NCBI GenBank assembly: GCA_913063265.1 | Contig: CAJXZG010000001.1 | Coordinates: 1-64,000 of the forward strand | Source: an uncultured Prolixibacteraceae bacterium | GTDB lineage: Bacteria; Bacteroidota; Bacteroidia; Bacteroidales; Prolixibacteraceae | Direction: 5' to 3' | Length of the DNA stretch: 64,000 nucleotides | Shown: positions 1 to 64,000 of the stretch, one piece after another | How the letters are laid out: each line of letters starts with the position of its first letter | How positions within the stretch are numbered: position 1 is the stretch's first letter | The notes under the pieces: model-generated | What the model saw: only the letters and a program-made list of their open reading frames with translations | Told to the model about the DNA's origin: nothing | Database searches by the model: none | Made by a program: the position numbers and the translations under genes

Positions 1-303
1 TTTCTGGTAGCAAATCCTGAAGTTATATTATTACTGATAACATTCTTTGTCAGTATATGGCTTTTAATTCGGGGTATTCTTGCCTTACGTTTGGCAGCTA
101 TCATCAAAAAGTCTGCTGATACTTCGGGTTATGGATTTAATATAGTTTTGGGAATAACATTAATAATTCTGGCATTTATCTTTATCTGGCACCCCGAAAT
201 TCTTGGATTAACAATCAGTTTTTGGACTGCAATAGCATTTATAAGTTTAGGAATATTTCGAATCGTACTTGCATTTAGGTTTGGTTCAAAAGATAGTGTT
301 TAA
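1..303 (+). CDS. DUF308/HdeD-like membrane protein, C-terminal part (truncated by window edge)
   Basis: The reading frame is open from base 1 to a TAA at 301-303, so the gene begins outside the window. The visible 100 residues hold three hydrophobic segments. They are separated by short basic loops and by a WHPEILGLT turn, the pattern of DUF308/HdeD family inner-membrane proteins. In enterobacteria HdeD is linked to acid resistance, but most family members have no assigned role. The TTG at 91 lies inside the frame and is not the start. Family assignment rests on hydrophobic pattern and the W-x-P loop, so it is moderately sure; the membrane location is surer. Confidence 0.6.
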   Translation, partial: FLVANPEVILLLITFFVSIWLLIRGILALRLAAIIKKSADTSGYGFNIVLGITLIILAFIFIWHPEILGLTISFWTAIAFISLGIFRIVLAFRFGSKDSV

Positions 304-380
304 CCATTGCAAAATCATTTAAAGATTTGTGCCTTCCAGATAAAAAATTAATAGAAACAAACTAATTGTGCAATTATGAA

Positions 381-549
381 AAAGATTCTTTCACTTCATT
401 TCATTGCGTTCAGAATGACAACGAGTTAGGTGAAAAGAGCTTCATGGTGAAGAAGGTATGGCCCCAGATTCTAGGGGCCATACCTTCTTCACCATGAAGC
501 ATATGTAGCCATAAACCTGTCATTCCGATGCGAAGCGAGGAATCTTTTC
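381..549. repeat. Intergenic element: inverted TGTCATTC repeats flanking a long hairpin
   Basis: This lies in the 279-bp gap between the DUF308 gene and the flavin reductase. A degenerate repeat beginning TGTCATTC, continuing GA.GCGAA.GA and ending AATCTTT occurs on the plus strand at 519-549. A diverged copy occurs in inverse orientation at 381-420. Between them sits the perfect hairpin at 439-500. The arrangement resembles a small non-autonomous palindromic (REP/MITE-like) element; no transposase is nearby. Similar TGTCATTC.GA..GAAGCGA.GAATCT repeats are, to my knowledge, common between genes in Bacteroidota. Confidence 0.65.
439..500. repeat. Perfect 27-bp inverted repeat, hairpin core of the element
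   Basis: Arms 439-465 and 474-500 are exact reverse complements over 27 bp, separated by an 8-base loop. The loop itself contains the near-palindrome AGATTCT, so the cruciform is almost continuous. There is no T-run after either arm, so it is not a standard rho-independent terminator, although it could end transcription of the upstream gene. Confidence 0.9.
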
Positions 550-582
550 AAAATTCTCAGACATTAGTATTAAAAAAGAGTT

Positions 583-1227
583 TTGAAAAAACATAAAATA
601 ATATCTGTCAGAAATCTAACGAGTTCAACTTTTGTTATTCGTTTGGAGCGTAATAATCTGCAATTTCAAACGGGTCAGTTTGTAATTCTTAACCTGCCAA
701 ATTCATCTGATAAACGTGAATACTCTGTATATAGCGGAGAAAAGGAAGATTATATCGAGGTGTTGGTTAGAGAAGTACAGGGGGGGAAAGTTTCAGCTAA
801 ATTAAAAAAGATGACGGTTGGAATGGAATTACAGATGGAAGGGCCTTTTGGATTTTTTAAGTTTAACCCCGATGCTTTCGAATGTAGGAAGTTTTTATTT
901 ATCGCTACAGGAACAGGAATAAGCCCTTTTCATGGTTTTGTAAAAACTTATCCCGATTTGGATTATCAACTTATCCATGGCGTAAGGTTAAACGAGGAGG
1001 CGTATGAACATGATGATTTCCAAAAGTCCAGAACTACCTTGTGTTTAACAGGAGAAGAAGGCGGGGACTTTTTTGGAAGAGTAACTGATTATTTGTACAC
1101 TGCACAGTTGGATATTGAAACCAACTGCTTCTTATGCGGAAATAGTGAAATGATTTATGAGGTATTCGATATCCTGACGGGAAAAGGAATACCTGTTTCA
1201 AATATTTATTCCGAAGTTTACTTTTAA
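583..1227 (+). CDS. FAD-dependent ferredoxin-NADP reductase family protein
   Basis: A 214-residue flavoprotein of the ferredoxin-NAD(P)H reductase superfamily. Residues 1-90 form the FAD barrel, with a KREYSVYSG stretch matching the R-x-Y-S flavin-binding motif. Residues 95-214 form the NAD(P) domain, with GTGISPFHGF (G-T-G-x-x-P) and the C-terminal CGNSEMIYEV (C-G-x-x-x-M). It ends in an aromatic residue, as many family members do. No 2Fe-2S or globin domain is fused, so it probably passes electrons between NAD(P)H and a separate ferredoxin or flavodoxin. The start is TTG 583, which places the first beta-strand directly at the N-terminus; no upstream ATG is available. It converges with the MscS gene, leaving 3 bp between stops. 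Confidence 0.8.
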   Translation: MKKHKIISVRNLTSSTFVIRLERNNLQFQTGQFVILNLPNSSDKREYSVYSGEKEDYIEVLVREVQGGKVSAKLKKMTVGMELQMEGPFGFFKFNPDAFECRKFLFIATGTGISPFHGFVKTYPDLDYQLIHGVRLNEEAYEHDDFQKSRTTLCLTGEEGGDFFGRVTDYLYTAQLDIETNCFLCGNSEMIYEVFDILTGKGIPVSNIYSEVYF

Positions 1228-1230
1228 GAT

Positions 1231-3687
1231 TTATTCTAAATCTCTTGACGAATTGTTTTCGTCTCCAACAATTTTCCATTTTGGAATTGGTGCCTGTATT
1301 CCCTCTTCTTTTAAGGTCTGGTAGATTTTTAAAGCAATCTCGCTATCTGCATTTAAGGTATTTGAAAACGAAGTCCAGTAAATTAAGGCAAAATCAAGAT
1401 TTCCTTCCTGGTTGTAACCGAAAAAGAGAGTACTTGGAGCAGGATTTTTATAAACACTTGGATGCTCAGCAGCTATGTTGTTAAACAACTCAATCACTTT
1501 TTGGGGATCTGCTTCTGAAGATGTTTTCATTAATATTCTGCTACGGCGATCCCGATTACTCAAGGTCCAGTTTTTTACTTTTTTCGATACCAGATCACCA
1601 TTTGGTATAATCACTTCAGAACCTTCATAAGTTTTAATATTACTTGCACGTACACCGATGCTGGTTACTATTCCAAATTCCTGTTCTACTTCAATCGCAT
1701 CCCCAAGGTTGATTGGCCGCTCAAAGGCCAGTATTAAACCTGAAATAAAATTTAAAACCACACTCTGTAATCCAAATCCAATACCAACCCCAAGTGCACC
1801 CAACAAGATTCCAATTTTACTTAAGTCGAAACCTGCTGCAGAAAGTGCCATATAAAAACCGGTGGTGATTAGAATAATTCTGGTTATCAGCGAAATGGCC
1901 GGTGCAATTCCCCGGGGTAAAACTTTAATCAACCATTCATCCTGAAAAATGTTAGCGATAATTTTTGCCACAAACATTGTGATAAAGAAAATGAGCATAA
2001 ATGCCAAAATTCCTCCTACTGAAACCGACATTGCTCCAATTTTCCATTCTATATCCAGTATATCGTTTATCCACAGTTTGAGGTATTCAAATACTTCAAA
2101 TCCGGCCAATGTAAAGAACATCCAGATTATAATTCCAACCAACATTAAAAACGGGCGAATCCTTTTTTGAATGAGTTCGACCAAAGTGGCTAAAGTGGTT
2201 AAATTAAACTGGCTGCGTAGTTTAAAAAGCAGAATAAAAATACTGCTAAATACTTTAACTGATAAATAAACGACAGAACCCAAACCTACTGAAGTCAGCA
2301 CAGCATCGGTTAAAAACCGGGATAAATTTACCATGCCAATTAAATTGGCCGTAAAAGCAATTAACATAAAAACCAGAAATGCCGGCACCACAAATTTTCT
2401 GAAAACAGAGATTCCTTTAAAATTCTCCGGATTTTCATTTAGTACTCTACGTGCGATAAAAAATGTTATTGATAAAAATGTAGTATAGCACAATAGAATA
2501 ATTCTGGATAAAAGGGTTTCGTTTCCAAAATAATTCTCAATGGTGCCAATAATATACACAAACAAAATAAGCAACATGGAGGGCAGAATCTTCCTGTTTG
2601 TAAGTTTTGGCAATAAATATGTGGCCGACATTAGTATAAAAAGAACTATAATATCGGTAAAAATTGGAATAAGTGCTTTGTAAAAGAAAACCGAAAAAAG
2701 CAATCCAACGGAAAGAGATGCACTTAAAGGATTTGCAATCACGATTTTTGCCTCTTTTTCAAGCGGAGTGGTAAGCTGATGTTCTCCTTTATGCCATTTT
2801 CGTTTAACCACCATTAACAAAACATATAGAAACAAAACAAAAATTATTTGAAGAAAGAAGGTTTTTAGATTTATGGATAGAAAGTTTTTGAGTTCCAGAA
2901 GATCTTGTTGAATGCCTTTGTTAATTTTTTCAGTAGTGGTTTGATGAATGGTTAAAGAGTCAGCAGAAGCCTGTTCAATTTTATTGGTATTCCATATTGG
3001 ATAGCTGTCGAAAGCAAAATAATCTTTTTTTAATTGCAACTGGGTTTGGTTAATTTCAGCAATTATATCGTCTATTTTTAATACTACATCGGTAAGTTTT
3101 TTCTGAACCATGAAAATGCTATCGAGTCTCACCACAGTAATTTGAACGATGTCTTGCATTCTGAATATCATAGTGTCAAGGTTCGAGAATAACTGCGTGG
3201 ATTCGGTGTTGGCATTCAAATCTTCCTTGGTTTTCTGCCAACGTTGAATCTCTTCAACTACTTCGTCGTTTAAAGAATTTAAATCTTTTATTCGCGAATT
3301 AATTGTACTTTGATAGTCTGCAAGTTCCGATTTGTAATTGGTCCATTCAACCAATTCTCTTTTCAATTCTCGTTGTGAATATTTGTTGAGATTTTGAATT
3401 AAGGTATCTCCTTTTAGGATAATTCCAATGAAAACTGTTCCCAGCAAGGAATCTATTTCAGCCGTTCCAGCCCGAGGTTTTAGTATTTCCTGTAAACGTC
3501 TGATTCTTTGTCCCAGTTTTTCTGTTTCGGTAGAAATGTCATTAAGGTCTATGGCGTCAATTTGCGGTGCATCGGGTTTTGCTTCCTGCGTTTCGGTATC
3601 GGTATTTTCCTGGCCCAGTACTTCATTGCCAATACCAGAAAACAGCATAAACGCGCTGATAAAATATAATATGAAAACGTTTTTCAT
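1231..3687 (-). CDS. Large mechanosensitive ion channel, MscS family (MscK-like architecture)
   Basis: An 818-residue protein. A signal peptide (MKNVFILYFISAFMLFSGI) leads into a periplasmic region of about 250 residues with predicted coiled coils. About ten membrane segments follow, then the MscS core, with the glycine/alanine-rich pore helix GILLGALGVGIGFGLQSV and the beta-domain stretch RPINLGDAIEVEQEFGIV. The family releases solutes upon hypo-osmotic shock. The length and the periplasmic extension match MscK/MscM-type channels rather than the short MscS. I chose ATG 3687 because it starts a clean signal peptide; an in-frame upstream start at 3729 would add 14 non-hydrophobic residues. Family assignment is sure; the gating role is inferred from the family. 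Confidence 0.88.
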   Translation of the reverse strand: MKNVFILYFISAFMLFSGIGNEVLGQENTDTETQEAKPDAPQIDAIDLNDISTETEKLGQRIRRLQEILKPRAGTAEIDSLLGTVFIGIILKGDTLIQNLNKYSQRELKRELVEWTNYKSELADYQSTINSRIKDLNSLNDEVVEEIQRWQKTKEDLNANTESTQLFSNLDTMIFRMQDIVQITVVRLDSIFMVQKKLTDVVLKIDDIIAEINQTQLQLKKDYFAFDSYPIWNTNKIEQASADSLTIHQTTTEKINKGIQQDLLELKNFLSINLKTFFLQIIFVLFLYVLLMVVKRKWHKGEHQLTTPLEKEAKIVIANPLSASLSVGLLFSVFFYKALIPIFTDIIVLFILMSATYLLPKLTNRKILPSMLLILFVYIIGTIENYFGNETLLSRIILLCYTTFLSITFFIARRVLNENPENFKGISVFRKFVVPAFLVFMLIAFTANLIGMVNLSRFLTDAVLTSVGLGSVVYLSVKVFSSIFILLFKLRSQFNLTTLATLVELIQKRIRPFLMLVGIIIWMFFTLAGFEVFEYLKLWINDILDIEWKIGAMSVSVGGILAFMLIFFITMFVAKIIANIFQDEWLIKVLPRGIAPAISLITRIILITTGFYMALSAAGFDLSKIGILLGALGVGIGFGLQSVVLNFISGLILAFERPINLGDAIEVEQEFGIVTSIGVRASNIKTYEGSEVIIPNGDLVSKKVKNWTLSNRDRRSRILMKTSSEADPQKVIELFNNIAAEHPSVYKNPAPSTLFFGYNQEGNLDFALIYWTSFSNTLNADSEIALKIYQTLKEEGIQAPIPKWKIVGDENNSSRDLE

Positions 3688-3870
3688 TGTGGTAAAGTAG
3701 TTAATAGTTTTACAAAATAACACATCCACTCATCAATTCAAAATAATGAAATCCTCTCAACGCGTGTCTTTAAAATTTGTTTGTTCTCAAACAATTAACA
3801 ATTTGAATTGATAAAAGGTTAATCCATTCTTTGCTTTTCATTTCAAATTAAAACATTAGGCAAATTTTTT

Positions 3871-3878
3871 TACTTTTG
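3871..3878 (+). promoter_or_regulatory. Putative -7 element (TACTTTTG) for miaB
   Basis: TACTTTTG matches the Bacteroidota -7 box TAnnTTTG. No good TTG box lies 19-21 bp upstream, so support is partial. Transcription from here would give miaB a leader of about 105 bases that contains the pyrimidine-rich repeat at 3954-3983. Confidence 0.4.
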
Positions 3879-3953
3879 CAGAGATTTATTTAGAACAGGT
3901 CTTAATAATTTGATTTAAAAGGGAAGAGGGTGAGGTTGATGAGATTTTTTACT

Positions 3954-3983
3954 CCTGTCTTCTGACTTCTGTCTTCCGTCTTT
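3954..3983 (+). repeat. Low-complexity CTTCTGACTTCTGTCTTCCG repeat in the miaB leader
   Basis: A run of near 7-base steps (TGTCTTC, TGACTTC, TGTCTTC, CGTC) ends eight bases before the miaB start. The same GACTTC/GACTTCC vocabulary occurs at 12718-12762, so it belongs to a dispersed simple-repeat family. Confidence 0.6.
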
Positions 3984-3990
3984 TTTTAGT

Positions 3991-5337
3991 ATGAAGTATC
4001 ATGTAATAACATTGGGGTGTCAGATGAATTTGTCGGATAGTGAACGGGTAATTACTGTACTGGATGAAGCCGGTTACGAATGGACCGACAATGAAGAAGA
4101 GGCAGGATTAATTGGGATACTTGCATGTTCTGTACGTCAAAAGGCAATCGATAAAGTTTACTCAAGGATTTACAAATGGAACAAATGGAAGAATCATAAA
4201 AACCTCATTACTTTTATCTCAGGTTGTATTCTTCCAAGTGACCACGAAAAGTTTCTAAAACTTTTTGATATTACTTTTCAAATGAAGGATTTGCCTAAAT
4301 TGCCTGAATTAATCGGCCAGTACGGAATAGCAACGCCCACTCATTTAAAAGCCGGCATCGATCCTTACAACGAAAATATTGAAGAATTCTGGAATGTAAA
4401 ACCCAATTATAAATCAAGTTTTGAGGCATTTATCCCAATCCAGAACGGCTGTGATAAATTCTGTACTTTTTGTGCTGTGCCTTATACCAGGGGAAGAGAG
4501 GTTTCACGGCCTTCAAAAGAAATTGTAACCGAGGTAGCTTTATTGGTGGGTCAGGGATATAAGTCGATTACTTTACTTGGTCAAAATGTAAATTCATATG
4601 GTCTGGATAAAAAAGGTAATGAATTAACATTTGCACAATTACTGACAGAAATTGGAGAGTTAGGGAATCGTCTGAAAAAAGAATTTTGGGTGTATTTTAC
4701 TTCACCACATCCCAGAGATATGAATGATGAAGTAATTGAGGTAATTGCAAAATATAAAGTATTGGGCAAACAAATTCATTTGCCGATGCAGAGTGGTGAT
4801 GATAAGGTATTAATGCGAATGAACCGCAAACATAACATGGAAAAATACCGGCATATTGTTGAGACCATTCGTCGATTAATTCCTGAAGCAACTTTGTTTA
4901 CTGATATTATTGTAGGATTTACGGGTGAAACAGAAGCACAATTTGAAAATACCCGCTTAGCGATGGAAGAGTTCAAATTTAATATGAGTTATACCGCTAT
5001 TTATTCTCCCCGGCCCGGAGCTACAAGTCACCGCTGGATAGATGATATTCCTTCAGATGAGAAGAAGCGTCGTTTGCATGTTTTAACCGATGAATTGCGA
5101 AAACACAGTTTTCCGTATAACAAAAATATGCTCGGAAAAACTTTAAAAGTACTGGTTCGGGGAAAGGATAGAAAAGAAGGTTATCTTTCATCTTTAACGG
5201 AAGGAAAACTTATTGTTCGCTTTGCTTCAGAAGATGAAAATTTAATAGGGCAGTTTGTCAAGGTGAAAATCTCATCAGCAACAGATTTTTCTTTGGAAGG
5301 GGAACTGCTTAAAGTTGAAGAATCTGTTAGCTTGTAA
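3991..5337 (+). CDS. miaB: tRNA-2-methylthio-N6-dimethylallyladenosine synthase (MiaB)
   Basis: A radical-SAM methylthiotransferase that adds the 2-methylthio group to i6A37 of tRNAs reading UNN codons. It has 448 residues. The N-terminal UPF0004 domain carries the three auxiliary-cluster cysteines C10 (LGCQMN), C46 (ACSVRQKA) and C79 (SGC). The radical-SAM triad is C154-x3-C158-x2-C161 (GCDKFCTFC), followed by PYTRGREVSRP and GQNVNSYG, which are typical of MiaB rather than RimO or MtaB. A TRAM domain fills about residues 380-445. One oddity is that the usual NTC before SVR reads LAC, with the cysteine kept. A second family member, rimO, lies at 55.1 kb. Confidence 0.92.
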   Translation: MKYHVITLGCQMNLSDSERVITVLDEAGYEWTDNEEEAGLIGILACSVRQKAIDKVYSRIYKWNKWKNHKNLITFISGCILPSDHEKFLKLFDITFQMKDLPKLPELIGQYGIATPTHLKAGIDPYNENIEEFWNVKPNYKSSFEAFIPIQNGCDKFCTFCAVPYTRGREVSRPSKEIVTEVALLVGQGYKSITLLGQNVNSYGLDKKGNELTFAQLLTEIGELGNRLKKEFWVYFTSPHPRDMNDEVIEVIAKYKVLGKQIHLPMQSGDDKVLMRMNRKHNMEKYRHIVETIRRLIPEATLFTDIIVGFTGETEAQFENTRLAMEEFKFNMSYTAIYSPRPGATSHRWIDDIPSDEKKRRLHVLTDELRKHSFPYNKNMLGKTLKVLVRGKDRKEGYLSSLTEGKLIVRFASEDENLIGQFVKVKISSATDFSLEGELLKVEESVSL

Positions 5338-5383
5338 TAAATAATTGAATTTTATTTATTTGCTTTCTTTCCGTTTTTATTTT

Positions 5384-5463
5384 TTAATCTGAAAAATTCC
5401 CCGAGAATTTGCCACGGGGATAGTCAACTTTAAGAATTTTCTTTATTTACAAATTTGCTTAGG
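5384..5463 (+). repeat. 80-bp dispersed repeat, copy A
   Basis: About 80 bases starting TTAATCTGAAAAATTCCCCG recur at 7744-7821 in the same orientation, with roughly 85-90 per cent identity by eye. Copy A contains a six-base stem (TCCCCG/CGGGGA). It lies in the 231-bp gap after miaB, which otherwise shows no gene. Confidence 0.85.
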
Positions 5464-5568
5464 GCTATAATGTTTAGATTCTCTATAAGCGAATTCTAAT
5501 GGCTTTTGTAGGGTTGTATTAGTAATTAATTATTCATAACTTGAATTATAATATTTAAAATCACAGTT

Positions 5569-6411
5569 ATGAAAAAAATCTTTACGTTAGTTGTACTTTT
5601 AGTTGCTGGGCTATGTATACAAGCCCAGGTAAATTACAGGGTTTTGTTTGATTTTGAGGAGGGAAATGATACAACTTATTGGATTTCGTTTGCAAATGGT
5701 GCAGAATCAGCCAGAACAGATATCGATGTTGTATTAAATCCAATGACAGACGATGTAAACTCTACAGACAGTGTTTTAATGATGGATATTAATATTGATG
5801 CAGAAGGATGGGTTGGTTATTATACCGATTTGGATGTACTTTATCAGGATTTTGATTATCCAGAGAGTGCTGTTGGATTTGATGAAGAAACTTATATGAT
5901 GTCGTTAATGGTTTACAAAACGGTTTACAGTCCAACAAGAATTAAACTGGAAAGAAGTCTCACGGGTGCTGCAAATATTACGGTAGCCGATACCAATACG
6001 GTGGTTGATGCCTGGCAATTTCTTGAATATGATTTCAGTTCTCAAATCGGACATTATTTTCAACGACTTACCATTTTTCCGGAGTCAACTTCAAAATCTA
6101 ACAGAACTGAAGAACTTGTCGTTTATCTCGATAATATTGGAATTCAGGATCCCAGCAATACATCTGTTAAAGAATTTGAGGGTGCAAAAATGAAACTTTA
6201 TCCTAACCCGGCAGATTACAGGATTGCAGTGGTTTATCCTGAAATGACAGGCGTCAGGTTGCTTAACATTAATGGACAGGAAATCAGAACGCTTAATTTC
6301 GGATTAACAAGTTCAAAAGTAGTTGAAGTTGGTGATCTCGCCACGGGTACTTATTTTGTTACTGCGATTACTTCAAAAGGTGATTTTACAATGCCATTTG
6401 TTAAAAAGTAA
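5569..6411 (+). CDS. Secreted protein with T9SS type A sorting domain, function unknown
   Basis: A 280-residue exported protein. The signal peptide MKKIFTLVVLLVAGLCIQAQ is followed by an acidic, beta-rich region (about 22-190) with D/N-rich loops. This part may be a carbohydrate-binding-like jelly roll, but I do not recognise the family. Residues 205-280 form a type A T9SS domain: KLYPNPA, then VRLLNINGQEI, then a GTYFVTAIT strand and a short basic end. T9SS cargo crosses the outer membrane and is released or anchored at the surface. No catalytic motif is visible. A strong terminator follows at 6431. Confidence 0.8.
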   Translation: MKKIFTLVVLLVAGLCIQAQVNYRVLFDFEEGNDTTYWISFANGAESARTDIDVVLNPMTDDVNSTDSVLMMDINIDAEGWVGYYTDLDVLYQDFDYPESAVGFDEETYMMSLMVYKTVYSPTRIKLERSLTGAANITVADTNTVVDAWQFLEYDFSSQIGHYFQRLTIFPESTSKSNRTEELVVYLDNIGIQDPSNTSVKEFEGAKMKLYPNPADYRIAVVYPEMTGVRLLNINGQEIRTLNFGLTSSKVVEVGDLATGTYFVTAITSKGDFTMPFVKK

Positions 6412-6430
6412 TAAGATAAGTTGTGGTTTT

Positions 6431-6473
6431 AAAGAAAGAATTCAAATGAATTATTCATTTGAATTCTTTCTTT
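6431..6473 (+). terminator. Rho-independent terminator
   Basis: A perfect 20-bp stem (6431-6450 with 6454-6473), a 3-base loop TTA and a T-run to 6476. It stands 20 bases after the stop of the T9SS protein gene. Confidence 0.85.
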
Positions 6474-6571
6474 TTTAGAGAGGTCGAAAAATGTGATTCT
6501 CCATATCTATGTGTTTTAATTCAATAGTATATATTTCAACATATCAGAAGCTTTGTTGTTAATTTGTTTTG

Positions 6572-7222
6572 ATGACAAATTTATTCAGATCAAATAACAA
6601 CAGGTTTTTATTTATTGAATTAATCATTCTTTTTATACTCTTGCCCTTGGTTTTATTACTTCCGGTTACCGTTCAATTTAAAGTTGGAGGAATCTTAATC
6701 GGAGTTGTTTATGTGCTGGTGCTTACTGTTAAAACAAAAGTGGTTAGTCCTGAATCATTATATATTTTTTCACAAAGACCTTATTGGAAATATGTGTTTT
6801 TGAGATTTATTATACTTGCTATAGTATCAGTTGTTTTCATATACTTTTATATGCCGGAAAAACTTTTTATAGTGATTAAAAAGAACTTTTTATTTTGGAT
6901 GATGCTAAGCGCATTTTATTCGGTATTTTCTGTCTATCCGCAGGAATTCTTATATCGAAGTTTTTTCTTTGCCCGTTATAAAAAATTAATTAAAAGCCCG
7001 AACCGGTTTATACTATTAAATGCTACTTTATTTTCGCTGGCACATATCGGATTTAAAAATCCATTGGTATTGGGTATTACATTTGTTGGGGGAATTGTAT
7101 TTGCGATAACCTATACGAAAACCAAATCTCTGATGTTTACATCAATCGAACATGCACTTTACGGTGCGTGGTTATTTACTGTTGGCGCTGGCGAAATGCT
7201 TGCATTTCCCATGCCTAAGTAA
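6572..7222 (+). CDS. CPBP family intramembrane metalloprotease
   Basis: A 216-residue membrane protein with about six hydrophobic segments. The three CPBP (CAAX protease/bacteriocin-processing, Abi) motifs are visible: PQEFLYRSFFFARY (motif 1, normally EExxxR, here Q-E-x-x-x-R), LFSLAHIGF (motif 2, F-x-x-x-H) and EHALYGAWLF (motif 3, H-x-x-x-G). The glutamate, arginine and both histidines are kept, so activity as a glutamyl intramembrane protease is plausible. Substrates are unknown. I start at ATG 6572; a TTG directly upstream would add one residue. The next gene begins 82 bases after the stop. Confidence 0.8.
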   Translation: MTNLFRSNNNRFLFIELIILFILLPLVLLLPVTVQFKVGGILIGVVYVLVLTVKTKVVSPESLYIFSQRPYWKYVFLRFIILAIVSVVFIYFYMPEKLFIVIKKNFLFWMMLSAFYSVFSVYPQEFLYRSFFFARYKKLIKSPNRFILLNATLFSLAHIGFKNPLVLGITFVGGIVFAITYTKTKSLMFTSIEHALYGAWLFTVGAGEMLAFPMPK

Positions 7223-7303
7223 AAATTGTTGAAAAATGATGTTCAAAACATAATTGTATTTTTGATTTTCTTTCAATTTGAAATTAACAGTGCATTAGAA
7301 ATT

Positions 7304-7747
7304 ATGAGAATATTATCAACTCTTTTATTTTGTTTCATTTTTCTTTCATCGGCAAGCGGAAAAGAAATCAGCAATAAAGAAAAAACTAGAATTGAAAATC
7401 TACTAGCCAAACAAGTTGAGGCATGGAATGAAGGTAATCTTGAAAAGTTTATGGAAACTTATTGGAACTCAGATCAGTTGAGTTTTGTTGGTTCCCGGGG
7501 GCCAAGTTATGGATGGCAGTCAACTTTGGAAAATTACAAAATGGGTTATCCTGATAAAAGTGCAATGGGAATATTGGATTTTCTAATTCTGAGTATTTCA
7601 AAAATTGATAAAAAAACAATCTATGTCATTGGAAAATTTGAATTAACAAGGGAAGCAGGTGATTTAAATGGTCATTTTACACTGGTAGTTCAAAAAATAA
7701 AAGGAGAGTGGTTGATCGTAAGCGACCATTCAAGCAGTTCAGTTTAA
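7304..7747 (+). CDS. Secreted SnoaL-like/DUF4440 (NTF2-fold) protein
   Basis: A 147-residue protein with signal peptide MRILSTLLFCFIFLSSASG. The mature part begins with a charged helix containing KQVEAWNEGNLEKFMETYW, the signature first helix of SnoaL/DUF4440 NTF2-like folds. Alternating beta-strands follow to the end (FTLVVQKIKGEWLIVSDHS). Such domains bind small molecules or act as ketosteroid-isomerase-like enzymes; no specific active site can be named here. The frame extends upstream to 7226, but the ATG at 7304 gives the natural signal peptide. The stop codon lies in the first bases of repeat copy B. Confidence 0.7.
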   Translation: MRILSTLLFCFIFLSSASGKEISNKEKTRIENLLAKQVEAWNEGNLEKFMETYWNSDQLSFVGSRGPSYGWQSTLENYKMGYPDKSAMGILDFLILSISKIDKKTIYVIGKFELTREAGDLNGHFTLVVQKIKGEWLIVSDHSSSSV

Positions 7748-7821
7748 TCTGAAAAATTCCCCGAGGCTTTGCCAAGGGATAGTCAACTTCAAGAATTTTC
7801 TTTATTACAAGATTTTCTTAG
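7744..7821 (+). repeat. 80-bp dispersed repeat, copy B
   Basis: The direct copy of 5384-5463. It supplies the last bases (TAA) of the SnoaL-like gene and ends just inside the noncoding tail of the convergent SDR gene. The copies bracket a 2.3-kb segment of three genes. Confidence 0.85.
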
Positions 7822-7835
7822 CCGCCATAGCAATA

Positions 7836-9260
7836 TCAACTTTGCGCAATTTTCTTCAACATTCCATTGAATATAAAAAAATGAAATGGCGAAGTTATTA
7901 TCCAATACAAACGACCCCATACACCATGTGGCCTGAATGTTGCAGTCTGATGCAAAACATTATTTTCGTCTATTTTAAACTCAAGCCAGGCTTCTCCGGG
8001 TAATTTCATTTCTGCAAAAAGCAGAAGTCGTTTTTTTTCCCTGCTTGCATATAATACCCGCCAAAAATCCAGTGCATCACCGGTAAATATTTCTTTTGGC
8101 GATCGTCGTCCTCTCCTCAATCCAACTCCTCCGATAAGCATGTCGAAAAAACCTCTTATTTTCCATAACCAGTTGGCGAAATAATAACCTTTGTCGCCTC
8201 CTATTGTCCAGATATTATTAATAACCTTACTCGTATCGGTAACCTTAATTCTTTTTTCATCTTTGTAACAACCAAAGTTTGGTACCTCAATAAAATCGGA
8301 AAGAGAAAGCCCCAAACTACTGCTTATAAAAGAATCTTTCCAGCTACTTAAAACTAAATTTTGTTTGATTCTGATAAATGCATTTTTAATAGCATTGTCA
8401 TAGGTTATCGGCTCGATATTTAAAATCTCAGAAAGATCATTATTTTCACAAATGACCTCATTTTTCATACTGTCGGCTAAGCTAATTGCCAGTTTGTATG
8501 AAACTGATGTAATGAAAAAAAGCCAGTACGACGAAACCTTTGGAGTAATTAAATTTGTTGTGTATATGTACCTTTTTAGTTTTCTGATTTTAGCGTAACG
8601 AAGCATCATCTCCTTATAGGTAAGAACTTCAGGGCCTCCAATGTCAAACGTCCGATTGTAACAAGTCTCATGAAACAAAACTTTTTTTAAAAACAAGATT
8701 ACATCCCGGATGGCTATCGGCTGTGATTTTGTTAATACCCATTTAGGGGTAACCATAATCGGAAGTTTTTCTACAATATCCCTTATGATTTCGAACGAGG
8801 CACTGCCCGAACCAACAATTATTCCTGCTCTTAAAACTGTTAGTGCATATTTGTCACTTCGTAAATAATCTTCAACTTCTCTTCTTGAATTAAGGTGTTT
8901 TGAAAGATTATTTTCGTTTGAAATACCGCTGAGATAAATAACCTGCTTTACTGGCAGTTCTTCAATTATTTTTCTGAAATTTTTTGCTGCCGTGATTTCC
9001 AGCGTGTCAAACTTTTTTGTAGAAGTCGACATAGAGTGAATCAGGTAATAAGCTGCATCGATATCTTTTGGAAAGCTTTTGACATCGGCAGATTTCAGAA
9101 AATCTATCTCCACAATTTGAATCTTTTGCAGGAGGTTTTTATGAATGGTCAAACGATTCCGGTCGCGAACACAAACAACAATATCATGTCCGCTTTCAAT
9201 TAAAACCGGAAGCAGTCGTTTTCCAACATATCCTGTTACTCCTGTTAAAAGAATTCTCAT
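7836..9260 (-). CDS. SDR-family NAD(P)-binding protein with DUF2867 domain
   Basis: A 474-residue protein. Residues 1-290 are an atypical short-chain dehydrogenase/reductase (NmrA/epimerase-like) with the nucleotide motif GVTGYVGKRLLPVL (G-x-x-G-x-x-G). It also has YLIHSMS and VLRAGIIVGSGSASFEII segments, as in complex I assembly-type and RNA-editing-like atypical SDRs. Residues 310-474 are a DUF2867 domain (WTIGGDKGYYFANWLWKIRG, then FWRVLYA and HQTATFRPHGVWG). This SDR/DUF2867 fusion is widespread in Bacteroidota and Actinobacteria, but its substrate is unknown. The canonical YxxxK pair is not clear, so it may bind rather than reduce. The gene is divergent from the LysM gene with a short shared promoter region. 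Confidence 0.8.
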   Translation of the reverse strand: MRILLTGVTGYVGKRLLPVLIESGHDIVVCVRDRNRLTIHKNLLQKIQIVEIDFLKSADVKSFPKDIDAAYYLIHSMSTSTKKFDTLEITAAKNFRKIIEELPVKQVIYLSGISNENNLSKHLNSRREVEDYLRSDKYALTVLRAGIIVGSGSASFEIIRDIVEKLPIMVTPKWVLTKSQPIAIRDVILFLKKVLFHETCYNRTFDIGGPEVLTYKEMMLRYAKIRKLKRYIYTTNLITPKVSSYWLFFITSVSYKLAISLADSMKNEVICENNDLSEILNIEPITYDNAIKNAFIRIKQNLVLSSWKDSFISSSLGLSLSDFIEVPNFGCYKDEKRIKVTDTSKVINNIWTIGGDKGYYFANWLWKIRGFFDMLIGGVGLRRGRRSPKEIFTGDALDFWRVLYASREKKRLLLFAEMKLPGEAWLEFKIDENNVLHQTATFRPHGVWGRLYWIITSPFHFFIFNGMLKKIAQS

Positions 9261-9295
9261 ATTTACAATTTTATAAATCTAAAAGTACAAACCTG

Positions 9296-9328
9296 TTGAT
9301 AGGTTATTGACAGGAAATGATATTTTTG
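9296..9328 (+). promoter_or_regulatory. Bacteroidota-type promoter for the LysM/pseudo-transglycosylase gene
   Basis: TATTTTTG at 9321-9328 fits the -7 box TAnnTTTG exactly, and TTG at 9296-9298 lies 22 bp upstream, slightly long. Transcription would begin near 9335, so the TTG at 9307 cannot be the translation start. Confidence 0.55.
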
Positions 9329-9357
9329 CAATTCAAAAATTGAATTACATACGAAAA

Positions 9358-10908
9358 TTGAATCTGCGTAAAATACATATTTGGGGTAAATTAACATTGA
9401 TTATTTTAATCTTTTGTAACCTGCAATCTTTTTCTCAACCAGATTCGGTTTGGGTAGCATTTAAAGAACATTTTAAAAGTAATGTTGTTCAGCTTGGAAA
9501 TCTGTATTGTTGGCAAGACAATACATTTCTACCCGGAAAGCTGTTTTTGAATAAAGAGCCTGATTTTCAAAAGGAATTTAAAGTTCATGAACCTGAATTA
9601 TTTTCAGAACTTAATGAAACGGCGGAGGATTTTTATATTTTCCTTAACAGTTTGAATGCCAATGAAAAACAGCATTTGATCAGGTATTTTACGTATTTCG
9701 AAACCTATTTCGACAAAGCATTAAGGGAAGAAGATCTTCCTCTTGATATAAAATATATTGCTCCTGCACTATCTGCTATGAATCAGAACTTTGTGGGAAC
9801 CCTAAGAAAGGCCGGTATTTGGCAGCTTAATCATTTTCAGGCTGTTACAAATGGAGTAACTGTAAATCAGCTGGTGGATGAACGATTTAATCCATGGTTG
9901 TCAACACCGGCATTTGCTGCCTCTATAAAACAAAATTTAAAAAATTTCTCTTCTCCTGAATTGGCAGTTCTGGGCTATTTGTATGGAAATGCAAAGGTGA
10001 AAAATGCCATAGTTTTTGCAGGTGAAGATGCAAGCTTATTTGAAATTCTGGCTTTTCTTCCGGAATCTGCCCGGCACTTTATTGCAGGTTATCAGGCTGT
10101 TTCCGTATTCTTAAAGGTAAATCGGTTTAAACCTGCTGTTGAACCACTGGCAAAAACTGTTTTGCCGGATACGGCAAGGGTTAACAAACAGCTTCATTTT
10201 AAACAAGTTTCGCATGTTTTGAAAATACCCGAGGAGCAATTGGAATTTCTTAATCCGCAATATCGTTTTTCCATCGTTCCGGAAACGGGATTAACTGTGA
10301 AATTGTTGGTGCCAAAAGGATATTGGGATGATTTTGTTTTATGGCAGGATTCGGTTTATAATACTTTCGATTCTACACTGTTTGCAATTACTGTCCAAAA
10401 AATTGAGTACCCCCCGGCACCGGGCCGGCAATATGCAGGAGAACCTGTTAAAAACCTGCAGATTGAAGGAAAAACAAAAATTACATACAAGTTACAAACC
10501 GGTGATGTCCTGGGGATAATCGCTGAAAAATACGATGTAAGAGTTTCTGATTTGAAATACTGGAATAACATTTCAAATGAAAGACGAATTCAGGCCGGGA
10601 AAACTCTGATTATTTTCGTTGATGACGATAAGGCGGAATATTATGCAGGTTTGCAAAAACAAAATAAATCGAAAGAAACAACACCTGCAATTACTGAACA
10701 GTTAAATCAAACTTCACCGCTTCAAAAATACCAGCCAAAGAATTCAGGAAGGAAAGTGGAGCATACCGTAAAAAGTGGTGAATCGCCTTTTACTATTGCA
10801 AAAAAATATACGGGTGTAACACCTGAAGATATTTTAATTTGGAATAATATTTCAGATGCGCGGAAAATTCAGATCGGTCAGAAATTGATTGTTTATGAAA
10901 GTAATTGA
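9358..10908 (+). CDS. LysM protein with degenerate (catalytically dead) lytic transglycosylase domain
   Basis: A secreted MltD-like protein of about 516 residues. A hydrophobic signal (LTLIILIFCNLQSFSQ) is followed by an SLT-like domain (about residues 95-230) and two C-terminal LysM peptidoglycan-binding domains. The first LysM begins ITYKLQTGDVLGIIAEKYDV and the second VEHTVKSGESPFTIAKKY. In active family members the SLT motif reads ES-A-x-N-P before the AG-IWQ box. Here AGIWQL is kept, but the glutamate position is leucine (PALSAMNQ, codon 9769-9771), and the later Y-N-x-G motif reads GYLYGNA. It is therefore probably a cell-wall-binding scaffold, not an enzyme. The start is uncertain: TTG 9358 (or TTG 9340) fits the promoter and signal peptide. 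It leads the SGNH/MBOAT cassette. Confidence 0.75.
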   Translation: MNLRKIHIWGKLTLIILIFCNLQSFSQPDSVWVAFKEHFKSNVVQLGNLYCWQDNTFLPGKLFLNKEPDFQKEFKVHEPELFSELNETAEDFYIFLNSLNANEKQHLIRYFTYFETYFDKALREEDLPLDIKYIAPALSAMNQNFVGTLRKAGIWQLNHFQAVTNGVTVNQLVDERFNPWLSTPAFAASIKQNLKNFSSPELAVLGYLYGNAKVKNAIVFAGEDASLFEILAFLPESARHFIAGYQAVSVFLKVNRFKPAVEPLAKTVLPDTARVNKQLHFKQVSHVLKIPEEQLEFLNPQYRFSIVPETGLTVKLLVPKGYWDDFVLWQDSVYNTFDSTLFAITVQKIEYPPAPGRQYAGEPVKNLQIEGKTKITYKLQTGDVLGIIAEKYDVRVSDLKYWNNISNERRIQAGKTLIIFVDDDKAEYYAGLQKQNKSKETTPAITEQLNQTSPLQKYQPKNSGRKVEHTVKSGESPFTIAKKYTGVTPEDILIWNNISDARKIQIGQKLIVYESN

Positions 10909-10942
10909 TAATACTATAATATACTATTTGCCTCGTTCACTT

Positions 10943-11031
10943 ACGCCATCCTTTAGGGTGGTGAGGAGTGGATATATTACAAAATCCGCCCTGTTACCTC
11001 AACAGAACTTCACCGTCCTGAAGAATGGTGT
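10943..11031. repeat. Pair of inverted REP-like 21-bp repeats
   Basis: In the 186-bp gap before the first SGNH gene, CACCGTCCTGAAGAATGGTG (11011-11030, plus strand) and the minus-strand reading of 10943-10963 share the consensus CACCryCCTrAAGrATGGyGT. Each unit is itself an imperfect palindrome with CACC/GGTG ends, so the pair looks like a small REP doublet (BIME-like). Confidence 0.6.
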
Positions 11032-11094
11032 AAAGCATGTTTTCTTATTAAGTTAAGAGTAAAATTAATTAAAGTTGCAACTGAGAAAAATTAA

Positions 11095-12555
11095 ATGAAG
11101 CCATTAAAAACATTACTATTTACGATTGCAGTTTTTGTGCTGATTGCCGGAGTAATGCTGGTAACTCCGGAGGATGGAGTTAAAGTTGGCGAATTTAATT
11201 TTCATATGCCGACTTTTAAGGAAATGTTTACTACAGAAAAAATTGAATATACCAACATTTCAGAAATCATAGAACAACAATTTGATATTGATTCAATAAC
11301 AGAACTGGTTACGGATGAAGAAATTCCTGAAGAAGAAAAAATAGATACTGCCAGTTATCATCATCTGGTTGCTTCAATACATAAAATTGAAATGGATTCT
11401 TCAGGCCGGAAAAATCTGGCTCGCTTTTTTCAAAAGTTAAGGACAAACAAAACCAACCGAATAATGCATTATGGTGATAGCCAGTTGGAAGGTGATCGGA
11501 TTACTGCTCATTTCAGAAATAAATTACAGGTTAAATTTGGAGGAACGGGACCCGGATTAAGACCGGCTGTTCAACCTTACGATTTTATTTTTAGCGCTGT
11601 TCAGACAAACTCCGATAATTGGGCACGCTATCCTATATACAGAAACAGAGACTCTCTGGTATTGCACAATAAATACGGTGTTATGGGAGCATTTTCACGT
11701 TTTGCACCGCTTCGTTACGATACTATACGTTTTGAGCCGACTGAACTTTACGAGGCTGAATTAAGTATTTCAAAATCTAATATTTCGTTTAGAAAAACCC
11801 GGGAGTACAAAAAAATGAGACTGTTTTATGGAAATTCAAAAAGTCGGGTACAAATGCAACTATTTGTCAACGATAGTTTGATTTTTGCAGATTCACTTCT
11901 GGCCAATACGGATTACGCTGTCTCTTCTTGTGTTTTGCCGGATACAACCAATAATGTTACATTGAAGTTTTCCGGTTACGACAGTCCGGATATTTACGGG
12001 ATTGAACTGGTAGATACCATTGGAGTTACTGTGGATAATATTGCCCTTCGGGGAAGTTCAGGTACAATTTTTACGCAAATGGACTTTGAACACAGTACTA
12101 AAATGTATGAGGACCTGAAACCGGGATTGTTCATTCTTCAATTTGGCGGAAATGTAATGCCTTACATGAAAGAACAAAGGCAAATCGAAAATTATGCCCG
12201 TTGGTTTGGAAATCAGATTAAACGCTTGCGCAGGTCGTGTCCTGAAGCGGCCTTTATTGTCGTTGGACCAAGTGATATGTCAACCAAAGTAAAAGATAAA
12301 TATGTGACCTATGAATTATTGCCGGTGGTTGTTGAAGCTTTAAAGGAGCAATCAATAAAAAATGGGGCAGCTTACTGGGATATGTACCAGGCTATGGGAG
12401 GTTACAATAGCATGCCAAGCTGGGTAAATGCTGAACCGGAGTTGGCCCGCCCGGATTATGTGCATTTTTCAACACGGGGATCAAAACTTATTTCCAATAT
12501 GTTTTACAATGCATTTATTCTGGAGTATAATAATTTTTTAAATCGTGCAGAATGA
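11095..12555 (+). CDS. SGNH/GDSL-fold protein with N-terminal membrane anchor (first of pair)
   Basis: A 486-residue protein. An N-terminal hydrophobic anchor (residues 5-24) is followed by an acidic linker rich in E and I (45-85). An SGNH-hydrolase-like domain follows. Block I is YGDSQLEGDR with nucleophile Ser129. Block III reads FGGN, with the asparagine kept and the following D replaced by V. Block V is DYVHFSTRG with Asp454 and His457. Such domains act as esterases or, next to an MBOAT protein, as periplasmic O-acetyl transferases (compare AlgJ/AlgX and PatB). A roughly 200-residue beta-rich insert separates blocks I and III. The stop codon overlaps the next start (ATGA), indicating translational coupling. 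Family is sure; the precise reaction is inferred. Confidence 0.75.
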   Translation: MKPLKTLLFTIAVFVLIAGVMLVTPEDGVKVGEFNFHMPTFKEMFTTEKIEYTNISEIIEQQFDIDSITELVTDEEIPEEEKIDTASYHHLVASIHKIEMDSSGRKNLARFFQKLRTNKTNRIMHYGDSQLEGDRITAHFRNKLQVKFGGTGPGLRPAVQPYDFIFSAVQTNSDNWARYPIYRNRDSLVLHNKYGVMGAFSRFAPLRYDTIRFEPTELYEAELSISKSNISFRKTREYKKMRLFYGNSKSRVQMQLFVNDSLIFADSLLANTDYAVSSCVLPDTTNNVTLKFSGYDSPDIYGIELVDTIGVTVDNIALRGSSGTIFTQMDFEHSTKMYEDLKPGLFILQFGGNVMPYMKEQRQIENYARWFGNQIKRLRRSCPEAAFIVVGPSDMSTKVKDKYVTYELLPVVVEALKEQSIKNGAAYWDMYQAMGGYNSMPSWVNAEPELARPDYVHFSTRGSKLISNMFYNAFILEYNNFLNRAE

Positions 12556-14048
12556 GTAGAGGAGGGAAGAAAGTTTACAGCCACAGTTTACAACTGGCAG
12601 ATTGCAAGTTACAGGTTGCAGCTTGCGGGATGCCAGGAGTATTGAACCAGGTTAAGGCTTTGGTTATTGGTTATTGGTTGCTGGTTGTTGGTTATTTGTT
12701 ATCAGTTATTGGTAAAATGACTTCTGACCTTCGACTTCCGACTTCCGACTTACAACTTCTCCGCGCTTCAAGCTTCATGCTTCTAACCTTCCTTGTCGCT
12801 TCTGCTGCTTCTGCCCAAAGTAATCCTTATCTCTACCAGGTAAATCAATATAATTTTATCAGGTACGACAAAAATGAAATGATTCATTTTGGAGATGATT
12901 CTTATTCAAAAGGATTTTATGACAAGTTAGAAAAACTAATAACAACCGGAGAAGGAAATATCAACATTGTACAAATTGGAGGATCACATATTCAGGCCGG
13001 TACTTTTTCAGGACAGATGCGTAAAAGACTACAACAGTTTAACGGTGAAATGAATGCCGGATGGGGGTATATGTTTCCCTATCGTATGGCGCGAACCAAT
13101 TCTCCCTATGGATATTATATCAGATATACAGGAAGTTGGGAAACCTGTCGAAATGTAGAAACCCGCAAAACCTGTTCAATTGGGGTAGGCGGAATAGCTG
13201 CATCAACAACCTCACAAAAAGCTGAACTGACAATATTACTGGAAGATGAAAATGAAATAGATTACAGTTTTAATAAAATCAGGTTATTTTATAAAAATAG
13301 TAATGAAAATTACTCTGTTTCAGTAGATTCAAGCATCTTAGCAAGTTCTGTTAAAACAGATGCTTATTACGATTTTATGCTAAACCAACATGTCGACAGC
13401 TTGAAAATAACCATAGAAAAACAAGCCGATAGTAATGGGAATTTTACATTATATGGAATGTCTGCTGAATCTGCACCAAACGGAATAACTTACCATAGTA
13501 TTGGAATTAACGGGGCAAAAGTTCCTTCTTTTTTACGTTGCGATAAATTTGAAGAACAAATGAAAATGTTAAAACCCGATTTGGTAATTCTGGGATTAGG
13601 TATCAATGATGCTTACGGAAGACGCTTTTCTCAAAAGCTATATGAAGAAAACTACGAAATGTTGATTCATGGAATCAGAACTGTTGCTCCGGATGCAGCT
13701 ATAATTTTAACTACAAATAACGATAGTTATTTATACCGCAGATATGTAAACAAGAACGGTGAAAAAGTTAAAAAAAGCATGCTGAAATTGTCCGAAAAAA
13801 TGGATGTTGGAGTATGGAACATGTACGATGTAATGGGTGGATTAAACTCTATTGTTTTGTGGCAAAGAAGTGGATTGGCACAGCGCGATAAAATACATTT
13901 TACCAGGGAAGGATATTTGTTGATGGGCGACTTGCTTTTTAATGCCATTATCAAAAATTTTGAAAAACATATCGTAACAAAAAACCAGTTAAGTATAAAA
14001 TCAAATGATGAAACGGGCATGAAAAATATTCTTCACATTGGAGAATGA
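12552..14048 (+). CDS. SGNH/GDSL-fold protein (second of pair), repeat-derived N-terminus
   Basis: An exported SGNH-like protein. Block I reads IGGSHIQAG, with the usual D of GDS replaced by G and the Ser kept. Block III is GLGINDAYG (GxND intact), and block V is RDKIHFTREG (DxxH). Block III is therefore better conserved here than in its partner. The frame opens with an ATGA overlap to the upstream gene, which is why I keep 12552. However, residues 9-75 are encoded by simple-repeat DNA. A usable signal peptide starts only at Met56 (12717) and ends in FMLLTFLVASAASAQ, so translation may begin at 12717. It probably works with the MBOAT protein that follows 87 bases downstream. Confidence 0.72.
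   Translation: MSRGGKKVYSHSLQLADCKLQVAACGMPGVLNQVKALVIGYWLLVVGYLLSVIGKMTSDLRLPTSDLQLLRASSFMLLTFLVASAASAQSNPYLYQVNQYNFIRYDKNEMIHFGDDSYSKGFYDKLEKLITTGEGNINIVQIGGSHIQAGTFSGQMRKRLQQFNGEMNAGWGYMFPYRMARTNSPYGYYIRYTGSWETCRNVETRKTCSIGVGGIAASTTSQKAELTILLEDENEIDYSFNKIRLFYKNSNENYSVSVDSSILASSVKTDAYYDFMLNQHVDSLKITIEKQADSNGNFTLYGMSAESAPNGITYHSIGINGAKVPSFLRCDKFEEQMKMLKPDLVILGLGINDAYGRRFSQKLYEENYEMLIHGIRTVAPDAAIILTTNNDSYLYRRYVNKNGEKVKKSMLKLSEKMDVGVWNMYDVMGGLNSIVLWQRSGLAQRDKIHFTREGYLLMGDLLFNAIIKNFEKHIVTKNQLSIKSNDETGMKNILHIGE
12584..12800 (+). repeat. Simple-repeat island inside the 5' end of the second SGNH gene
   Basis: Successive low-complexity blocks are seen: CAGATTGCAAGTTACAGGTTGCAG near 12597 (split CAGATTGCAAG/TTACAGGTTGCAG), GGTTATTGGTTATTGGTTGC from 12660 and on to 12712, then GACTTCCGACTTCC-type steps at 12720-12762. 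CTTCAAGCTTCATGCTTC follows at 12765-12783. All remain open in the gene frame and end in the signal peptide. Comparable blocks lie at 3954 and 31670. Confidence 0.7.
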
Positions 14049-14135
14049 TAATAAGCGAGTTCTTCCGATAATTATTGGGATTACTTTAAAAATAGATAAT
14101 TAAAAACGAATGAAAACTAAATAAGAAAAAGTAAC

Positions 14136-15824
14136 TTGAATATTATTCAACAAATAGATTTTGCTGAAGCTGCTCGCAATATTTTCTTATACAACCAGAG
14201 TGCTCCGCTAATTTTTACCCGCTTTTTTTTCTGGGCTTTTTTTGCCATTGTTTTGTTGGGTTATACTTTGGTTTATAAAAATAAAAACCGAACTGTCAGA
14301 GCCGGATATTTGTTTGTGGTGAGTTTGTTTTTCTATTATAAATCCAGTGGCTTCTTCTTTTTTATATTATTGTTAAGCGTGTTGGTGGGCTACCTTACCG
14401 GAAAGGGAATTTACAAATCGAGAAACGAAATTGTAAAGCAGGTACTGATTGCTGTTAGTGTCTTTTTTAATTTGCTTGTACTTGCCTATTTTAAATATTC
14501 CTACTTTTTTGTTGATAGTATAAATGTACTTTTTGGTACCGATCTTCATGTACTTAACCATCTTGCTGTTTGGGCCAACGAGAGTGTAGGAACGCATTTC
14601 CAGGTTAACCAGATTCTGTTGCCGGTTGGAATTTCATTTTTTACTTTTCAAACCATTAGCTATACCGTTGATGTTTACAGAAAGGAAACTGTTCCTGTAA
14701 AAAATATTATAGATTTTGCATTTTATGTTTCTTTTTTCCCTCAACTGGTAGCTGGACCAATTGTACGTGCATCGGGTTTTGTAAAACAGATTTATGAAGA
14801 TTATTCGCTTTCAAAATCAGAATTTGGCTGGGCGATTTTTATGATTCTGAAAGGGCTGGTCAAAAAGATTTTTATTGGTGATTATATTGCGGTAAATTTT
14901 GTTGACCGTGTGTTTTCTGACCCCATAACATATTCAGGATTTGAAAACCTAATGGCTCTGTTTGGTTACTCTTTGCAGGTATATGTCGATTTTTCGGGAT
15001 ACACAGATATTGCCATTGGTGTTGCCTTACTCATGGGATTCCGCTTACCACAAAACTTCAATTCTCCATATAAGGCAAAAAATGTTGGAGAGTTTTGGAA
15101 ACGTTGGCACATGTCGCTTTCGTCATGGTTAAAAGACTATTTATACATTCCGATTGGCGGAAACAGAAATGGATCAGTATTTAGTTATTTAAGCTTGTTT
15201 GTAATACTGGCGATTGTTTTAATTCTGATAGGCAACCTTATTTTGGTTCCGGTAACCGCTGTTATGGTTCTGGTATTTTTCCTGTTTATGCGATATTCGC
15301 CCGGATTTAAACGTGGTGTGGATAATAACATTAACCTCATGTTGACCATGTTGTTGGGAGGTTTATGGCATGGAGCTTCTTTAAATTTTATTATTTGGGG
15401 CGGACTAAACGGAGTTGGCTTGGTGATTTATAAATTCTGGAGGAAAATCAGCCCCTGGGAAAAACGAAATTTCTGGCTGGTTAAAATCTGGAAAATTGCT
15501 TTAACATTCACCTTTATCACTTTTACCAGACTTTTCTTTAGGTCTGAATCGATGGAAATAGCAAAAACTATGTTTAAACAAATTACTACATCGTTTACAT
15601 TGACGATCATCCCGGAGGTCCTGGTTGGTTACAAGTGGGTTTTTCTGATGATGTTATTTGGTTTTGTTATTCACTGGCTAAGTAGTAACTGGAAAAAGAA
15701 AATCGAGGATTGGTTTATTGCAACTCCACTTTGGTTAAAAGTTATCATTTCAGCAATTATTATAATAGTGGTTTACCAATCTATTTCAGCCGATATGCAG
15801 GCATTTATTTATTTCCAGTTTTAA
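14136..15824 (+). CDS. MBOAT family membrane O-acyltransferase (AlgI/PatA/DltB-like)
   Basis: A 562-residue polytopic membrane protein with about eleven to twelve hydrophobic helices. The central signature NVGEFWKRWHMSLSSWLKDY and the conserved GGLWHGASLNFIIWGGLNG, containing the catalytic histidine, identify an MBOAT of the AlgI/DltB/PatA group. These proteins move acyl groups, usually acetyl, across the inner membrane onto extracellular polymers such as alginate, peptidoglycan or teichoic acid. Partners are usually SGNH proteins, and two such genes lie directly upstream. The start is TTG 14136; the ATG-like codon upstream is out of frame. The polymer is unknown: the LysM protein at the head of the cassette hints at peptidoglycan, while the downstream fucosidase hints at a glycan. 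Confidence 0.85.
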   Translation: MNIIQQIDFAEAARNIFLYNQSAPLIFTRFFFWAFFAIVLLGYTLVYKNKNRTVRAGYLFVVSLFFYYKSSGFFFFILLLSVLVGYLTGKGIYKSRNEIVKQVLIAVSVFFNLLVLAYFKYSYFFVDSINVLFGTDLHVLNHLAVWANESVGTHFQVNQILLPVGISFFTFQTISYTVDVYRKETVPVKNIIDFAFYVSFFPQLVAGPIVRASGFVKQIYEDYSLSKSEFGWAIFMILKGLVKKIFIGDYIAVNFVDRVFSDPITYSGFENLMALFGYSLQVYVDFSGYTDIAIGVALLMGFRLPQNFNSPYKAKNVGEFWKRWHMSLSSWLKDYLYIPIGGNRNGSVFSYLSLFVILAIVLILIGNLILVPVTAVMVLVFFLFMRYSPGFKRGVDNNINLMLTMLLGGLWHGASLNFIIWGGLNGVGLVIYKFWRKISPWEKRNFWLVKIWKIALTFTFITFTRLFFRSESMEIAKTMFKQITTSFTLTIIPEVLVGYKWVFLMMLFGFVIHWLSSNWKKKIEDWFIATPLWLKVIISAIIIIVVYQSISADMQAFIYFQF

Positions 15825-15929
15825 ATTTCTTTTGGAATCCGTAATCATTTTTTGATTTACCTGCTTTACCATTATTATTTTTTAATTGAACTAAAAGAAC
15901 TATTTTAAATGAAAAAACCAATCTGAATT

Positions 15930-17255
15930 ATGAATCATACGCTAAGCAAATCAAGTTTTTTAATTCTGTTTTTCATAACAATTGGAATTAACTCACTTTT
16001 TGCACAAATTCTTAACTTAAATAAGCCTGAAAGGGAACAATGGTTTACCGATTTGGGTTTTGGAATGTTTATTCACTGGAGTATGGATGTGCAGTTGGGG
16101 ATGGTAATCAGCCACAGTATGGTTGGTGCTTCCGAAGATTATCTCGACCGATATGTAAATGAACTTCCTAAAACTTTTAATCCTGTAAATTTTAATGCAA
16201 CAGAATGGGTAAATGCAGCCAAACTTGCCGGGATGAAATACATTGTTTTTACTACCAAACATCATAATGGTTATTGTATGTACGATACAAAAACTACAGA
16301 TTTTGGCATTATGCATAGCCCGTATGGAAAAGATATTACTCAAATGTTGGTCGACGCTTGCAGGGAAGCAGGACTGGCAGTCGGCTTCTATTTTTCTCCC
16401 GATGATTTTTATTTTTTATACAAACAGGGTACGTTAATTTCAAGAAAGAGAAAAGAAGCTCTGGCAGAATTTAATGATGAATTGAACGAATACACAAAAA
16501 GACAAATGCGGGAATTGATGACTCAGTATGGAAAAATAGATATCATTTTTCTCGATGGATTGGAACAATATTCTAAAACCGAGCTGGCAAAGGTTTGCTG
16601 GGAAATAGATCCGGATGTTGTGGTTACCCGCGGGGCAATGGAAACACCTGAACAACATACTCCCGATAGCCCGATTCCGGCACCTTGGGAAGCGTGCTAT
16701 ACCCTTGGCGATCAGTGGCAATACCGGCCAAGTAACGAGAATTACAAAACAGCAAAAGACGCCATTCTTAAGTTTATCGATATTAAAGCAAAAGGTGGAA
16801 ATTTTTTGCTGAATTTCGGACCTGATGCCCTCGGCAACTTTCCACCAGAACAATTAGGCATTTTAAATGAAATATCTTTGTGGATGTTTATCAACAAAGA
16901 GGCTTTTGAAAATACCGTTCCAAACCATACTGTCAAAGAAGATAATATCTGGTTTTTACGATCTAAGGATAAAACAACAGCTTATTTGTTTATCAACGAA
17001 GAAGACTGGAAGTTTGGAGATCGAAAAGAGTACAGTATTTCTTCAATAAAAGCAACCAAAGAGAGTGAAATTTCGGTTCTCGGTCATAACGGAAAAGTAC
17101 TGGAATATCAGGATACGGTTGATCCTGCACCAACCATTAAATCCATTAAAAATGGCACACAATTTACTGTAACCCGGTCACAACGAATATATAACGACCG
17201 TAAATGGAATAATCCGGTTGTGGTTAAAATCACAAACACTATAGTTGAAGAATGA
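15930..17255 (+). CDS. Secreted GH29 alpha-L-fucosidase-like glycoside hydrolase
   Basis: A 441-residue exported enzyme. The signal peptide (FLILFFITIGINSLFAQ) is followed by a GH29 barrel of about 310 residues and a C-terminal beta domain. GH29 features are GMFIHWSM near the N-terminus, KYIVFTTKHHNGYCMYDTK (the H-H-x-G segment that lines the active site), and YGKIDIIFLDGLEQY. The aspartate of FLDG in the last is the expected nucleophile. NFLLNFGPDALGNFPPEQ is also typical. The family removes alpha-L-fucose from glycans. The usual tryptophan before the nucleophile (W-x-D-G) is replaced by F-L. It ends at a bidirectional terminator and is 105 bp from the MBOAT gene, possibly co-transcribed. 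Confidence 0.85.
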   Translation: MNHTLSKSSFLILFFITIGINSLFAQILNLNKPEREQWFTDLGFGMFIHWSMDVQLGMVISHSMVGASEDYLDRYVNELPKTFNPVNFNATEWVNAAKLAGMKYIVFTTKHHNGYCMYDTKTTDFGIMHSPYGKDITQMLVDACREAGLAVGFYFSPDDFYFLYKQGTLISRKRKEALAEFNDELNEYTKRQMRELMTQYGKIDIIFLDGLEQYSKTELAKVCWEIDPDVVVTRGAMETPEQHTPDSPIPAPWEACYTLGDQWQYRPSNENYKTAKDAILKFIDIKAKGGNFLLNFGPDALGNFPPEQLGILNEISLWMFINKEAFENTVPNHTVKEDNIWFLRSKDKTTAYLFINEEDWKFGDRKEYSISSIKATKESEISVLGHNGKVLEYQDTVDPAPTIKSIKNGTQFTVTRSQRIYNDRKWNNPVVVKITNTIVEE

Positions 17256-17352
17256 TGGTCATATTCACATATTGAATATATTTATCAAATATTCTGTGAT
17301 CTTTATAATGTGAAAAAAGCACAACAATTAAAACCTACACATTTTATAAAAT

Positions 17353-17385
17353 TACCGAGGGATAATTTTTATTTATCCCTCGGTA
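17353..17385. terminator. Bidirectional hairpin between convergent genes
   Basis: A perfect 13-bp stem (17353-17365 with 17373-17385) with a T-rich 7-base loop. It lies between the stops of the fucosidase (plus) and the GloVer gene (minus). T-runs flanking it are modest. Confidence 0.7.
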
Positions 17386-17409
17386 TTTGGAAATTGTTTT
17401 ATTGCACAA

Positions 17410-20109
17410 TTACCTTGAAAGTATGAGTTTTTCACTTTTAATAAATTTGTTATTGATATAAAGTGAATAAATATATATTCCTTCAGGTAGGTCTTTTGCA
17501 TTAAATTCTACATTATTTTTCTCTCCGGCATCGGTAAACGCCTTAAATAAGGTTTCAATTTCTTTTCCCTGAACGTTTGAGATTTTTAATATCGCCTCAC
17601 CTGCTTCTTTGGTTGTAAAAGAAATCCTTGTTTTTTCATTAAATGGATTCGGATAACAGTACATGTCATTTAAATTTGATTCTTCTGTAACTATAAAACC
17701 CGACTTATTACTGTTATTTAAAGGTACGTGTACTTCTGCTGTAGCATATCCAATATTGCCAGCGGCGTCCATAGCCTCAAGATAAATAGTGTAAATCCGA
17801 CCATTACCGATACCGGATCTTTCTTTTCTCAGCATAACAGTTTGACCATCTGATGAAATAACAAAATCATTTAAGGTATTTCCACTTCCATTTTCGTTTT
17901 CGGTTTCGTTGCTTTCTACTTTAGAAATGTAAATATTGACCCCGGGACAATTATCATGAACTGAAATATAAAAGTCATTAATATCAAAGGTTTCATACTT
18001 ATGATTGGAAGGTTGAATTATGATTGCATCTGAAATGGCCGAAATAACCGGAGTTTCAATATCTGTAACCGTAACGTTAAAGTTGCAGGCTGATGTATTA
18101 CCTGACTCATCTGTGGCTGTATAAACCACCGTTGTAGTACCAACCGGAAAATTTGCACCACTCGCCAAACCACTTGTTAATACCGTGGTTACGTTTCCAC
18201 AATTTCCTGTACCTACCGGAACCACATAACTAACTATCGCTCCACACAAACCTCCATCGTTATCAACAAAAATATCGCCCGGACAAGTGATATCAATGTT
18301 AGAAGGGATTAAGGTTGTTGTTGTAATAACAGTACTATCACATCCAAAAATATTGGATAAAACAATTTGTGTAACTCCAACTTGTGCCGGATCACAAGTT
18401 GTTGCCGCAATATAAGTAGTATCGTCTGGTAATAAAGTTGTAGTTGTTATTACTACACTATCACATCCAAAAAGATTGGAAAAAATGGATTGTGATACCC
18501 CAACTTGTGCCGGATCACAAGTTGTAGCTGCAATATATGTGGTGTCGCTTGGCAATAAAGTAGTTGTTGTAATAACAGTACTATCACATCCAAACAGATT
18601 TGAAAAAATGGATTGTGATACTCCAACTTGCGTCGGATCACAAGTTGTTGCCGCAATATAAGTAGTATCGCCTGGCAATAAAGTTGTAGTTGTAATAACT
18701 ACGCTATCACATCCAAAAAGATTGGTAAAAATGGATTGTGTAACCCCAACTTGTGCTGAATTACAAGTTGTAGCTGCAATATAAGTAGTGTCGCTTGGTA
18801 ATAAATTAGTTGTTGTAATAACCAAGCTATCGCAGCCGGTATTGTTTGTAAACAGATTTTGCGTAATACCTACTTGTTCGGGATCACATGTCGTTGCTGA
18901 AATATTTGTTGTGTCTGGCTGGCATTCCTGATTGTCGTTTCCTCCGGTAACTAATTTTGTATATAATGGAAAACCACCGCCACCAGTATTAGCCCACGAA
19001 AAATCATGTTTTTTAACTAAAACAAAATTTGAAATGTTAAATTCAAAAAGTACGCCTGCATTATTTAAACCTCCATAACTTGTCATTCCATATAATTTTC
19101 CATTTACTGATTCAGCCATTGTTCCATATGGATTTTTACCATTTGTGTTGTTGAATTTATGGACTTCTGTGGCAGTATTGTTTACCAAATCAAACTGATA
19201 AATTGTACCGTTACCAAATCCTCCTCCCCAACTTAAGCCATACAGAAAACCATCACTGGCCTCAATAAGATCACCTGAGCCCTGGTTCCCGTCTGTACCA
19301 TTAAAATTATGAACGTTTTCATAGGAATTGTCAGATGGATCGAATTTGAAAATCACTCCATATCCAAAGGAGCCTCCAGCTTTTGTAATTGCGTATAATT
19401 TACCGTTCGATGCTTCCATTAAAGAGCCAAATGGTTGCCTGCCTGTAGCTTCAGCAAAATTGTGATGTACAGATACTGTATTATTAATATGATTATATTC
19501 AAAAATTACTCCGTATCCATTTGTGCCTCCGGTTTGAGTAACACCAAAAATTCGGTTTTCTGATGTTATCATTAGACCGCTTTGCAGGTAGCGGCCGTCG
19601 GTACCACTGAAATCAATCTTTTTTGTAAATACTGCCGGTGATTGGGTAATATCCAATTCAAACAATGTCCCGATGTTAGATGTTCCTCCTTGCCATGTTG
19701 TTCCATAAAGTTTACCATTTGGAGCTTCAATAAATGTGCATGATGGATTGTGTCCGTTAGCGCCATTAAAATCATGAATTTTAGTAAAAACATTCGTGGT
19801 TTTATCATATTTAAAAACCGTTCCTTTAGCACCCGTTCCTCCGTTGTATGTTGTCCCATAAAAATTGCCATCCGATGCCAAAAAAAGGCTTGCATAAGGA
19901 TTAGCTCCCTGAGTTCCGCCAAAAGAATGTTTTACCTGATAATTGTTCCCGTTTTGGTCGGTAGTGAAAATTACTCCTGCACCGTTAGTCCCGCCATAAG
20001 AAGTCATTCCTCAAAACAGGTTACTTTGTGCCGACGAAAACATGATAATTGCCGAAAAGAATAAAATCAAAATTAAAGTTACTGATGTTTTTTTGTGTGT
20101 AGTTTGCAT
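17410..20109 (-). pseudogene. GloVer-repeat/HYR/T9SS surface protein interrupted by an in-frame TGA
   Basis: The full frame runs from ATG 20109 and has 899 codons. A signal peptide (SVTLILILFFSAIIMFSSAQ) is followed by SNLF, then TGA at 20013-20011, then GMTSYGGTNGAGVIF, all in one frame. Internal repeats read LYGMTSYGG and LYGTTWQGG, so the TGA probably replaces TGG (Trp). After it come about nine choice-of-anchor GloVer repeats (G-x-L-Y-G-T-T-x-x-G-G). Then come five 41-residue Thr/Cys-rich units (DTTYIAATTCDPAQVG), an HYR domain (ITCPGDIFVDND) and a type A T9SS domain (YCYPNPFNEKTRI). Without the signal peptide the downstream 865 codons cannot be exported. A sequencing error is possible. 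Confidence 0.8.
18303..18917 (-). repeat. Five tandem 123-bp coding repeats
   Basis: Landmark CATCC (CAGCC in the last unit) recurs at 18341, 18464, 18587, 18710 and 18833, exactly 123 bp apart. Each unit encodes 41 residues with two cysteines and the segment DTTYIAATTCDPxQVGVxQ. Neighbouring units are nearly identical in DNA, which suggests recent unequal exchange. Confidence 0.9.
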
Positions 20110-20692
20110 AATACCAATTTTGGTTAAACGTTGTTAAGTTATTTGTATAACCGCCTTAAAATTGAACACATAGCAGCCTATGTGTTGATTTATCGGGCGT
20201 AAAACTGGCTAATGATTTTATGGTGTTTCTTCAAAAAAAGATATCGGTAAGTAGCAAAAAGGTATGCATTTTTATGATATATGTCAAGTTTTCAATAAAA
20301 CTTAATGGCCAATTTATTGAAAAAGTATATGCAGATTTTATATTATTAATGAAATACGGCGATTTATTTATAAGGAAACAAGTCGGTAAAATTGTTCTGA
20401 ATAAATGATATTCCATTTTTTATTTGTAACTGAAGATTGCAATCTCGTGACAATCAATTTTTCAGTATTTACAGTCATAAATTGGAAAAACAATAAAAGT
20501 TTTCAATTAACTTTACATAAAAATTATGGGATGTTTTATAAAATCCTGTGTAAATCCACGTCCAATTATGGAATAAAATATTGACATTTATAAATTTCTA
20601 ATCGTAGGAAAACTCTTAATATAAGAATAAGGAATAATAATTTTGAGACAATAGTACTTAATGGGAATTTGTAATACAATAAATTAATAACA
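20110..20692. other. 583-bp intergenic region between divergent genes
   Basis: I see no convincing gene here. The one clear structure is an 8-bp inverted repeat AACACATA/TATGTGTT (20165-20172 and 20179-20186) with a 6-base spacer. It lies 56 bases upstream of the GloVer gene start and could be an operator or a short hairpin. The rest is AT-rich without a full consensus promoter. Confidence 0.5.
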
Positions 20693-21793
20693 ATGGCCGA
20701 AAAACTAAAAGATATATTGTTTCCGCTTGAAAAAGTTCAGCTTTTTGGAGATGTGTTAAATGAGGTTTATCCTGAATTCAAAACCGGTGAATTTGTTGCA
20801 GCAGTTTGTGATAAAAACTGGTCAGATAGAGAATTGAAGGAAAAAATGAGGCATACAACTTTGTGTTTACATCAGTTTCTTCCCTCTGATTTTAAAAAGG
20901 CAGTAGGTATTTTAGTCGCTATAGTGCCAAAAGTAACCGGTTTTGAAGCAATTGTTTTGCCTGATTATGTAGAAGTTTACGGGCAGGAGCACTGGGATAT
21001 TTCTCTACCTGCTTTGGGTGAACTAACAAAATGCGGAAGTTCGGAATTTGGCATTCGTCCGTTTTTAAACAAAGATTTGGAAGGAGCAATGAAATACATG
21101 AACAAGTGGGCGGATGATGAAGATTTTAAAGTTCGCAGATTTGCCAGCGAAGGTTGTCGGCCAAGGTTGCCATGGGCTGCCGGTGTTCCTGCTCTAAAAA
21201 AAGATCCCTCCCTTATTTTACCGATTCTTGAAAAATTAAAAAACGATCCTGAAGAGTTTGTAAGAAAAAGTGTGGCAAATAATCTAAACGATATTTCAAA
21301 GGATCACCCTGAACTGGTTTTGGATATTTGTGAACGATGGCAGGGAAATTCAAAAAATACCGACTGGATTATTAAACGTGCTTGTCGAACTCTTTTAAAA
21401 CAAGGAAACAAACGAGCAATGTTGTTATTTGGTTTTGCTAATCCGGAATTGATGCATGTAAATAAACTAGTTTTTTCAAACCATTCCCCAAAAATAGGAG
21501 AGGAAATATCTTTGGAATTTGAACTCGAACTGAATACCAAAGGAAAACAAAAAGTGAGAATTGAATATCTTGTTCACTTTGTAAAAAGCTCCGGCAAAAC
21601 ATCTCCTAAAGTCTTTCAGATTAAAGAAGTGGAAATGAAACCCGGAAAACACCTGATTTCAAAAAAACATTCTTTTAAAAATATGTCAACACGTAAACAC
21701 TTCTCAGGAAATCACAAGTTTGAAATTGTTGTAAATGGTGAGGTGAAATCCGACGGAGTGGTAGAGTTAAATGATTTAAATAAAGAGAATTAG
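20693..21793 (+). CDS. alkC: DNA alkylation repair glycosylase AlkC (HEAT-like plus Ig-like domain)
   Basis: A 366-residue member of the AlkC/AlkD HEAT-like DNA glycosylase superfamily, which removes cationic alkylated bases such as 3-methyladenine and 3-methylcytosine without base flipping. The segment RRFASEGCRPRLPWA (about 145-160) and FVRKSVANNLNDISKDHPEL (about 190-210) are family hallmarks. Residues 1-240 form the helical repeats. Residues 245-366 are beta-rich (MHVNKLVFSNHSPKIGEEIS onward) and match the Ig-like C-terminal domain known from some AlkC proteins. The protein would act in base excision repair. The ATG at 20693 is the only good start. Its stop overlaps the convergent DUF4268 gene by 4 bp. 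Confidence 0.85.
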   Translation: MAEKLKDILFPLEKVQLFGDVLNEVYPEFKTGEFVAAVCDKNWSDRELKEKMRHTTLCLHQFLPSDFKKAVGILVAIVPKVTGFEAIVLPDYVEVYGQEHWDISLPALGELTKCGSSEFGIRPFLNKDLEGAMKYMNKWADDEDFKVRRFASEGCRPRLPWAAGVPALKKDPSLILPILEKLKNDPEEFVRKSVANNLNDISKDHPELVLDICERWQGNSKNTDWIIKRACRTLLKQGNKRAMLLFGFANPELMHVNKLVFSNHSPKIGEEISLEFELELNTKGKQKVRIEYLVHFVKSSGKTSPKVFQIKEVEMKPGKHLISKKHSFKNMSTRKHFSGNHKFEIVVNGEVKSDGVVELNDLNKEN

Positions 21794-22233
21794 TTTTTTA
21801 GTTCCTCTTTTAAAACCTCTTTTATCATTAAAAAGTTTTTCTCCATTTTAAGCATATTCTCTGTAAAGTACAAGTATATTTCGGTCCATTGGTTTTGTCG
21901 ATGCCAATCTACTTTTTCCATTTGTGTATATATTCTGCTAACTTCCTGACTGTTATCTTCTCGTTCATGAATCAATTCCCATATTAAGCCGTTTTCGAAA
22001 CCTTCTTCGATAACTGCTTTGTAACGATCAAGAATCTCAAAAGTTTTTAAACGACGATCTTCACTTTTGTGTTGTAATTCAAGTATCACCCTGGCATTTT
22101 CCCGGTCAACGTCAAATCGAAATACCAGTCCGCGTACCTGGGTTTTATTTAACATCCATTTTTTAGGATAATGCTTTTTAAAGCCATTCCAAAAATTCAA
22201 TCGTAACTGTTTTATTTCCTCCTTCGAATACAT
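21790..22233 (-). CDS. DUF4268 domain protein
   Basis: A 147-residue soluble protein starting MYSKEEIKQLRLNFWNGFKK. The W-x-L-N-K-T...F-R-F-D-V-D-R-E-N-A-R-V pattern and the later WELIHERE...RIYTQMEKVDWH are typical of DUF4268 proteins. DUF4268 has a restriction-endonuclease-like sequence pattern (D...ELQH), but its function is not established. I start at ATG 22233; a TTG at 22248 would add five residues. It is convergent with alkC, and an overlap of stops suggests stable pairing but not common regulation. Confidence 0.75.
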   Translation of the reverse strand: MYSKEEIKQLRLNFWNGFKKHYPKKWMLNKTQVRGLVFRFDVDRENARVILELQHKSEDRRLKTFEILDRYKAVIEEGFENGLIWELIHEREDNSQEVSRIYTQMEKVDWHRQNQWTEIYLYFTENMLKMEKNFLMIKEVLKEELKN

Positions 22234-22278
22234 CTCGTGATTAGGCAAATTTCAAGCTGCAAGAAAATCAATTTTATT

Positions 22279-22286
22279 TACATTTG
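22279..22286 (+). promoter_or_regulatory. Putative -7 element (TACATTTG) for the M23-like gene
   Basis: An exact TAnnTTTG match 47 bases before the ATG at 22333. The -33 position has no clear TTG, so confidence is limited. Confidence 0.4.
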
Positions 22287-22332
22287 AAGGAATTTAAATT
22301 AGGCAAGTTCAATAAACTGAAATAAATTAATT

Positions 22333-23211
22333 ATGATAAAATTTTTTGTGGTTCTTGTTTTTGCTTTATTAACATCAGGAATTAAAGCCCAACTTATAGA
22401 TATTCAGTATAATTACAATAGTTTGGGAGATTGTTTTTTTGGTGCAGCAAATAATACACAAACGCCCCTGTTTTTACATTTATATTTTGAAAATCTGGAA
22501 AACGCAGTTTTTGCGGAAGAACAGCCTTATGTAAAAAAGCTGGAACCCGGTTTTACAAGTTTATTTACTTTGCAAAATGAATCGGAAAATGACGCACCAA
22601 TTTTTATTTTTAAAACTAAAACTTTCCGCTCAAATCCGTTGGCCGATGTTAATCTGGATTTTCCGTATTTAATTCCATTGGAGCCCGGCACAACTGCACA
22701 TCCTTTCGATGTAAAAAATATTGATGGTTTTTATGGAAAAGAAACTCTAAAAGAATGGCGTGCTTCAGGTTTTGTCGTTAAACCGGGGCAGTTGGTATAT
22801 TCAGCCCGTCGTGGACAAATAGTGGAGATAACTGGCAAAACAAGAGAATCAAAACCGGAAACCTGGTACAATACGTGGACCAATTCGATAACCCTTTTGC
22901 AGGAAGATGGCACACTTATTACGTATAAAAATGTAGTTGATAAATCAGGAAAGTTAAAACTCAATCAGAAAATTCAGGCCGGAGATTTTTTAGGCGAAGT
23001 AGCCTCAGGTACGAACGAACTGATATTATTGGTTTATCATAACGATTTGGATAAACCTGAGTTTGATTTTATCATCCCCTTATTTGTTATCTCAACCGAT
23101 AAAACAGAAATATTAAATCCCTCATTAAATATTGAAGTTATTCATCCGAGTGAGGTGAAAATTTTAGAAATGACAAAACGGGAGCAAAAAAAGTTTTTAA
23201 AAGGAAAATAA
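22333..23211 (+). CDS. Secreted M23 (LytM)-like protein lacking the zinc ligands
   Basis: A 292-residue exported protein (signal MIKFFVVLVFALLTSGIKAQ). Residues 25-140 are a beta-rich N-terminal domain. Residues 150-235 follow the M23 peptidase strand pattern: KPGQLVYSARRGQIVEI, then ITLLQEDGTLITYKNV, then KIQAGDFLGEVASGTNELI. Active M23 peptidases need an HxxxD and an HxH. Here the first is absent, and the HLHFE-type strand reads LILLVYHN. It is thus likely a non-catalytic LytM-fold protein, perhaps an amidase activator or wall-binding protein in the manner of EnvC/NlpD. Fold assignment is by pattern only. Confidence 0.65.
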   Translation: MIKFFVVLVFALLTSGIKAQLIDIQYNYNSLGDCFFGAANNTQTPLFLHLYFENLENAVFAEEQPYVKKLEPGFTSLFTLQNESENDAPIFIFKTKTFRSNPLADVNLDFPYLIPLEPGTTAHPFDVKNIDGFYGKETLKEWRASGFVVKPGQLVYSARRGQIVEITGKTRESKPETWYNTWTNSITLLQEDGTLITYKNVVDKSGKLKLNQKIQAGDFLGEVASGTNELILLVYHNDLDKPEFDFIIPLFVISTDKTEILNPSLNIEVIHPSEVKILEMTKREQKKFLKGK

Positions 23212-23216
23212 AAAAA

Positions 23217-23243
23217 GAGTCGATAGCATATTTCTATCGACTC
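23217..23243. terminator. Hairpin terminator, mainly for the FAS1 gene
   Basis: A perfect 10-bp stem GAGTCGATAG/CTATCGACTC with a 7-base loop. On the minus strand it is followed by a run of six T, 35 bases after the FAS1 gene stop. It also lies 6 bases after the plus-strand gene. Confidence 0.8.
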
Positions 23244-23277
23244 CAAATTAACTAAACTTTCTATGAACTATATAATA

Positions 23278-25086
23278 TTAAAGCACTGGAAGTAGTACTT
23301 TATCAACTACATGAATTACTCCATTGCTTCCGTGAATGTTTACTTCGGTTACCGCCGCGTTCTCATCAGTTTTGTCTTCCAAAACAATTAGATCACTTAA
23401 GATTGCACTTACTTTTAATGTTTGACCGTTTAACATTCCTAAAATTTGGCCTTCAACCAAATCTGTACTAAACACTCGGGCAGGAGCTGCATGATATGTT
23501 AAAACCATTCTTATTTGGTCCTCTGTCAAACCTTCAACCACATCAGCTATTTTTCCAAAAGCCTCGTCAGTCGGTGCAAAAACCGTAATGTTTTGAGCTT
23601 CTTTTAAAGCGGTAGTAATATCAGCATAAGTATCTGAAGCCAGAAGACTTACCAGAACAGTAAATTCTGAATAATCACCCATGTTTGCTAATGCTACTGC
23701 GATGTCAACAACATCACCTGCTGGTGGAACTAAAGTCCTGTCGATTGTATGCACTACACCATTACTTTTTTCAATGTCAACACCGGTTATATTTGATAAT
23801 CCATTTACAAGCACCGCCTGATTATTTAAATATCCAAGGTAAATGTACTGATCTGAACTTAAGGTCATTGCCATTCCGTCTGCAGGTAATTGTGATGAAA
23901 GAACTTTGGCTCCCAATACGTGATATAATAAAATTGGTGTCAAAGCTTCTTTATCCAATCCCTCAAGTGAGGTAATTCCTGCCGCAATAAATGCTGCATT
24001 ATTTGGGGCAAATAATGTAAGATTGTCAGTTGTTGAAACAGTTTCCAACAATTCTGCTTTTCTAAGTGCAGCAGTGAGGATGGTATAATCCGGATTAAAA
24101 AGTGCAACTTCTGCAATAGTACCAACTGCCGATGCTGCATAGCTTGGAAGTAAAACTGCATCAATGACATGTATAACTCCGTTTATTGCATTTACATCCG
24201 CAATAATTACGTTTGAACTGTTTATTTTGACCCCGTTATCCGTATTCACTGTGAGGCTTTCATCCGGGAGCAGTGTAGGTAATAAACCATTGGTCATTTG
24301 GTCTGACCTTAAGGCTCCACCGGCAATGTGATATTGAACAATTTCACGCAATAAAGTAACAGGTAATTCATCAATACTGGTTTTACCAAGTGCACCCAGA
24401 ACTGCGTTAAAAGCTTCGTTTGTTGGTGCAAATACTGTTAAATCAGATGTTGGATTATTGGCTGCTTCCAATAAATCTGACAATTCAGGCTTTGACAGAG
24501 CACTTACGAGAATTGAAAAATCCGGATTCGATGCTGCAATCTGAGCAATAGTCTGACTCGAAAAATTCGAAGGTAATAATACTTCGTCTATAATGTGAAT
24601 TACTCCATTTGAAGCATCTCCATCAGCTGACGTAACCATCGAACTACCGTTTAAAGTTACCATCTCACCGTTGATTTCTACATCTACCATTTGACCGGAC
24701 AATAATGTTTGAACTTCACCATTCTGCAATTGGGATGACATAACCTTACCATCTACAACATGATACTGAAGTAAAGCAGTTAACAAGGATGGGGTACTAA
24801 TCACTGTATTAAGCACATCCGGATCTAGTTTTGCAAAAGCATCATTTGTTGGAGCAAATACTGTAAAGGGACCGCCATCAGATAACACTGTTACCAAATC
24901 AGCAGAAACAATTGCACTAACTAATGTTGATAGTTCGGGATTGGATCTTGCAAGGTCCACAATATTACTTGTTGGAGCTACATCATCATCATTATTACAA
25001 CTTGTAATCCCTAACGTAACTACTACCAACAATAACGATAAAATCAAATTAACTCTACTCTTCAACACTAAATTCATTCTTTTCAT
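23278..25086 (-). CDS. Lipoprotein with four fasciclin (FAS1) domains
   Basis: A 602-residue protein. A lipoprotein signal (LILSLLLVVVTLGITSC, lipobox ending in Cys followed by NNDDD) is followed by four FAS1 repeats of about 135 residues each (about 45-180, 185-320, 325-460, 465-602). Each repeat has the H1 motif TVFAPTNDAF or close variants (TVFAPTNEAF, TLFAPNNAAF, TVFAPTDEAF). Each also has the H2 motif NGVIHVIDxVLLP. FAS1 domains mediate adhesion in the cell envelope and extracellular matrix. The Asn-rich stretch after the Cys is compatible with surface exposure of Bacteroidota lipoproteins, but that is inference. The start is ATG 25086; an upstream start at 25125 lacks a proper n-region. 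Confidence 0.9.
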   Translation of the reverse strand: MKRMNLVLKSRVNLILSLLLVVVTLGITSCNNDDDVAPTSNIVDLARSNPELSTLVSAIVSADLVTVLSDGGPFTVFAPTNDAFAKLDPDVLNTVISTPSLLTALLQYHVVDGKVMSSQLQNGEVQTLLSGQMVDVEINGEMVTLNGSSMVTSADGDASNGVIHIIDEVLLPSNFSSQTIAQIAASNPDFSILVSALSKPELSDLLEAANNPTSDLTVFAPTNEAFNAVLGALGKTSIDELPVTLLREIVQYHIAGGALRSDQMTNGLLPTLLPDESLTVNTDNGVKINSSNVIIADVNAINGVIHVIDAVLLPSYAASAVGTIAEVALFNPDYTILTAALRKAELLETVSTTDNLTLFAPNNAAFIAAGITSLEGLDKEALTPILLYHVLGAKVLSSQLPADGMAMTLSSDQYIYLGYLNNQAVLVNGLSNITGVDIEKSNGVVHTIDRTLVPPAGDVVDIAVALANMGDYSEFTVLVSLLASDTYADITTALKEAQNITVFAPTDEAFGKIADVVEGLTEDQIRMVLTYHAAPARVFSTDLVEGQILGMLNGQTLKVSAILSDLIVLEDKTDENAAVTEVNIHGSNGVIHVVDKVLLPVL

Positions 25087-25362
25087 TTTTTTATTGTTTA
25101 AAGTTCTTAATACATAATTAGACAAAAATGTATTAGAAATGTTTAATAAAAATATTTATAAACTAAACAAAAATGTGTTTTAATGTTGGATAGAACAAAC
25201 CATTATTGAATAATATTATTTTTTCTTAAGAATTTAATTGTTTGTTATTGAGTATTTTATGATTGTTTGATTTTTGGGATAAGCTTTTGAGATTTTATTA
25301 CAACTACTGTAAAAATTATTTTGAATTACATTTTTTTTAACTTCAAGGCCTAAATTTTAAAA

Positions 25363-26547
25363 ATGCTAAAATCAAACCGGATTCTTTCAATCGATATAAT
25401 GAGGGGGCTAACCCTTTTTTTAATGCTTTTTGTAAACGATTTATATGTACCAGGTGTGCCTGAATGGCTAACGCATACAAAAGCAGATTATGATGGAATG
25501 GGATTGGCCGACTGGGTATTCCCCGGCTTTTTATTTATGGTCGGAATGGCCATACCATATGCAATTCAAAGCCGGATAAGGATAGGAGACAACAATTTAA
25601 GAATTTTTGGTCATGTTCTTATCAGGACTGCAAGCCTTCTTCTGATTGGTGTTTTGATGTTGAACACTTCCAGGATTAATCCGGAATTAAGCGGAATTAG
25701 CAAAAATCTGTGGGCTATACTTATGTATGTTTCTGTTTTTCTAATCTGGAATAATTACAGAGATTTAAGCATTAAGGTTGTTGTTTTTTTAAAAGCATTG
25801 GGAATTATCGGATTAATAGTTTTGGCAGCTGTTTTTAAAAGTGGTACACCTGAGAATGTGAGTTGGATGCACACTGGTTGGTGGGGGATATTGGGACTGA
25901 TAGGCTGGGGATATTTGGTTTCCGCGCTTGTTTATATGTTAAGTCGTGAAAGCCTTTTAAAAACCGGAATTTTTTGCTTATTGTTTGTTGGATTAAATAT
26001 TCTTTCTCAACTTCAGTTGACTTCTTTTTTGGATCCGATTAATCCTGTGTTTGGAGTAATTATCAGCGGTAATGTTCCTTCAATAGTATTAACCGGACTA
26101 TTCTTTAGTTTGCTTTTAAGAAGGATTGGAAAAGAGAATTTGAAAAAATTTTTACTGGTTGCAATAGTTTTGGGTATTGTAGTTCTTATATCGGGTTTTG
26201 TTTTGCGAAACTGGTTTATAATTTCGAAAATTAAAGGTACACCAAGCTGGGCGATGATATGCAACGGAATAAGTATTCTTGTTTTTGCTGTATTATTCTT
26301 TGTGATAGATGTTTTAGGTTTTACAAGATGGTCTGCATTATTTAAACCTGCAGGACAAAACTCCTTAACCACGTATTTAGCTCCTGATATAATTTATTTT
26401 ATTATCTGGTCTGTTTCCTTTCCAGTGTTGTTTTATAAACAATCTGATATTCCACTTGTGGTTGTAGCAGGTTCGTTGGCATGGGCTGCAGCAATGATTG
26501 GATTTGCAGCCTTATTGTCAAAAATTGGAATTCGATTAAAGTTGTAG
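25363..26547 (+). CDS. DUF5009/HGSNAT-like membrane acyltransferase family protein
   Basis: A 394-residue protein with about eleven hydrophobic segments. The opening RILSIDIMRGLTLFLMLFVNDL and the following GLADWVFPGFLFMVGMAIPYA are hallmarks of the DUF5009/DUF1624-like group. That group is related to heparan-alpha-glucosaminide N-acetyltransferase (YeiB/acyltransferase_3-like). Human HGSNAT moves acetyl from cytosolic acetyl-CoA to terminal glucosamine in the lumen; the bacterial relatives are mostly uncharacterised. A role in acetylating an envelope or scavenged sugar fits its neighbour, a secreted PIG-L deacetylase, but this is inference. It is convergent with that gene. Confidence 0.75.
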   Translation: MLKSNRILSIDIMRGLTLFLMLFVNDLYVPGVPEWLTHTKADYDGMGLADWVFPGFLFMVGMAIPYAIQSRIRIGDNNLRIFGHVLIRTASLLLIGVLMLNTSRINPELSGISKNLWAILMYVSVFLIWNNYRDLSIKVVVFLKALGIIGLIVLAAVFKSGTPENVSWMHTGWWGILGLIGWGYLVSALVYMLSRESLLKTGIFCLLFVGLNILSQLQLTSFLDPINPVFGVIISGNVPSIVLTGLFFSLLLRRIGKENLKKFLLVAIVLGIVVLISGFVLRNWFIISKIKGTPSWAMICNGISILVFAVLFFVIDVLGFTRWSALFKPAGQNSLTTYLAPDIIYFIIWSVSFPVLFYKQSDIPLVVVAGSLAWAAAMIGFAALLSKIGIRLKL

Positions 26548-26581
26548 TCTTCTTTAAAACTTAATGTTTTGTTTACCCTTA

Positions 26582-27454
26582 TTATTTTCCTATCATAGGA
26601 AATAGCATTCTTATTTCATCATCCGATGGCCTTCTTCCATATTCACATATTTCAAAAGCTTCAGCATACCTGATCTCGACCGCTTCTTCTTCACCATACC
26701 ATTTTACAAGCGATTTTTGAACTTCCTCTGTTTTTCCTGGTTTTCTCCATTCAGCCAACCATTCCAATCTTTCTTTTTCAGTGTCAGGCACCTGGTCCAA
26801 TTTCCCGGATGTCCAGGGTAACCATTCAAAAAACTGAGATTCGTGAGCAGACATGGCATAAATTTTTTGGTCAAAAACATCTGTAATATCCACAGCTATA
26901 TCGGGGACAAAAGGTGTTGGTTTTTTAAATCTGTCCTGAGTGTACAGAAACACCGGATTCTTTTTTAACGGCGATGTATCGGGAGCAACGTTTGGAACAA
27001 TAACCATATAGGCAGCATCCTGAACCAAAATTGCTGTATTTCGGTGGTCAGGATGATAATCATTTGGTCTAGGTCCAATTACAATATCAGCATTCCATTT
27101 TCTTATTAACCGAATAATATCCAATCGGATCTCCAATGTTGGCATAAGTTCTCCGTCATGATTATCCATAACAACATATTCTACTCCAAATCTTTTCCCG
27201 GCTTCTTTGGCTTCTGCAGTTCGGATTTTAGCCAATGCACCTCCTCCTTTTTCATGATGCCCGGCATCGCCGTTGGTTACCGAAACAAACAGGACATTAT
27301 GACCTTCTTCAGCAAACAAAATTGCAGTACCTCCTGCATCGATATCACAATCATCGGGATGGGCACCAATAACAACCACATTTAATTTTTCCTGAGATAT
27401 ACAAATCCCTGAAAAAAGAAATAGAAATATTACAGAAGAGAAGAATCTTTTCAT
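26582..27454 (-). CDS. Secreted PIG-L/LmbE family deacetylase
   Basis: A 290-residue exported zinc deacetylase. The signal peptide MKRFFSSVIFLFLFSGICIS is followed by the metal motif VIGAHPDDCDIDAGG (A-H-P-D-D). Then come SVTNGDAGHH, and RPNDYHPDHRNTAILVQDA, with the third metal ligand in H-P-D-H. The family removes N-acetyl groups from GlcNAc-containing substrates. The export signal implies a periplasmic or outer glycan substrate, which is less common than the cytoplasmic BshB/MshB-type enzymes. It lies 144 bp downstream of fabI on the same strand but beyond its terminator, so it is probably a separate unit. Confidence 0.85.
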   Translation of the reverse strand: MKRFFSSVIFLFLFSGICISQEKLNVVVIGAHPDDCDIDAGGTAILFAEEGHNVLFVSVTNGDAGHHEKGGGALAKIRTAEAKEAGKRFGVEYVVMDNHDGELMPTLEIRLDIIRLIRKWNADIVIGPRPNDYHPDHRNTAILVQDAAYMVIVPNVAPDTSPLKKNPVFLYTQDRFKKPTPFVPDIAVDITDVFDQKIYAMSAHESQFFEWLPWTSGKLDQVPDTEKERLEWLAEWRKPGKTEEVQKSLVKWYGEEEAVEIRYAEAFEICEYGRRPSDDEIRMLFPMIGK

Positions 27455-27546
27455 TGAAGTTCAGATTTGAATTAATTGGATTAAAAATAAGAAATTGAAA
27501 TGGTATTTATTTATTCTGCCGGATAATTTCAAAATTTGACAAAAAA

Positions 27547-27570
27547 AAGAACCGCTTAAAAACGGTTCTT
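27547..27570 (-). terminator. Rho-independent terminator of fabI
   Basis: An 8-bp stem AAGAACCG/CGGTTCTT with an 8-base loop. On the minus strand it is followed by a run of at least eight T, 29 bases after the fabI stop. Confidence 0.85.
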
Positions 27571-27598
27571 CAAATTTTATGTCAGAAATTTTTGATTA

Positions 27599-28465
27599 CT
27601 AGTCAAATTTATGTTCGTCAGCTTTTGGGCCGCAATCACAATCGTGGTGTAATCCTTTTTCATATTGTTGCAGTGCCCGTAAACTCATTCCCATGTTCGA
27701 AAATCCTCCATCATGGAAAAGATTCTGCATGGTGACTTTTTTAGTTAAATCTGAGAATAGAGTAATACAGTAATCTGCACATTCATCTCCGGTTGCATTT
27801 CCTAATGGCGACATTCTTTCTGCAAAATCCAAAAGCCTGTCAAAGCCTTTTACTCCACTACCGGCCGTGGTTATGGTTGGTGATTGCGAAATAGTATTAA
27901 TACGTACCCGGCGCTCACGTCCATAAATATATCCAAAACTACGTGCAATCGACTCCAATAAAGATTTTGCATCAGCCATGTCATTATAACCAAAGAAAGT
28001 TCTTTGAGCTGCCACATAAGATAATGCAACTACCGAACCCCACTCATTAATGGCATCCAGTTTGCGCGCTGTTTGTAATACTTTATGAAAAGATATGGCA
28101 GAAACATCGAGTGTTTTATCCAGATAATTATAATCCAAATCACTGTAATGTCTCTCTTTTCTTACATTTGGCGACATACCAATGGAGTGAAGTACAAAAT
28201 CTATTTTTCCTCCTAAAACCTCCATTGATTTTATAAATAGGTTATTCAGGTCCTCCACTTTAGTTGCGTCGGCTCCAATTACCGTTGTTTTTAGTTTTTC
28301 AGCCAGAGCATTAGTTTCACCCATTCTAATGGCAACGGGAGTATTGGTAAGAATTACTGTAGCCCCTTCTTCATGTGCCCTTTCAGCAACTTTCCATGCT
28401 ATCGACTCCGGATTTAATGCTCCGAAAATGATTCCTTTTTTGCCTTTCAGCAGTTTATTACTCAT
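27599..28465 (-). CDS. fabI: Enoyl-[acyl-carrier-protein] reductase [NADH] FabI
   Basis: A 288-residue enzyme for the last reduction in each round of type II fatty acid synthesis, the target of triclosan-class inhibitors. It has the FabI nucleotide motif GKKGIIFGALNPESIAWKVAE. It also has VLHSIGMSP, and the catalytic Y-x6-K in GYNDMADAKSLLESIARSFG. The substrate-loop region is ISQSPTITTAGSGVKGF, with C-terminal LFHDGGFSNMGM. The C-terminal tail is about 20 residues longer than E. coli FabI and ends in a Cys/Asp-rich DCDCGPKADE stretch. A TAACTTTG box lies 30 bases upstream, and a strong terminator follows, so it appears monocistronic. Confidence 0.93.
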   Translation of the reverse strand: MSNKLLKGKKGIIFGALNPESIAWKVAERAHEEGATVILTNTPVAIRMGETNALAEKLKTTVIGADATKVEDLNNLFIKSMEVLGGKIDFVLHSIGMSPNVRKERHYSDLDYNYLDKTLDVSAISFHKVLQTARKLDAINEWGSVVALSYVAAQRTFFGYNDMADAKSLLESIARSFGYIYGRERRVRINTISQSPTITTAGSGVKGFDRLLDFAERMSPLGNATGDECADYCITLFSDLTKKVTMQNLFHDGGFSNMGMSLRALQQYEKGLHHDCDCGPKADEHKFD

Positions 28466-28494
28466 ATTATTTATTTATGATAATTTTCGTTTTG

Positions 28495-28502
28495 CAAAGT
28501 TA
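28495..28502 (-). promoter_or_regulatory. -7 element (TAACTTTG on minus strand) for fabI
   Basis: The plus strand CAAAGTTA is an exact TAnnTTTG match on the minus strand, 30 bases before the fabI ATG. The -33 position is only T-rich. Confidence 0.5.
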
Positions 28503-28700
28503 ATTGAGTTTAAATTAAATTAAAAACGCAGTTATTAAAACCGCGGTTTTACAACTTTATTTAACTTCTTTATTCAAATATTGTTCGATTTGGTTCGAAA
28601 AATAGAACTCTGTAGTTATCTATATTCAGGGATTTTTTTTTACGAAATCCCTTATCTGTTTTAAAGAATTGTGATTTTATCTAAACTCATTCCAAATAAG

Positions 28701-28731
28701 TTTGTTGTTTAACAAAAAGCATTTATATTTG
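28701..28731 (+). promoter_or_regulatory. Consensus Bacteroidota promoter of the methionine operon
   Basis: TTTG at 28701-28704, then 19 bp, then TATATTTG at 28724-28731. This is a full match to TTTG-N19-TAnnTTTG. The predicted start of transcription, near 28737, is about 17 bases before the leader ORF. Confidence 0.8.
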
Positions 28732-28753
28732 GCACATACAAAATCGACAAGAA

Positions 28754-28867
28754 ATGAATTCAGTTTTGATACATAGCTTCAAAAATTCAGTTACTTCCGG
28801 TAATTGCTGTGTTTTCATGTTGTCGTCGATGTCTATGTGTATGCACAAGCCTTCTTTCTGTTGTTAA
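28754..28867 (+). CDS. Met/Cys-rich leader peptide of the methionine operon (candidate)
   Basis: A 37-codon ORF from ATG 28754 to TAA 28865-28867, lying between a consensus promoter and the aspartokinase gene (64 bases away). Its second half reads SGNCCVFMLSSMSMCMHKPS then FCC and stop. In total it has five Met, five Cys and eight Ser in 37 residues. Because the downstream genes make homoserine-derived sulfur amino acids, the simplest reading is a ribosome-stalling leader that senses Met or Cys supply. I see no classic terminator hairpin with a T-run after it; only a weak GAATGA/TCATTC pairing (28871-28876, 28911-28916). The mechanism might therefore be translational coupling or Rho-dependent. 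It could be a chance ORF, but composition and position argue against that. Confidence 0.65.
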   Translation: MNSVLIHSFKNSVTSGNCCVFMLSSMSMCMHKPSFCC

Positions 28868-28931
28868 TGGAATGAAGGCAATTATATTCTGAGCGTAACA
28901 CATTCATATATCATTCAAAAATATTTTTAGT

Positions 28932-30266
28932 ATGTCGGATCGTATAATTCGATTTGGTGGCAGTAATATCGGGAATTCTAATTCTGCTATAAATCTTGAC
29001 AATTTTTTAAGCCGGGAAAAAGGGAGAAAAATAATCGTAGTTTCAGCTATTCCTGAAATTCTTTTATGGATTGAAAAGCGGGTAGAATTGGTTTTTAAAG
29101 AGCACATTGTTGCTGCAAATTTGAATCAAAAACTAACTTCATTCTTTGAAGACAGAGTTGATGGCAAACCAACAACAGAATATTTTAGACTTGTTGAACA
29201 ACTTTTAAGTTTATTGCAGGGAATTGCATTAATAGGAGATTATTCCAAAGCTTTAAAAGACCAGGTTTTAAGTTTTAGCGAAAAACTTTCGGTTGAAATT
29301 TTAATAGCGGAGTGGAAAGTAAAGAATAAAAGTGTAGAATCTTTGTGGCCTGAGCAAATTGGATTAAGAGCTAATTCAGAGTATGGCAATGCAACACTTT
29401 TGGATGTCAATACAAATTTCCTGAATAGTCTTTCTGAAGGAGTTTATATTCTGCCTGGTTCATACGGAATTTCGGAGAAGGGTAAAACAGTTCGTTCCGG
29501 AATTACTGCAGCGGATTACACAGCAGCTTTTCTAACTTCTTCAATGGGAGTTGAGAAATTGGAATTATGGGGACTTGATAATTTTTTTCAAAAAGCTGAT
29601 CCTCAAATAGTTTCAAATCCTCCGGTAATAGAAAGATTAACTTATTCAGAAGCCAGTGAACTGGCCTACTTCGAACATTACTCTTTTCACCCGAGGACAG
29701 TAGAGCCTCTAGAGTTAAAACATATACCAATTCAGGTGTTAAATACATCAGACGACAAAGGAAAAATTGATACAACCATAAATACTGAAACTTACATCGA
29801 TGACAAAATTGTAAAAAGTGTTGCCTGTACTGATGATATTTCATTTTTAAAGCTGGATGGTCCGGGAGTAGGTTTAAAACCAGGTATTTTGGCAAAAATT
29901 ACCACGCAGTTAAATGATGCCGGAATTAATATCAAATCTGTAATTACTTCTCAAATTTCCATCAACATAATTTTAGAAAAGAACACGGGAGATAAAGCAT
30001 TAAAGATTGTCGAAAAACTTGGATTTAATACGGTAAAAGATATTCACTTAATTAAAGATGTTTCACTCATTGGGATAATAGGCCACGGTATGCAGCAGAA
30101 TTATGGTGTGTCGGCAAAAATATTTAGCGCGGTTGCTCAACATAAAATTAATGTGCTTTTAAGTGGCTCAGGAGCTTCCGACCTGGTAAGTTACCTGGTG
30201 GTTAACAGCAATGATAAAGAGAAAAGCGTCAGGGTAATCTATCAGGCTTTTTTCGGTTCATATTAA
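28932..30266 (+). CDS. Divergent aspartokinase with C-terminal ACT domains
   Basis: A 444-residue homologue of monofunctional aspartate kinase, which commits aspartate to Lys, Thr and Met. The kinase domain (1-290) keeps the order of motifs but in altered form. The nucleotide-binding K-F-G-G-T-S reads RFGGSNIGN. The usual G-R-G-G-S-D-Y-T-A reads SGITAADYTAAF. ELAYFEHYSFHPRTVEPL is well kept. Two ACT domains follow (about 300-440: GPGVGLKPGILAKITTQLND, then GIIGHGMQQNYGVSAKIF), the usual site of amino-acid feedback. It heads the met operon behind the leader ORF, so it is probably the methionine-responsive isozyme. The changes in the kinase motifs leave open a weak or regulatory-only protein. 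Confidence 0.8.
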   Translation: MSDRIIRFGGSNIGNSNSAINLDNFLSREKGRKIIVVSAIPEILLWIEKRVELVFKEHIVAANLNQKLTSFFEDRVDGKPTTEYFRLVEQLLSLLQGIALIGDYSKALKDQVLSFSEKLSVEILIAEWKVKNKSVESLWPEQIGLRANSEYGNATLLDVNTNFLNSLSEGVYILPGSYGISEKGKTVRSGITAADYTAAFLTSSMGVEKLELWGLDNFFQKADPQIVSNPPVIERLTYSEASELAYFEHYSFHPRTVEPLELKHIPIQVLNTSDDKGKIDTTINTETYIDDKIVKSVACTDDISFLKLDGPGVGLKPGILAKITTQLNDAGINIKSVITSQISINIILEKNTGDKALKIVEKLGFNTVKDIHLIKDVSLIGIIGHGMQQNYGVSAKIFSAVAQHKINVLLSGSGASDLVSYLVVNSNDKEKSVRVIYQAFFGSY

Positions 30267-30335
30267 AAGTAAATATAACGAGTCGAAAACTTTTATTGAG
30301 TTAACGACTTATAATAAAAGACAAAAATTATTTGA

Positions 30336-31664
<1,329 letters not shown>

Positions 31665-31669
31665 TAAAG

Positions 31670-31738
31670 TAGGCAATAGGCGAAAAACGGTAGGCAAATT
31701 GAAAAAACTTGCTAACTACATTTTGCCTGTTGCCTATT
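31670..31738. repeat. Inverted AGGCAATAGGC-type simple repeat between metY and metA
   Basis: TAGGCAATAGGC and GGTAGGCAAA (31670-31698) face TTTTGCCTGTTGCCTATTTC (31721-31740). The two sides form an imperfect inverted repeat that could fold in mRNA just upstream of metA. The words resemble the simple-repeat family at 12.6 kb. Confidence 0.6.
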
Positions 31739-31777
31739 TCATATTTTTGTAATTATAAAAATTTATCACATCAAAAC

Positions 31778-32695
31778 ATGCCGTTAAAAATACCCGATAA
31801 GTTACCTGCCATTAAAATACTTCAAGAAGAGAATATTTTTGTAATGAATGAGTCAAGGGCAACTCATCAGGACATTCGTCCCTTAAAAATTATTATTCTT
31901 AACCTCATGCCTTTAAAAATTTCTACCGAGACTGATTTGTTGCGCTTGCTTTCAAATTCGCCTTTACAAATCGAAATTGATTTTATGAAAATTAAAGGAC
32001 ATACTCCTAAAAATACACCTTCGGAACATATGAGGGAGTTTTATCGTGAATTCGATCAGTTAAAGGAAATTAAGTACGATGGCATGATCATCACAGGTGC
32101 ACCGGTGGAGCAACTTCCTTTTGAAGAAGTGACATACTGGGATGAGATGAAACAAATAATGGACTGGGCTGAACATCACGTTACTTCATCTTTATACATT
32201 TGCTGGGCAGCGCAGGCAGCATTATTTCATTATTACGGAATACCTAAGTACCCCCTTGAAAAAAAAATGTTCGGAGTTTTTCCGCATAAAAATACTCATA
32301 AACAATTACCCATATTTCGTGGATTTGATGATATTTACCAAATTCCTCATTCACGTCATACAGAAGTCAGGGAAAAGGATATAAAAAAAATTAATGCACT
32401 TGAAATTATTTCCACTTCTAAAGAGGCAGGTGTTTCGATTGTTAAAGCTAAAAATGGCCGTCAGCTTTTTATAACAGGTCATTCAGAATATTCACGTCAT
32501 ACCCTGGATAGTGAGTATAAAAGAGACAAATCCAAAAATCTGCCTATTGAAATTCCTCTAAATTATTATCCTGACAATAATCCTGAAAATACTCCGGTAA
32601 TGAGCTGGAAATCAACTGCAAATTTGTTTTTCTCCAATTGGTTGAATTATTATGTATATCAGGAAACACCATACAATTTGGATGAGATTGAATAG
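31778..32695 (+). CDS. metA: Homoserine O-acetyltransferase, MetA family (acetyl-CoA type)
   Basis: A 305-residue MetA-fold enzyme that acylates homoserine. The catalytic Cys142 is in YICWAAQAALFHYYG, and the active-site His is in GHSEYSRHTLDSEY, together with HSRHTEV. MetA proteins are often called succinyltransferases. The residue that decides acyl-CoA choice is Gly111 in E. coli (succinyl) and Glu111 in acetyl-CoA-using enzymes such as that of Bacillus cereus. Here TGAPVEQLPFEEVTYW places Glu exactly at 111, predicting acetyl-CoA, which fits the adjacent metY. The start is ATG 31778; the frame extends to 31709, but that part is repeat-derived. Confidence 0.9.
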   Translation: MPLKIPDKLPAIKILQEENIFVMNESRATHQDIRPLKIIILNLMPLKISTETDLLRLLSNSPLQIEIDFMKIKGHTPKNTPSEHMREFYREFDQLKEIKYDGMIITGAPVEQLPFEEVTYWDEMKQIMDWAEHHVTSSLYICWAAQAALFHYYGIPKYPLEKKMFGVFPHKNTHKQLPIFRGFDDIYQIPHSRHTEVREKDIKKINALEIISTSKEAGVSIVKAKNGRQLFITGHSEYSRHTLDSEYKRDKSKNLPIEIPLNYYPDNNPENTPVMSWKSTANLFFSNWLNYYVYQETPYNLDEIE

Positions 32696-32699
32696 GGTA

Positions 32700-32731
32700 A
32701 TCCGTCTAGCGGTTTGATCTGCTTGGCGGAT
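32700..32731. repeat. Imperfect hairpin after metA
   Basis: ATCCGTCTAGC (32700-32710) pairs with GCTTGGCGGAT (32721-32731) over 11 positions, with one mismatch and a G-T pair. There is no T-run, so it is more REP-like than a terminator. Confidence 0.5.
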
Positions 32732-32815
32732 AGCACAAAAGAATTGTAACCATATTTTTTCATTTCGTTCATTAAGCTTAATTTTGATATCAATACAATT
32801 AAAATTAATAAACGG

Positions 32816-33463
32816 ATGAAAAAAATAGCAGTTGTTTTGGCCGGAAGCGGTGTTTACGATGGAGCCGAAATTCATGAGTCAGTTCTTACAATGTTGGCAA
32901 TTTCTCGGAAAGGTGCAAGTTATCAATGTTTTGCACCCGACAAAAACCAGGCACATGTGGTAAATCATTTAACAGGTGAAGAAATGCCTGAAACAAGAAA
33001 TGTATTGGTTGAAGCTGCCCGAATTGCTCGCGGAAATATTAAACCGCTATCAGAGTATAAAGCGAAGGATTATGATGCGTTAATTTTTCCGGGTGGCTTC
33101 GGTGTGGCAAAAAACCTGTGTACATTCGCTTTTGATGGAGTAGATTGTACAGTAACGGAAGAAGTGGAAAAAGTAATACAGGAAACCAATGCTGCCAATA
33201 AGCCAATTGGAGCTTTATGTATTTCGCCGGTATTAATCGCAAAAGTTTTGGAAGGAGTTGAAGTTACCATCGGACAGGATGAAGGTGCTTCTGGTGCAAT
33301 AGAAACCTTTGGTGGGAAACATATAAAAACTTCGCATGGAGAAATCGTATACGATAAAAAATTTAATTTGGTAACCACACCGTGTTATATGCTTGACGCA
33401 TCTATCGACCAGATTGCAGATGGTGCATATAATGTAGTTACTAAAATCCTTGAACTTTTGTAA
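32816..33463 (+). CDS. elbB: ElbB-type glyoxalase, DJ-1/PfpI superfamily
   Basis: A 215-residue class I glutamine-amidotransferase-like protein of the DJ-1/PfpI group. The motifs KKIAVVLAGSGVYDGAEIHE, ALIFPGGFGVAKNLCTFAF and the nucleophile Cys in PIGALCISPVLIAKVL are characteristic of ElbB. E. coli ElbB has glyoxalase activity in vitro and was first linked to isoprenoid synthesis; its physiological role is unclear. It is preceded by TAATTTTG at 32779-32786, a fair -7 box, so it is probably transcribed apart from the met operon. tatD follows by 21 bases. Confidence 0.9.
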   Translation: MKKIAVVLAGSGVYDGAEIHESVLTMLAISRKGASYQCFAPDKNQAHVVNHLTGEEMPETRNVLVEAARIARGNIKPLSEYKAKDYDALIFPGGFGVAKNLCTFAFDGVDCTVTEEVEKVIQETNAANKPIGALCISPVLIAKVLEGVEVTIGQDEGASGAIETFGGKHIKTSHGEIVYDKKFNLVTTPCYMLDASIDQIADGAYNVVTKILELL

Positions 33464-33484
33464 TAAGGATTATTAAAATATAAA

Positions 33485-34171
33485 ATGAAAACAGCTCCCT
33501 TTGTTGATATTCACACACATCCAAACCGGATTGAAAAGGATACTGTCGTTGTTCAGAATATGTTTCCCGGGGAAAGTTTTGCAGCGTTTTCAGGAAGAAA
33601 TTTTTATTCTGTGGGTCTGCATCCCTGGCATTTAAAAAGTCCTGACGAAAATAATGAAATGTTGACTCTTGTTGAAAATGCACTTGAATTCGATCATGTT
33701 TGTTTTGTGGGTGAATGTGGATTGGACAAAAAGGTCGATGTAGATTTTAATGAGCAGGTGAGAATTTTTAAGGCTCATGTTATAATTGCTGAAGAATGCA
33801 GGCGTCCTGTGATTATTCATTGTGTTAAAGCTTATAATGAGATATTTCAGCTACACGAAAAACTTCGTCCTGAAATGCCATGGATAATGCATGGATATCA
33901 GGGGAACATGCAGGTAACAAAACAATTGGGGAAAAGAGGTATTTTGTTTTCATTTGGAAAAAGTCTATTTAATAAAAAATCAAAATCCATAGAATCATTA
34001 AAGTGTTTACCAATGGAGAAAATTTTTTTTGAAACGGATGAGTTTGACCGGGATGTTGATGAGATTTACAAAAAGGCTGCTGAACTTAAAAATGTGTCCA
34101 TAAATATTTTGAAAAACGAAGTGTTTAATAATTTTAATCGGATAGAAAGTTCACTGCTCTCACGATTTTAG
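33485..34171 (+). CDS. TatD family metal-dependent hydrolase (short form)
   Basis: A 228-residue TIM-barrel hydrolase. Metal-site motifs in order are VDIHTHPN, FVGECGLDKK, PVIIHCVKAY, WIMHGYQGN and IFFETDEFD, all five regions expected of TatD DNases. It is about 30 residues shorter than E. coli TatD (about 260), mostly by missing N-terminal loops, as often seen in Bacteroidota. The family removes 3' ends of DNA or acts on other substrates. It follows elbB by 21 bases and runs into the tcdA reading frame, so elbB-tatD-tcdA may be one transcript. Confidence 0.85.
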   Translation: MKTAPFVDIHTHPNRIEKDTVVVQNMFPGESFAAFSGRNFYSVGLHPWHLKSPDENNEMLTLVENALEFDHVCFVGECGLDKKVDVDFNEQVRIFKAHVIIAEECRRPVIIHCVKAYNEIFQLHEKLRPEMPWIMHGYQGNMQVTKQLGKRGILFSFGKSLFNKKSKSIESLKCLPMEKIFFETDEFDRDVDEIYKKAAELKNVSINILKNEVFNNFNRIESSLLSRF

Positions 34172-34236
34172 TGAAATGTTTTTTATCATCTTATGTTTAC
34201 TCAGAGTTTATAAGTAAACTCAAAACCAAAATTAAA

Positions 34237-34950
34237 ATGAATTGGCTGGATAGAACAGAGCTGCTGTTGGGAAAAGAAAAGCTTGAAAAACTTGAGCAGG
34301 CAAATGTTTTGGTAGTCGGACTTGGCGGAGTGGGGGCCTACGCTGCTGAACAATTATGCCGTGCAGGTATTGGAAAAATGACAATTGTTGACGGGGATGT
34401 GGTTGAGGAATCTAACAGAAATCGCCAGCTTCCAGCCTTAATCAGCAATACAGGCTTATCCAAAGCTGAAATTCTTGCAGAAAGATTTCGTGATATAAAT
34501 CCTTCTTTAAAACTTACAGTAATCAATGATTACATAGCCGGAGAAAAAACACTGGAATTACTAAAAAGGGAAAAATATGATTATGTTGTAGATGCTATTG
34601 ATACACTATCTCCTAAAGTTTTTCTTATTTATCATGCAACACAACTTGGATTGCGCGTGGTAAGTTCTATGGGGGCAGGAGGTAAAATTGATCCGGGAGA
34701 AGTTCGGACTTCGGATATTTCAAAATCTTTTAATTGTAATTTGGCCAGAACCATTCGAAAACGATTATCAAAACTGGGAATTAAAAAAGGGATTAAAGTA
34801 GTTTTTTCATCAGAATGAATCGATAAAACAACCGTTAGATTAGAAGAAGGTAGAAATAAAAAGTCTACGGTTGGTACAATTTCATACATGCCGCCTGTAT
34901 TTGGCTGTTTTGCAAGTAGTGTGGTAATTCGCGATTTGTTATCAGATTGA
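34237..34950 (+). pseudogene. tcdA: tRNA threonylcarbamoyladenosine dehydratase TcdA, interrupted by in-frame TGA
   Basis: TcdA cyclises t6A37 of tRNAs to ct6A using ATP. The frame starts at MNWLDRTELLLGKEKLEKL and has the nucleotide motif VVGLGGVGAYAAEQLCRAG, NRQLPA and YDYVVDAIDTLSPK. It runs to VVFSSE, where a TGA (34816-34818) stops it at 194 residues. The same frame continues for 43 codons as IDKTTVRLEEGRNKKS, then TVGTISYMPPVFGCF and SVVIRDL, which is precisely the conserved C-terminus of the family, to TGA 34948-34950. This is a single nonsense change (or sequencing error), not a frameshift. The lost tail carries the conserved K-K-S-T-x-G-T segment, so the short form is probably impaired. 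Confidence 0.85.
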
Positions 34951-35291
34951 TTTATTTATAATTCATTAAAATGATGAAAACCACAGTTTTATAAAAAAAT
35001 GCTGTTTTCTTATCGAATATTAGAATAATAATTTACCTTTGACACGTTGAAATAATGATAGTTATTGGGTTTTTCTCTGGTTTCTGTCTGATTTTTAATA
35101 AGATGGTCTTTTTTTTAGTGGTTTTTTTAAGACAGTCGGACAGTTAGCCTTTCTTGTTTTTTATCCTCAGTATTTATTTGCGATTCAGGATTTTCTGGTT
35201 TTAAATATTTCCTGATATGAAAAGTAACACAAATTGGACTTTCTGTGTAGTTTTTTAAAAAACCAGAGTATTAATTTTAAAGTTTTTATAA
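34951..35291 (+). promoter_or_regulatory. 341-bp region: promoter and long leader of the RRM/cold-shock operon
   Basis: TACCTTTG at 35034-35041 matches the -7 box TAnnTTTG; the -33 box is weak. Transcription from there gives an untranslated leader of about 245 bases, rich in T-runs. Long, foldable leaders are known for cold-shock mRNAs such as E. coli cspA. No ORF or perfect hairpin is evident. Confidence 0.55.
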
Positions 35292-35588
35292 ATGAACATT
35301 TATGTTGGAAATCTTCCGTTTAATTTAGGAGAGGAAGATTTAAGAGAAATTTTCGAAGAGTATGGTGAAGTATCTTCAGCCAAAATTATTTCTGATAAAT
35401 TTTCAGGAAGAAGTAAAGGGTTTGGTTTTATTGAAATGGACAACGATGACCAGGCTAACAACGCCATCAAAGAATTGAACAACGCAGAAGTTGGCGGAAG
35501 AAATATCAAAGTGAATGAGTCTAAACCACGCGAAAATAACCGTGGTGGCGATCGTCGCGGTGGATTTCAACGCAGAGATCGTTATTAA
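35292..35588 (+). CDS. Single-RRM RNA-binding protein, Gly/Arg-rich tail
   Basis: A 98-residue protein. One RNA recognition motif covers residues 1-78, with RNP2 IYVGNLPF and RNP1 KGFGFIEM. It is followed by a short R/G-rich tail (RENNRGGDRRGGFQRR) that can bind nucleic acid non-specifically. Such rbp proteins in Bacteroidota and cyanobacteria are often cold-induced RNA chaperones. It is followed after 3 bases by a cold-shock-domain gene, and the two share a long leader, so joint cold induction is likely. Confidence 0.92.
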   Translation: MNIYVGNLPFNLGEEDLREIFEEYGEVSSAKIISDKFSGRSKGFGFIEMDNDDQANNAIKELNNAEVGGRNIKVNESKPRENNRGGDRRGGFQRRDRY

Positions 35589-35591
35589 ATA

Positions 35592-35786
35592 ATGAAAGGT
35601 ACCGTAAAATGGTACGATGCTGATAAAGGATACGGGTTTATCCTTTCAGAGGAAAATAAAGATTTTTTCGTTCATCGTTCCGGAATTAAAGACAATGTCT
35701 TTTTCCTGGAAGCAGGGCAGTCAGTTGAATTCGAAATTAAAGAAAACGACAAAGGTCCTGTAGCCGTTAATGTTGAAGTAGTTTAA
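35592..35786 (+). CDS. Cold-shock domain protein (CspA family)
   Basis: A 64-residue single CSD protein. It has RNP1-like KGYGFILSE and RNP2-like KDFFVHRSGI, with the opening MKGTVKWYDADKGYGF typical of CspA. It binds single-stranded RNA/DNA and melts structure. Only 3 bases separate it from the RRM gene, so the two are surely co-transcribed and perhaps co-translated. A strong terminator follows. It lacks the usual C-terminal QAxNV end, reading GPVAVNVEVV instead. Confidence 0.93.
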   Translation: MKGTVKWYDADKGYGFILSEENKDFFVHRSGIKDNVFFLEAGQSVEFEIKENDKGPVAVNVEVV

Positions 35787-35800
35787 CAAATACTATATAA

Positions 35801-35835
35801 AAAAAGAGTTTCCGGCATGGGAACTCTTTTTTTTT
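35801..35835 (+). terminator. Rho-independent terminator
   Basis: A 13-bp stem (35801-35813 with 35819-35831, one G-T pair), a 5-base loop and nine T. It ends the RRM/cold-shock unit, and the A-run on its left also serves the convergent antiporter gene. Confidence 0.9.
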
Positions 35836-35858
35836 ATTAATAATTCTTCTTGATAATA

Positions 35859-37301
35859 TTAAGTGGCTTTTTCAGGATCTGAAACACGTCTTATTTTAAT
35901 GTTTAGATAGGCCATTAAAATGGTCATAAACGGACTTATTATATTAAAAAACGCATAAGGAGCATAAACCCAGGTGTCAACTCCTAAAACCCTTGATTGT
36001 GTTGCCCCGCATGTATTCCATGGTATTAATACCGATGTCACTGTGCCACTGTCTTCGAGTGTTCGGCTTAAAACCTCCGGTGCAAGATCCTTATCTTCAT
36101 ACGATTTCCTAAACATTCTTCCGGGAACAACAATAGCAAGGTACTGATCGGAAGCAGTTGTATTAAAAAACAGGCAGGTTACTACTGTTGAAGTAACCAG
36201 GCTCCCTGTGTTTTTTGCCCATTTTATTATGGGTCTTGTAATTCTTCGAAGAAGTCCTGCGGATTCCATTATACCGCCAAAAACCATTGCTGATAAAATC
36301 AACCAAATTGTATCAAGCATACCTTTCATTCCCGATGTACTAAGCAATTCCGTAATCTTAGGATCTGAGGTAGTTAGCTCAATATCGCCAAACATCGATT
36401 GCATTACTGTAATATAGGAAGCTTTTGAATAATTGTCAGTCACACCCGAAATCGTTTTAATAATATCAGGTTGAAAAATAATTCCAAACAATCCCCCCAG
36501 AAGTGTTCCGGCAATTAATGCCGGTATAGGTGGTACTTTCATTATAATTATTACAAACAAAACTACAGGTACGAGAAACAATAAGGGATTTGTGTTAAAA
36601 GTACCTGAGATAGCACTTTGAACAGATTCGACATTTACAACAGCTCCGGAAAAATCATAACGAAATCCAAAAACCAGGAAAATAATCAGTGTTATAACAT
36701 AGGTTGGTACAGTTGTTAGGGACATGTATTTAATATGAGTAAACAGGTCTGTTCCTGCCATGGCCGGTGCCAGATTTGTGGTATCGCTCAACGGACTCAT
36801 TTTATCACCAAAATAAGCTCCACTAATTATTGCACCTGCAACTATAGCTTCGCCCATTCCCAGTGCTTTACCAATTCCTAACAGTGCCACACCAATAGTG
36901 GCAATGGTCGACCACGAACTTCCGGTTGCAACACTGACAATTGAACCAACCAAAACTGCGGTAACCAAAAAGAGTTTCGGATTAATAATGTTTAAACCAT
37001 AATATATCATTGCTGGAACTACACCGCTTATCATCCAGGTTCCGGCTAAGGAACCAATTAAAAGTAAAATCAGAATTGAGGGCATTGCAGAACCAATTGT
37101 TGAAACAACTTTGGCTCGAACCGTTTCCCATTGATAGCCAAGTCTGTTTGATATGATTCCTGCTACTACGGCTGCAAGAATCAATGCTATCTGGTTTGGT
37201 CCACCAAGCGTATCATCAAAGAAAATTACATTTAAGGTTAAAACTATTATCAGAAAAATAATGGGTATGATAGCTTCAAATAAATTTGCCTCCCGTTTCA
37301 T
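35859..37301 (-). CDS. NhaC family Na+/H+ antiporter
   Basis: A 480-residue inner-membrane protein with about eleven to twelve hydrophobic helices. The segments VATGSSWSTIATIGVALLGIG, AGAIISGAYFGDKMSPLSDTT and SVLIPWNTCGATQSRVLGV are signature stretches of the NhaC/ArsB-like antiporters. GDKMSPLSDTT is the best conserved. It would exchange Na+ (or organic acids, as in MleN-type members) for protons. The gene stands alone, with a convergent terminator on its 3' side. Confidence 0.88.
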   Translation of the reverse strand: MKREANLFEAIIPIIFLIIVLTLNVIFFDDTLGGPNQIALILAAVVAGIISNRLGYQWETVRAKVVSTIGSAMPSILILLLIGSLAGTWMISGVVPAMIYYGLNIINPKLFLVTAVLVGSIVSVATGSSWSTIATIGVALLGIGKALGMGEAIVAGAIISGAYFGDKMSPLSDTTNLAPAMAGTDLFTHIKYMSLTTVPTYVITLIIFLVFGFRYDFSGAVVNVESVQSAISGTFNTNPLLFLVPVVLFVIIIMKVPPIPALIAGTLLGGLFGIIFQPDIIKTISGVTDNYSKASYITVMQSMFGDIELTTSDPKITELLSTSGMKGMLDTIWLILSAMVFGGIMESAGLLRRITRPIIKWAKNTGSLVTSTVVTCLFFNTTASDQYLAIVVPGRMFRKSYEDKDLAPEVLSRTLEDSGTVTSVLIPWNTCGATQSRVLGVDTWVYAPYAFFNIISPFMTILMAYLNIKIRRVSDPEKAT

Positions 37302-37466
37302 AGAAAAATTTGGTTTGGTAAAATTTACAGAAAACTAACATTTTTATATTGATTTATAGTTGATATGAACTTTTTTATCGAAAAATGTTTTAATTAATTT
37401 TCAATGAGCTTCTGATAATTTATCTTTTATATCTTCGTTTCCTTTATGTTGATGATTTAGTTTTAT

Positions 37467-40400
37467 ATGAAGATTTTTACTCGAAGGACTGCTTTTGTAG
37501 CTTTATTACTTATTATTACCTCACTTTACATCCTTGCTCAACGAAGCAATGGTATTGCTATTGAAGGAAAAATAAGTGTTCAGCAGGGTACCGTTGATGG
37601 TGCTGTAATTCAGATGTTTAAAAATGGACAACGGTTACCTGATTATGGTGTGGGAGCTGATGGCCGATATAAACTTGAACTCGATTACAATCATAAATAT
37701 ATTCTGATTTTCTCTATGCCGGGTAATTTTTCTCAGAAAATTGTTGTCGAATCAGAAGTTCCAAAAACAGTTTTACAGAATGATCCACGGTTTCCTGCTT
37801 TTCCTCTTAACATCAATTTATTTACAGAAATCCCAGGGATTGATAAATCCTTTACGGACAACACAATACAAAAGATTTACTATAATTCCAACGTGGATAA
37901 TTTTGTCTCAGAATTGTATTATAACGACGCTCAAATTGCAAAATTAATCGAACAGGCTGTTTTACAATCCCAGGTAATTGGAAAAGAAGCAGATTATCTT
38001 TCAAAACTATCGCGTGCCGAACGAAATGAAATGAAAAAAGAGTACGATGATTTAATTGAACAAGCCAGTAAAGAATATAGTAATGAGCAGTTTCTGTCGG
38101 CGTTGGATGGTTTTAAAGCAGCAAGTAAAATATTTCCAAACGAACAATTTCCGAAAGACAGAATTGCAGAAATAAACGACCTTCTTGGATTAATAATGGT
38201 TGCTGCAGAATTGGATAAAGCAAAAGCCGAAAGATTTAATTTATTAATTAAAGAGGCAGATCAGTTATTGGCTCAGAAAAAATACAGCGATGCTAAAAAC
38301 TCATACAGCAGAGCATTATCAATTAAGCCAAACGATGAATATGCGAATAAACAGATTAATACGGTCAATGATTTGATAAAGAATCAGATGGAAGACGAAC
38401 AGTATGAGAATCTGATAGCATTGGCGGATAATTCCTTTGATCAATTGTTATATAACGAAGCTGCAAAAAGTTATCGTGAGGCACTCGATATCAAACCAAA
38501 TCAATCTCACCCACAACAAAAATTAGTTGAAATTGAAGAAATTCTTGCAAAAGAGGCTGAAAATGCAAAAAGAAAAGAAAGCTATGAGCAAGCAATGAAA
38601 GAAGGAGAGGCAATGTTTCAAAAACAGTTTTATGAAAAGGCATTAGCGTCTTTCGAAAATGCATTGGAAATGAAACCGGGTGATGCAGTTGCCACAAGAA
38701 AAATTGAGAATGTTAATAAGCTCATGAAAGATTTGGCCGACAAGTTAATGTACGACAAACTTATAGCTGCAGCTGACAAATCGTATAGAAGAGAGGAATA
38801 TGAAGAAGCACTTAAGAACTATAATGCTGCAGAGTCTGTTATTCCCGAGGATAGATATGCCGTTCAACGTATTGAGGAAATAACTAATAAAATAAAATCG
38901 GCAGAGAACTTTGCTGAATTGATTGCCCGCGCAGATCAAGAGTTTATCAACAAAAATTATTCTGATTCTAAACAACTTTATTCTGAGGCATTGGAAATCG
39001 TAGTGGATGATCGTCATTCAGTTGACAGAATTAAAGAAATCGATGCACTTCTGGCTACACTCGAAATAGATCAAAAATATACAGAAACAGTTGCTCAGGC
39101 AGATGATTTATTTAACGTTTCCGAATATGAAAATGCTAAAATAAAATATAATGAAGCAGCAGGCATTAAACCCAAAGAAAAATATCCAAAAGATAAAATT
39201 TCGGAAATAGATGGTATTTTAAGTCAAATTGCAAAAACCAATCAGGATTATCAAAAAGCAATTGACAAAGCGGAAAACTTGTATAATCAAAAATCGTATC
39301 CTGAAGCAAAAGCTGCGTTTGCCGAAGCTGGTCGAATTAAACCTGATGAAACCTATCCGTCAGAAATGACCACAAAAATTGATGGATTAATTGAAGAACA
39401 AGCCCGTCTTGTAGCCGAGGCAGAAGCAGAACGGCTTCGTTTGGCAGAGCTGGCAGCCGCAGAAGAAGCTGCGAGATTGGCGGCTATCCAGGCAGAGAAA
39501 GACAAAAACTACAGCGAAGCCATTTCAAATGGTGACCGCTTGTTTAACGACAAGGATTATGAAAATGCGAGGAACGAATACCGTGCAGCGCTGGAAGTAA
39601 AACCTGAAGAAACCTATCCACAACAAAAGATTGAAGAGATAGTAAACATAATAGCGGCAATGGAAAAAGCTAAACAGGAGCAGGAAATTCTGGATAAAAA
39701 TTATTTAGCACTTATTCAACAAGCAGATCAGCTATTTGCAACTTCTGACTATTTGGTGTCAAAGGAAAAATATATTCAGGCATCTGATTTAAAGCCGGAA
39801 GAATCGTACCCAAAAGATCGAATTACTGAAATTGATAAGATATTAGAACAACAAAAAATTGATGAGGAATACAGGGTGATTATTGTTGCTGCAGATGGAT
39901 TTTTTAAAACAGAAAATTACACTCAGGCAAAATCAGAGTACGAAAGGGCTTTAACCGTTAAATCAGAAGAGCAATATCCAAAGAACCAGATTAACAAAAT
40001 CAATCAGTTGTTGGAAGATGAAAGACTAAGGTTACTTGCCGAACAGAAAGCTGCTGAAGAATATAGACTTAAACAGGAAGAATTGGCTGAATTAAATAAA
40101 CGAATCGAAGCTCAGGATGTAGCAAACGATGCAGAATTGATGGGCATTTATGAGCGATATGTAAAGCAGGCTGATGAATTATTTAATATTAAGCAATATA
40201 TCGTTTCTCGTGGTTGGTATTACAAGGCTTTAGATGTTAAACCCGACGAGGAACATCCAAGACAAAGAATTGCGGAAATAGACAGAATTTTGCAAAGTTT
40301 GATGACAGATCAAAAAGACAGGGATTACCAAAACTTTGTGGATATGGCTGATTCGTCGTTCCGTGAAAATCAATATGCTGTTGCCAGGGGATGGTATAAC

Positions 40401-40652
40401 AGAGCCCTAAGTGTAAAAGGAGATGAACAATATCCAAAAGATCAAATTAAAGAAATAGAAAATAAAATTGCAGAAAGAATGGCCGGTCGTTCGGGTCAGC
40501 AATTTGAAGAAGATGTGCAAAAAGGAAATATGGCTTTTGAATCTAAAAGTTATAATGTAGCACGATTCTGGTATAAAAAAGCATTGGAATTAAGACCTGA
40601 TAATGCAGAAGTAAAGGCTCGTTTAATTGAAATTGAGCAAGTACTTAAATAA
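37467..40652 (+). CDS. Secreted/envelope protein with CarboxypepD_reg-like domain and 14 TPR-like repeats
   Basis: A 1061-residue protein. A signal sequence (FVALLLIITSLYILAQ) is followed by an Ig-like carboxypeptidase-regulatory-type domain (about 30-100: IEGKISVQQGTVDGAVIQM, then DGRYKLELDYNHKYIL). From about residue 195 to the end I count fourteen helical repeats of about 49 residues. Each has the form Y-x-x-x-I-x-x-A-D-x-x-F, then Y-x-x-A-x-x-x-Y-x-x-A-L-x-I-K-P-x-E-x-Y-P, then I-x-E-I-x-x-x-L. They are TPR-like but longer, with a constant YPK turn. A/E-rich helical linkers occur near 650 and 850. It is likely a periplasmic or surface scaffold; I know no characterised relative. The downstream gene is a shortened paralogue. 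Confidence 0.75.
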   Translation: MKIFTRRTAFVALLLIITSLYILAQRSNGIAIEGKISVQQGTVDGAVIQMFKNGQRLPDYGVGADGRYKLELDYNHKYILIFSMPGNFSQKIVVESEVPKTVLQNDPRFPAFPLNINLFTEIPGIDKSFTDNTIQKIYYNSNVDNFVSELYYNDAQIAKLIEQAVLQSQVIGKEADYLSKLSRAERNEMKKEYDDLIEQASKEYSNEQFLSALDGFKAASKIFPNEQFPKDRIAEINDLLGLIMVAAELDKAKAERFNLLIKEADQLLAQKKYSDAKNSYSRALSIKPNDEYANKQINTVNDLIKNQMEDEQYENLIALADNSFDQLLYNEAAKSYREALDIKPNQSHPQQKLVEIEEILAKEAENAKRKESYEQAMKEGEAMFQKQFYEKALASFENALEMKPGDAVATRKIENVNKLMKDLADKLMYDKLIAAADKSYRREEYEEALKNYNAAESVIPEDRYAVQRIEEITNKIKSAENFAELIARADQEFINKNYSDSKQLYSEALEIVVDDRHSVDRIKEIDALLATLEIDQKYTETVAQADDLFNVSEYENAKIKYNEAAGIKPKEKYPKDKISEIDGILSQIAKTNQDYQKAIDKAENLYNQKSYPEAKAAFAEAGRIKPDETYPSEMTTKIDGLIEEQARLVAEAEAERLRLAELAAAEEAARLAAIQAEKDKNYSEAISNGDRLFNDKDYENARNEYRAALEVKPEETYPQQKIEEIVNIIAAMEKAKQEQEILDKNYLALIQQADQLFATSDYLVSKEKYIQASDLKPEESYPKDRITEIDKILEQQKIDEEYRVIIVAADGFFKTENYTQAKSEYERALTVKSEEQYPKNQINKINQLLEDERLRLLAEQKAAEEYRLKQEELAELNKRIEAQDVANDAELMGIYERYVKQADELFNIKQYIVSRGWYYKALDVKPDEEHPRQRIAEIDRILQSLMTDQKDRDYQNFVDMADSSFRENQYAVARGWYNRALSVKGDEQYPKDQIKEIENKIAERMAGRSGQQFEEDVQKGNMAFESKSYNVARFWYKKALELRPDNAEVKARLIEIEQVLK

Positions 40653-40889
40653 TAAATTCGTCCTTCAAAACTTTCAGTTTAGTTTTAAAAATGATTCTTT
40701 AACAGGATAATTTTAGCACGTATAATAGTGCTTAACAAAGTTTTTTTATCTGCCATTTATTTAAAAATCAATATCATATAGCTTAGTTTATTAACCGCTT
40801 AACGTTAGTAAAATTGTTTGTTTTAGCGTAATTATGCAACAACCCGATGATTACTTTTTCTATTTTTCGGGCAATTAAGTTTTCATGTG

Positions 40890-43196
40890 ATGAAACCAAA
40901 TTTGCGTATAGTTGAACATATCAGTGCTCTGTTGATATGTATTTTTTTATGTTCCATTGTCAATATCAGTAAAGCTGTCAATATCGAAGGCCATATTCAG
41001 GCGGTAAAGGGTTCAGTGGAAAGTGCTGTAATTCATAGTGTTATGGACGGTTGTCGTTTGGATATGCATACGGTAGATAGTAATGGAAAATACAAATTGA
41101 AACTTAATTACAATCATAAGTATGAACTGATTTTTGCATTAAAAGGTAGTTACTCTCAGAAGGTGATTATTGAAACTTTAATCCCGGATGAAATTTTATT
41201 GTCGAATGTTGAATTTCCACCAATTACCTTTGATATTAAATTATTTTCGGTTGCGGAAGGAATAAAATTGTCTTTTATCAATAATCCTCTACGAAAGTAT
41301 TATTACAATCATAGATTAAATGATTTTGTGTCAGATATTTATTCGGATGATGAGGAGATTGATTCACAAATACAGGATGCAATTTCTCAAACGAATTATA
41401 TTAGAACTGAAACTGAATTCCTATCTAAATTGCCGAAGTATGAATTGGCAAATCTTAAAAGAGAATATGAAAAAATTCTAAAAAAGGCAGGAATAATTTA
41501 TGACAAAAATCCAACATTGCTGGCACTTGGCACGAACTCAAATTTGAATAATTTTTTACCTCGAAATAAAATCACCGGTTCGGTGAATACAGAATTAAAC
41601 GAACTCATCAATATAATTTCTGCAACTAAAGAGTTGGATAAATTACATCCGGAAAATTTTAATGAATTGATAGAGGAAGGTGACATACGATTTAATAAAA
41701 ATCAATACTTAACTGCCAGAATTTATTACAAAAGGGCACTCTCAATAGATCCAAACAACGCTTTTGTTCAGGGACAGTGTTTGTTATTGGATGAGTTAAT
41801 TAAAAAGCAATTAACAAACGAGCAGTACATGAATCTGATTGCATTTGCTGATAATTCTTATAATGAAATGTTGTATAGTGTTGCGGCAGAAAAATATCGT
41901 TATGCACAAAATGTTAAACCAGGAGAAAATTATGCCAAAAACAGAATCGACAGAATTAAGGATATATTGGTTTCAGAGAATAAAAAAGCCGGGAAAAGCG
42001 AAAGCTATAAACAAACATTAAAAGAAGCAGAAACAATGTATCACAGGCAATTTTACGAAAAATCAATAGCCTCGTATAATCATGCATTAATTATAAAACC
42101 CGGAGATTCTTATTCTCAAAAGAAAATTGCAGAAATAAATATTGAAATGGAAAAACTTGCTGACAAACTTATGTACGAAAAGTTAATTATTTCAGCAAAC
42201 AGGTTATATAAGAAAGATGAATACAAGCAGGCAATAAAGGAATATTTTTCAGCAAACGAAATAGTTCCCAACGATCATTATGCTTTGATTCGGATTAATG
42301 CATTAGAGCAAAAAATAAGACGTGAAGAGGAATTTGAAGATTTTATTTTTGAGGGGAATGAGCTTTTTGCAGCTGGAGAATACAATAAATCAAAAGAGAA
42401 CTATATGCAGGCTTTAAGAATTAAACCTGAGGAAAGATATCCAAAAACCAGGATAAATGAAATTGACAAACTCGCCTTGTCTGAAACCATTGTAAACAAA
42501 ACATTATTAACCGACAATCCTGATCCAACAGAAATAAGCAATGTGCTTTATAACTCAAATGAAAGTGAAAAAGAATTGGCTGGCAGAAAGAATAGCTCCC
42601 ATGAAATCACCGAAGCTTCAGAATCGTCTTTTTCAAAAAAGGAATCGAAGAATATGGGTGTTGAGACCGAAACTGAAATTGAGAACATCTACGATCAGTA
42701 TCTTATAATTGCAGATCAATTATTTGAAGAAAATAAATACATTGATTCACGAAACTGGTATTACAAAGCATGGGATGTTAAAAGAAATGAGAATTATCCA
42801 AAACAACGCATAGGCAATATAAATCAGATTTTAAAGAGTATTACCAAAAATCAGGCAGATAAAGAATATTTGCAATTTATTGATTTGGCAGATTCTACTT
42901 TCCGAAATAACCAGTATGCTGTGGCAAGAGGTTGGTATAACAGAGCTTTGGGGGTAAAAGCTAACGAGCAGTATCCCAGGGACCAGCTTTTGGAAATTGA
43001 AAACAAAATTACGGAAAGAATGGCCGGACAATCGGGGCAGCAATTTGAAGATGACCTTAAAAAGGCTAACACTGCATTTAAATCAAAAAACTACAATGTT
43101 GCCCGTTTCTGGTATAAAAAGGCGCTGGAATTAAGACCTGATAATTCGATGATTAAAGATAAACTCTTTCAAATTGAGCAAATTATTCAGAATTAG
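40890..43196 (+). CDS. Paralogue of the preceding TPR-like repeat protein, nine repeats
   Basis: A 768-residue protein, colinear with its upstream neighbour: signal sequence, regulatory-type domain (VNIEGHIQAVKGSVESAVIH, then KYKLKLNYNHKYELIFALKG), and the same repeat type. By matching repeats in order, it has counterparts of repeats 1-6 and 12-14 of the neighbour and lacks 7-11. In their place is a Ser/Glu-rich linker (about 545-600). The last 130 residues (ADSTFRNNQYAVARGWYNRA onward) are almost identical to the neighbour, while the N-terminal part is much more diverged. That suggests tandem duplication, with later exchange at the 3' end. I start at ATG 40890; a GTG one codon earlier is possible. 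Confidence 0.75.
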   Translation: MKPNLRIVEHISALLICIFLCSIVNISKAVNIEGHIQAVKGSVESAVIHSVMDGCRLDMHTVDSNGKYKLKLNYNHKYELIFALKGSYSQKVIIETLIPDEILLSNVEFPPITFDIKLFSVAEGIKLSFINNPLRKYYYNHRLNDFVSDIYSDDEEIDSQIQDAISQTNYIRTETEFLSKLPKYELANLKREYEKILKKAGIIYDKNPTLLALGTNSNLNNFLPRNKITGSVNTELNELINIISATKELDKLHPENFNELIEEGDIRFNKNQYLTARIYYKRALSIDPNNAFVQGQCLLLDELIKKQLTNEQYMNLIAFADNSYNEMLYSVAAEKYRYAQNVKPGENYAKNRIDRIKDILVSENKKAGKSESYKQTLKEAETMYHRQFYEKSIASYNHALIIKPGDSYSQKKIAEINIEMEKLADKLMYEKLIISANRLYKKDEYKQAIKEYFSANEIVPNDHYALIRINALEQKIRREEEFEDFIFEGNELFAAGEYNKSKENYMQALRIKPEERYPKTRINEIDKLALSETIVNKTLLTDNPDPTEISNVLYNSNESEKELAGRKNSSHEITEASESSFSKKESKNMGVETETEIENIYDQYLIIADQLFEENKYIDSRNWYYKAWDVKRNENYPKQRIGNINQILKSITKNQADKEYLQFIDLADSTFRNNQYAVARGWYNRALGVKANEQYPRDQLLEIENKITERMAGQSGQQFEDDLKKANTAFKSKNYNVARFWYKKALELRPDNSMIKDKLFQIEQIIQN

Positions 43197-43215
43197 AAAT
43201 TTCTGCCCGGAAAAA

Positions 43216-43764
43216 TTAGAATCCCTGGATTACCATTTTACGTCGTTTTCGAATTAAATCGTGAAGTTCAATAACCATGTTTTTATTAACTTGTTCTGCC
43301 ATAGGAACAACAAATTCTTCCGTTTCATCCAGATATTGAGAGATTTTTGAATCTGTAAAAATTGTACGGTTGATATCAGTTAGGTTACTGATTCTATCCG
43401 CCGATTTGAGGATTTTCGCATTTTTTGAACCGGTTTCCAAAATTCGTTTAAGATAAGTGGCTTTTAATTCATCTTCTTTTCTTGTTAGTTCCAAAACCAA
43501 ACTTGTAACTTGCTCTCCTTCTGAATCTATATTCTTTAAAATCGATTTATCAGTAGAAGGAATATCTTCAAATAAATCATGTACCAGGGAAGCTTTTAGT
43601 AAAACAGAATTTTCGAAGTATTTGTAATCCAGCAGAATTCCCAATGTTGCAAAGGCGTGTCTGAATTGATTGCCACCTACATGTCTTGCGTAACCGATTA
43701 AGGCTGTCGCTTTAATAATATATGGTGCTAATACGAGTGCTTTAAGTTTTTCTTCTGAAGTCAT
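43216..43764 (-). CDS. HD-domain protein, MESH1-like small alarmone hydrolase (predicted)
   Basis: A 182-residue single HD domain. Residues that bind Mn and water in MESH1/SpoT-type (p)ppGpp hydrolases are all present at nearly the same numbers: His36 (NQFRHAFATL), His62-Asp63 and Glu66-Asp67 (LVHDLFEDI), Asp123 and Asn127 (LKSADRISNLTD). MESH1 has 35, 61-62, 65-66, 122 and 126. Length (MESH1 179) also fits. No synthetase, TGS or ACT domain is attached. Hydrolysis of ppGpp or of NADPH (a reported MESH1 activity) is therefore plausible but unproven. The gene is convergent with the repeat-protein pair, 19 bp away. Confidence 0.7.
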   Translation of the reverse strand: MTSEEKLKALVLAPYIIKATALIGYARHVGGNQFRHAFATLGILLDYKYFENSVLLKASLVHDLFEDIPSTDKSILKNIDSEGEQVTSLVLELTRKEDELKATYLKRILETGSKNAKILKSADRISNLTDINRTIFTDSKISQYLDETEEFVVPMAEQVNKNMVIELHDLIRKRRKMVIQGF

Positions 43765-43797
43765 AGGTGTAGATTAAAAATATAAATTTATGAAATT

Positions 43798-43825
43798 AAA
43801 AACTCCCACCGTAGCAGGAGTTTTT
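43798..43825 (-). terminator. Rho-independent terminator of the unknown gene at 43856
   Basis: A 9-bp stem AAAAACTCC/GGAGTTTTT with a 10-base loop. On the minus strand it is followed by TTTAATTT, 31 bases after that gene's stop and upstream of the HD gene. Confidence 0.7.
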
Positions 43826-43855
43826 AGTCTTTAACTTAGAAAGAAATCAAAGGAT

Positions 43856-44557
43856 TCAGATAATCTCTTCAAAATTTCTCTGAATACATTTTAACATTTC
43901 AATATCGATATGTCCGGAATATATCCTGATAACATCGGTTATCTCTGAATTTAATATTATTGAACCCCGGGCTGCATCAAAAATCGGGCATTTAGTATTA
44001 TTACGAATATTTGATAATACCTGAATATATTTTTCCTCATTTATCAATTTAGGTAATGCTACATACGCTGTATTTTCCTGCATATGTTCCATATATAAGC
44101 CAGGCGCTAACTCTTCAAGACTAAAACATTTGTTGGTGCGAATAATTGCGCTCTCTTTTAATTTTGCCTTTTTTGCAAACTCAACACCTTGTTTAACAAA
44201 ACATTCCTGAAGTTTTGATATCATCTTATAATCAGGAAAATTTTTAATACGGATAGCAGGATAGTGGTTTGATTTGAATTGTAGCACAGAAAATGCAACA
44301 TTAAGGCCATCCATGCACGACAAGGTTATTAGTTTGGCAAACCTCAAAACCTCTTCCAGTGAATAATAATGTGCAGTAAAAAGAAAGAGTGAATTTGGTT
44401 TTGTTGGCATGTTAAACGGGGCAACTCCGTAATAATTTGAATAGGGTTTATCAGCCTCTGCTACCACGGTATGCGGCATTATATTTTCTGTAATCGGGGC
44501 CATCGATTCCTTTTTTATGATTGCTCCGTTTGCCTGTATTAAAGTAAGTGTTTCCAT
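43856..44557 (-). CDS. Protein of unknown function, 233 residues
   Basis: I do not recognise the family. The protein is soluble, starts METLTLIQANGAIIKKESMAP and has no signal peptide. It shows alternating strands and helices, with a hydrophobic core segment NSLFLFTAHYYSLEEVLRFA and a central RIKNFPDYKMISKLQECFVKQG helix pair. Four cysteines are scattered without a metal-site pattern. Codon use and base composition match the neighbours. It is flanked by its own terminator and a 444-bp upstream gap, so it is probably monocistronic. Confidence 0.7.
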   Translation of the reverse strand: METLTLIQANGAIIKKESMAPITENIMPHTVVAEADKPYSNYYGVAPFNMPTKPNSLFLFTAHYYSLEEVLRFAKLITLSCMDGLNVAFSVLQFKSNHYPAIRIKNFPDYKMISKLQECFVKQGVEFAKKAKLKESAIIRTNKCFSLEELAPGLYMEHMQENTAYVALPKLINEEKYIQVLSNIRNNTKCPIFDAARGSIILNSEITDVIRIYSGHIDIEMLKCIQRNFEEII

Positions 44558-45001
44558 GGTGAAATATTTAATTATTCTTTAGATGCTGTTTTATTGATTA
44601 TACTTTCGTTTGAGGTGATATGTTTCCAAATCTATTCTTAATTTTTTATGTTTTACAGTATTGTTTTTAAATGTATTAATGAACAAAAGTTATATTTTTT
44701 ACTATCCAATTAACAAATGATTGTATCAGTTTTTAAATCATTTTATTCAAAAATGAATGTTTGTAATTCTTTTAGATGAAGTTGTTTTTTGATTGTATAG
44801 ATATCATTTAGAATTTCTGTAACTGATTATTAGTGAATATTTTAATTAAAATAGTTTTATTTTATTTTTTGAAATGGCTGTTAATTTATAATGAATATAA
44901 GTTATGAACACGATAATAATTGCAGCTAAATGTTTATTATTACGTTCCTAAACCGACAGATTGTTTCAATTTTGAAAATTTACATAAAAAGATAAAGGAA
45001 A
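44558..45001. other. 444-bp intergenic region between divergent genes
   Basis: A very AT-rich stretch with no ORF of note on either strand. I found no full TTTG-N19-TAnnTTTG match, no RNA-like fold and no repeat. Promoters for both flanking genes must lie here. Confidence 0.5.
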
Positions 45002-46693
45002 ATGAAAAAACAAATCGTATTAGTTTTTCTATTGATCACAAGTTTTACAGTTTTTGCTCAAACAGAAATCGAAAAGGGGCTTGATGCAATTAACGAAGAA
45101 GTGGTAAAAGGGCAGTTGGAGTTTCTTGCTTCAGACTGGACTGAGGGAAGGGCTGTTGGAACAAAAGGTGCTTATATGGCAGCAGATTATTTAGCATCGA
45201 TGTTTAAAGTTTACGGAATAAAGCCCTTTGGTGATAAACATACGCCTCAAATGACAAGAAGAATGTGGATGTCGGGAATACGCCCTAAAACAGAAACTTC
45301 ATATTATCAGAATTTCAGTTTAATACAATATGAACCCGGAGATGTTCAGACATTTTCAGTTATTTCAAAAGGTTCAGAAGGAGAAAAACAGGTTGAATTT
45401 GGTTACCAGACTGATTTTAGTGTTCGAACAGGTGCAGTAGCACAATCTGCAAAAGCTCCTGTTGTATTTATTGGTTATGGTTTTACGGATGAAGAAAACG
45501 GTTATGACGATTTGAAAAAAGTTGATTTATCAGGAAAAATAGCAGTTGTTTTGTCTGGATTCCCGGGACATAAGGACACCGCATCAGTGGCTTATAAAAA
45601 ATTCGCTCCACAGGGAAGGTATGCAACATATTATCTTGAACGTAACAAAAGAAGAAACCTGGAGAAAACGGGAGCAGCTGCAATTATTATGATGAATTTG
45701 GATTCAGATCCTATGTTGTCCTGGGCACAAAACCAGATTTATCCGGTAAAAGGAAGCCACTATGAAGCAGATAAACCACTCGGTTCGTATTATAATACTT
45801 CCATGTCAATGCCCACGGATACATTGAGTTCAAACATGCCAATATATACTGTTACTCCTCGTTTAGCAAATGAAATATTAATGGGAACAGGAGTTAATAT
45901 TGCAGATTTTGAAAAGAAGGTTGCTCAGGAAATGAAACCGGATTCGAAAGTGCTTGAAGGAAAAATGATTGCTTACAAAACAACAGTAAATTCAGAAATT
46001 GTTAAAGCACGAAATGTACTTGGTTATATTGAAGGTGAAAACAAAGATGAGTTTATTGTGGTTGGAGGGCATTATGACCATTTGGGTAAATGGGATGGAT
46101 ATATATGGAATGGTGCAGATGACAATGCTTCGGGAACTGTTGGTGTAATGACCATTGCAAAAGCTTTTGTGGCCACCGGTAAAAAACCTGAAAAATCCGT
46201 AATTTTTGCTGCCTGGACCGGTGAGGAAAAAGGTTTATTTGGCTCAAAATACTTTGTTCAGCAAGCGCAAAAAAATGATTTAAATGTAGTTTTAAATCTT
46301 AATTACGATATGATTGCAAGGAATCCTGAAAACGACTCATTGGGAAATATGGCACATATGAATTATACTAAAGCCAATTATAACATTGCCGAAGCTACGA
46401 CCCGGAATATTGCGGATTACAATATTAACCTTGATTTGGATTTACGTCCATCCGAAAATCCGCGGGGAGGTAGCGACCATGCACCTTTTGCTGAAGTGGG
46501 AATTCCTATTTTTTACTTTATGGCTGCTATGCACGAAGATTATCATCAACCTTCCGATGAATTGAGTAAAATTAACTGGGAGAAAATGACCAATATTATC
46601 CGCCTCGGATTCCTTAATACATGGGAATTTGCTAATAGCGACGAGTTTTTGAAAGTAGAAGATAAAGAAAATATAACCACCCCTAATCCATAA
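45002..46693 (+). CDS. Secreted M28 family zinc aminopeptidase with PA domain
   Basis: A 563-residue exported peptidase. The signal peptide (QIVLVFLLITSFTVFAQ) is followed by a protease-associated (PA) domain inserted at about 110-290, and by the M28 catalytic domain (about 335-545). Metal and catalytic motifs are VVGGHYDHLG (H and nearby D), NGADDNASGTVGVM (bridging D), AAWTGEEKGLFGSKYF (E-E, base and ligand), NLNYDMIARN, and a late GGSDHAPFAEVGIP (H). All five are intact, so it should be active. M28 enzymes trim N-terminal residues from peptides in the periplasm or outside. A strong terminator follows. Confidence 0.92.
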   Translation: MKKQIVLVFLLITSFTVFAQTEIEKGLDAINEEVVKGQLEFLASDWTEGRAVGTKGAYMAADYLASMFKVYGIKPFGDKHTPQMTRRMWMSGIRPKTETSYYQNFSLIQYEPGDVQTFSVISKGSEGEKQVEFGYQTDFSVRTGAVAQSAKAPVVFIGYGFTDEENGYDDLKKVDLSGKIAVVLSGFPGHKDTASVAYKKFAPQGRYATYYLERNKRRNLEKTGAAAIIMMNLDSDPMLSWAQNQIYPVKGSHYEADKPLGSYYNTSMSMPTDTLSSNMPIYTVTPRLANEILMGTGVNIADFEKKVAQEMKPDSKVLEGKMIAYKTTVNSEIVKARNVLGYIEGENKDEFIVVGGHYDHLGKWDGYIWNGADDNASGTVGVMTIAKAFVATGKKPEKSVIFAAWTGEEKGLFGSKYFVQQAQKNDLNVVLNLNYDMIARNPENDSLGNMAHMNYTKANYNIAEATTRNIADYNINLDLDLRPSENPRGGSDHAPFAEVGIPIFYFMAAMHEDYHQPSDELSKINWEKMTNIIRLGFLNTWEFANSDEFLKVEDKENITTPNP

Positions 46694-46696
46694 AAG

Positions 46697-46744
46697 GATA
46701 AGGCTGTTTTCAGAAAAATGATAATTTCTGAAAACAGCCTTATC
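46697..46744 (+). terminator. Strong hairpin terminator after the M28 gene
   Basis: A perfect 20-bp stem (46697-46716 with 46725-46744) with an 8-base loop, 3 bases after the stop codon. A short T-rich stretch follows. Confidence 0.8.
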
Positions 46745-46959
46745 TTATTTGGTATTTTGAATTCAAAGCTCCCCAAACCATATCAATATCTATCCTTAAT
46801 TTTTCAGTGCGTTTTAAATCTGAATCCATTTTTGTGTCTAAATGCTTAGTGTTTAGATTGTTTCGCGGGATTTTGAAAAATTTTTATACCTTTACCTCAT
46901 TGAAGATAACAGGCAGTTAAATTAAAATTGCCGATTTACTAATTTACAAACCCAATATT

Positions 46960-48270
46960 ATGAAACCAAAAAGCAAATCAATCTTGTTTTTGGCACTTGC
47001 TATTGGTATGGCAGGATTCTTTAACACAAGAGCCGAAAACATTTCAAAAAGTCAGAACCTTACTGACATCTCAGAATCTGAAAAAATTATTGGCGGATAC
47101 CTTCCTTATTACAGAATGAATAAGGTTAATTCGGAAATTTTCGATTATCTGACACACGTTTATTATTTTGCTGTTGGACCCAGTGCAAACGGAGAATTAG
47201 GTAAAACTGATCCATTTCAGGGATTCTTAACGGTCGATAAAATTTCGTATGTGAGCAGGGATATTGATACACTAAGAGCCTGGAGAGGAACAAAACCGGT
47301 TAAAATATTCCTTGTTGTTGGCGGATGGGAATTATCAGATTTTTTTGATGAGGCAGCTGCCGATCCAACTTCCAGGGCAAACCTGGTATCAAACATTAAA
47401 AATTTCTGCTTGGAGCATCAAATTGATGGTGTTGATTTGGATTGGGAAGCATACAACGGTCCGGTGGATGAAACCAATTATGGTTTGTTGGTTTCCGAAC
47501 TGAGAGAAGCTTTTAACGGCACAGAATTACAAATTTCAGCAACAGTAAATCCAAAATATTACAACCTGGCAAATAAGCTTACCGGAGTGGATTTTTTGCA
47601 AATTATGTCCTATGGAAGTTATTTTGATGGAAACACACAAGTTTCAATATCTCAGTTAGAGGAGTGGACCAATGGCTGGAATGACAATGGATGGGATAAA
47701 TCAAAACTGGTTATTGGCTTACCGGCGTTTGCCAAAACACCCGATGATAACTCTGCCTTGATTTATAATGAGCTTATTGGATTTTTTACGCTTGATGAGC
47801 AAACAGATTTAGTTCAACATGATGGAAAAATGTACTACTTCAACAATATTGAAACTGTAAATCAAAAAACCCAATTTATGATGAATCAGGATTTAGGGGG
47901 TGTTATGATTTGGGAAATCGGACAGGATGTTTCACCTTCTCAAACTAAATCTTTGGTTCGAAATATTCACGAAACTTTGCACACAACACTTTCATCCGAA
48001 GAGATTAGTTTAGATAAAAGTCCATTTAAACTGTATCCTAATCCGGCAAGTGAAAAAATATGTTTGGAATTTGATATTAATGAACCATCTGAAATTAAAG
48101 CGTTTATTACAAATATTTCCGGACAGGTAGTATGGAGAAATGACGAATACAGATTGGCAGGAAAACATAAGATTTTTATAAATATTAGCGAGTTTTCAAA
48201 TGGTTATTACCTCCTTAATTGGTTCAATGGAAACGATAAAATGCAGGGTAGTTTTATAAAAACAAAGTAG
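46960..48270 (+). CDS. Secreted GH18 chitinase-like glycosidase with T9SS domain
   Basis: A 436-residue exported enzyme. The signal peptide (ILFLALAIGMAGFFNTRA) is followed by a GH18 barrel at 42-345 and a type A T9SS domain at 355-436 (KLYPNPASEKICLEFD, then GYYLLNW). The GH18 signature is HQIDGVDLDWEAYNG, with catalytic Glu163 and Asp159/Asp161. KIFLVVGGWE, IMSYGSYFD and a closing GGVMIWEIGQD also match. It should hydrolyse beta-1,4-GlcNAc polymers (chitin or similar) outside the cell via substrate-assisted catalysis. No carbohydrate-binding module is seen. It stands alone after the M28 terminator. Confidence 0.92.
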   Translation: MKPKSKSILFLALAIGMAGFFNTRAENISKSQNLTDISESEKIIGGYLPYYRMNKVNSEIFDYLTHVYYFAVGPSANGELGKTDPFQGFLTVDKISYVSRDIDTLRAWRGTKPVKIFLVVGGWELSDFFDEAAADPTSRANLVSNIKNFCLEHQIDGVDLDWEAYNGPVDETNYGLLVSELREAFNGTELQISATVNPKYYNLANKLTGVDFLQIMSYGSYFDGNTQVSISQLEEWTNGWNDNGWDKSKLVIGLPAFAKTPDDNSALIYNELIGFFTLDEQTDLVQHDGKMYYFNNIETVNQKTQFMMNQDLGGVMIWEIGQDVSPSQTKSLVRNIHETLHTTLSSEEISLDKSPFKLYPNPASEKICLEFDINEPSEIKAFITNISGQVVWRNDEYRLAGKHKIFINISEFSNGYYLLNWFNGNDKMQGSFIKTK

Positions 48271-48307
48271 TATTACTTTGTTTTACCAAAAATACAAACA
48301 GGTTAAA

Positions 48308-49993
48308 TTATACAGAAGAAAGCCATAAAAATTGATAAGGAATTAGTTGATTGCTTTCTAATTTTGCACCGGATATTAAATCTATAACTTCCTTTTTGAA
48401 AGAAAATGACTTAATATCCGGAATTAAATTTACGATTAAAATAATTTCTTCTCCGTTATCAGCAGTGCGTTTTAGACCAAATATTTCATTTCCAAAGTCT
48501 AAAATCTCCTGTTTGGAATTGGGATGAAAAGCGGCATGTTTTTTCCGGATTGAAATCAGTTTTTGTAATGTTTTAAATACCTTTTGCTGCGGTGTATCAG
48601 AATTTAATATTGCCACCAGTTCTTCCAGCTTCCATTTTCTTCGATTGATAGTTCTGTTCTGTTTGGTTAGCTCAACTCCTTCATAATAATTTGGTGTTGC
48701 TGTTAAACTGTGAATATAAAAAGCAGGGACACCGGCAAAACTCATCATCACGACCTGTGATGCCAGAAAACGTTCAACCTGAAATTTATCTTCTCCTTTA
48801 TTAGTTCCTTTTAAGGCATCAAAATAGGTAATATTCAATTCGTACGGACTTTGGCTACCATCTGGATTTGACTTGTAATTAACTTTGCCACCAAATTTTT
48901 GCATGTTGTCAACCAGCTCACTTTTTTCATTTTCAGGTAATAATCCTTCCAATGGACGAACCCCAATTCCATCGTGCGATGCTGTAAAATTGAAATAAGT
49001 TTTATCACCCGATAAAGCGGGCAGACTTTTAGCCCAATCATTTAAATAGGATGAATTTCCGGTATGTAATGCATGTAATAAAAGGGGAGGCAGACTAAAC
49101 TGGTATACCATGTGCGCTTCATCTCCATTACCAAAATAACTCAGGTTTTCTTTGTTGGGTACATTGGTTTCAGTTAAAATAATTATTTGGGGATTAATAT
49201 ATTCAGCAACATCGCGCATTAATTTTACAACCTCATGTGTTTCAGGTAAATGTAAGCAGCTTGTTCCTGTAGTTTTCCATAAAAAAGCAATTGCATCTAA
49301 TCGAATAATTCTTACACCTCTTGAAATATATTCCAAAAGAATATCCATCATTTCAATTAATAACTCAGGATTTTCAAAGTCCAGATCTACCTGATCAGCA
49401 CTAAAAGTTGTCCAAACATGTTTTGTTCCCACGGCAGTTTCGAATGGCGTCAAAAGTGGATGGCTTCGCGGGCGAACTACCTGGGTTAGATCCGTTTTTG
49501 GATTCTCGGTGCGTATAAAATCTTTTCCATAGCCATTTTGTTGAACAAAATTTTGAACCCATTCACTTTTGCTTGAGACATGATTTATTACCAGGTCGGC
49601 CATTAAATCGAAGGATTGATTTAATTCAGCAATATCATCCCAGTTGCCAAGTTCAGGGTTAACTTTTCTGAAATCAACTACAGAAAAACCATCATCGCTG
49701 CTGTATGGAAAAAAAGGTAAAATATGAACAATTGAAATTTGCTCTTTTAGATTTTTATTTAGAAATATATTTAGTGTTTTTAATGGTTTTTCATCCAGCT
49801 CTTTAATACTGTCTCCGTAGCTTATCAGAATTATGTCTTGCTCATCCCATTTTTCACCTTCCTGTAAAAGCTTTGAAAATCCTGAAATAGTTTTCTTTAG
49901 TGAATTTAAAATTTCTACAGAATAATTCTCTTTATATATAAACCGAAGTCGTTTTTCGAGTTTTGCAATAAAATCAGAATCTGTTATTTCCAT
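48308..49993 (-). CDS. GH13_18 sugar phosphorylase (glucosylglycerate-type likely)
   Basis: A 561-residue phosphorylase of GH13 subfamily 18. Catalytic residues are the nucleophile Asp233 (IIRLDAIAFLWK), the acid/base Glu275 (IILTETNVP) and the stabiliser in FTASHDGIGVRPLEG. The family splits sucrose, glucosylglycerate, glucosylglycerol or related alpha-glucosides with phosphate, giving glucose 1-phosphate. The segment LWKTTGTSCLHLPETHEVV is closer to the glucosylglycerate phosphorylases (YcjM-like) than to sucrose phosphorylase, as far as I can recall the families. The GT81 gene directly upstream supports that. I start at ATG 49993 rather than the preceding TTG. It is the last gene of a five-gene minus-strand cluster. 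Confidence 0.85.
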   Translation of the reverse strand: MEITDSDFIAKLEKRLRFIYKENYSVEILNSLKKTISGFSKLLQEGEKWDEQDIILISYGDSIKELDEKPLKTLNIFLNKNLKEQISIVHILPFFPYSSDDGFSVVDFRKVNPELGNWDDIAELNQSFDLMADLVINHVSSKSEWVQNFVQQNGYGKDFIRTENPKTDLTQVVRPRSHPLLTPFETAVGTKHVWTTFSADQVDLDFENPELLIEMMDILLEYISRGVRIIRLDAIAFLWKTTGTSCLHLPETHEVVKLMRDVAEYINPQIIILTETNVPNKENLSYFGNGDEAHMVYQFSLPPLLLHALHTGNSSYLNDWAKSLPALSGDKTYFNFTASHDGIGVRPLEGLLPENEKSELVDNMQKFGGKVNYKSNPDGSQSPYELNITYFDALKGTNKGEDKFQVERFLASQVVMMSFAGVPAFYIHSLTATPNYYEGVELTKQNRTINRRKWKLEELVAILNSDTPQQKVFKTLQKLISIRKKHAAFHPNSKQEILDFGNEIFGLKRTADNGEEIILIVNLIPDIKSFSFKKEVIDLISGAKLESNQLIPYQFLWLSSV

Positions 49994-50031
49994 CAATCAG
50001 TAAAATGTGTTTGGTAAAATTAAAAAGCATC

Positions 50032-51249
50032 CTAAATAATGTTATTGTCCTCTTCAACAATCTGATAAAACTCTTCAAGGATTTCAGGAAAAGCACTTCT
50101 TACGCGCTTCCAACTTGGCATCAGCGGCAGATTATCCGGATCATTTAAATAGTCGATTCCGGACTGATAAACATTCTTGACAAAAAGTTCTATTACTTCT
50201 TCTTCTTCATGGAAATCGTAGGACAATCCATTCATTGATGCATCCGCTTTATAAAGCTCCGAAAATTCGAGTGCAATTCGCCAGTATGTTGCTTTTAAAG
50301 TCCTGAAGAACTCGGGACTGAATGTAACTCCGTCTGTTGCCAATTTTGCAAAAATTGCTCTTGAAACATCCCTGCTCATTTTTGATAATCCTCTTTCGGC
50401 ATCTTCCGCAGAAAGTGATTGATGTTTATGATCGTATCTGTCAGCAATTTCAACCTGACAAATTCTGTTTAAAGTGTTGTTACGTTCAACTTCAGAGAGT
50501 ATACCTATTTCAAGGCCCCAGTCGTAAGGAATTCTGATTGTCTTAATAACATCGGCACGCATTGAAAATTCACCTGCAAGCGGATAACGAAAACTATCCA
50601 GATATTCAAGATACGGATGGAATCCGATTAGTTTTTTTAATGTTCTTACAAGCGGAGTAACCAATAACCTGACTGCACGGCCATGCATTTTTTTGTCATC
50701 GGTTCTGAAATAGTACCCTTTACAATATTTAAAATTAAAAGAGGGATCAACAACCGGATATACAAGCCTGGCAAGCATTTCGCGGTTATAAGTTACAATA
50801 TCAGCATCGTGCAAGGCAATAGCTTCCGATTTGCCGGAAGCAATCATATAACCAAAACAGAACCAAACGTTTCGTCCTTTTCCCGGTATTGAGGTATCGA
50901 TATTTTTAGAGGCAAGTTTTTGTTTTAACTCCTGCATTCTGGGGCCATCGTTCCATAAAATACGGGTATGTTGCGGCAGCACTGAAAAAAACTCCAACGC
51001 ATTTTTATATTCCCAATCGTCTGCTTGATCCAGACCAATTACTATTTCATTTAAATAGGGGATATCCTTAAGTATATTTACAATGTCCTTTAATGCCTGT
51101 TTAGACAACTCGGAATACAAAGATGGAATAATTAATCCAACAGGCCGGTGTTGTCCAAAACGTATCAGTCTCTGCTCCAGTTCTTCGTATGGCCGGGCTC
51201 TTAAATTATGTAATGTTGCCACAAATCCGTTTTGATAAAAATCTCCCAT
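50032..51249 (-). CDS. GT81-like glycosyltransferase (glucosyl-3-phosphoglycerate synthase type)
   Basis: A 405-residue GT-A fold retaining transferase. Visible motifs are LIIPSLYSE at the first strand, GKGRNVWFCFGYMIAS, a D-x-D-like AIALHDADIVTY, and PLAGEFSMRADVIKTIRIPYDWGLEIGILSEV. The last closely follows the GpgS pattern P-L-A-G-E...P...G-x-E-I-G-L-L. GpgS moves glucose from a nucleotide sugar to 3-phosphoglycerate, the first step to the solute glucosylglycerate. Mannosyl-transfer (MpgS-like) is an alternative. It is 38 bp upstream of the GH13_18 phosphorylase on the same strand. Confidence 0.75.
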   Translation of the reverse strand: MGDFYQNGFVATLHNLRARPYEELEQRLIRFGQHRPVGLIIPSLYSELSKQALKDIVNILKDIPYLNEIVIGLDQADDWEYKNALEFFSVLPQHTRILWNDGPRMQELKQKLASKNIDTSIPGKGRNVWFCFGYMIASGKSEAIALHDADIVTYNREMLARLVYPVVDPSFNFKYCKGYYFRTDDKKMHGRAVRLLVTPLVRTLKKLIGFHPYLEYLDSFRYPLAGEFSMRADVIKTIRIPYDWGLEIGILSEVERNNTLNRICQVEIADRYDHKHQSLSAEDAERGLSKMSRDVSRAIFAKLATDGVTFSPEFFRTLKATYWRIALEFSELYKADASMNGLSYDFHEEEEVIELFVKNVYQSGIDYLNDPDNLPLMPSWKRVRSAFPEILEEFYQIVEEDNNII

Positions 51250-51375
51250 TGTAAATCTTTAAGTTATAATTGAATCTTTGTCAGGGTGTATTTTTTAAAG
51301 ATATAAAATCATTTCAATATTATATGAGGTGCTTTAACAATAAAAGGCTAATTAACCTTTATGTAAGAAACTTAA

Positions 51376-52833
51376 TTACAAGGTTCGCATAAACATATTC
51401 AGGATTAGCGGCTTTAATTTATCCACAATAATTTTATGATCAAGGTTCTCTTTTAAAGTTCTTAAATTGTGATAAACTATTTTATTACGATAAGCAATAT
51501 CAGTGAGTAATTCATAGGCTGAATCAACAAGTTCCTGAGTTATTTTGCTATTGTCGATTGCCGGTAATGCAAATCCGATTTTTTCTATCTCTTCTTTATA
51601 TACCTCGTATTTGTTGATGACAACCGGTAATCCCATTGATATCATTTCAAGTAAATTATTTCCGAATCCTTCAACCTCACTAAAATATGTTCCCAACCCT
51701 CCATGAGCTGCAATAATTGATGGAATTTCGGCAAAATTGTAAAACTTTTTATCAACTATTATATCTCGGTGCGAAAGGATGATATTCTCACCAAAAATAA
51801 GAAGAACATTACAGTCAGGATTATTTTTACAGGCTTCCTCGTAGTAGTCATTAAGGTCCTGTAAATACTTATTTTGTTCATCTCCCGAATGCCCGCTAAC
51901 TATAATCGCAACACATTTTTTGTTTTTATCCAGTTTGAATTTTTTTTCCAATTCGAATGCCAAATCAATAGCCAGTTCAATTTTCTTCCTGGGAACAACT
52001 CTTGTATGCTGTAAAAGAATAACCGTATCATTCAGGGTAAAACCTTTGCTTTCCAATTGAGATTCAAGCCCAATATCTTTAAAAAACGAATTATTATATG
52101 AATCCTGAGGAGGAGAAATAATTTCACTGGTAATATTTTCTGCATGTTCCCAGTTCCACGGAATATCGCTGGTATTTGGAACAACAGTTGTACGATGCTC
52201 AAAAAATCTATCCAGTTTATTGTTATTGTATTGTCCAAAAACCTTTTTACCTAAAGCAATTTGCTGATTATTGATAAAAGCTATTGAATCGACAAAAGTA
52301 CCAGGCAAATATTTCAGGTATTTTTGAATTACCTTATTGGGATTTGAAAATATACTTCTTTCAAAATAAGAATCGTGCCACCAAACCATTAGTTTAGGCC
52401 ATATTATTCCTTGATTTCTGAGCTCCTCAATGTAATATCCCAAACCCACCGCGGTAATAAAATTATACGGGTGTGAAGTATTGTGAGCAATTATCAAATC
52501 GATGTAATTATCGTCCACCCATTTTTTTATGACATTTTTAGCATACAGTGCACTTTCATGAATCAGTTCATCGAGGCAGTTCATTTCATCTTCGTTCTGA
52601 TTATTAAAATTGCGAAGAATAAATTTATGCTCTTCACTTTTATGCCAAAACACTTCATCAGTTTGAGCATTAAAACGTGGAGATGAATGCGCTGCCAGAA
52701 AGAAAAAGTTTCCAATGTTAATTTTCAGGTGTTTAGACATTGCTTTTACCGTTTGGTCGATAACAATTGAAACACCATCATTTTTACCGATCAGTGAATG
52801 AATAATTCCTATTCTTATTTCGTTGAGTTTCAT
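51376..52833 (-). CDS. GT4-like glycosyltransferase
   Basis: A 485-residue GT-B fold transferase. The N-terminal domain opens RIGIIHSLIGKNDGVSIVID, with the G-x-x-x-G-V-S loop. The C-terminal nucleotide-sugar domain has VILLQHTRVVPRKKIELAID (R...K), then GTYFSEVEGFGNNLLEMISMG (E-x-x-x-x-x-x-E). The last motif is the GT4 hallmark. Acceptor and donor are unknown. Its start overlaps the HAD gene stop by ATGA, so the pair is translationally coupled. It likely works with the second GT4 enzyme at 53695 in the same cluster. Confidence 0.75.
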   Translation of the reverse strand: MKLNEIRIGIIHSLIGKNDGVSIVIDQTVKAMSKHLKINIGNFFFLAAHSSPRFNAQTDEVFWHKSEEHKFILRNFNNQNEDEMNCLDELIHESALYAKNVIKKWVDDNYIDLIIAHNTSHPYNFITAVGLGYYIEELRNQGIIWPKLMVWWHDSYFERSIFSNPNKVIQKYLKYLPGTFVDSIAFINNQQIALGKKVFGQYNNNKLDRFFEHRTTVVPNTSDIPWNWEHAENITSEIISPPQDSYNNSFFKDIGLESQLESKGFTLNDTVILLQHTRVVPRKKIELAIDLAFELEKKFKLDKNKKCVAIIVSGHSGDEQNKYLQDLNDYYEEACKNNPDCNVLLIFGENIILSHRDIIVDKKFYNFAEIPSIIAAHGGLGTYFSEVEGFGNNLLEMISMGLPVVINKYEVYKEEIEKIGFALPAIDNSKITQELVDSAYELLTDIAYRNKIVYHNLRTLKENLDHKIIVDKLKPLILNMFMRTL

Positions 52834-53738
52834 AAAATTTCAAAAAGTTGATTTAAGTCGTTAATAATATAATCGGGAGATATTCCTTTTACTCTTACAT
52901 CGTTTTCTCTTGTTCTGAGTGAACGTTTATCCCCGGAAAATAACACGGTTTTTAATCCGTTTTTTGTAGCAGTATACACATCATTTAGCATATCGTTTCC
53001 AACAAAAACGGCTTCTTCAGGTTCGATTGAATACTTGTTCTTCAGCTGGCTTTTTATTTTTGTAAATAAAACTGTGTCTGGTTTTGCACGTAATTCTTTG
53101 AATGAATACACGGAAATGTCCGGATCAAATCCTTCAATTTCCTGTTGGTTTGAAATTTTGCCGGTTAAAAAATAGTTCATGATAACAGGCGTATAAAACT
53201 GGGCATTTGAAACAATTCCCAAAGGAATATTCATGTCTTTCAATTTGTTCAGAACCTCCCTCATACCGGGCATTGGATAAACCCTGTTGCTTAGTATTTC
53301 AAAAGAAAATATAATATCAGTTAAACTAATGTTTTCCGAAATTTTAAGTATTCCTTTTTTTTCACTTTCCAGAAACATTTCTTTCCAAACTTTAAAAATA
53401 TCTATATCGGGGTAGGGGTGCCCTTTTTTCCTTAATTCTTCCTGATTTGATTTTATTTTAGCCGGAAGCTGCTCTAATAAAAAAGCACATCTTTCAGGAG
53501 TTATTTCTTTTTCTGAATAACCACCGGCAACCAATGCTTTCCTCATATTTTCATCCAGCATGGTGGCCTGGTCAATATCGCCTGATGAAGAGATTATTAA
53601 AGTCCCGTAAATATCGAATATTACTGCCTTTACGGAATTGTCCTTTTTTATTTTGGGAGCCAGTCGGGTAGGTATCGGTTTTAGTACCTCTAAATTATCC
53701 AACCAGTATTTTATATCGTTTTTGAAGTTTATTGCCAT
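52830..53738 (-). CDS. HAD superfamily hydrolase (phosphatase)
   Basis: A 302-residue HAD hydrolase with an N-terminal extension of about 35 residues. Motif I is VIFDIYGTLI (D-x-Y-G-T-L, with the catalytic Asp but Tyr in place of the second acid, the two-position shift seen in some members). Motif II is GIVSNAQ, motif III is a lysine in LRAKPDTVLF, and motif IV is AVFVGNDMLNDVYTA. A helical cap lies at 60-150. It may be the phosphatase for a sugar phosphate made in the cluster, for example glucosyl-3-phosphoglycerate, though the known GpgP and MpgP belong to other HAD branches. It overlaps the upstream GT4 gene by 44 bp. Confidence 0.75.
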   Translation of the reverse strand: MAINFKNDIKYWLDNLEVLKPIPTRLAPKIKKDNSVKAVIFDIYGTLIISSSGDIDQATMLDENMRKALVAGGYSEKEITPERCAFLLEQLPAKIKSNQEELRKKGHPYPDIDIFKVWKEMFLESEKKGILKISENISLTDIIFSFEILSNRVYPMPGMREVLNKLKDMNIPLGIVSNAQFYTPVIMNYFLTGKISNQQEIEGFDPDISVYSFKELRAKPDTVLFTKIKSQLKNKYSIEPEEAVFVGNDMLNDVYTATKNGLKTVLFSGDKRSLRTRENDVRVKGISPDYIINDLNQLFEIL

Positions 53739-54981
53739 ACCCTTTTAACGAATACTTACTGTTAATTACTGTTTTGTTTATCTCTATCATTTGAGTACTT
53801 ACCTTTTTAAACAAAGAACTGAAAACGGGATTTTGATTAAAAATGTCATCTTTTTCTATCAGTTTATTGTTAACATCCGAGATAATCTTCATTTGTATTT
53901 CCATACCAAAATCTTTGAAATCGCCTTTAAGTCCTTTAACCTGAACGGTTTTGTACAATGCAGGAAAATAAAACCCATCGTCACGAAAATCTTTTGAAAT
54001 AAAATCAATATCCCGCCCAACTACAGGAGTATTTAATAACCATGGTTCAAGGTAAACCATACCAAAGCCCTCTTTGTAACTTGTTGTTATACAGTAATCG
54101 CTTCCAATTAAAAGTTCCTCGAAATTGACCTTTGTGCCGGCTTCGAATACTATATTTATTCTTTCTTTATCGCAGAATTGTAACCATTTTTTGTACAATT
54201 CAATTTCAACTGGATTTTGTGGAGGTTGTGTTACAACAAAGTTGGCAACATCAGAGAAAAGTACTGCCAATAAAATGAACTCTCCAATATTTTTTCGCTG
54301 TATAACTCTTACCGGGTAAGTAACCAGTAATTTCCTGGTATCAAGCTTTAGTTTTTGACATATATTTTGTTTTGCACTTTGCTTATCGTCGATATCTAAT
54401 CTGGCTGAAAAAGTTACCGGATTAGGCAACCATTCAATCCTTTTTTCTGCAACCCCGTATGTAATAAGGCGCTTAAAATCAAAAGAATTAAGAACTCCGT
54501 AATTGTAGTTTTTAATTTTTGGGTACAAGACTTCATCTAACTTTTGCCAAAAGTTTCCTTCGATTATGTCTTTTAAAAACTGAAGATTTGACGGACGATC
54601 TTCAGCAAAATCGTGAGCATGATTAAAAACTTTATATCCTTCTTTTGCCAACAAGTAAACAGCATAGGTAACTATTGGGTTTTTTCCCAGATTCAAATTG
54701 TGAAAATGCAAAATTGTATTATCATTCAGGTGCTTTTTGATTGAAGAATGAATTTTATATAATAGCTCCCTGGCTTCCTGATCCGGGTATTTACGGTTTT
54801 CGAGATAATTAAGTTCAGGAATGATTACAAGTTTAGCTCCCAACTGTGTAATGTCATCCGGATTTGTTGCATTGCCAACCAAGACTGTGATTTCATTTCC
54901 TAGTAAACTTTTGATTTGCGATTCAATAATTCTGGTAACACCACCGGGATTTAAATGACTATGGGCAATTACAATTTGCAT
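53695..54981 (-). CDS. GT4-like glycosyltransferase, first gene of the cluster
   Basis: A 428-residue GT-B transferase. It opens QIVIAHSHLNPGGVTRIIES (G-G-V-T-R loop) and carries LLVTYPVRVIQRKNIGEFIL. It ends the second domain with SYKEGFGMVYLEPWLLNTPVVGRD (E-G-F-G...E-x-x), the GT4 donor-binding signature. It leads the minus-strand cluster GT4-HAD-GT4-GT81-GH13_18, whose first three genes overlap. The acceptor is unknown; it might elongate or build a glucosyl solute or a glycan linked to it. Confidence 0.75.
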   Translation of the reverse strand: MQIVIAHSHLNPGGVTRIIESQIKSLLGNEITVLVGNATNPDDITQLGAKLVIIPELNYLENRKYPDQEARELLYKIHSSIKKHLNDNTILHFHNLNLGKNPIVTYAVYLLAKEGYKVFNHAHDFAEDRPSNLQFLKDIIEGNFWQKLDEVLYPKIKNYNYGVLNSFDFKRLITYGVAEKRIEWLPNPVTFSARLDIDDKQSAKQNICQKLKLDTRKLLVTYPVRVIQRKNIGEFILLAVLFSDVANFVVTQPPQNPVEIELYKKWLQFCDKERINIVFEAGTKVNFEELLIGSDYCITTSYKEGFGMVYLEPWLLNTPVVGRDIDFISKDFRDDGFYFPALYKTVQVKGLKGDFKDFGMEIQMKIISDVNNKLIEKDDIFNQNPVFSSLFKKVSTQMIEINKTVINSKYSLKGYGNKLQKRYKILVG

Positions 54982-55141
54982 ACAATATATTTTAATATAA
55001 AAATAGAAAATGATTAGGAGTTTGCTTTTTAGAACGCTTATAATTTAAAAGTTTAACTTAAAACTAAAATGAATGCTGATTGAAAGAGGTATATTTTAAT
55101 TTCAGACAATTTTATCCTTTCTTTGCAAAAAATTAGTAGCG

Positions 55142-56437
55142 ATGGCAAAAAAACGTGTAAATGTTGTAACAATGGGATGTTCTAAAAACCTTGTCGATTC
55201 AGAGGTTTTACTGAACCAACTGGAGAAGGGTAAATTTGAAGTAGTGCACGATTCCAACGAAACAAATTTTGATGCGGTTTTTGTAAATACCTGTGGTTTT
55301 ATTCACGATGCAAAGCAAGAATCAATTGATATGATTCTTGATTATGCAGAATTAAAAAAACGTGGTGAAATAAAAAATCTTTACGTTATGGGATGCCTGT
55401 CGGAACGATATCAAAATGAATTGGAAAAAGAATTACCTGAAGTGGATAAATACTTTGGAAAATTTGATATGAAAGCCATGGTTACTGAATTAAAAGCGGC
55501 GTACTATCCCGAGAAAATTTATGAACGAAAAATAACTACACCATCACATTTTGCCTATTTAAAAATTTCTGAAGGTTGTAACCGTTCCTGTTCTTTTTGT
55601 GCTATTCCAAAAATGACCGGAAGACATAAATCCAGAACCATTGAAAGCCTGGTAATGGAGGCAAAATACCTGGCAAAAAATGGAGTCCGCGAAATACTGT
55701 TAATTGCTCAGGAATTGTCGTATTACGGAATTGATATTTATGGTAAAAGCCGCCTGGTGGATTTGGTAAATGCAATCTCTGAAATTGAAGGAATTGAATG
55801 GATTCGACTACATTATTTATACCCCACAAAATTCCCATACGATATTTTACCAGTGATGAGAGAAAACCCTAAAGTTTGCAAATATCTGGATATGCCTTTG
55901 CAACACATTGCCAATCCTGTTTTAAAAAACATGTTACGTCATGTAACCCGCGAAGAGACTGAAAAATTAATAACACGAATAAAGGATGAGGTTCCCGGAG
56001 TAATTCTGAGAACTACAATGCTGGTGGGTTTTCCGGGAGAAACTGAAGAAGATTTTGAAGAACTAAAACAGTTTATTCTTGATACAAAGTTTGAGCGTTT
56101 GGGTGTTTTTCCATACTCAAATGAAGAAGGTACTTATGCTTACAATAATTTCAAGGATGAACTTTCTGATGAAGAGAAACAGGAGCGAGCCAATGAAATT
56201 ATGGAGGTTCAGCAACAAATTTCAGCCGATTTAAATCAGCAGAAAATTGGCAAAAAGTTTAAGGTAATTATCGATGGACAGGAAGGCGATTTTTATGTTG
56301 GCCGCACCGAATACGATTCACCGGAAGTGGATGGAGAAGTTCTGATAAACACTGACAAAACGCTTAAAAAAGGCGATTTTGTGCACGTTGAAATAACAGG
56401 TGCTGAGGATTATGATTTGTATGGAAAAGTAGTTTAA
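55142..56437 (+). CDS. rimO: Ribosomal protein uS12 methylthiotransferase RimO
   Basis: A 431-residue radical-SAM methylthiotransferase that modifies the conserved aspartate of ribosomal protein uS12. UPF0004-domain cysteines are C13 (VTMGCSKNLVDSE, the RimO form), C51 (VNTCGFIHDAKQESID) and C85 (MGCLSERY). The radical-SAM triad is C146, C150 and C153 (EGCNRSCSFCAIP). A TRAM domain ends the protein (about 370-431). All ligands are intact. It is monocistronic, divergent from the glycosyltransferase cluster. Confidence 0.95.
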   Translation: MAKKRVNVVTMGCSKNLVDSEVLLNQLEKGKFEVVHDSNETNFDAVFVNTCGFIHDAKQESIDMILDYAELKKRGEIKNLYVMGCLSERYQNELEKELPEVDKYFGKFDMKAMVTELKAAYYPEKIYERKITTPSHFAYLKISEGCNRSCSFCAIPKMTGRHKSRTIESLVMEAKYLAKNGVREILLIAQELSYYGIDIYGKSRLVDLVNAISEIEGIEWIRLHYLYPTKFPYDILPVMRENPKVCKYLDMPLQHIANPVLKNMLRHVTREETEKLITRIKDEVPGVILRTTMLVGFPGETEEDFEELKQFILDTKFERLGVFPYSNEEGTYAYNNFKDELSDEEKQERANEIMEVQQQISADLNQQKIGKKFKVIIDGQEGDFYVGRTEYDSPEVDGEVLINTDKTLKKGDFVHVEITGAEDYDLYGKVV

Positions 56438-56458
56438 AAGCAAAAACCATTATTGTTT

Positions 56459-56860
56459 CTAAACAGCTTCTCTTTGGTTTTCTTCCAATTGAAATTGTTT
56501 TTTTCTGAATTCTTTTATTGCTCTTTTTTCCAACTTTTCGATAGCATCTTTAAAAGTGTGCAAATTACGATATGATTTTACAATTTTAATATTTGGCTCG
56601 GGCATATCTAAAAGTTCTAAGGAAACCGGCCCGTTTTTCTTGATGCCCTTTTTATAGATTTCTCCATTTAGCGGATTAAAACTAAAATCCTTACAAATTG
56701 CAAGTACAAACTCCAGGTTTGATTTGTCGAATTTTACCTCGTAAAACCGCGCGTAAATAGCGTATACTTTTTCATTTGGTAATCCGTAGAAATAAACAGG
56801 TAACGAGGTTGGCAAACAAGAATTTTGAGATTTAGACAGAAACTTAACTAACGACTCCAT
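56459..56860 (-). CDS. Small protein of unknown function, 133 residues
   Basis: Not recognised. It is a soluble, lysine-rich protein with an N-terminal half of strands (SLPVYFYGLPNEKVYAIYARF) and a C-terminal charged helix (AIEKLEKRAIKEFRKKQFQL). Two cysteines have no evident pairing. It has no signal peptide or membrane segment. It is convergent with rimO (21 bp between stops). Composition matches its surroundings. Confidence 0.65.
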   Translation of the reverse strand: MESLVKFLSKSQNSCLPTSLPVYFYGLPNEKVYAIYARFYEVKFDKSNLEFVLAICKDFSFNPLNGEIYKKGIKKNGPVSLELLDMPEPNIKIVKSYRNLHTFKDAIEKLEKRAIKEFRKKQFQLEENQREAV

Positions 56861-57030
56861 ATTTTTTTGCTTTAAAAATGAATGATAAAATTAGAGCTTA
56901 TTAAGTTTCTATTTGTTAAGCATTGATTAATTGTTAATTAAGTTACAATAACGCTCATAGTACAGACTCTCTTTTAGAGGATTCAAACTAAAGAATTCCT
57001 GAAATTTTAATTTAGTTGCTTGAAATCTGT

Positions 57031-57062
57031 CATCCTAAAAATATTTGACTGCCTTTAGGATG
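57031..57062 (-). terminator. Hairpin after the ABC permease gene
   Basis: A 9-bp perfect stem CATCCTAAA/TTTAGGATG with a 14-base loop, 27 bases after the permease stop. No T-run follows on either strand, so it may be only an RNA end-protecting hairpin. Confidence 0.45.
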
Positions 57063-57088
57063 ATTTTAGAATAACAAATTACAGGAAT

Positions 57089-59464
57089 TTATTCATATCG
57101 TAAAGCTTCAACAGGATTACGGACTGCAGCTTTATACGATTGAAACGACACCGTTAATATTGCAATTGTTAAAGCAAGAATTCCTGCAAGAGCAAATATC
57201 CACCAATTCAAACTTGTCTTATATGCAAAATTCTGTAACCACTGGTTCATGGTGTACCAGGCAATGGGTGTTGCCAAAACAAATGAAATGATTACCCATT
57301 GCATAAAGTCTTTATTAAGCAAGGCCATAATTTGGGTAGTTTTCGAACCATTCACCTTTCGAATTCCAATTTCTTTTCGTTTTCTTTCGATAGCAAAAAC
57401 CGATAAACCAAATAGCCCGATACAAGCAATAAATATGGCAACAAAAGAAAAATAACTAAACAATCCTGAAATTCTTTTTTCATCGTTATACATGTTTTCC
57501 AGTCTTTGATCAAAAAATCCTATTTCGCAATTTGTATCAGGAATGATATCCAACCACTTTTTGTTAATTGTTGCCAGTGTCTCTGCAAAATTATCGGGTC
57601 GAACACGCATAATCAAAACATCAGGATTTTGAGCCAATGGCACCATTACCATGGGCTCAATACCGTTTCTTAGCGATTCGAAATGAAAATTTTTAGCAAC
57701 TCCAACAATTGAAGCCTTATCTTCCCCTCCGTTTCTTCCAAAAAACTTTCCAATTGGTTCCTGCATTTTCATTCTTTTTAGCGCTTCCTCATTTAATATT
57801 ACTTCCCTCGGAAAATTTCTTTCCTCATTTTGCATATTGTCAAATACCGGGGCAAAACTTCTTCCTTCGGTTAATTTTATTCCCAGGGTTTCATAGTAAT
57901 TTCGGTCAACTCTCATAATACAAATCAAAACTCTGTTTTCCGGATCTTTTCCCTGCCAGTCATATCCCCAGGATGAATTTCCTCCCCAGAATGGTAATTT
58001 ATCAGCTTTGGTAAGATTTACAACGCCGCTTATATTTTTAAATTCTTCGGAAAGAGCATCGTGTTTGGTTTTTGTTGATTCATCAAGATATATATAAATA
58101 AGGTTATCCTGGTTATAACCCAGGTCGTAGTTATTTATGTATTTTAGCTGTGAACTTACGGCAATTGTGCAAATCACAAGAACAATTGACAGCGTAAACT
58201 GAATAACTACCAACAGGCTTCGAAAACTTAACCGGCTGCCGTTTCCTTTCATTGCCTTTTTTAAAACCCTTACCGGAGCAAAGGACGAAATATAAAGTGA
58301 TGGATATGCGACTGATAATACAAGTATTGTTACAAGCATTATTACAAGCATAAAAATAAGGTACTTATTCCCAAGTAATGCCAAACTTACGGTTTTTCCG
58401 GAGAGTTGATTAAATAATGGTGTAAATGCCAAAACTAAAACAACACTCAATAAAATACTTATAAAAATCATTAATCCTTTTTCATGAAAAAACTGGTTGG
58501 TAAGACTCAGTTTGTTTGCACCCAGAACTTTACGAATTCCAACTTCAGGACGTCGTGTTTCGGAACTTGCAGTTGATGAATTTACAAAGTTTATAGAGGC
58601 AATTAATACTATAATAAAGGCAATAGCCAGGAACTGGTATATATATTGAATTTGATTGTTCTTGTCGGAGAAATTATATAAACGCATTTTTGAATAGGGA
58701 AAAAGAAAAAGTGAGGTATTCTCCTGTCCTTTTTCCTTTAATAGACCGGTTATTTTATTTTCCAACTCTTGCGGATTAGTCCCTTTTGCCAACAACAAAC
58801 TTGTATAAGGCCAGTTATTTCCCCAACGGGTTAAATCGGCTCCTATTTTCTCGGCAACTTTTATGGAAGCCAAAATGTCGAAATTAATTGTAGAATTTTT
58901 TTCAGGACATGCAATAACTGCACCCACCGTAAACTCATAAGATCCATAAACGGTTAAAACTTTTCCAATTGGCGATTCATCTTTAAAAAACAGATCGACT
59001 ACTTTGGGTGTAATCATTATCTGGTCTGGAGAATGCAGTGCCTTTGCATCACCCTCCAGAATTTCGAAAGAAAAAATACTGGTAAAAGCAGTATCTGCCA
59101 AAAGTAACCCTATATCTTTAAATTCAGTGGTTTGATATTTAACCGGCTGGCCGCCTAATTGGGTGTATGTGCTTGCATTTAAAACTTCCGGGTAATTTGT
59201 TTTTAATTCATTTGAAAGCGGAAAGGGTGTACATCCCGTGTGTAAATCCTGGCCATCGGAATAAACCTGATGTTCATAAACCTGGTAAATTTGACTAAGG
59301 TTTTTATGATATTTATCAAAATTAAGTTCATCTACCACCCAAAACAGTATTAGTGTAGAAACAGCAATACCTAAAGCCACACCGGCTATATTCAAAAAAG
59401 AGAAAAATTTATTTTTCAGGATATTTCTCCATCCTAATTTTAGGTTTCGTTTAAATGTTGACAT
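57089..59464 (-). CDS. MacB/FtsX-type ABC transporter permease
   Basis: A 791-residue permease with two tandem MacB-type units. Each has a periplasmic MacB_PCD-like domain followed by FtsX-like helices. Hydrophobic segments lie near 20-42, about 285-310, 335-360, 380-405, 425-450, 675-700, 725-745 and 760-785. The repeated helix-loop RPEVGIRKVLGANK and RKEIGIRKVNGSKT are FtsX hallmarks. This duplicated form (often called a DUF-type ABC permease in Bacteroidota) moves or senses envelope compounds by mechanotransmission; the substrate is unknown. Its partner ATPase gene lies 41 bp upstream. Confidence 0.88.
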   Translation of the reverse strand: MSTFKRNLKLGWRNILKNKFFSFLNIAGVALGIAVSTLILFWVVDELNFDKYHKNLSQIYQVYEHQVYSDGQDLHTGCTPFPLSNELKTNYPEVLNASTYTQLGGQPVKYQTTEFKDIGLLLADTAFTSIFSFEILEGDAKALHSPDQIMITPKVVDLFFKDESPIGKVLTVYGSYEFTVGAVIACPEKNSTINFDILASIKVAEKIGADLTRWGNNWPYTSLLLAKGTNPQELENKITGLLKEKGQENTSLFLFPYSKMRLYNFSDKNNQIQYIYQFLAIAFIIVLIASINFVNSSTASSETRRPEVGIRKVLGANKLSLTNQFFHEKGLMIFISILLSVVLVLAFTPLFNQLSGKTVSLALLGNKYLIFMLVIMLVTILVLSVAYPSLYISSFAPVRVLKKAMKGNGSRLSFRSLLVVIQFTLSIVLVICTIAVSSQLKYINNYDLGYNQDNLIYIYLDESTKTKHDALSEEFKNISGVVNLTKADKLPFWGGNSSWGYDWQGKDPENRVLICIMRVDRNYYETLGIKLTEGRSFAPVFDNMQNEERNFPREVILNEEALKRMKMQEPIGKFFGRNGGEDKASIVGVAKNFHFESLRNGIEPMVMVPLAQNPDVLIMRVRPDNFAETLATINKKWLDIIPDTNCEIGFFDQRLENMYNDEKRISGLFSYFSFVAIFIACIGLFGLSVFAIERKRKEIGIRKVNGSKTTQIMALLNKDFMQWVIISFVLATPIAWYTMNQWLQNFAYKTSLNWWIFALAGILALTIAILTVSFQSYKAAVRNPVEALRYE

Positions 59465-59505
59465 GTTGAAAGTTTTACGATAGTTTTCTGTTTAATTTTT
59501 CGGTT

Positions 59506-60204
59506 TTATAGAACTACTTCTCCTATTTCTTTTTTTATTTCCTCGGTAATCACCATTCCATCAAAAAGGTTAATAACACGATGTGCATATTCAGAATCGC
59601 GCAAAGAGTGCGTTACCATAACAATTGTTGTTCCCTCCTGATTTAATTCGGACAGGAGGTTCATTACCTCCCTGCCATTTTTGGAATCAAGGTTTCCTGT
59701 AGGTTCATCTGCAAGAATTAATTTAGGATTTGCAACAACGGCGCGGGCAATAGCAACCCTTTGTTGCTGGCCTCCTGATAATTGCTGAGGAAAATGCTTT
59801 TTACGGTGACTGATTTTCATCCTGTCCAAAACTTTTTCGACCATTTCTTTCCTCTCCCTGTTTTTGAGTTTCAGATAGATTAGGGGCAGTTCAACATTTT
59901 CATAAACATTTAACTCATCAATCAAATTAAAACTTTGGAAAACAAAACCTATATTTCCTTTTCGAAGTAACGTTCTGTTACGTTCTTTTAACCGGCCAAC
60001 CTCCTTCCCGTCAAAATAATATTCACCGCCACTTGGATTGTCCAGCAGTCCGATAATATTTAAAAGAGTTGATTTTCCGCATCCTGATGGTCCCATAACA
60101 GCGACAAACTCGTTTCTTTTAACATGAATATTTGCATTGCATAAGGCTTTGGTTTCTATTTCATCTGTACGAAATATTTTACTTAGTTCGACGGTTTTAA
60201 TCAT
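59506..60204 (-). CDS. ABC transporter ATP-binding protein (LolD/MacB type)
   Basis: A 232-residue ATPase. It has Walker [14 protein letters not shown]-loop [21 protein letters not shown], signature [19 protein letters not shown], Walker [14 protein letters not shown] and H-loop VTHS. The NVELPLIY segment and TGNLDS are typical of the LolD/MacB/FtsE group that pairs with FtsX-fold permeases. It is the first gene of a two-gene unit with the permease. No outer-membrane or membrane-fusion partner is adjacent. Confidence 0.93.
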
Positions 60205-60377
60205 GTTTTCCAGGTTTTTTGTTAATTGATTGAATTATTTGACTTTACAGATAAAGACGATACAATTAATCATAAGTTACATTTTTGGAATGATTTTATT
60301 TTCAGTATTTTAATATCCTATTGATATAAGAAACAAACAAAAACTATTTTTAAGGTGTATAGGTTCGTAAAAGCTGT

Positions 60378-60385
60378 TAAATTTG
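60378..60385 (+). promoter_or_regulatory. Putative -7 element (TAAATTTG) for guaC
   Basis: An exact TAnnTTTG match 26 bases before the guaC ATG. The -33 region is T-rich without TTG. Confidence 0.45.
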
Positions 60386-60411
60386 CGCCGGATTTTTAGA
60401 AAGGTATAATT

Positions 60412-61452
60412 ATGAGAATAGAATACGATATTAAACTGGGATTTAAAGATGTGATGTTCAGGCCAAAACGTTCTACATTAAAAAGCCGTTCTTTGGTAAG
60501 CCTGGAACGTACGTTTAAATTTATGCACACCGGACAATCCTGGACAGGAATTCCAATTATGGCTGCAAACATGGATACTGTAGGTACCTTCGAGATGGCG
60601 AAGGCATTAAGCGGGAAGAAGTTGTTTACGGCCCTGCATAAGCACTATTCCATTGAGGAATGGAGCAGCTTTATGAAAAGTGCTCCGGACGGTATCGAAA
60701 ACTATGTTGCTTTAAGCACAGGAACAGGACCGATGGACACCGAAAAGATTAGCGAAATTTTTAAACAAAATCCAAAACTCAGGTTTTTGTGTATTGATGT
60801 AGCCAATGGCTATTCAGAGCATTTTGTTCATTATGTGCAGGAATCTCGGGAAAGATTTCCTGACAAGGTAATTATGGCAGGGAATGTTGTTACCGGAGAA
60901 ATGGTCGAAGAACTTTTACTGGCCGGAGCCGATATTATTAAAGTAGGAATTGGGCCCGGTTCAGTTTGTACAACCCGCGTAAAAACAGGAGTTGGTTATC
61001 CACAGCTTTCTGCGGTAATAGAATGTGCAGATGCTGCCCATGGTTTGGGAGGACAAATAATAAGTGATGGTGGCCATGTTATTCCCGGTGATGTTTCAAA
61101 AGCTTTTGGCGGAGGGGCTGATTTTGTAATGTTGGGCGGAATGTTGGCCGGGCACAACGAAAGTGGGGGAGAAACCGTTGAACGTGGTGGAAAAAAATAC
61201 CGCCAGTTTTATGGAATGAGTTCTGCCACAGCTATGGATAAACATGTTGGCGGTGTTGCAAATTATCGTGCAAGCGAGGGCAAAACCGTTGAGGTTCCAT
61301 ATCGGGGAGCTGTGGAAGATACTGTTCAGGATATACTGGGTGGAATAAGAAGTACCTGTACTTATGTAGGTGCGTCAACTTTAAAAGAATTAACAAAACG
61401 AACAACTTTTATAAGGGTTGAAGAGCAGGAAAACAGGGTGTATACAGAATAG
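60412..61452 (+). CDS. guaC: GMP reductase GuaC
   Basis: A 346-residue TIM-barrel enzyme that reduces GMP to IMP with NADPH, releasing ammonia, in purine interconversion. Length and sequence follow E. coli GuaC almost throughout: [40 protein letters not shown] and [13 protein letters not shown]. The catalytic Cys186 is in [19 protein letters not shown], and the flap is [13 protein letters not shown]. There is no CBS domain, which separates it from IMP dehydrogenase. It appears monocistronic. Confidence 0.95.
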
Positions 61453-61627
61453 TATTCTAAGAAATATTTGTAAATGGGAGTTGGACAATATTCTGGTTCG
61501 CGTTTTTTAAATTCAAAACAAAACTTCAGTTATACGGATTGTGCAATATGCACCAAATGTTGCAATTTCATTGTTTTAGATAATAATTCTTTATTGTTAA
61601 TATGTAATTCTAAATAAGAATAGTTCC

Positions 61628-61657
61628 TTTGCTGTGAACTCATAAAGATTATCTTTG
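61628..61657 (+). promoter_or_regulatory. Bacteroidota-type promoter of the Cys-rich protein gene
   Basis: TTTG at 61628-61631, then 18 bp, then TATCTTTG at 61650-61657. Transcription should start near 61663, which rules out the TTG at 61655 and supports ATG 61682 as the start. Confidence 0.7.
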
Positions 61658-61681
61658 CGAGCTTCACTATATCAAGCTAAA

Positions 61682-63454
61682 ATGAATCTATTCGAAAAAC
61701 ATACTTTCCATATCCCGGTTCTTGGAGTTGCTTATTCAATTGATACGCCTATTAATGTTGCTCCCTACGGGATTGATTCCGTCATCTCTCTTGTCGATGA
61801 TTCTACCATTGAAAAGATGAGGGAATTTTACAGTAAAAAATTTAATATTCCGTTTCAAACAATCTCTAAAAAGGTGGATGATTTCAGAGCGAAAAGAATT
61901 GCCTCCTATTTGGACATGGTTGATGAAATAGTTAAGCATAAAGTACAGGAATTAAAGAATTCGGCGTTCAAAGCCGGTGACGAGCTGGAAAAATATATTA
62001 GCCTGTTGCCCAATTTTAATGAGCTTAAATCAAAGTTCAACTTTGCTGAGATGAGTCATCAGGCAAAGGAGGAATTTACAAAATGGATTCATGAAAAGTT
62101 AAATGTTGGTTCCATCGATGTGAACATAATGACTAAACTGGATCAGGTAAATTCAAAAAACGGAGAAGAATTACCAATTGAATACAATGATGCACATGCT
62201 GCATTGCGCGGATTTGCAAACAGTAAATTAAACTCATCATTGGTACTTTCTGCAGGAATGAGCCCACGTTTATACAGTTACATTGAAAAGTTTAATGACT
62301 TTTTCCCTGATAAAACAGGTTCGATTAAAAAGAAACTAATTTTAAAAGTAAGTGATTTTAGATCAGCATTTATTCAGGGAAAAATGATGGCAGCCAAAGG
62401 ATTATGGATTTCGGAATATCGCATTGAATCTGGAGTAAATTGTGGTGGACATTGTTTTCCTACTGATGGCGTTTTGTTTGGTCCAATTCTGGAAGAATTC
62501 AAACAAAACAAAGACAGGCTGTATAATACCTGTATAGATATTTATCAAAAAGCCCTGGAAGGAAAAGGACATGTTAAACCGGATAAAACTCCTGTAATAA
62601 AAATAACTGCTCAAGGTGGGGTAGGAACTTCTGAAGAACATGATTTGTTGCTCGATCATTTTGAGTTGGATGGCGTAGGATGGGCAACTCCTTTTATGCT
62701 GGTTCCGGAAGTAATAAGTATTGATACAGAAACACTGGATATTCTTGCAAAGGCAAAAGAAGATGATTTGGTGTACAGCGGACTTTCTCCATTGGGAGTT
62801 CCTTTTAACTCCGTAAAAGGTGTATCGATGAGTTTGTATAAATTACAACTTGCCAAAGACAGGAAACCCGGAGCTGCATGTACCAAAGGATTTTTAAAGT
62901 ATAACACTGAATATACAGAAAAACCGATTTGTACTTCATCGAAACAATATCAGACGAAGAAAATAAAAGAGATTGAGGCACTTAATCTTCCTGAAGAAGA
63001 GTTTAAAAATGCATATGATAAGATTATAGAAAGAGAATGTTTATGCAAGGGTTTGAGCACATCGACATTGATTTCAAAAAATATTCCCGTTGAACCGGAT
63101 TTTAAAGTTACCTGTTGTCCCGGTCCAAACCTTGCTTACTTTTCGAAAGTTTCTACTTTAAAAGAAATGGTTGACCATATTTACGGGCGTATTAATCTGT
63201 TGGATAAACGCCATCGTCCTCATATGTTCATGAAAGAACTGAATATGTATCTCGATATTTTCAGGGAAAGGTTTGAGGCATTTAAGAGAAATTCGGAAGA
63301 CGTAAAAGAACTGAAACAATTAAAAAGATTTCAAAAAAATATTTTTGAAGGTGTTAACTATTATAAAAACCTTTTTGCCGAAAAGAAAAAAGAGGTAGTT
63401 GATGATTTGGACAAATTGCTTGGGAATTATTCAGAGATACATTCTGATTTATAA
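61682..63454 (+). CDS. Uncharacterised cysteine-rich, barrel-like protein (possible FMN/Fe-S enzyme)
   Basis: A 590-residue soluble protein that I cannot assign to a named family. The N-terminus (FHIPVLGVAYSIDTPINVAPYGIDSVISLVDD) and the middle (PVIKITAQGGVGTSEEH, then VGWATPFMLVPEVISID) have the strand-loop style of FMN-binding TIM barrels. Relatives of that style are nitronate monooxygenase, FabK and glutamate synthase. Cysteines occur in tight motifs: GVNCGGHCFPTDG (254, 258), GAACTKGF (400), PICTSS (417), ECLCKG (453, 455) and VTCCPGPN (478, 479), which suggests an Fe-S cluster or metal site. A helical tail follows (500-590). The start is set by the promoter. An oxidoreductase role is inference. 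Confidence 0.75.
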   Translation: MNLFEKHTFHIPVLGVAYSIDTPINVAPYGIDSVISLVDDSTIEKMREFYSKKFNIPFQTISKKVDDFRAKRIASYLDMVDEIVKHKVQELKNSAFKAGDELEKYISLLPNFNELKSKFNFAEMSHQAKEEFTKWIHEKLNVGSIDVNIMTKLDQVNSKNGEELPIEYNDAHAALRGFANSKLNSSLVLSAGMSPRLYSYIEKFNDFFPDKTGSIKKKLILKVSDFRSAFIQGKMMAAKGLWISEYRIESGVNCGGHCFPTDGVLFGPILEEFKQNKDRLYNTCIDIYQKALEGKGHVKPDKTPVIKITAQGGVGTSEEHDLLLDHFELDGVGWATPFMLVPEVISIDTETLDILAKAKEDDLVYSGLSPLGVPFNSVKGVSMSLYKLQLAKDRKPGAACTKGFLKYNTEYTEKPICTSSKQYQTKKIKEIEALNLPEEEFKNAYDKIIERECLCKGLSTSTLISKNIPVEPDFKVTCCPGPNLAYFSKVSTLKEMVDHIYGRINLLDKRHRPHMFMKELNMYLDIFRERFEAFKRNSEDVKELKQLKRFQKNIFEGVNYYKNLFAEKKKEVVDDLDKLLGNYSEIHSDL

Positions 63455-63470
63455 AAACTTATAAATTTTA

Positions 63471-64000
63471 CTATTTCCCCAGTCTCCAACGATTGGTAAT
63501 TGCTTTTGGAGGAAATATCCCCTGGTTGACAAACCTTACATCTTCAATTGAATAAAAAGCTTTTGGATTATAAGTTTTAATTACGTCTGCCATTTTTGGA
63601 ATTTCGGTTCGTTTAATTATACTGTAAATAATACTTACTTTTTCGGTTCCTCCTTTTGCATCATTATGAGTAATTCCATATCCTGCAGCCACTAATTTTT
63701 TTATCAGTTCGTCAGCAGGTTTTCTGGTAATGATCTGAATTTTTACAATCCCTAACGCAAGTTTTTCCTCCACTTTTAATCCGATGAAATTACCGGCGGC
63801 AAAACCTGCCCCGTAAGCGATATAACATACCCAATTGTCCAGATTTTCAAAAATCCGGGATATGGCAAGCAACCAAATTAAAACTTCAAAAAAGCCAAGA
63901 ATGGGAGCCCATAGTTTTTGTCCTTTTGAAACCATTACTATTCTTATTGTACCAATAGTCTGGTCAGCAATTCGTGCAACAAATATCAGCAACGGTAAAA
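63471..64000 (-). CDS. UPF0316 membrane protein (DUF5698 plus DUF2179), truncated at window edge
   Basis: The frame reads to the end of the window without a clear start, so the N-terminal part is missing. The visible part has two to three membrane helices (FVARIADQTIGTIRIVMVSKG, FFEVLIWLLAISRIF, then YGAGFAAGNFIGLKVEEKL), the core of DUF5698. The C-terminal DUF2179-type domain (about 75 to the end, IQIITRKPADELIKKLVAAGYGITHNDAKGG) is a ferredoxin-like regulatory fold also seen in YitT proteins. The function is unknown; UPF0316 members may be transporters or sensors. It is convergent with the Cys-rich protein, 16 bp apart. Confidence 0.85.
   Translation of the reverse strand, partial: LPLLIFVARIADQTIGTIRIVMVSKGQKLWAPILGFFEVLIWLLAISRIFENLDNWVCYIAYGAGFAAGNFIGLKVEEKLALGIVKIQIITRKPADELIKKLVAAGYGITHNDAKGGTEKVSIIYSIIKRTEIPKMADVIKTYNPKAFYSIEDVRFVNQGIFPPKAITNRWRLGK

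What the first reader, a model, noticed from the sequence alone, without database searches (positions are those of the whole stretch)
28701..28931. Met/Cys-rich leader ORF controlling a methionine operon
A full consensus promoter is followed after about 22 bases by a 37-codon ORF. It holds five Met, five Cys and eight Ser, with the order SGNCC...MLSSMSMCMH...FCC just before its stop. It sits 64 bases before aspartokinase-metY-metA. Seen directly: ORF, composition, promoter, gene order. Known: amino-acid operons are often controlled by leader peptides rich in the sensed residue. Inferred: ribosome stalling at Met/Cys codons controls this operon. No intrinsic terminator hairpin is evident, so the mechanism would be non-classical (Rho or translation coupled). 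This may be a sulfur-amino-acid leader type not covered by standard attenuator models.
Basis: partly seen in the sequence, partly recalled or inferred. Interest (0 to 1): 0.85.

Follow-up and report, generated by a model that had tools for sequence, protein, structure and literature searches.

The report
Methionine leader gene before methionine operon
A tiny gene rich in methionine codons sits in front of a methionine-making operon and is conserved in related bacteria, sometimes right behind a known RNA switch for SAM, so it probably tells the cell whether methionine is short.

Summary
28754-28867 is a conserved leader ORF before aspartokinase-metY-metA, present at 67 of 70 aspartokinase loci read from related genomes. 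In 64 distinct peptides ATG codons number 273 in frame, 9 and 9 out of frame. The conserved core is M-x-M-[R/Q/L]-stop. The 'FCC' end is a local extension, and Cys is not enriched. It is not an intrinsic terminator.

The main result lies outside the window. In 46 of 70 SAM-I riboswitch loci read from the order, a short ORF starts 2-16 nt behind the aptamer. These ORFs hold 90 in-frame Met codons (shuffles 26.9 +/- 4.6), clustered near the end. Three leaders, from one genus, are poly-Cys. Another genus keeps the hairpin but has Thr/Ile codons. The window's own genome has a second such leader, behind its only detected SAM-I riboswitch, before a homocysteine-metH operon.

Most likely this is a ribosome-sensed Met leader. 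Its lineage probably lost a SAM-I riboswitch at this operon. How the signal reaches the operon is untested; Rho is a guess. My searches found no description in print.

The parts
28701..28731 (+). Promoter-like site: TTTG 28701-28704, 19 nt, TATATTTG 28724-28731
   Evidence: Sequence; TATATTTG is kept upstream of many relatives' leaders. The Bacteroidota consensus itself is recalled.
28754..28867 (+). Met leader ORF, 37 codons plus TAA
   Evidence: counterpart at 67 of 70 loci; frame test
28817..28843 (+). Met codons of the leader: ATG at 28817, 28829, 28835 and 28841
   Evidence: the Met two codons before the last one is kept in 61 of 64 distinct peptides
28847..28849 (+). AAG where 63 of 67 relatives have the UAG stop; its loss lengthens the window's peptide by KPSFCC
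28849..28879 (+). Conserved hairpin: outer helix 28849-28854 with 28874-28879 (GCCUUC/GAAGGC), inner helix 28856-28862 with 28866-28872
   Evidence: fold of the window; pair counts on 51 relatives
28932..30266 (+). Aspartokinase-type gene, first gene of the operon
30363..31664 (+). metY, O-acetylhomoserine/O-acetylserine sulfhydrylase
   Evidence: TIGR01326 above cut-off
31778..32695 (+). metA, homoserine O-acetyltransferase; start chosen at the internal ATG of the ORF listed from TTG 31709
   Evidence: NF047918 above cut-off, matching from residue 24 of that ORF

Best explanation
28754-28867 is a translated leader ORF that senses methionine supply through its Met codons and controls aspartokinase-metY-metA. 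When Met-tRNA is short, the ribosome dwells on the clustered Met codons beside the hairpin at 28849-28879; when it is plentiful, the ribosome runs on through the hairpin's 5' arm. That difference sets whether the operon is expressed, with starvation as the ON state. Shown by comparison: the conserved frame, the Met bias, the hairpin and the place before methionine operons. Inferred: translation, sensing of charged tRNA and the ON state. Guessed: the output step, for which I favour premature Rho-dependent termination, because no intrinsic terminator is seen and the untranslated spacer reaches several hundred bases in relatives of the order. In sister lineages and at a second operon of this genome a SAM-I riboswitch lies just before the leader's start codon, so leader translation would there be gated by SAM (inferred).
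For: Leader at 67 of 70 aspartokinase loci; ATG 273 in frame against 9 and 9, shuffles 53 +/- 7. Outer helix 99.0% paired, inner helix with both-sided changes at 5 of 6 pairs. A covariance model of leader plus hairpin gives one strong match in each of 71 of 148 genomes. SAM-I survey of the order: 46 of 70 loci have a short ORF 2-16 nt behind the aptamer, with 90 in-frame Met against 14 and 7, shuffles 26.9 +/- 4.6. Codon swaps: poly-Cys leaders L237, L255, L257, of which L255 and L257 precede metY; Thr/Ile-rich leaders L066-L068 with the family's hairpin. Second Met leader in the own genome before PF01837-NIL/Fer4-PRK04334-metH genes.
Against: No expression or ribosome data. The base after the last AUG is C in 65 of 66 leaders and the outer stem is nearly invariant in sequence, which codon sensing does not explain. 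The window's own hairpin is not significant (z -1.28). Two of five covariation measures are not clear of shuffles: both-sided pairs (23 of 500 reach the value) and pair types (88 of 500). Across the order the hairpin is not general: stems starting within 9 bases of the last AUG are as frequent as in shuffles (26 of 39 against 0.66), and only the exact position is over-represented (8 of 39 against 0.057). Later short ORFs in the same SAM-I loci also lean in frame (17, 9, 3 ATG in 24 ORFs). No competing helix that would make a switch was found.
Confidence: 0.7

Rival explanations
1. Nascent-peptide arrest: the peptide ending M-x-M-[R/Q]-stop itself halts the ribosome at the stop in response to free Met or SAM, as TnaC does with Trp (TnaC recalled and seen in an abstract listing).
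For: Fixed spacing in the family: Met at the second codon before the last Met in 61 of 64 peptides, and R or Q as last residue in 58 of 67.
Against: Elsewhere in the order Met positions vary, poly-Cys leaders occur and 21 of 46 stops are TAA; three relatives incl. the window end five or six codons later.
Confidence: 0.15
2. A structured RNA or protein-binding element in which the ORF is incidental.
For: Near-invariant AUGC-UAGCCUUC...GAAGGC after the coding part; C after the last AUG in 65 of 66.
Against: In-frame ATG bias 273 to 9 and 9; leaders of unrelated sequence with the same bias; codon swaps with the hairpin kept (L066-L068); no Rfam match at E up to 1.
Confidence: 0.09
3. Classical attenuation with an intrinsic terminator, as in Bacteroid-trp.
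For: Leader and codon bias look classical; Bacteroid-trp loci of the order have FWWWH leaders followed by a stem with a T run (by eye).
Against: No terminator-like site between leader and aspartokinase; no T run follows the hairpin in the loci listed (by eye).
Confidence: 0.04
4. A functional microprotein, for example one that binds metal or sulfur compounds.
For: Met and Cys side chains.
Against: Only the Met-rich end is kept and the N-terminal part varies; no NCBIfam match.
Confidence: 0.02

Closest known systems
Amino-acid leader-peptide attenuators (trp, his, thr type); in this phylum Bacteroid-trp, RF01692
   Same: Short ORF before a biosynthesis operon with codons for the pathway's amino acid; Bacteroid-trp loci L296-L298 have FWWWH leaders.
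   Different: Met codons; no intrinsic terminator, while L296-L298 have a stem with a T run; RF01692 has no match in the own genome.
Cys-codon leaders of Actinobacteria (PMC1262725; Canestrari 2020, seen only as a reference)
   Same: Sulfur amino-acid leader without an obvious terminator; Rho was suggested there too (passages). The poly-Cys leaders L237, L255, L257 look alike.
   Different: The window's leader is Met-biased, not Cys-biased, is followed by a conserved hairpin and lies in another phylum.
SAM-I riboswitch (S box), RF00162
   Same: Controls methionine genes; lies directly before the leader in sister lineages and at a second operon of this genome.
   Different: None at the window operon; here the ORF behind the riboswitch is a leader, not an enzyme gene.
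Tandem riboswitches on one methionine gene, such as SAM-I plus AdoCbl at Bacillus clausii metE (passage in PMC2258182)
   Same: Two signals on one methionine gene.
   Different: There two riboswitches act independently; here a riboswitch precedes a short ORF.

Membership tests
Amino-acid leader-peptide attenuator | Short ORF in the 5' leader of a biosynthesis operon | tested here: met
Amino-acid leader-peptide attenuator | Codons of the operon's product enriched in frame | tested here: met
   273 in frame against 9 and 9
Amino-acid leader-peptide attenuator (classical) | Intrinsic terminator before the first gene | tested here: not met
   none between leader and aspartokinase
Amino-acid leader-peptide attenuator (classical) | Mutually exclusive helices | tested here: inconclusive
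   no competitor of the hairpin in three consensus folds (21, 15 and 6 loci), though other helices are predicted inside the leader ORF
Amino-acid leader-peptide attenuator | Response to the charged tRNA | not testable with these tools
   needs experiment
Bacteroid-trp RF01692 | Match to the covariance model | tested here: not met
   no Rfam match in the window; none in G000
SAM-I riboswitch RF00162 | Aptamer match at the operon | tested here: not met
   met at another operon of the genome
Actinobacterial Cys leader | Run of Cys codons near the stop, conserved | tested here: not met
   the window's CC end is lineage-specific and Cys is not enriched
Arrest peptide (TnaC type) | Ligand-dependent arrest by the nascent chain | not testable with these tools
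   needs toeprinting

The most novel reading that the evidence does not exclude
A riboswitch-gated attenuator. In Bacteroidales, SAM-I controls translation of a Met-codon leader ORF (in some lineages with Cys or Thr/Ile codons), and the ribosome on that leader then controls the operon: an AND gate for low SAM and low charged tRNA. The window carries a branch that dropped the riboswitch at this operon and kept the leader.
Probability: 0.5. Interest if true: 0.85.

Novelty: new variant of a known kind. Interest (0 to 1): 0.74.

Why it matters
I know of no established methionine leader-peptide attenuator (recall). Ten searches listed none, in a library that lacks most subscription papers. If true, many bacteria of this order read methionine supply twice, as SAM by RNA and as Met codons by the ribosome, and a riboswitch can act on a tiny ORF instead of an enzyme gene. 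The natural codon swaps make direct tests easy, and many such leaders are probably unannotated.

Tried and rejected
Cys as a co-sensed residue: rejected for the family on composition. A Cys twelve codons before the last Met does recur in 27 of 64 peptides, but consensus folds place a helix in that part of the leader, so it may be an RNA feature.

The exact motif as a phylum-wide element: ATGNNNTAGCCTTC-gap-GAAGGC hit 5 of 395 genomes, against 3 hits of the reversed control in the rows shown; the 5 hits were not followed up. A shorter pattern gave 0 hits in the own genome, which is expected since the window lacks the UAG.

A switch helix: no conserved helix between the leader hairpin and the aspartokinase start was found in three alignments. 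A hairpin over the aspartokinase start is only mildly favoured (mean z -1.34 over 70 loci).

A general hairpin behind every leader of the order: not supported. Mean z behind the last Met or Cys codon is -1.05 against -0.36 in the leader body (44 leaders).

A rut-like composition of the spacers: C 0.180 against G 0.153 on average over 37 spacers, too weak to count.

Dropped before counts: three of 70 aspartokinase loci without the motif; three genomes with partial aspartokinase matches (G001, G016, G022), not fetched; 16 of 67 similar sequences removed before the alignment; 24 of 70 SAM-I loci outside the short-ORF class.

Full report
What is there. The 4 Met after the start exceed shuffles of this ORF (mean 0.84, P 0.004); the 5 Cys do not (mean 3.46, P 0.23).

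Conservation at this operon. I read 70 loci: 30 returned and 40 fetched down the list. Partial matches in G001, G016 and G022 were not read. metY follows in 66 of 70; the four without a match are L033 and L062, which are cut by short contigs (L062 has metA), and L042 and L070. 67 of 70 carry a short ORF with ATG-Cnn-TAGCCTTC or a variant of it, followed by GAAGGC or a variant. The three without the motif are L042, L069 and L070; L069 still has a Met-rich leader. There are 64 distinct peptides with 1916 codons after the start. They hold 273 Met in frame, 9 and 9 ATG in the other frames, shuffles 53 +/- 7, maximum 75 in 300 rounds. Cys is 84 against 113.6 +/- 9.1. The start was taken as the farthest ATG within 42 codons, so lengths are approximate, and many of these leaders are from related species.

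The core is M-x-M-[R/Q/L]-UAG. The window, L002 and L003 have AAG, CTG and CAG where the others have TAG, which adds five or six codons; the FCC end is part of this extension. In L054 the stop is a UGA one codon earlier, and one stem pair is changed on both sides.

Hairpin. On 51 sequences (of 67) the outer helix is 99.0% paired and nearly invariant in sequence. The inner one is 79.5% paired with both-sided changes at 5 of 6 pairs. The covariation score is 0.265 against 0.145 +/- 0.013 (0 of 500 shuffles; slid versions 0.051 to 0.165). Two other measures are less clear: both-sided pairs 6 against 4.3 (23 of 500 reach it) and further pair types 22 against 20.1 (88 of 500). Relatedness alone can raise such scores, and one row, L068, is misaligned. 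Six single folds gave z -1.28 (window), -3.30, -3.32, -2.06, -2.43 and -4.09. The stem starts at the ninth base counted from the A of the last AUG, so five bases lie between. This is near the spacing at which downstream stems make ribosomes pause (recalled). The base after the last AUG is C in 65 of 66 leaders although the codon varies; I cannot explain that by codon sensing.

One copy per genome. Covariance model R1, trained on 51 of these sequences, hits 71 of 148 genomes at E up to 1.1e-4, once each, all in the window's own family by the tool's kinship column. In three of them (G050, G067, G041) it stands before metY-metA. Among 80 named aspartokinase loci, 45 match at E up to 0.017, each on the gene's strand upstream of it and all titled as Bacteroidota groups. 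The other 35, several from other phyla, do not match. Some of the 80 are the same genomes as. Titles and equal contig lengths suggest that the family is Prolixibacteraceae and that G023, of the window's genus, is Draconibacterium (inferred).

The SAM-I link. Rfam finds SAM-I in 22 of 31 sources chosen from sister lineages and unusual loci. In ten of the eleven the script listed a short Met-containing ORF starting some 11-17 nt behind the aptamer (L133 was not looked at; for L117 I count from an internal ATG). L056 and L060 (Prolixibacter type) and L066-L068 carry SAM-I, the leader and the family's hairpin. By contrast 0 of 20 other family loci, the window's included, have SAM-I. L070 has SAM-I but no evident Met leader, and L119, L121, L122 and L127 have SAM-I with short ORFs that are not clearly Met-rich. 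The own genome shows one SAM-I riboswitch, on contig C49 (strict filters, genome about 94% complete). 13 nt behind it begins MNKHQKLFLVSYLHGANMCMHKRY; the counterpart in G036 ends GANMCMRERL. By eye a stem GCGG...CCGC starts at the ninth base from the last AUG in both. The genes behind it match PF01837 (homocysteine biosynthesis), NIL/Fer4, PRK04334-type models below cut-off, and metH above cut-off.

Survey not selected on Met. SAM-I was searched in 295 genomes of the order (101 rows). I read 70 rows: the 30 returned as loci and 40 further ones down the list. In 46 the first ATG lies 2-16 nt behind the aptamer and opens a 10-60 aa ORF. In 6 a large ORF starts within 20 nt (they look like metH by eye). 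18 are neither. The 46 ORFs hold 90 in-frame Met in 1426 codons against 14 and 7, shuffles 26.9 +/- 4.6, maximum 42 of 500. Cys is 73 against 59.4 +/- 6.5, within the shuffles. 31 of 46 have at least 2 Met or 3 Cys in the last 10 residues. After collapsing similar sequences 27 remain with 51, 12 and 6 ATG by frame, and 17 of 27 have 2 Met near the end. Controls: later short ORFs in the same loci give 17, 9 and 3 ATG, so they too lean in frame, but only 1 of 24 has 2 Met in the last 10. In 50 loci of a phylum sample (30 best and 20 picked across families from a capped list) 4 qualify and none has 2 Met in the last 10. By P1 type in the order: A+T-rich P1, leader in 45 of 57; other P1, 1 of 13.

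Hairpins in the order. Several leaders end AUG-Cnn-UAG with a stem of different sequence starting at that G, for example L184, L202, L253, L268 and L273. It is not general: stems starting within nine bases are as common as in shuffles (26 of 39 against 0.66), and the exact place is over-represented (8 of 39 against 0.057).

Codon swaps. L255 and L257 end CCCFCCC and stand before metY. L237 ends in seven Cys; its downstream ORF matched nothing. All three come from two genomes of one genus. L066-L068, one genus, read MITNNNTIRTNTSML, MITIYYITRTNTSML and MITMTTITRTSISML with the family's hairpin and SAM-I. Thr and Ile also derive from the aspartokinase pathway (recalled).

Mechanism. Shown: a conserved, Met-biased leader ORF with a hairpin beside its Met codons, before methionine operons, and behind SAM-I in sister lineages. 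Inferred: translation, stalling on Met codons, ON under starvation, SAM-I acting on the leader's start codon (where large ORFs start instead in 6 loci). Guessed: Rho as output. For it: no terminator and spacers up to 435 nt in the order. Not for it: only 64 nt in the window, and weak C over G.

Literature. Ten searches listed no Met leader peptide in Bacteroidota; what I saw there are listings. I read passages of PMC7366714 (B. thetaiotaomicron; 5' UTR sORFs reminiscent of leader peptides), PMC2258182, PMC2864571, PMC9094748, PMC13236596 and PMC1262725. A term search in PMC10219788 gave nothing. PMC8764745 is not held.

Noticed in passing
G000:C49 (own genome, outside the window), locus L159: SAM-I riboswitch, then a second Met leader ORF, then PF01837, NIL/Fer4, PRK04334-type and metH genes.
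   Followed up: partly
L066-L068, upstream of aspartokinase: Leader with Thr/Ile-rich codons that keeps the hairpin and SAM-I, as if the sensed amino acid had been swapped.
   Followed up: partly
L237, L255, L257: Leaders ending in seven Cys or CCCFCCC behind SAM-I, in two genomes of one genus.
   Followed up: partly
L176-L205 and L236-L275: SAM-I in this order falls into two kinds by P1: A+T-rich P1 with an ORF start close behind, and another kind with the gene farther off.
   Followed up: partly
G046, many places on C1: About a dozen near-equal weak 75-nt matches (about 19.9 bits) to model R1 across the chromosome; looks like a repeat family.
   Followed up: no
window 28932-28970: Weak hairpin just behind the aspartokinase start codon, mildly favoured over 70 loci (mean z -1.34).
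   Followed up: partly
window 28628-28652: Terminator-like stem with a T-rich tail on the + strand, upstream of the leader's promoter-like site, where I saw no + strand gene end.
   Followed up: no
L001-L033 alignment, inside the leader ORF: Consensus fold predicts further helices, one pairing the leader's start region with the stretch before the Met codons.
   Followed up: no
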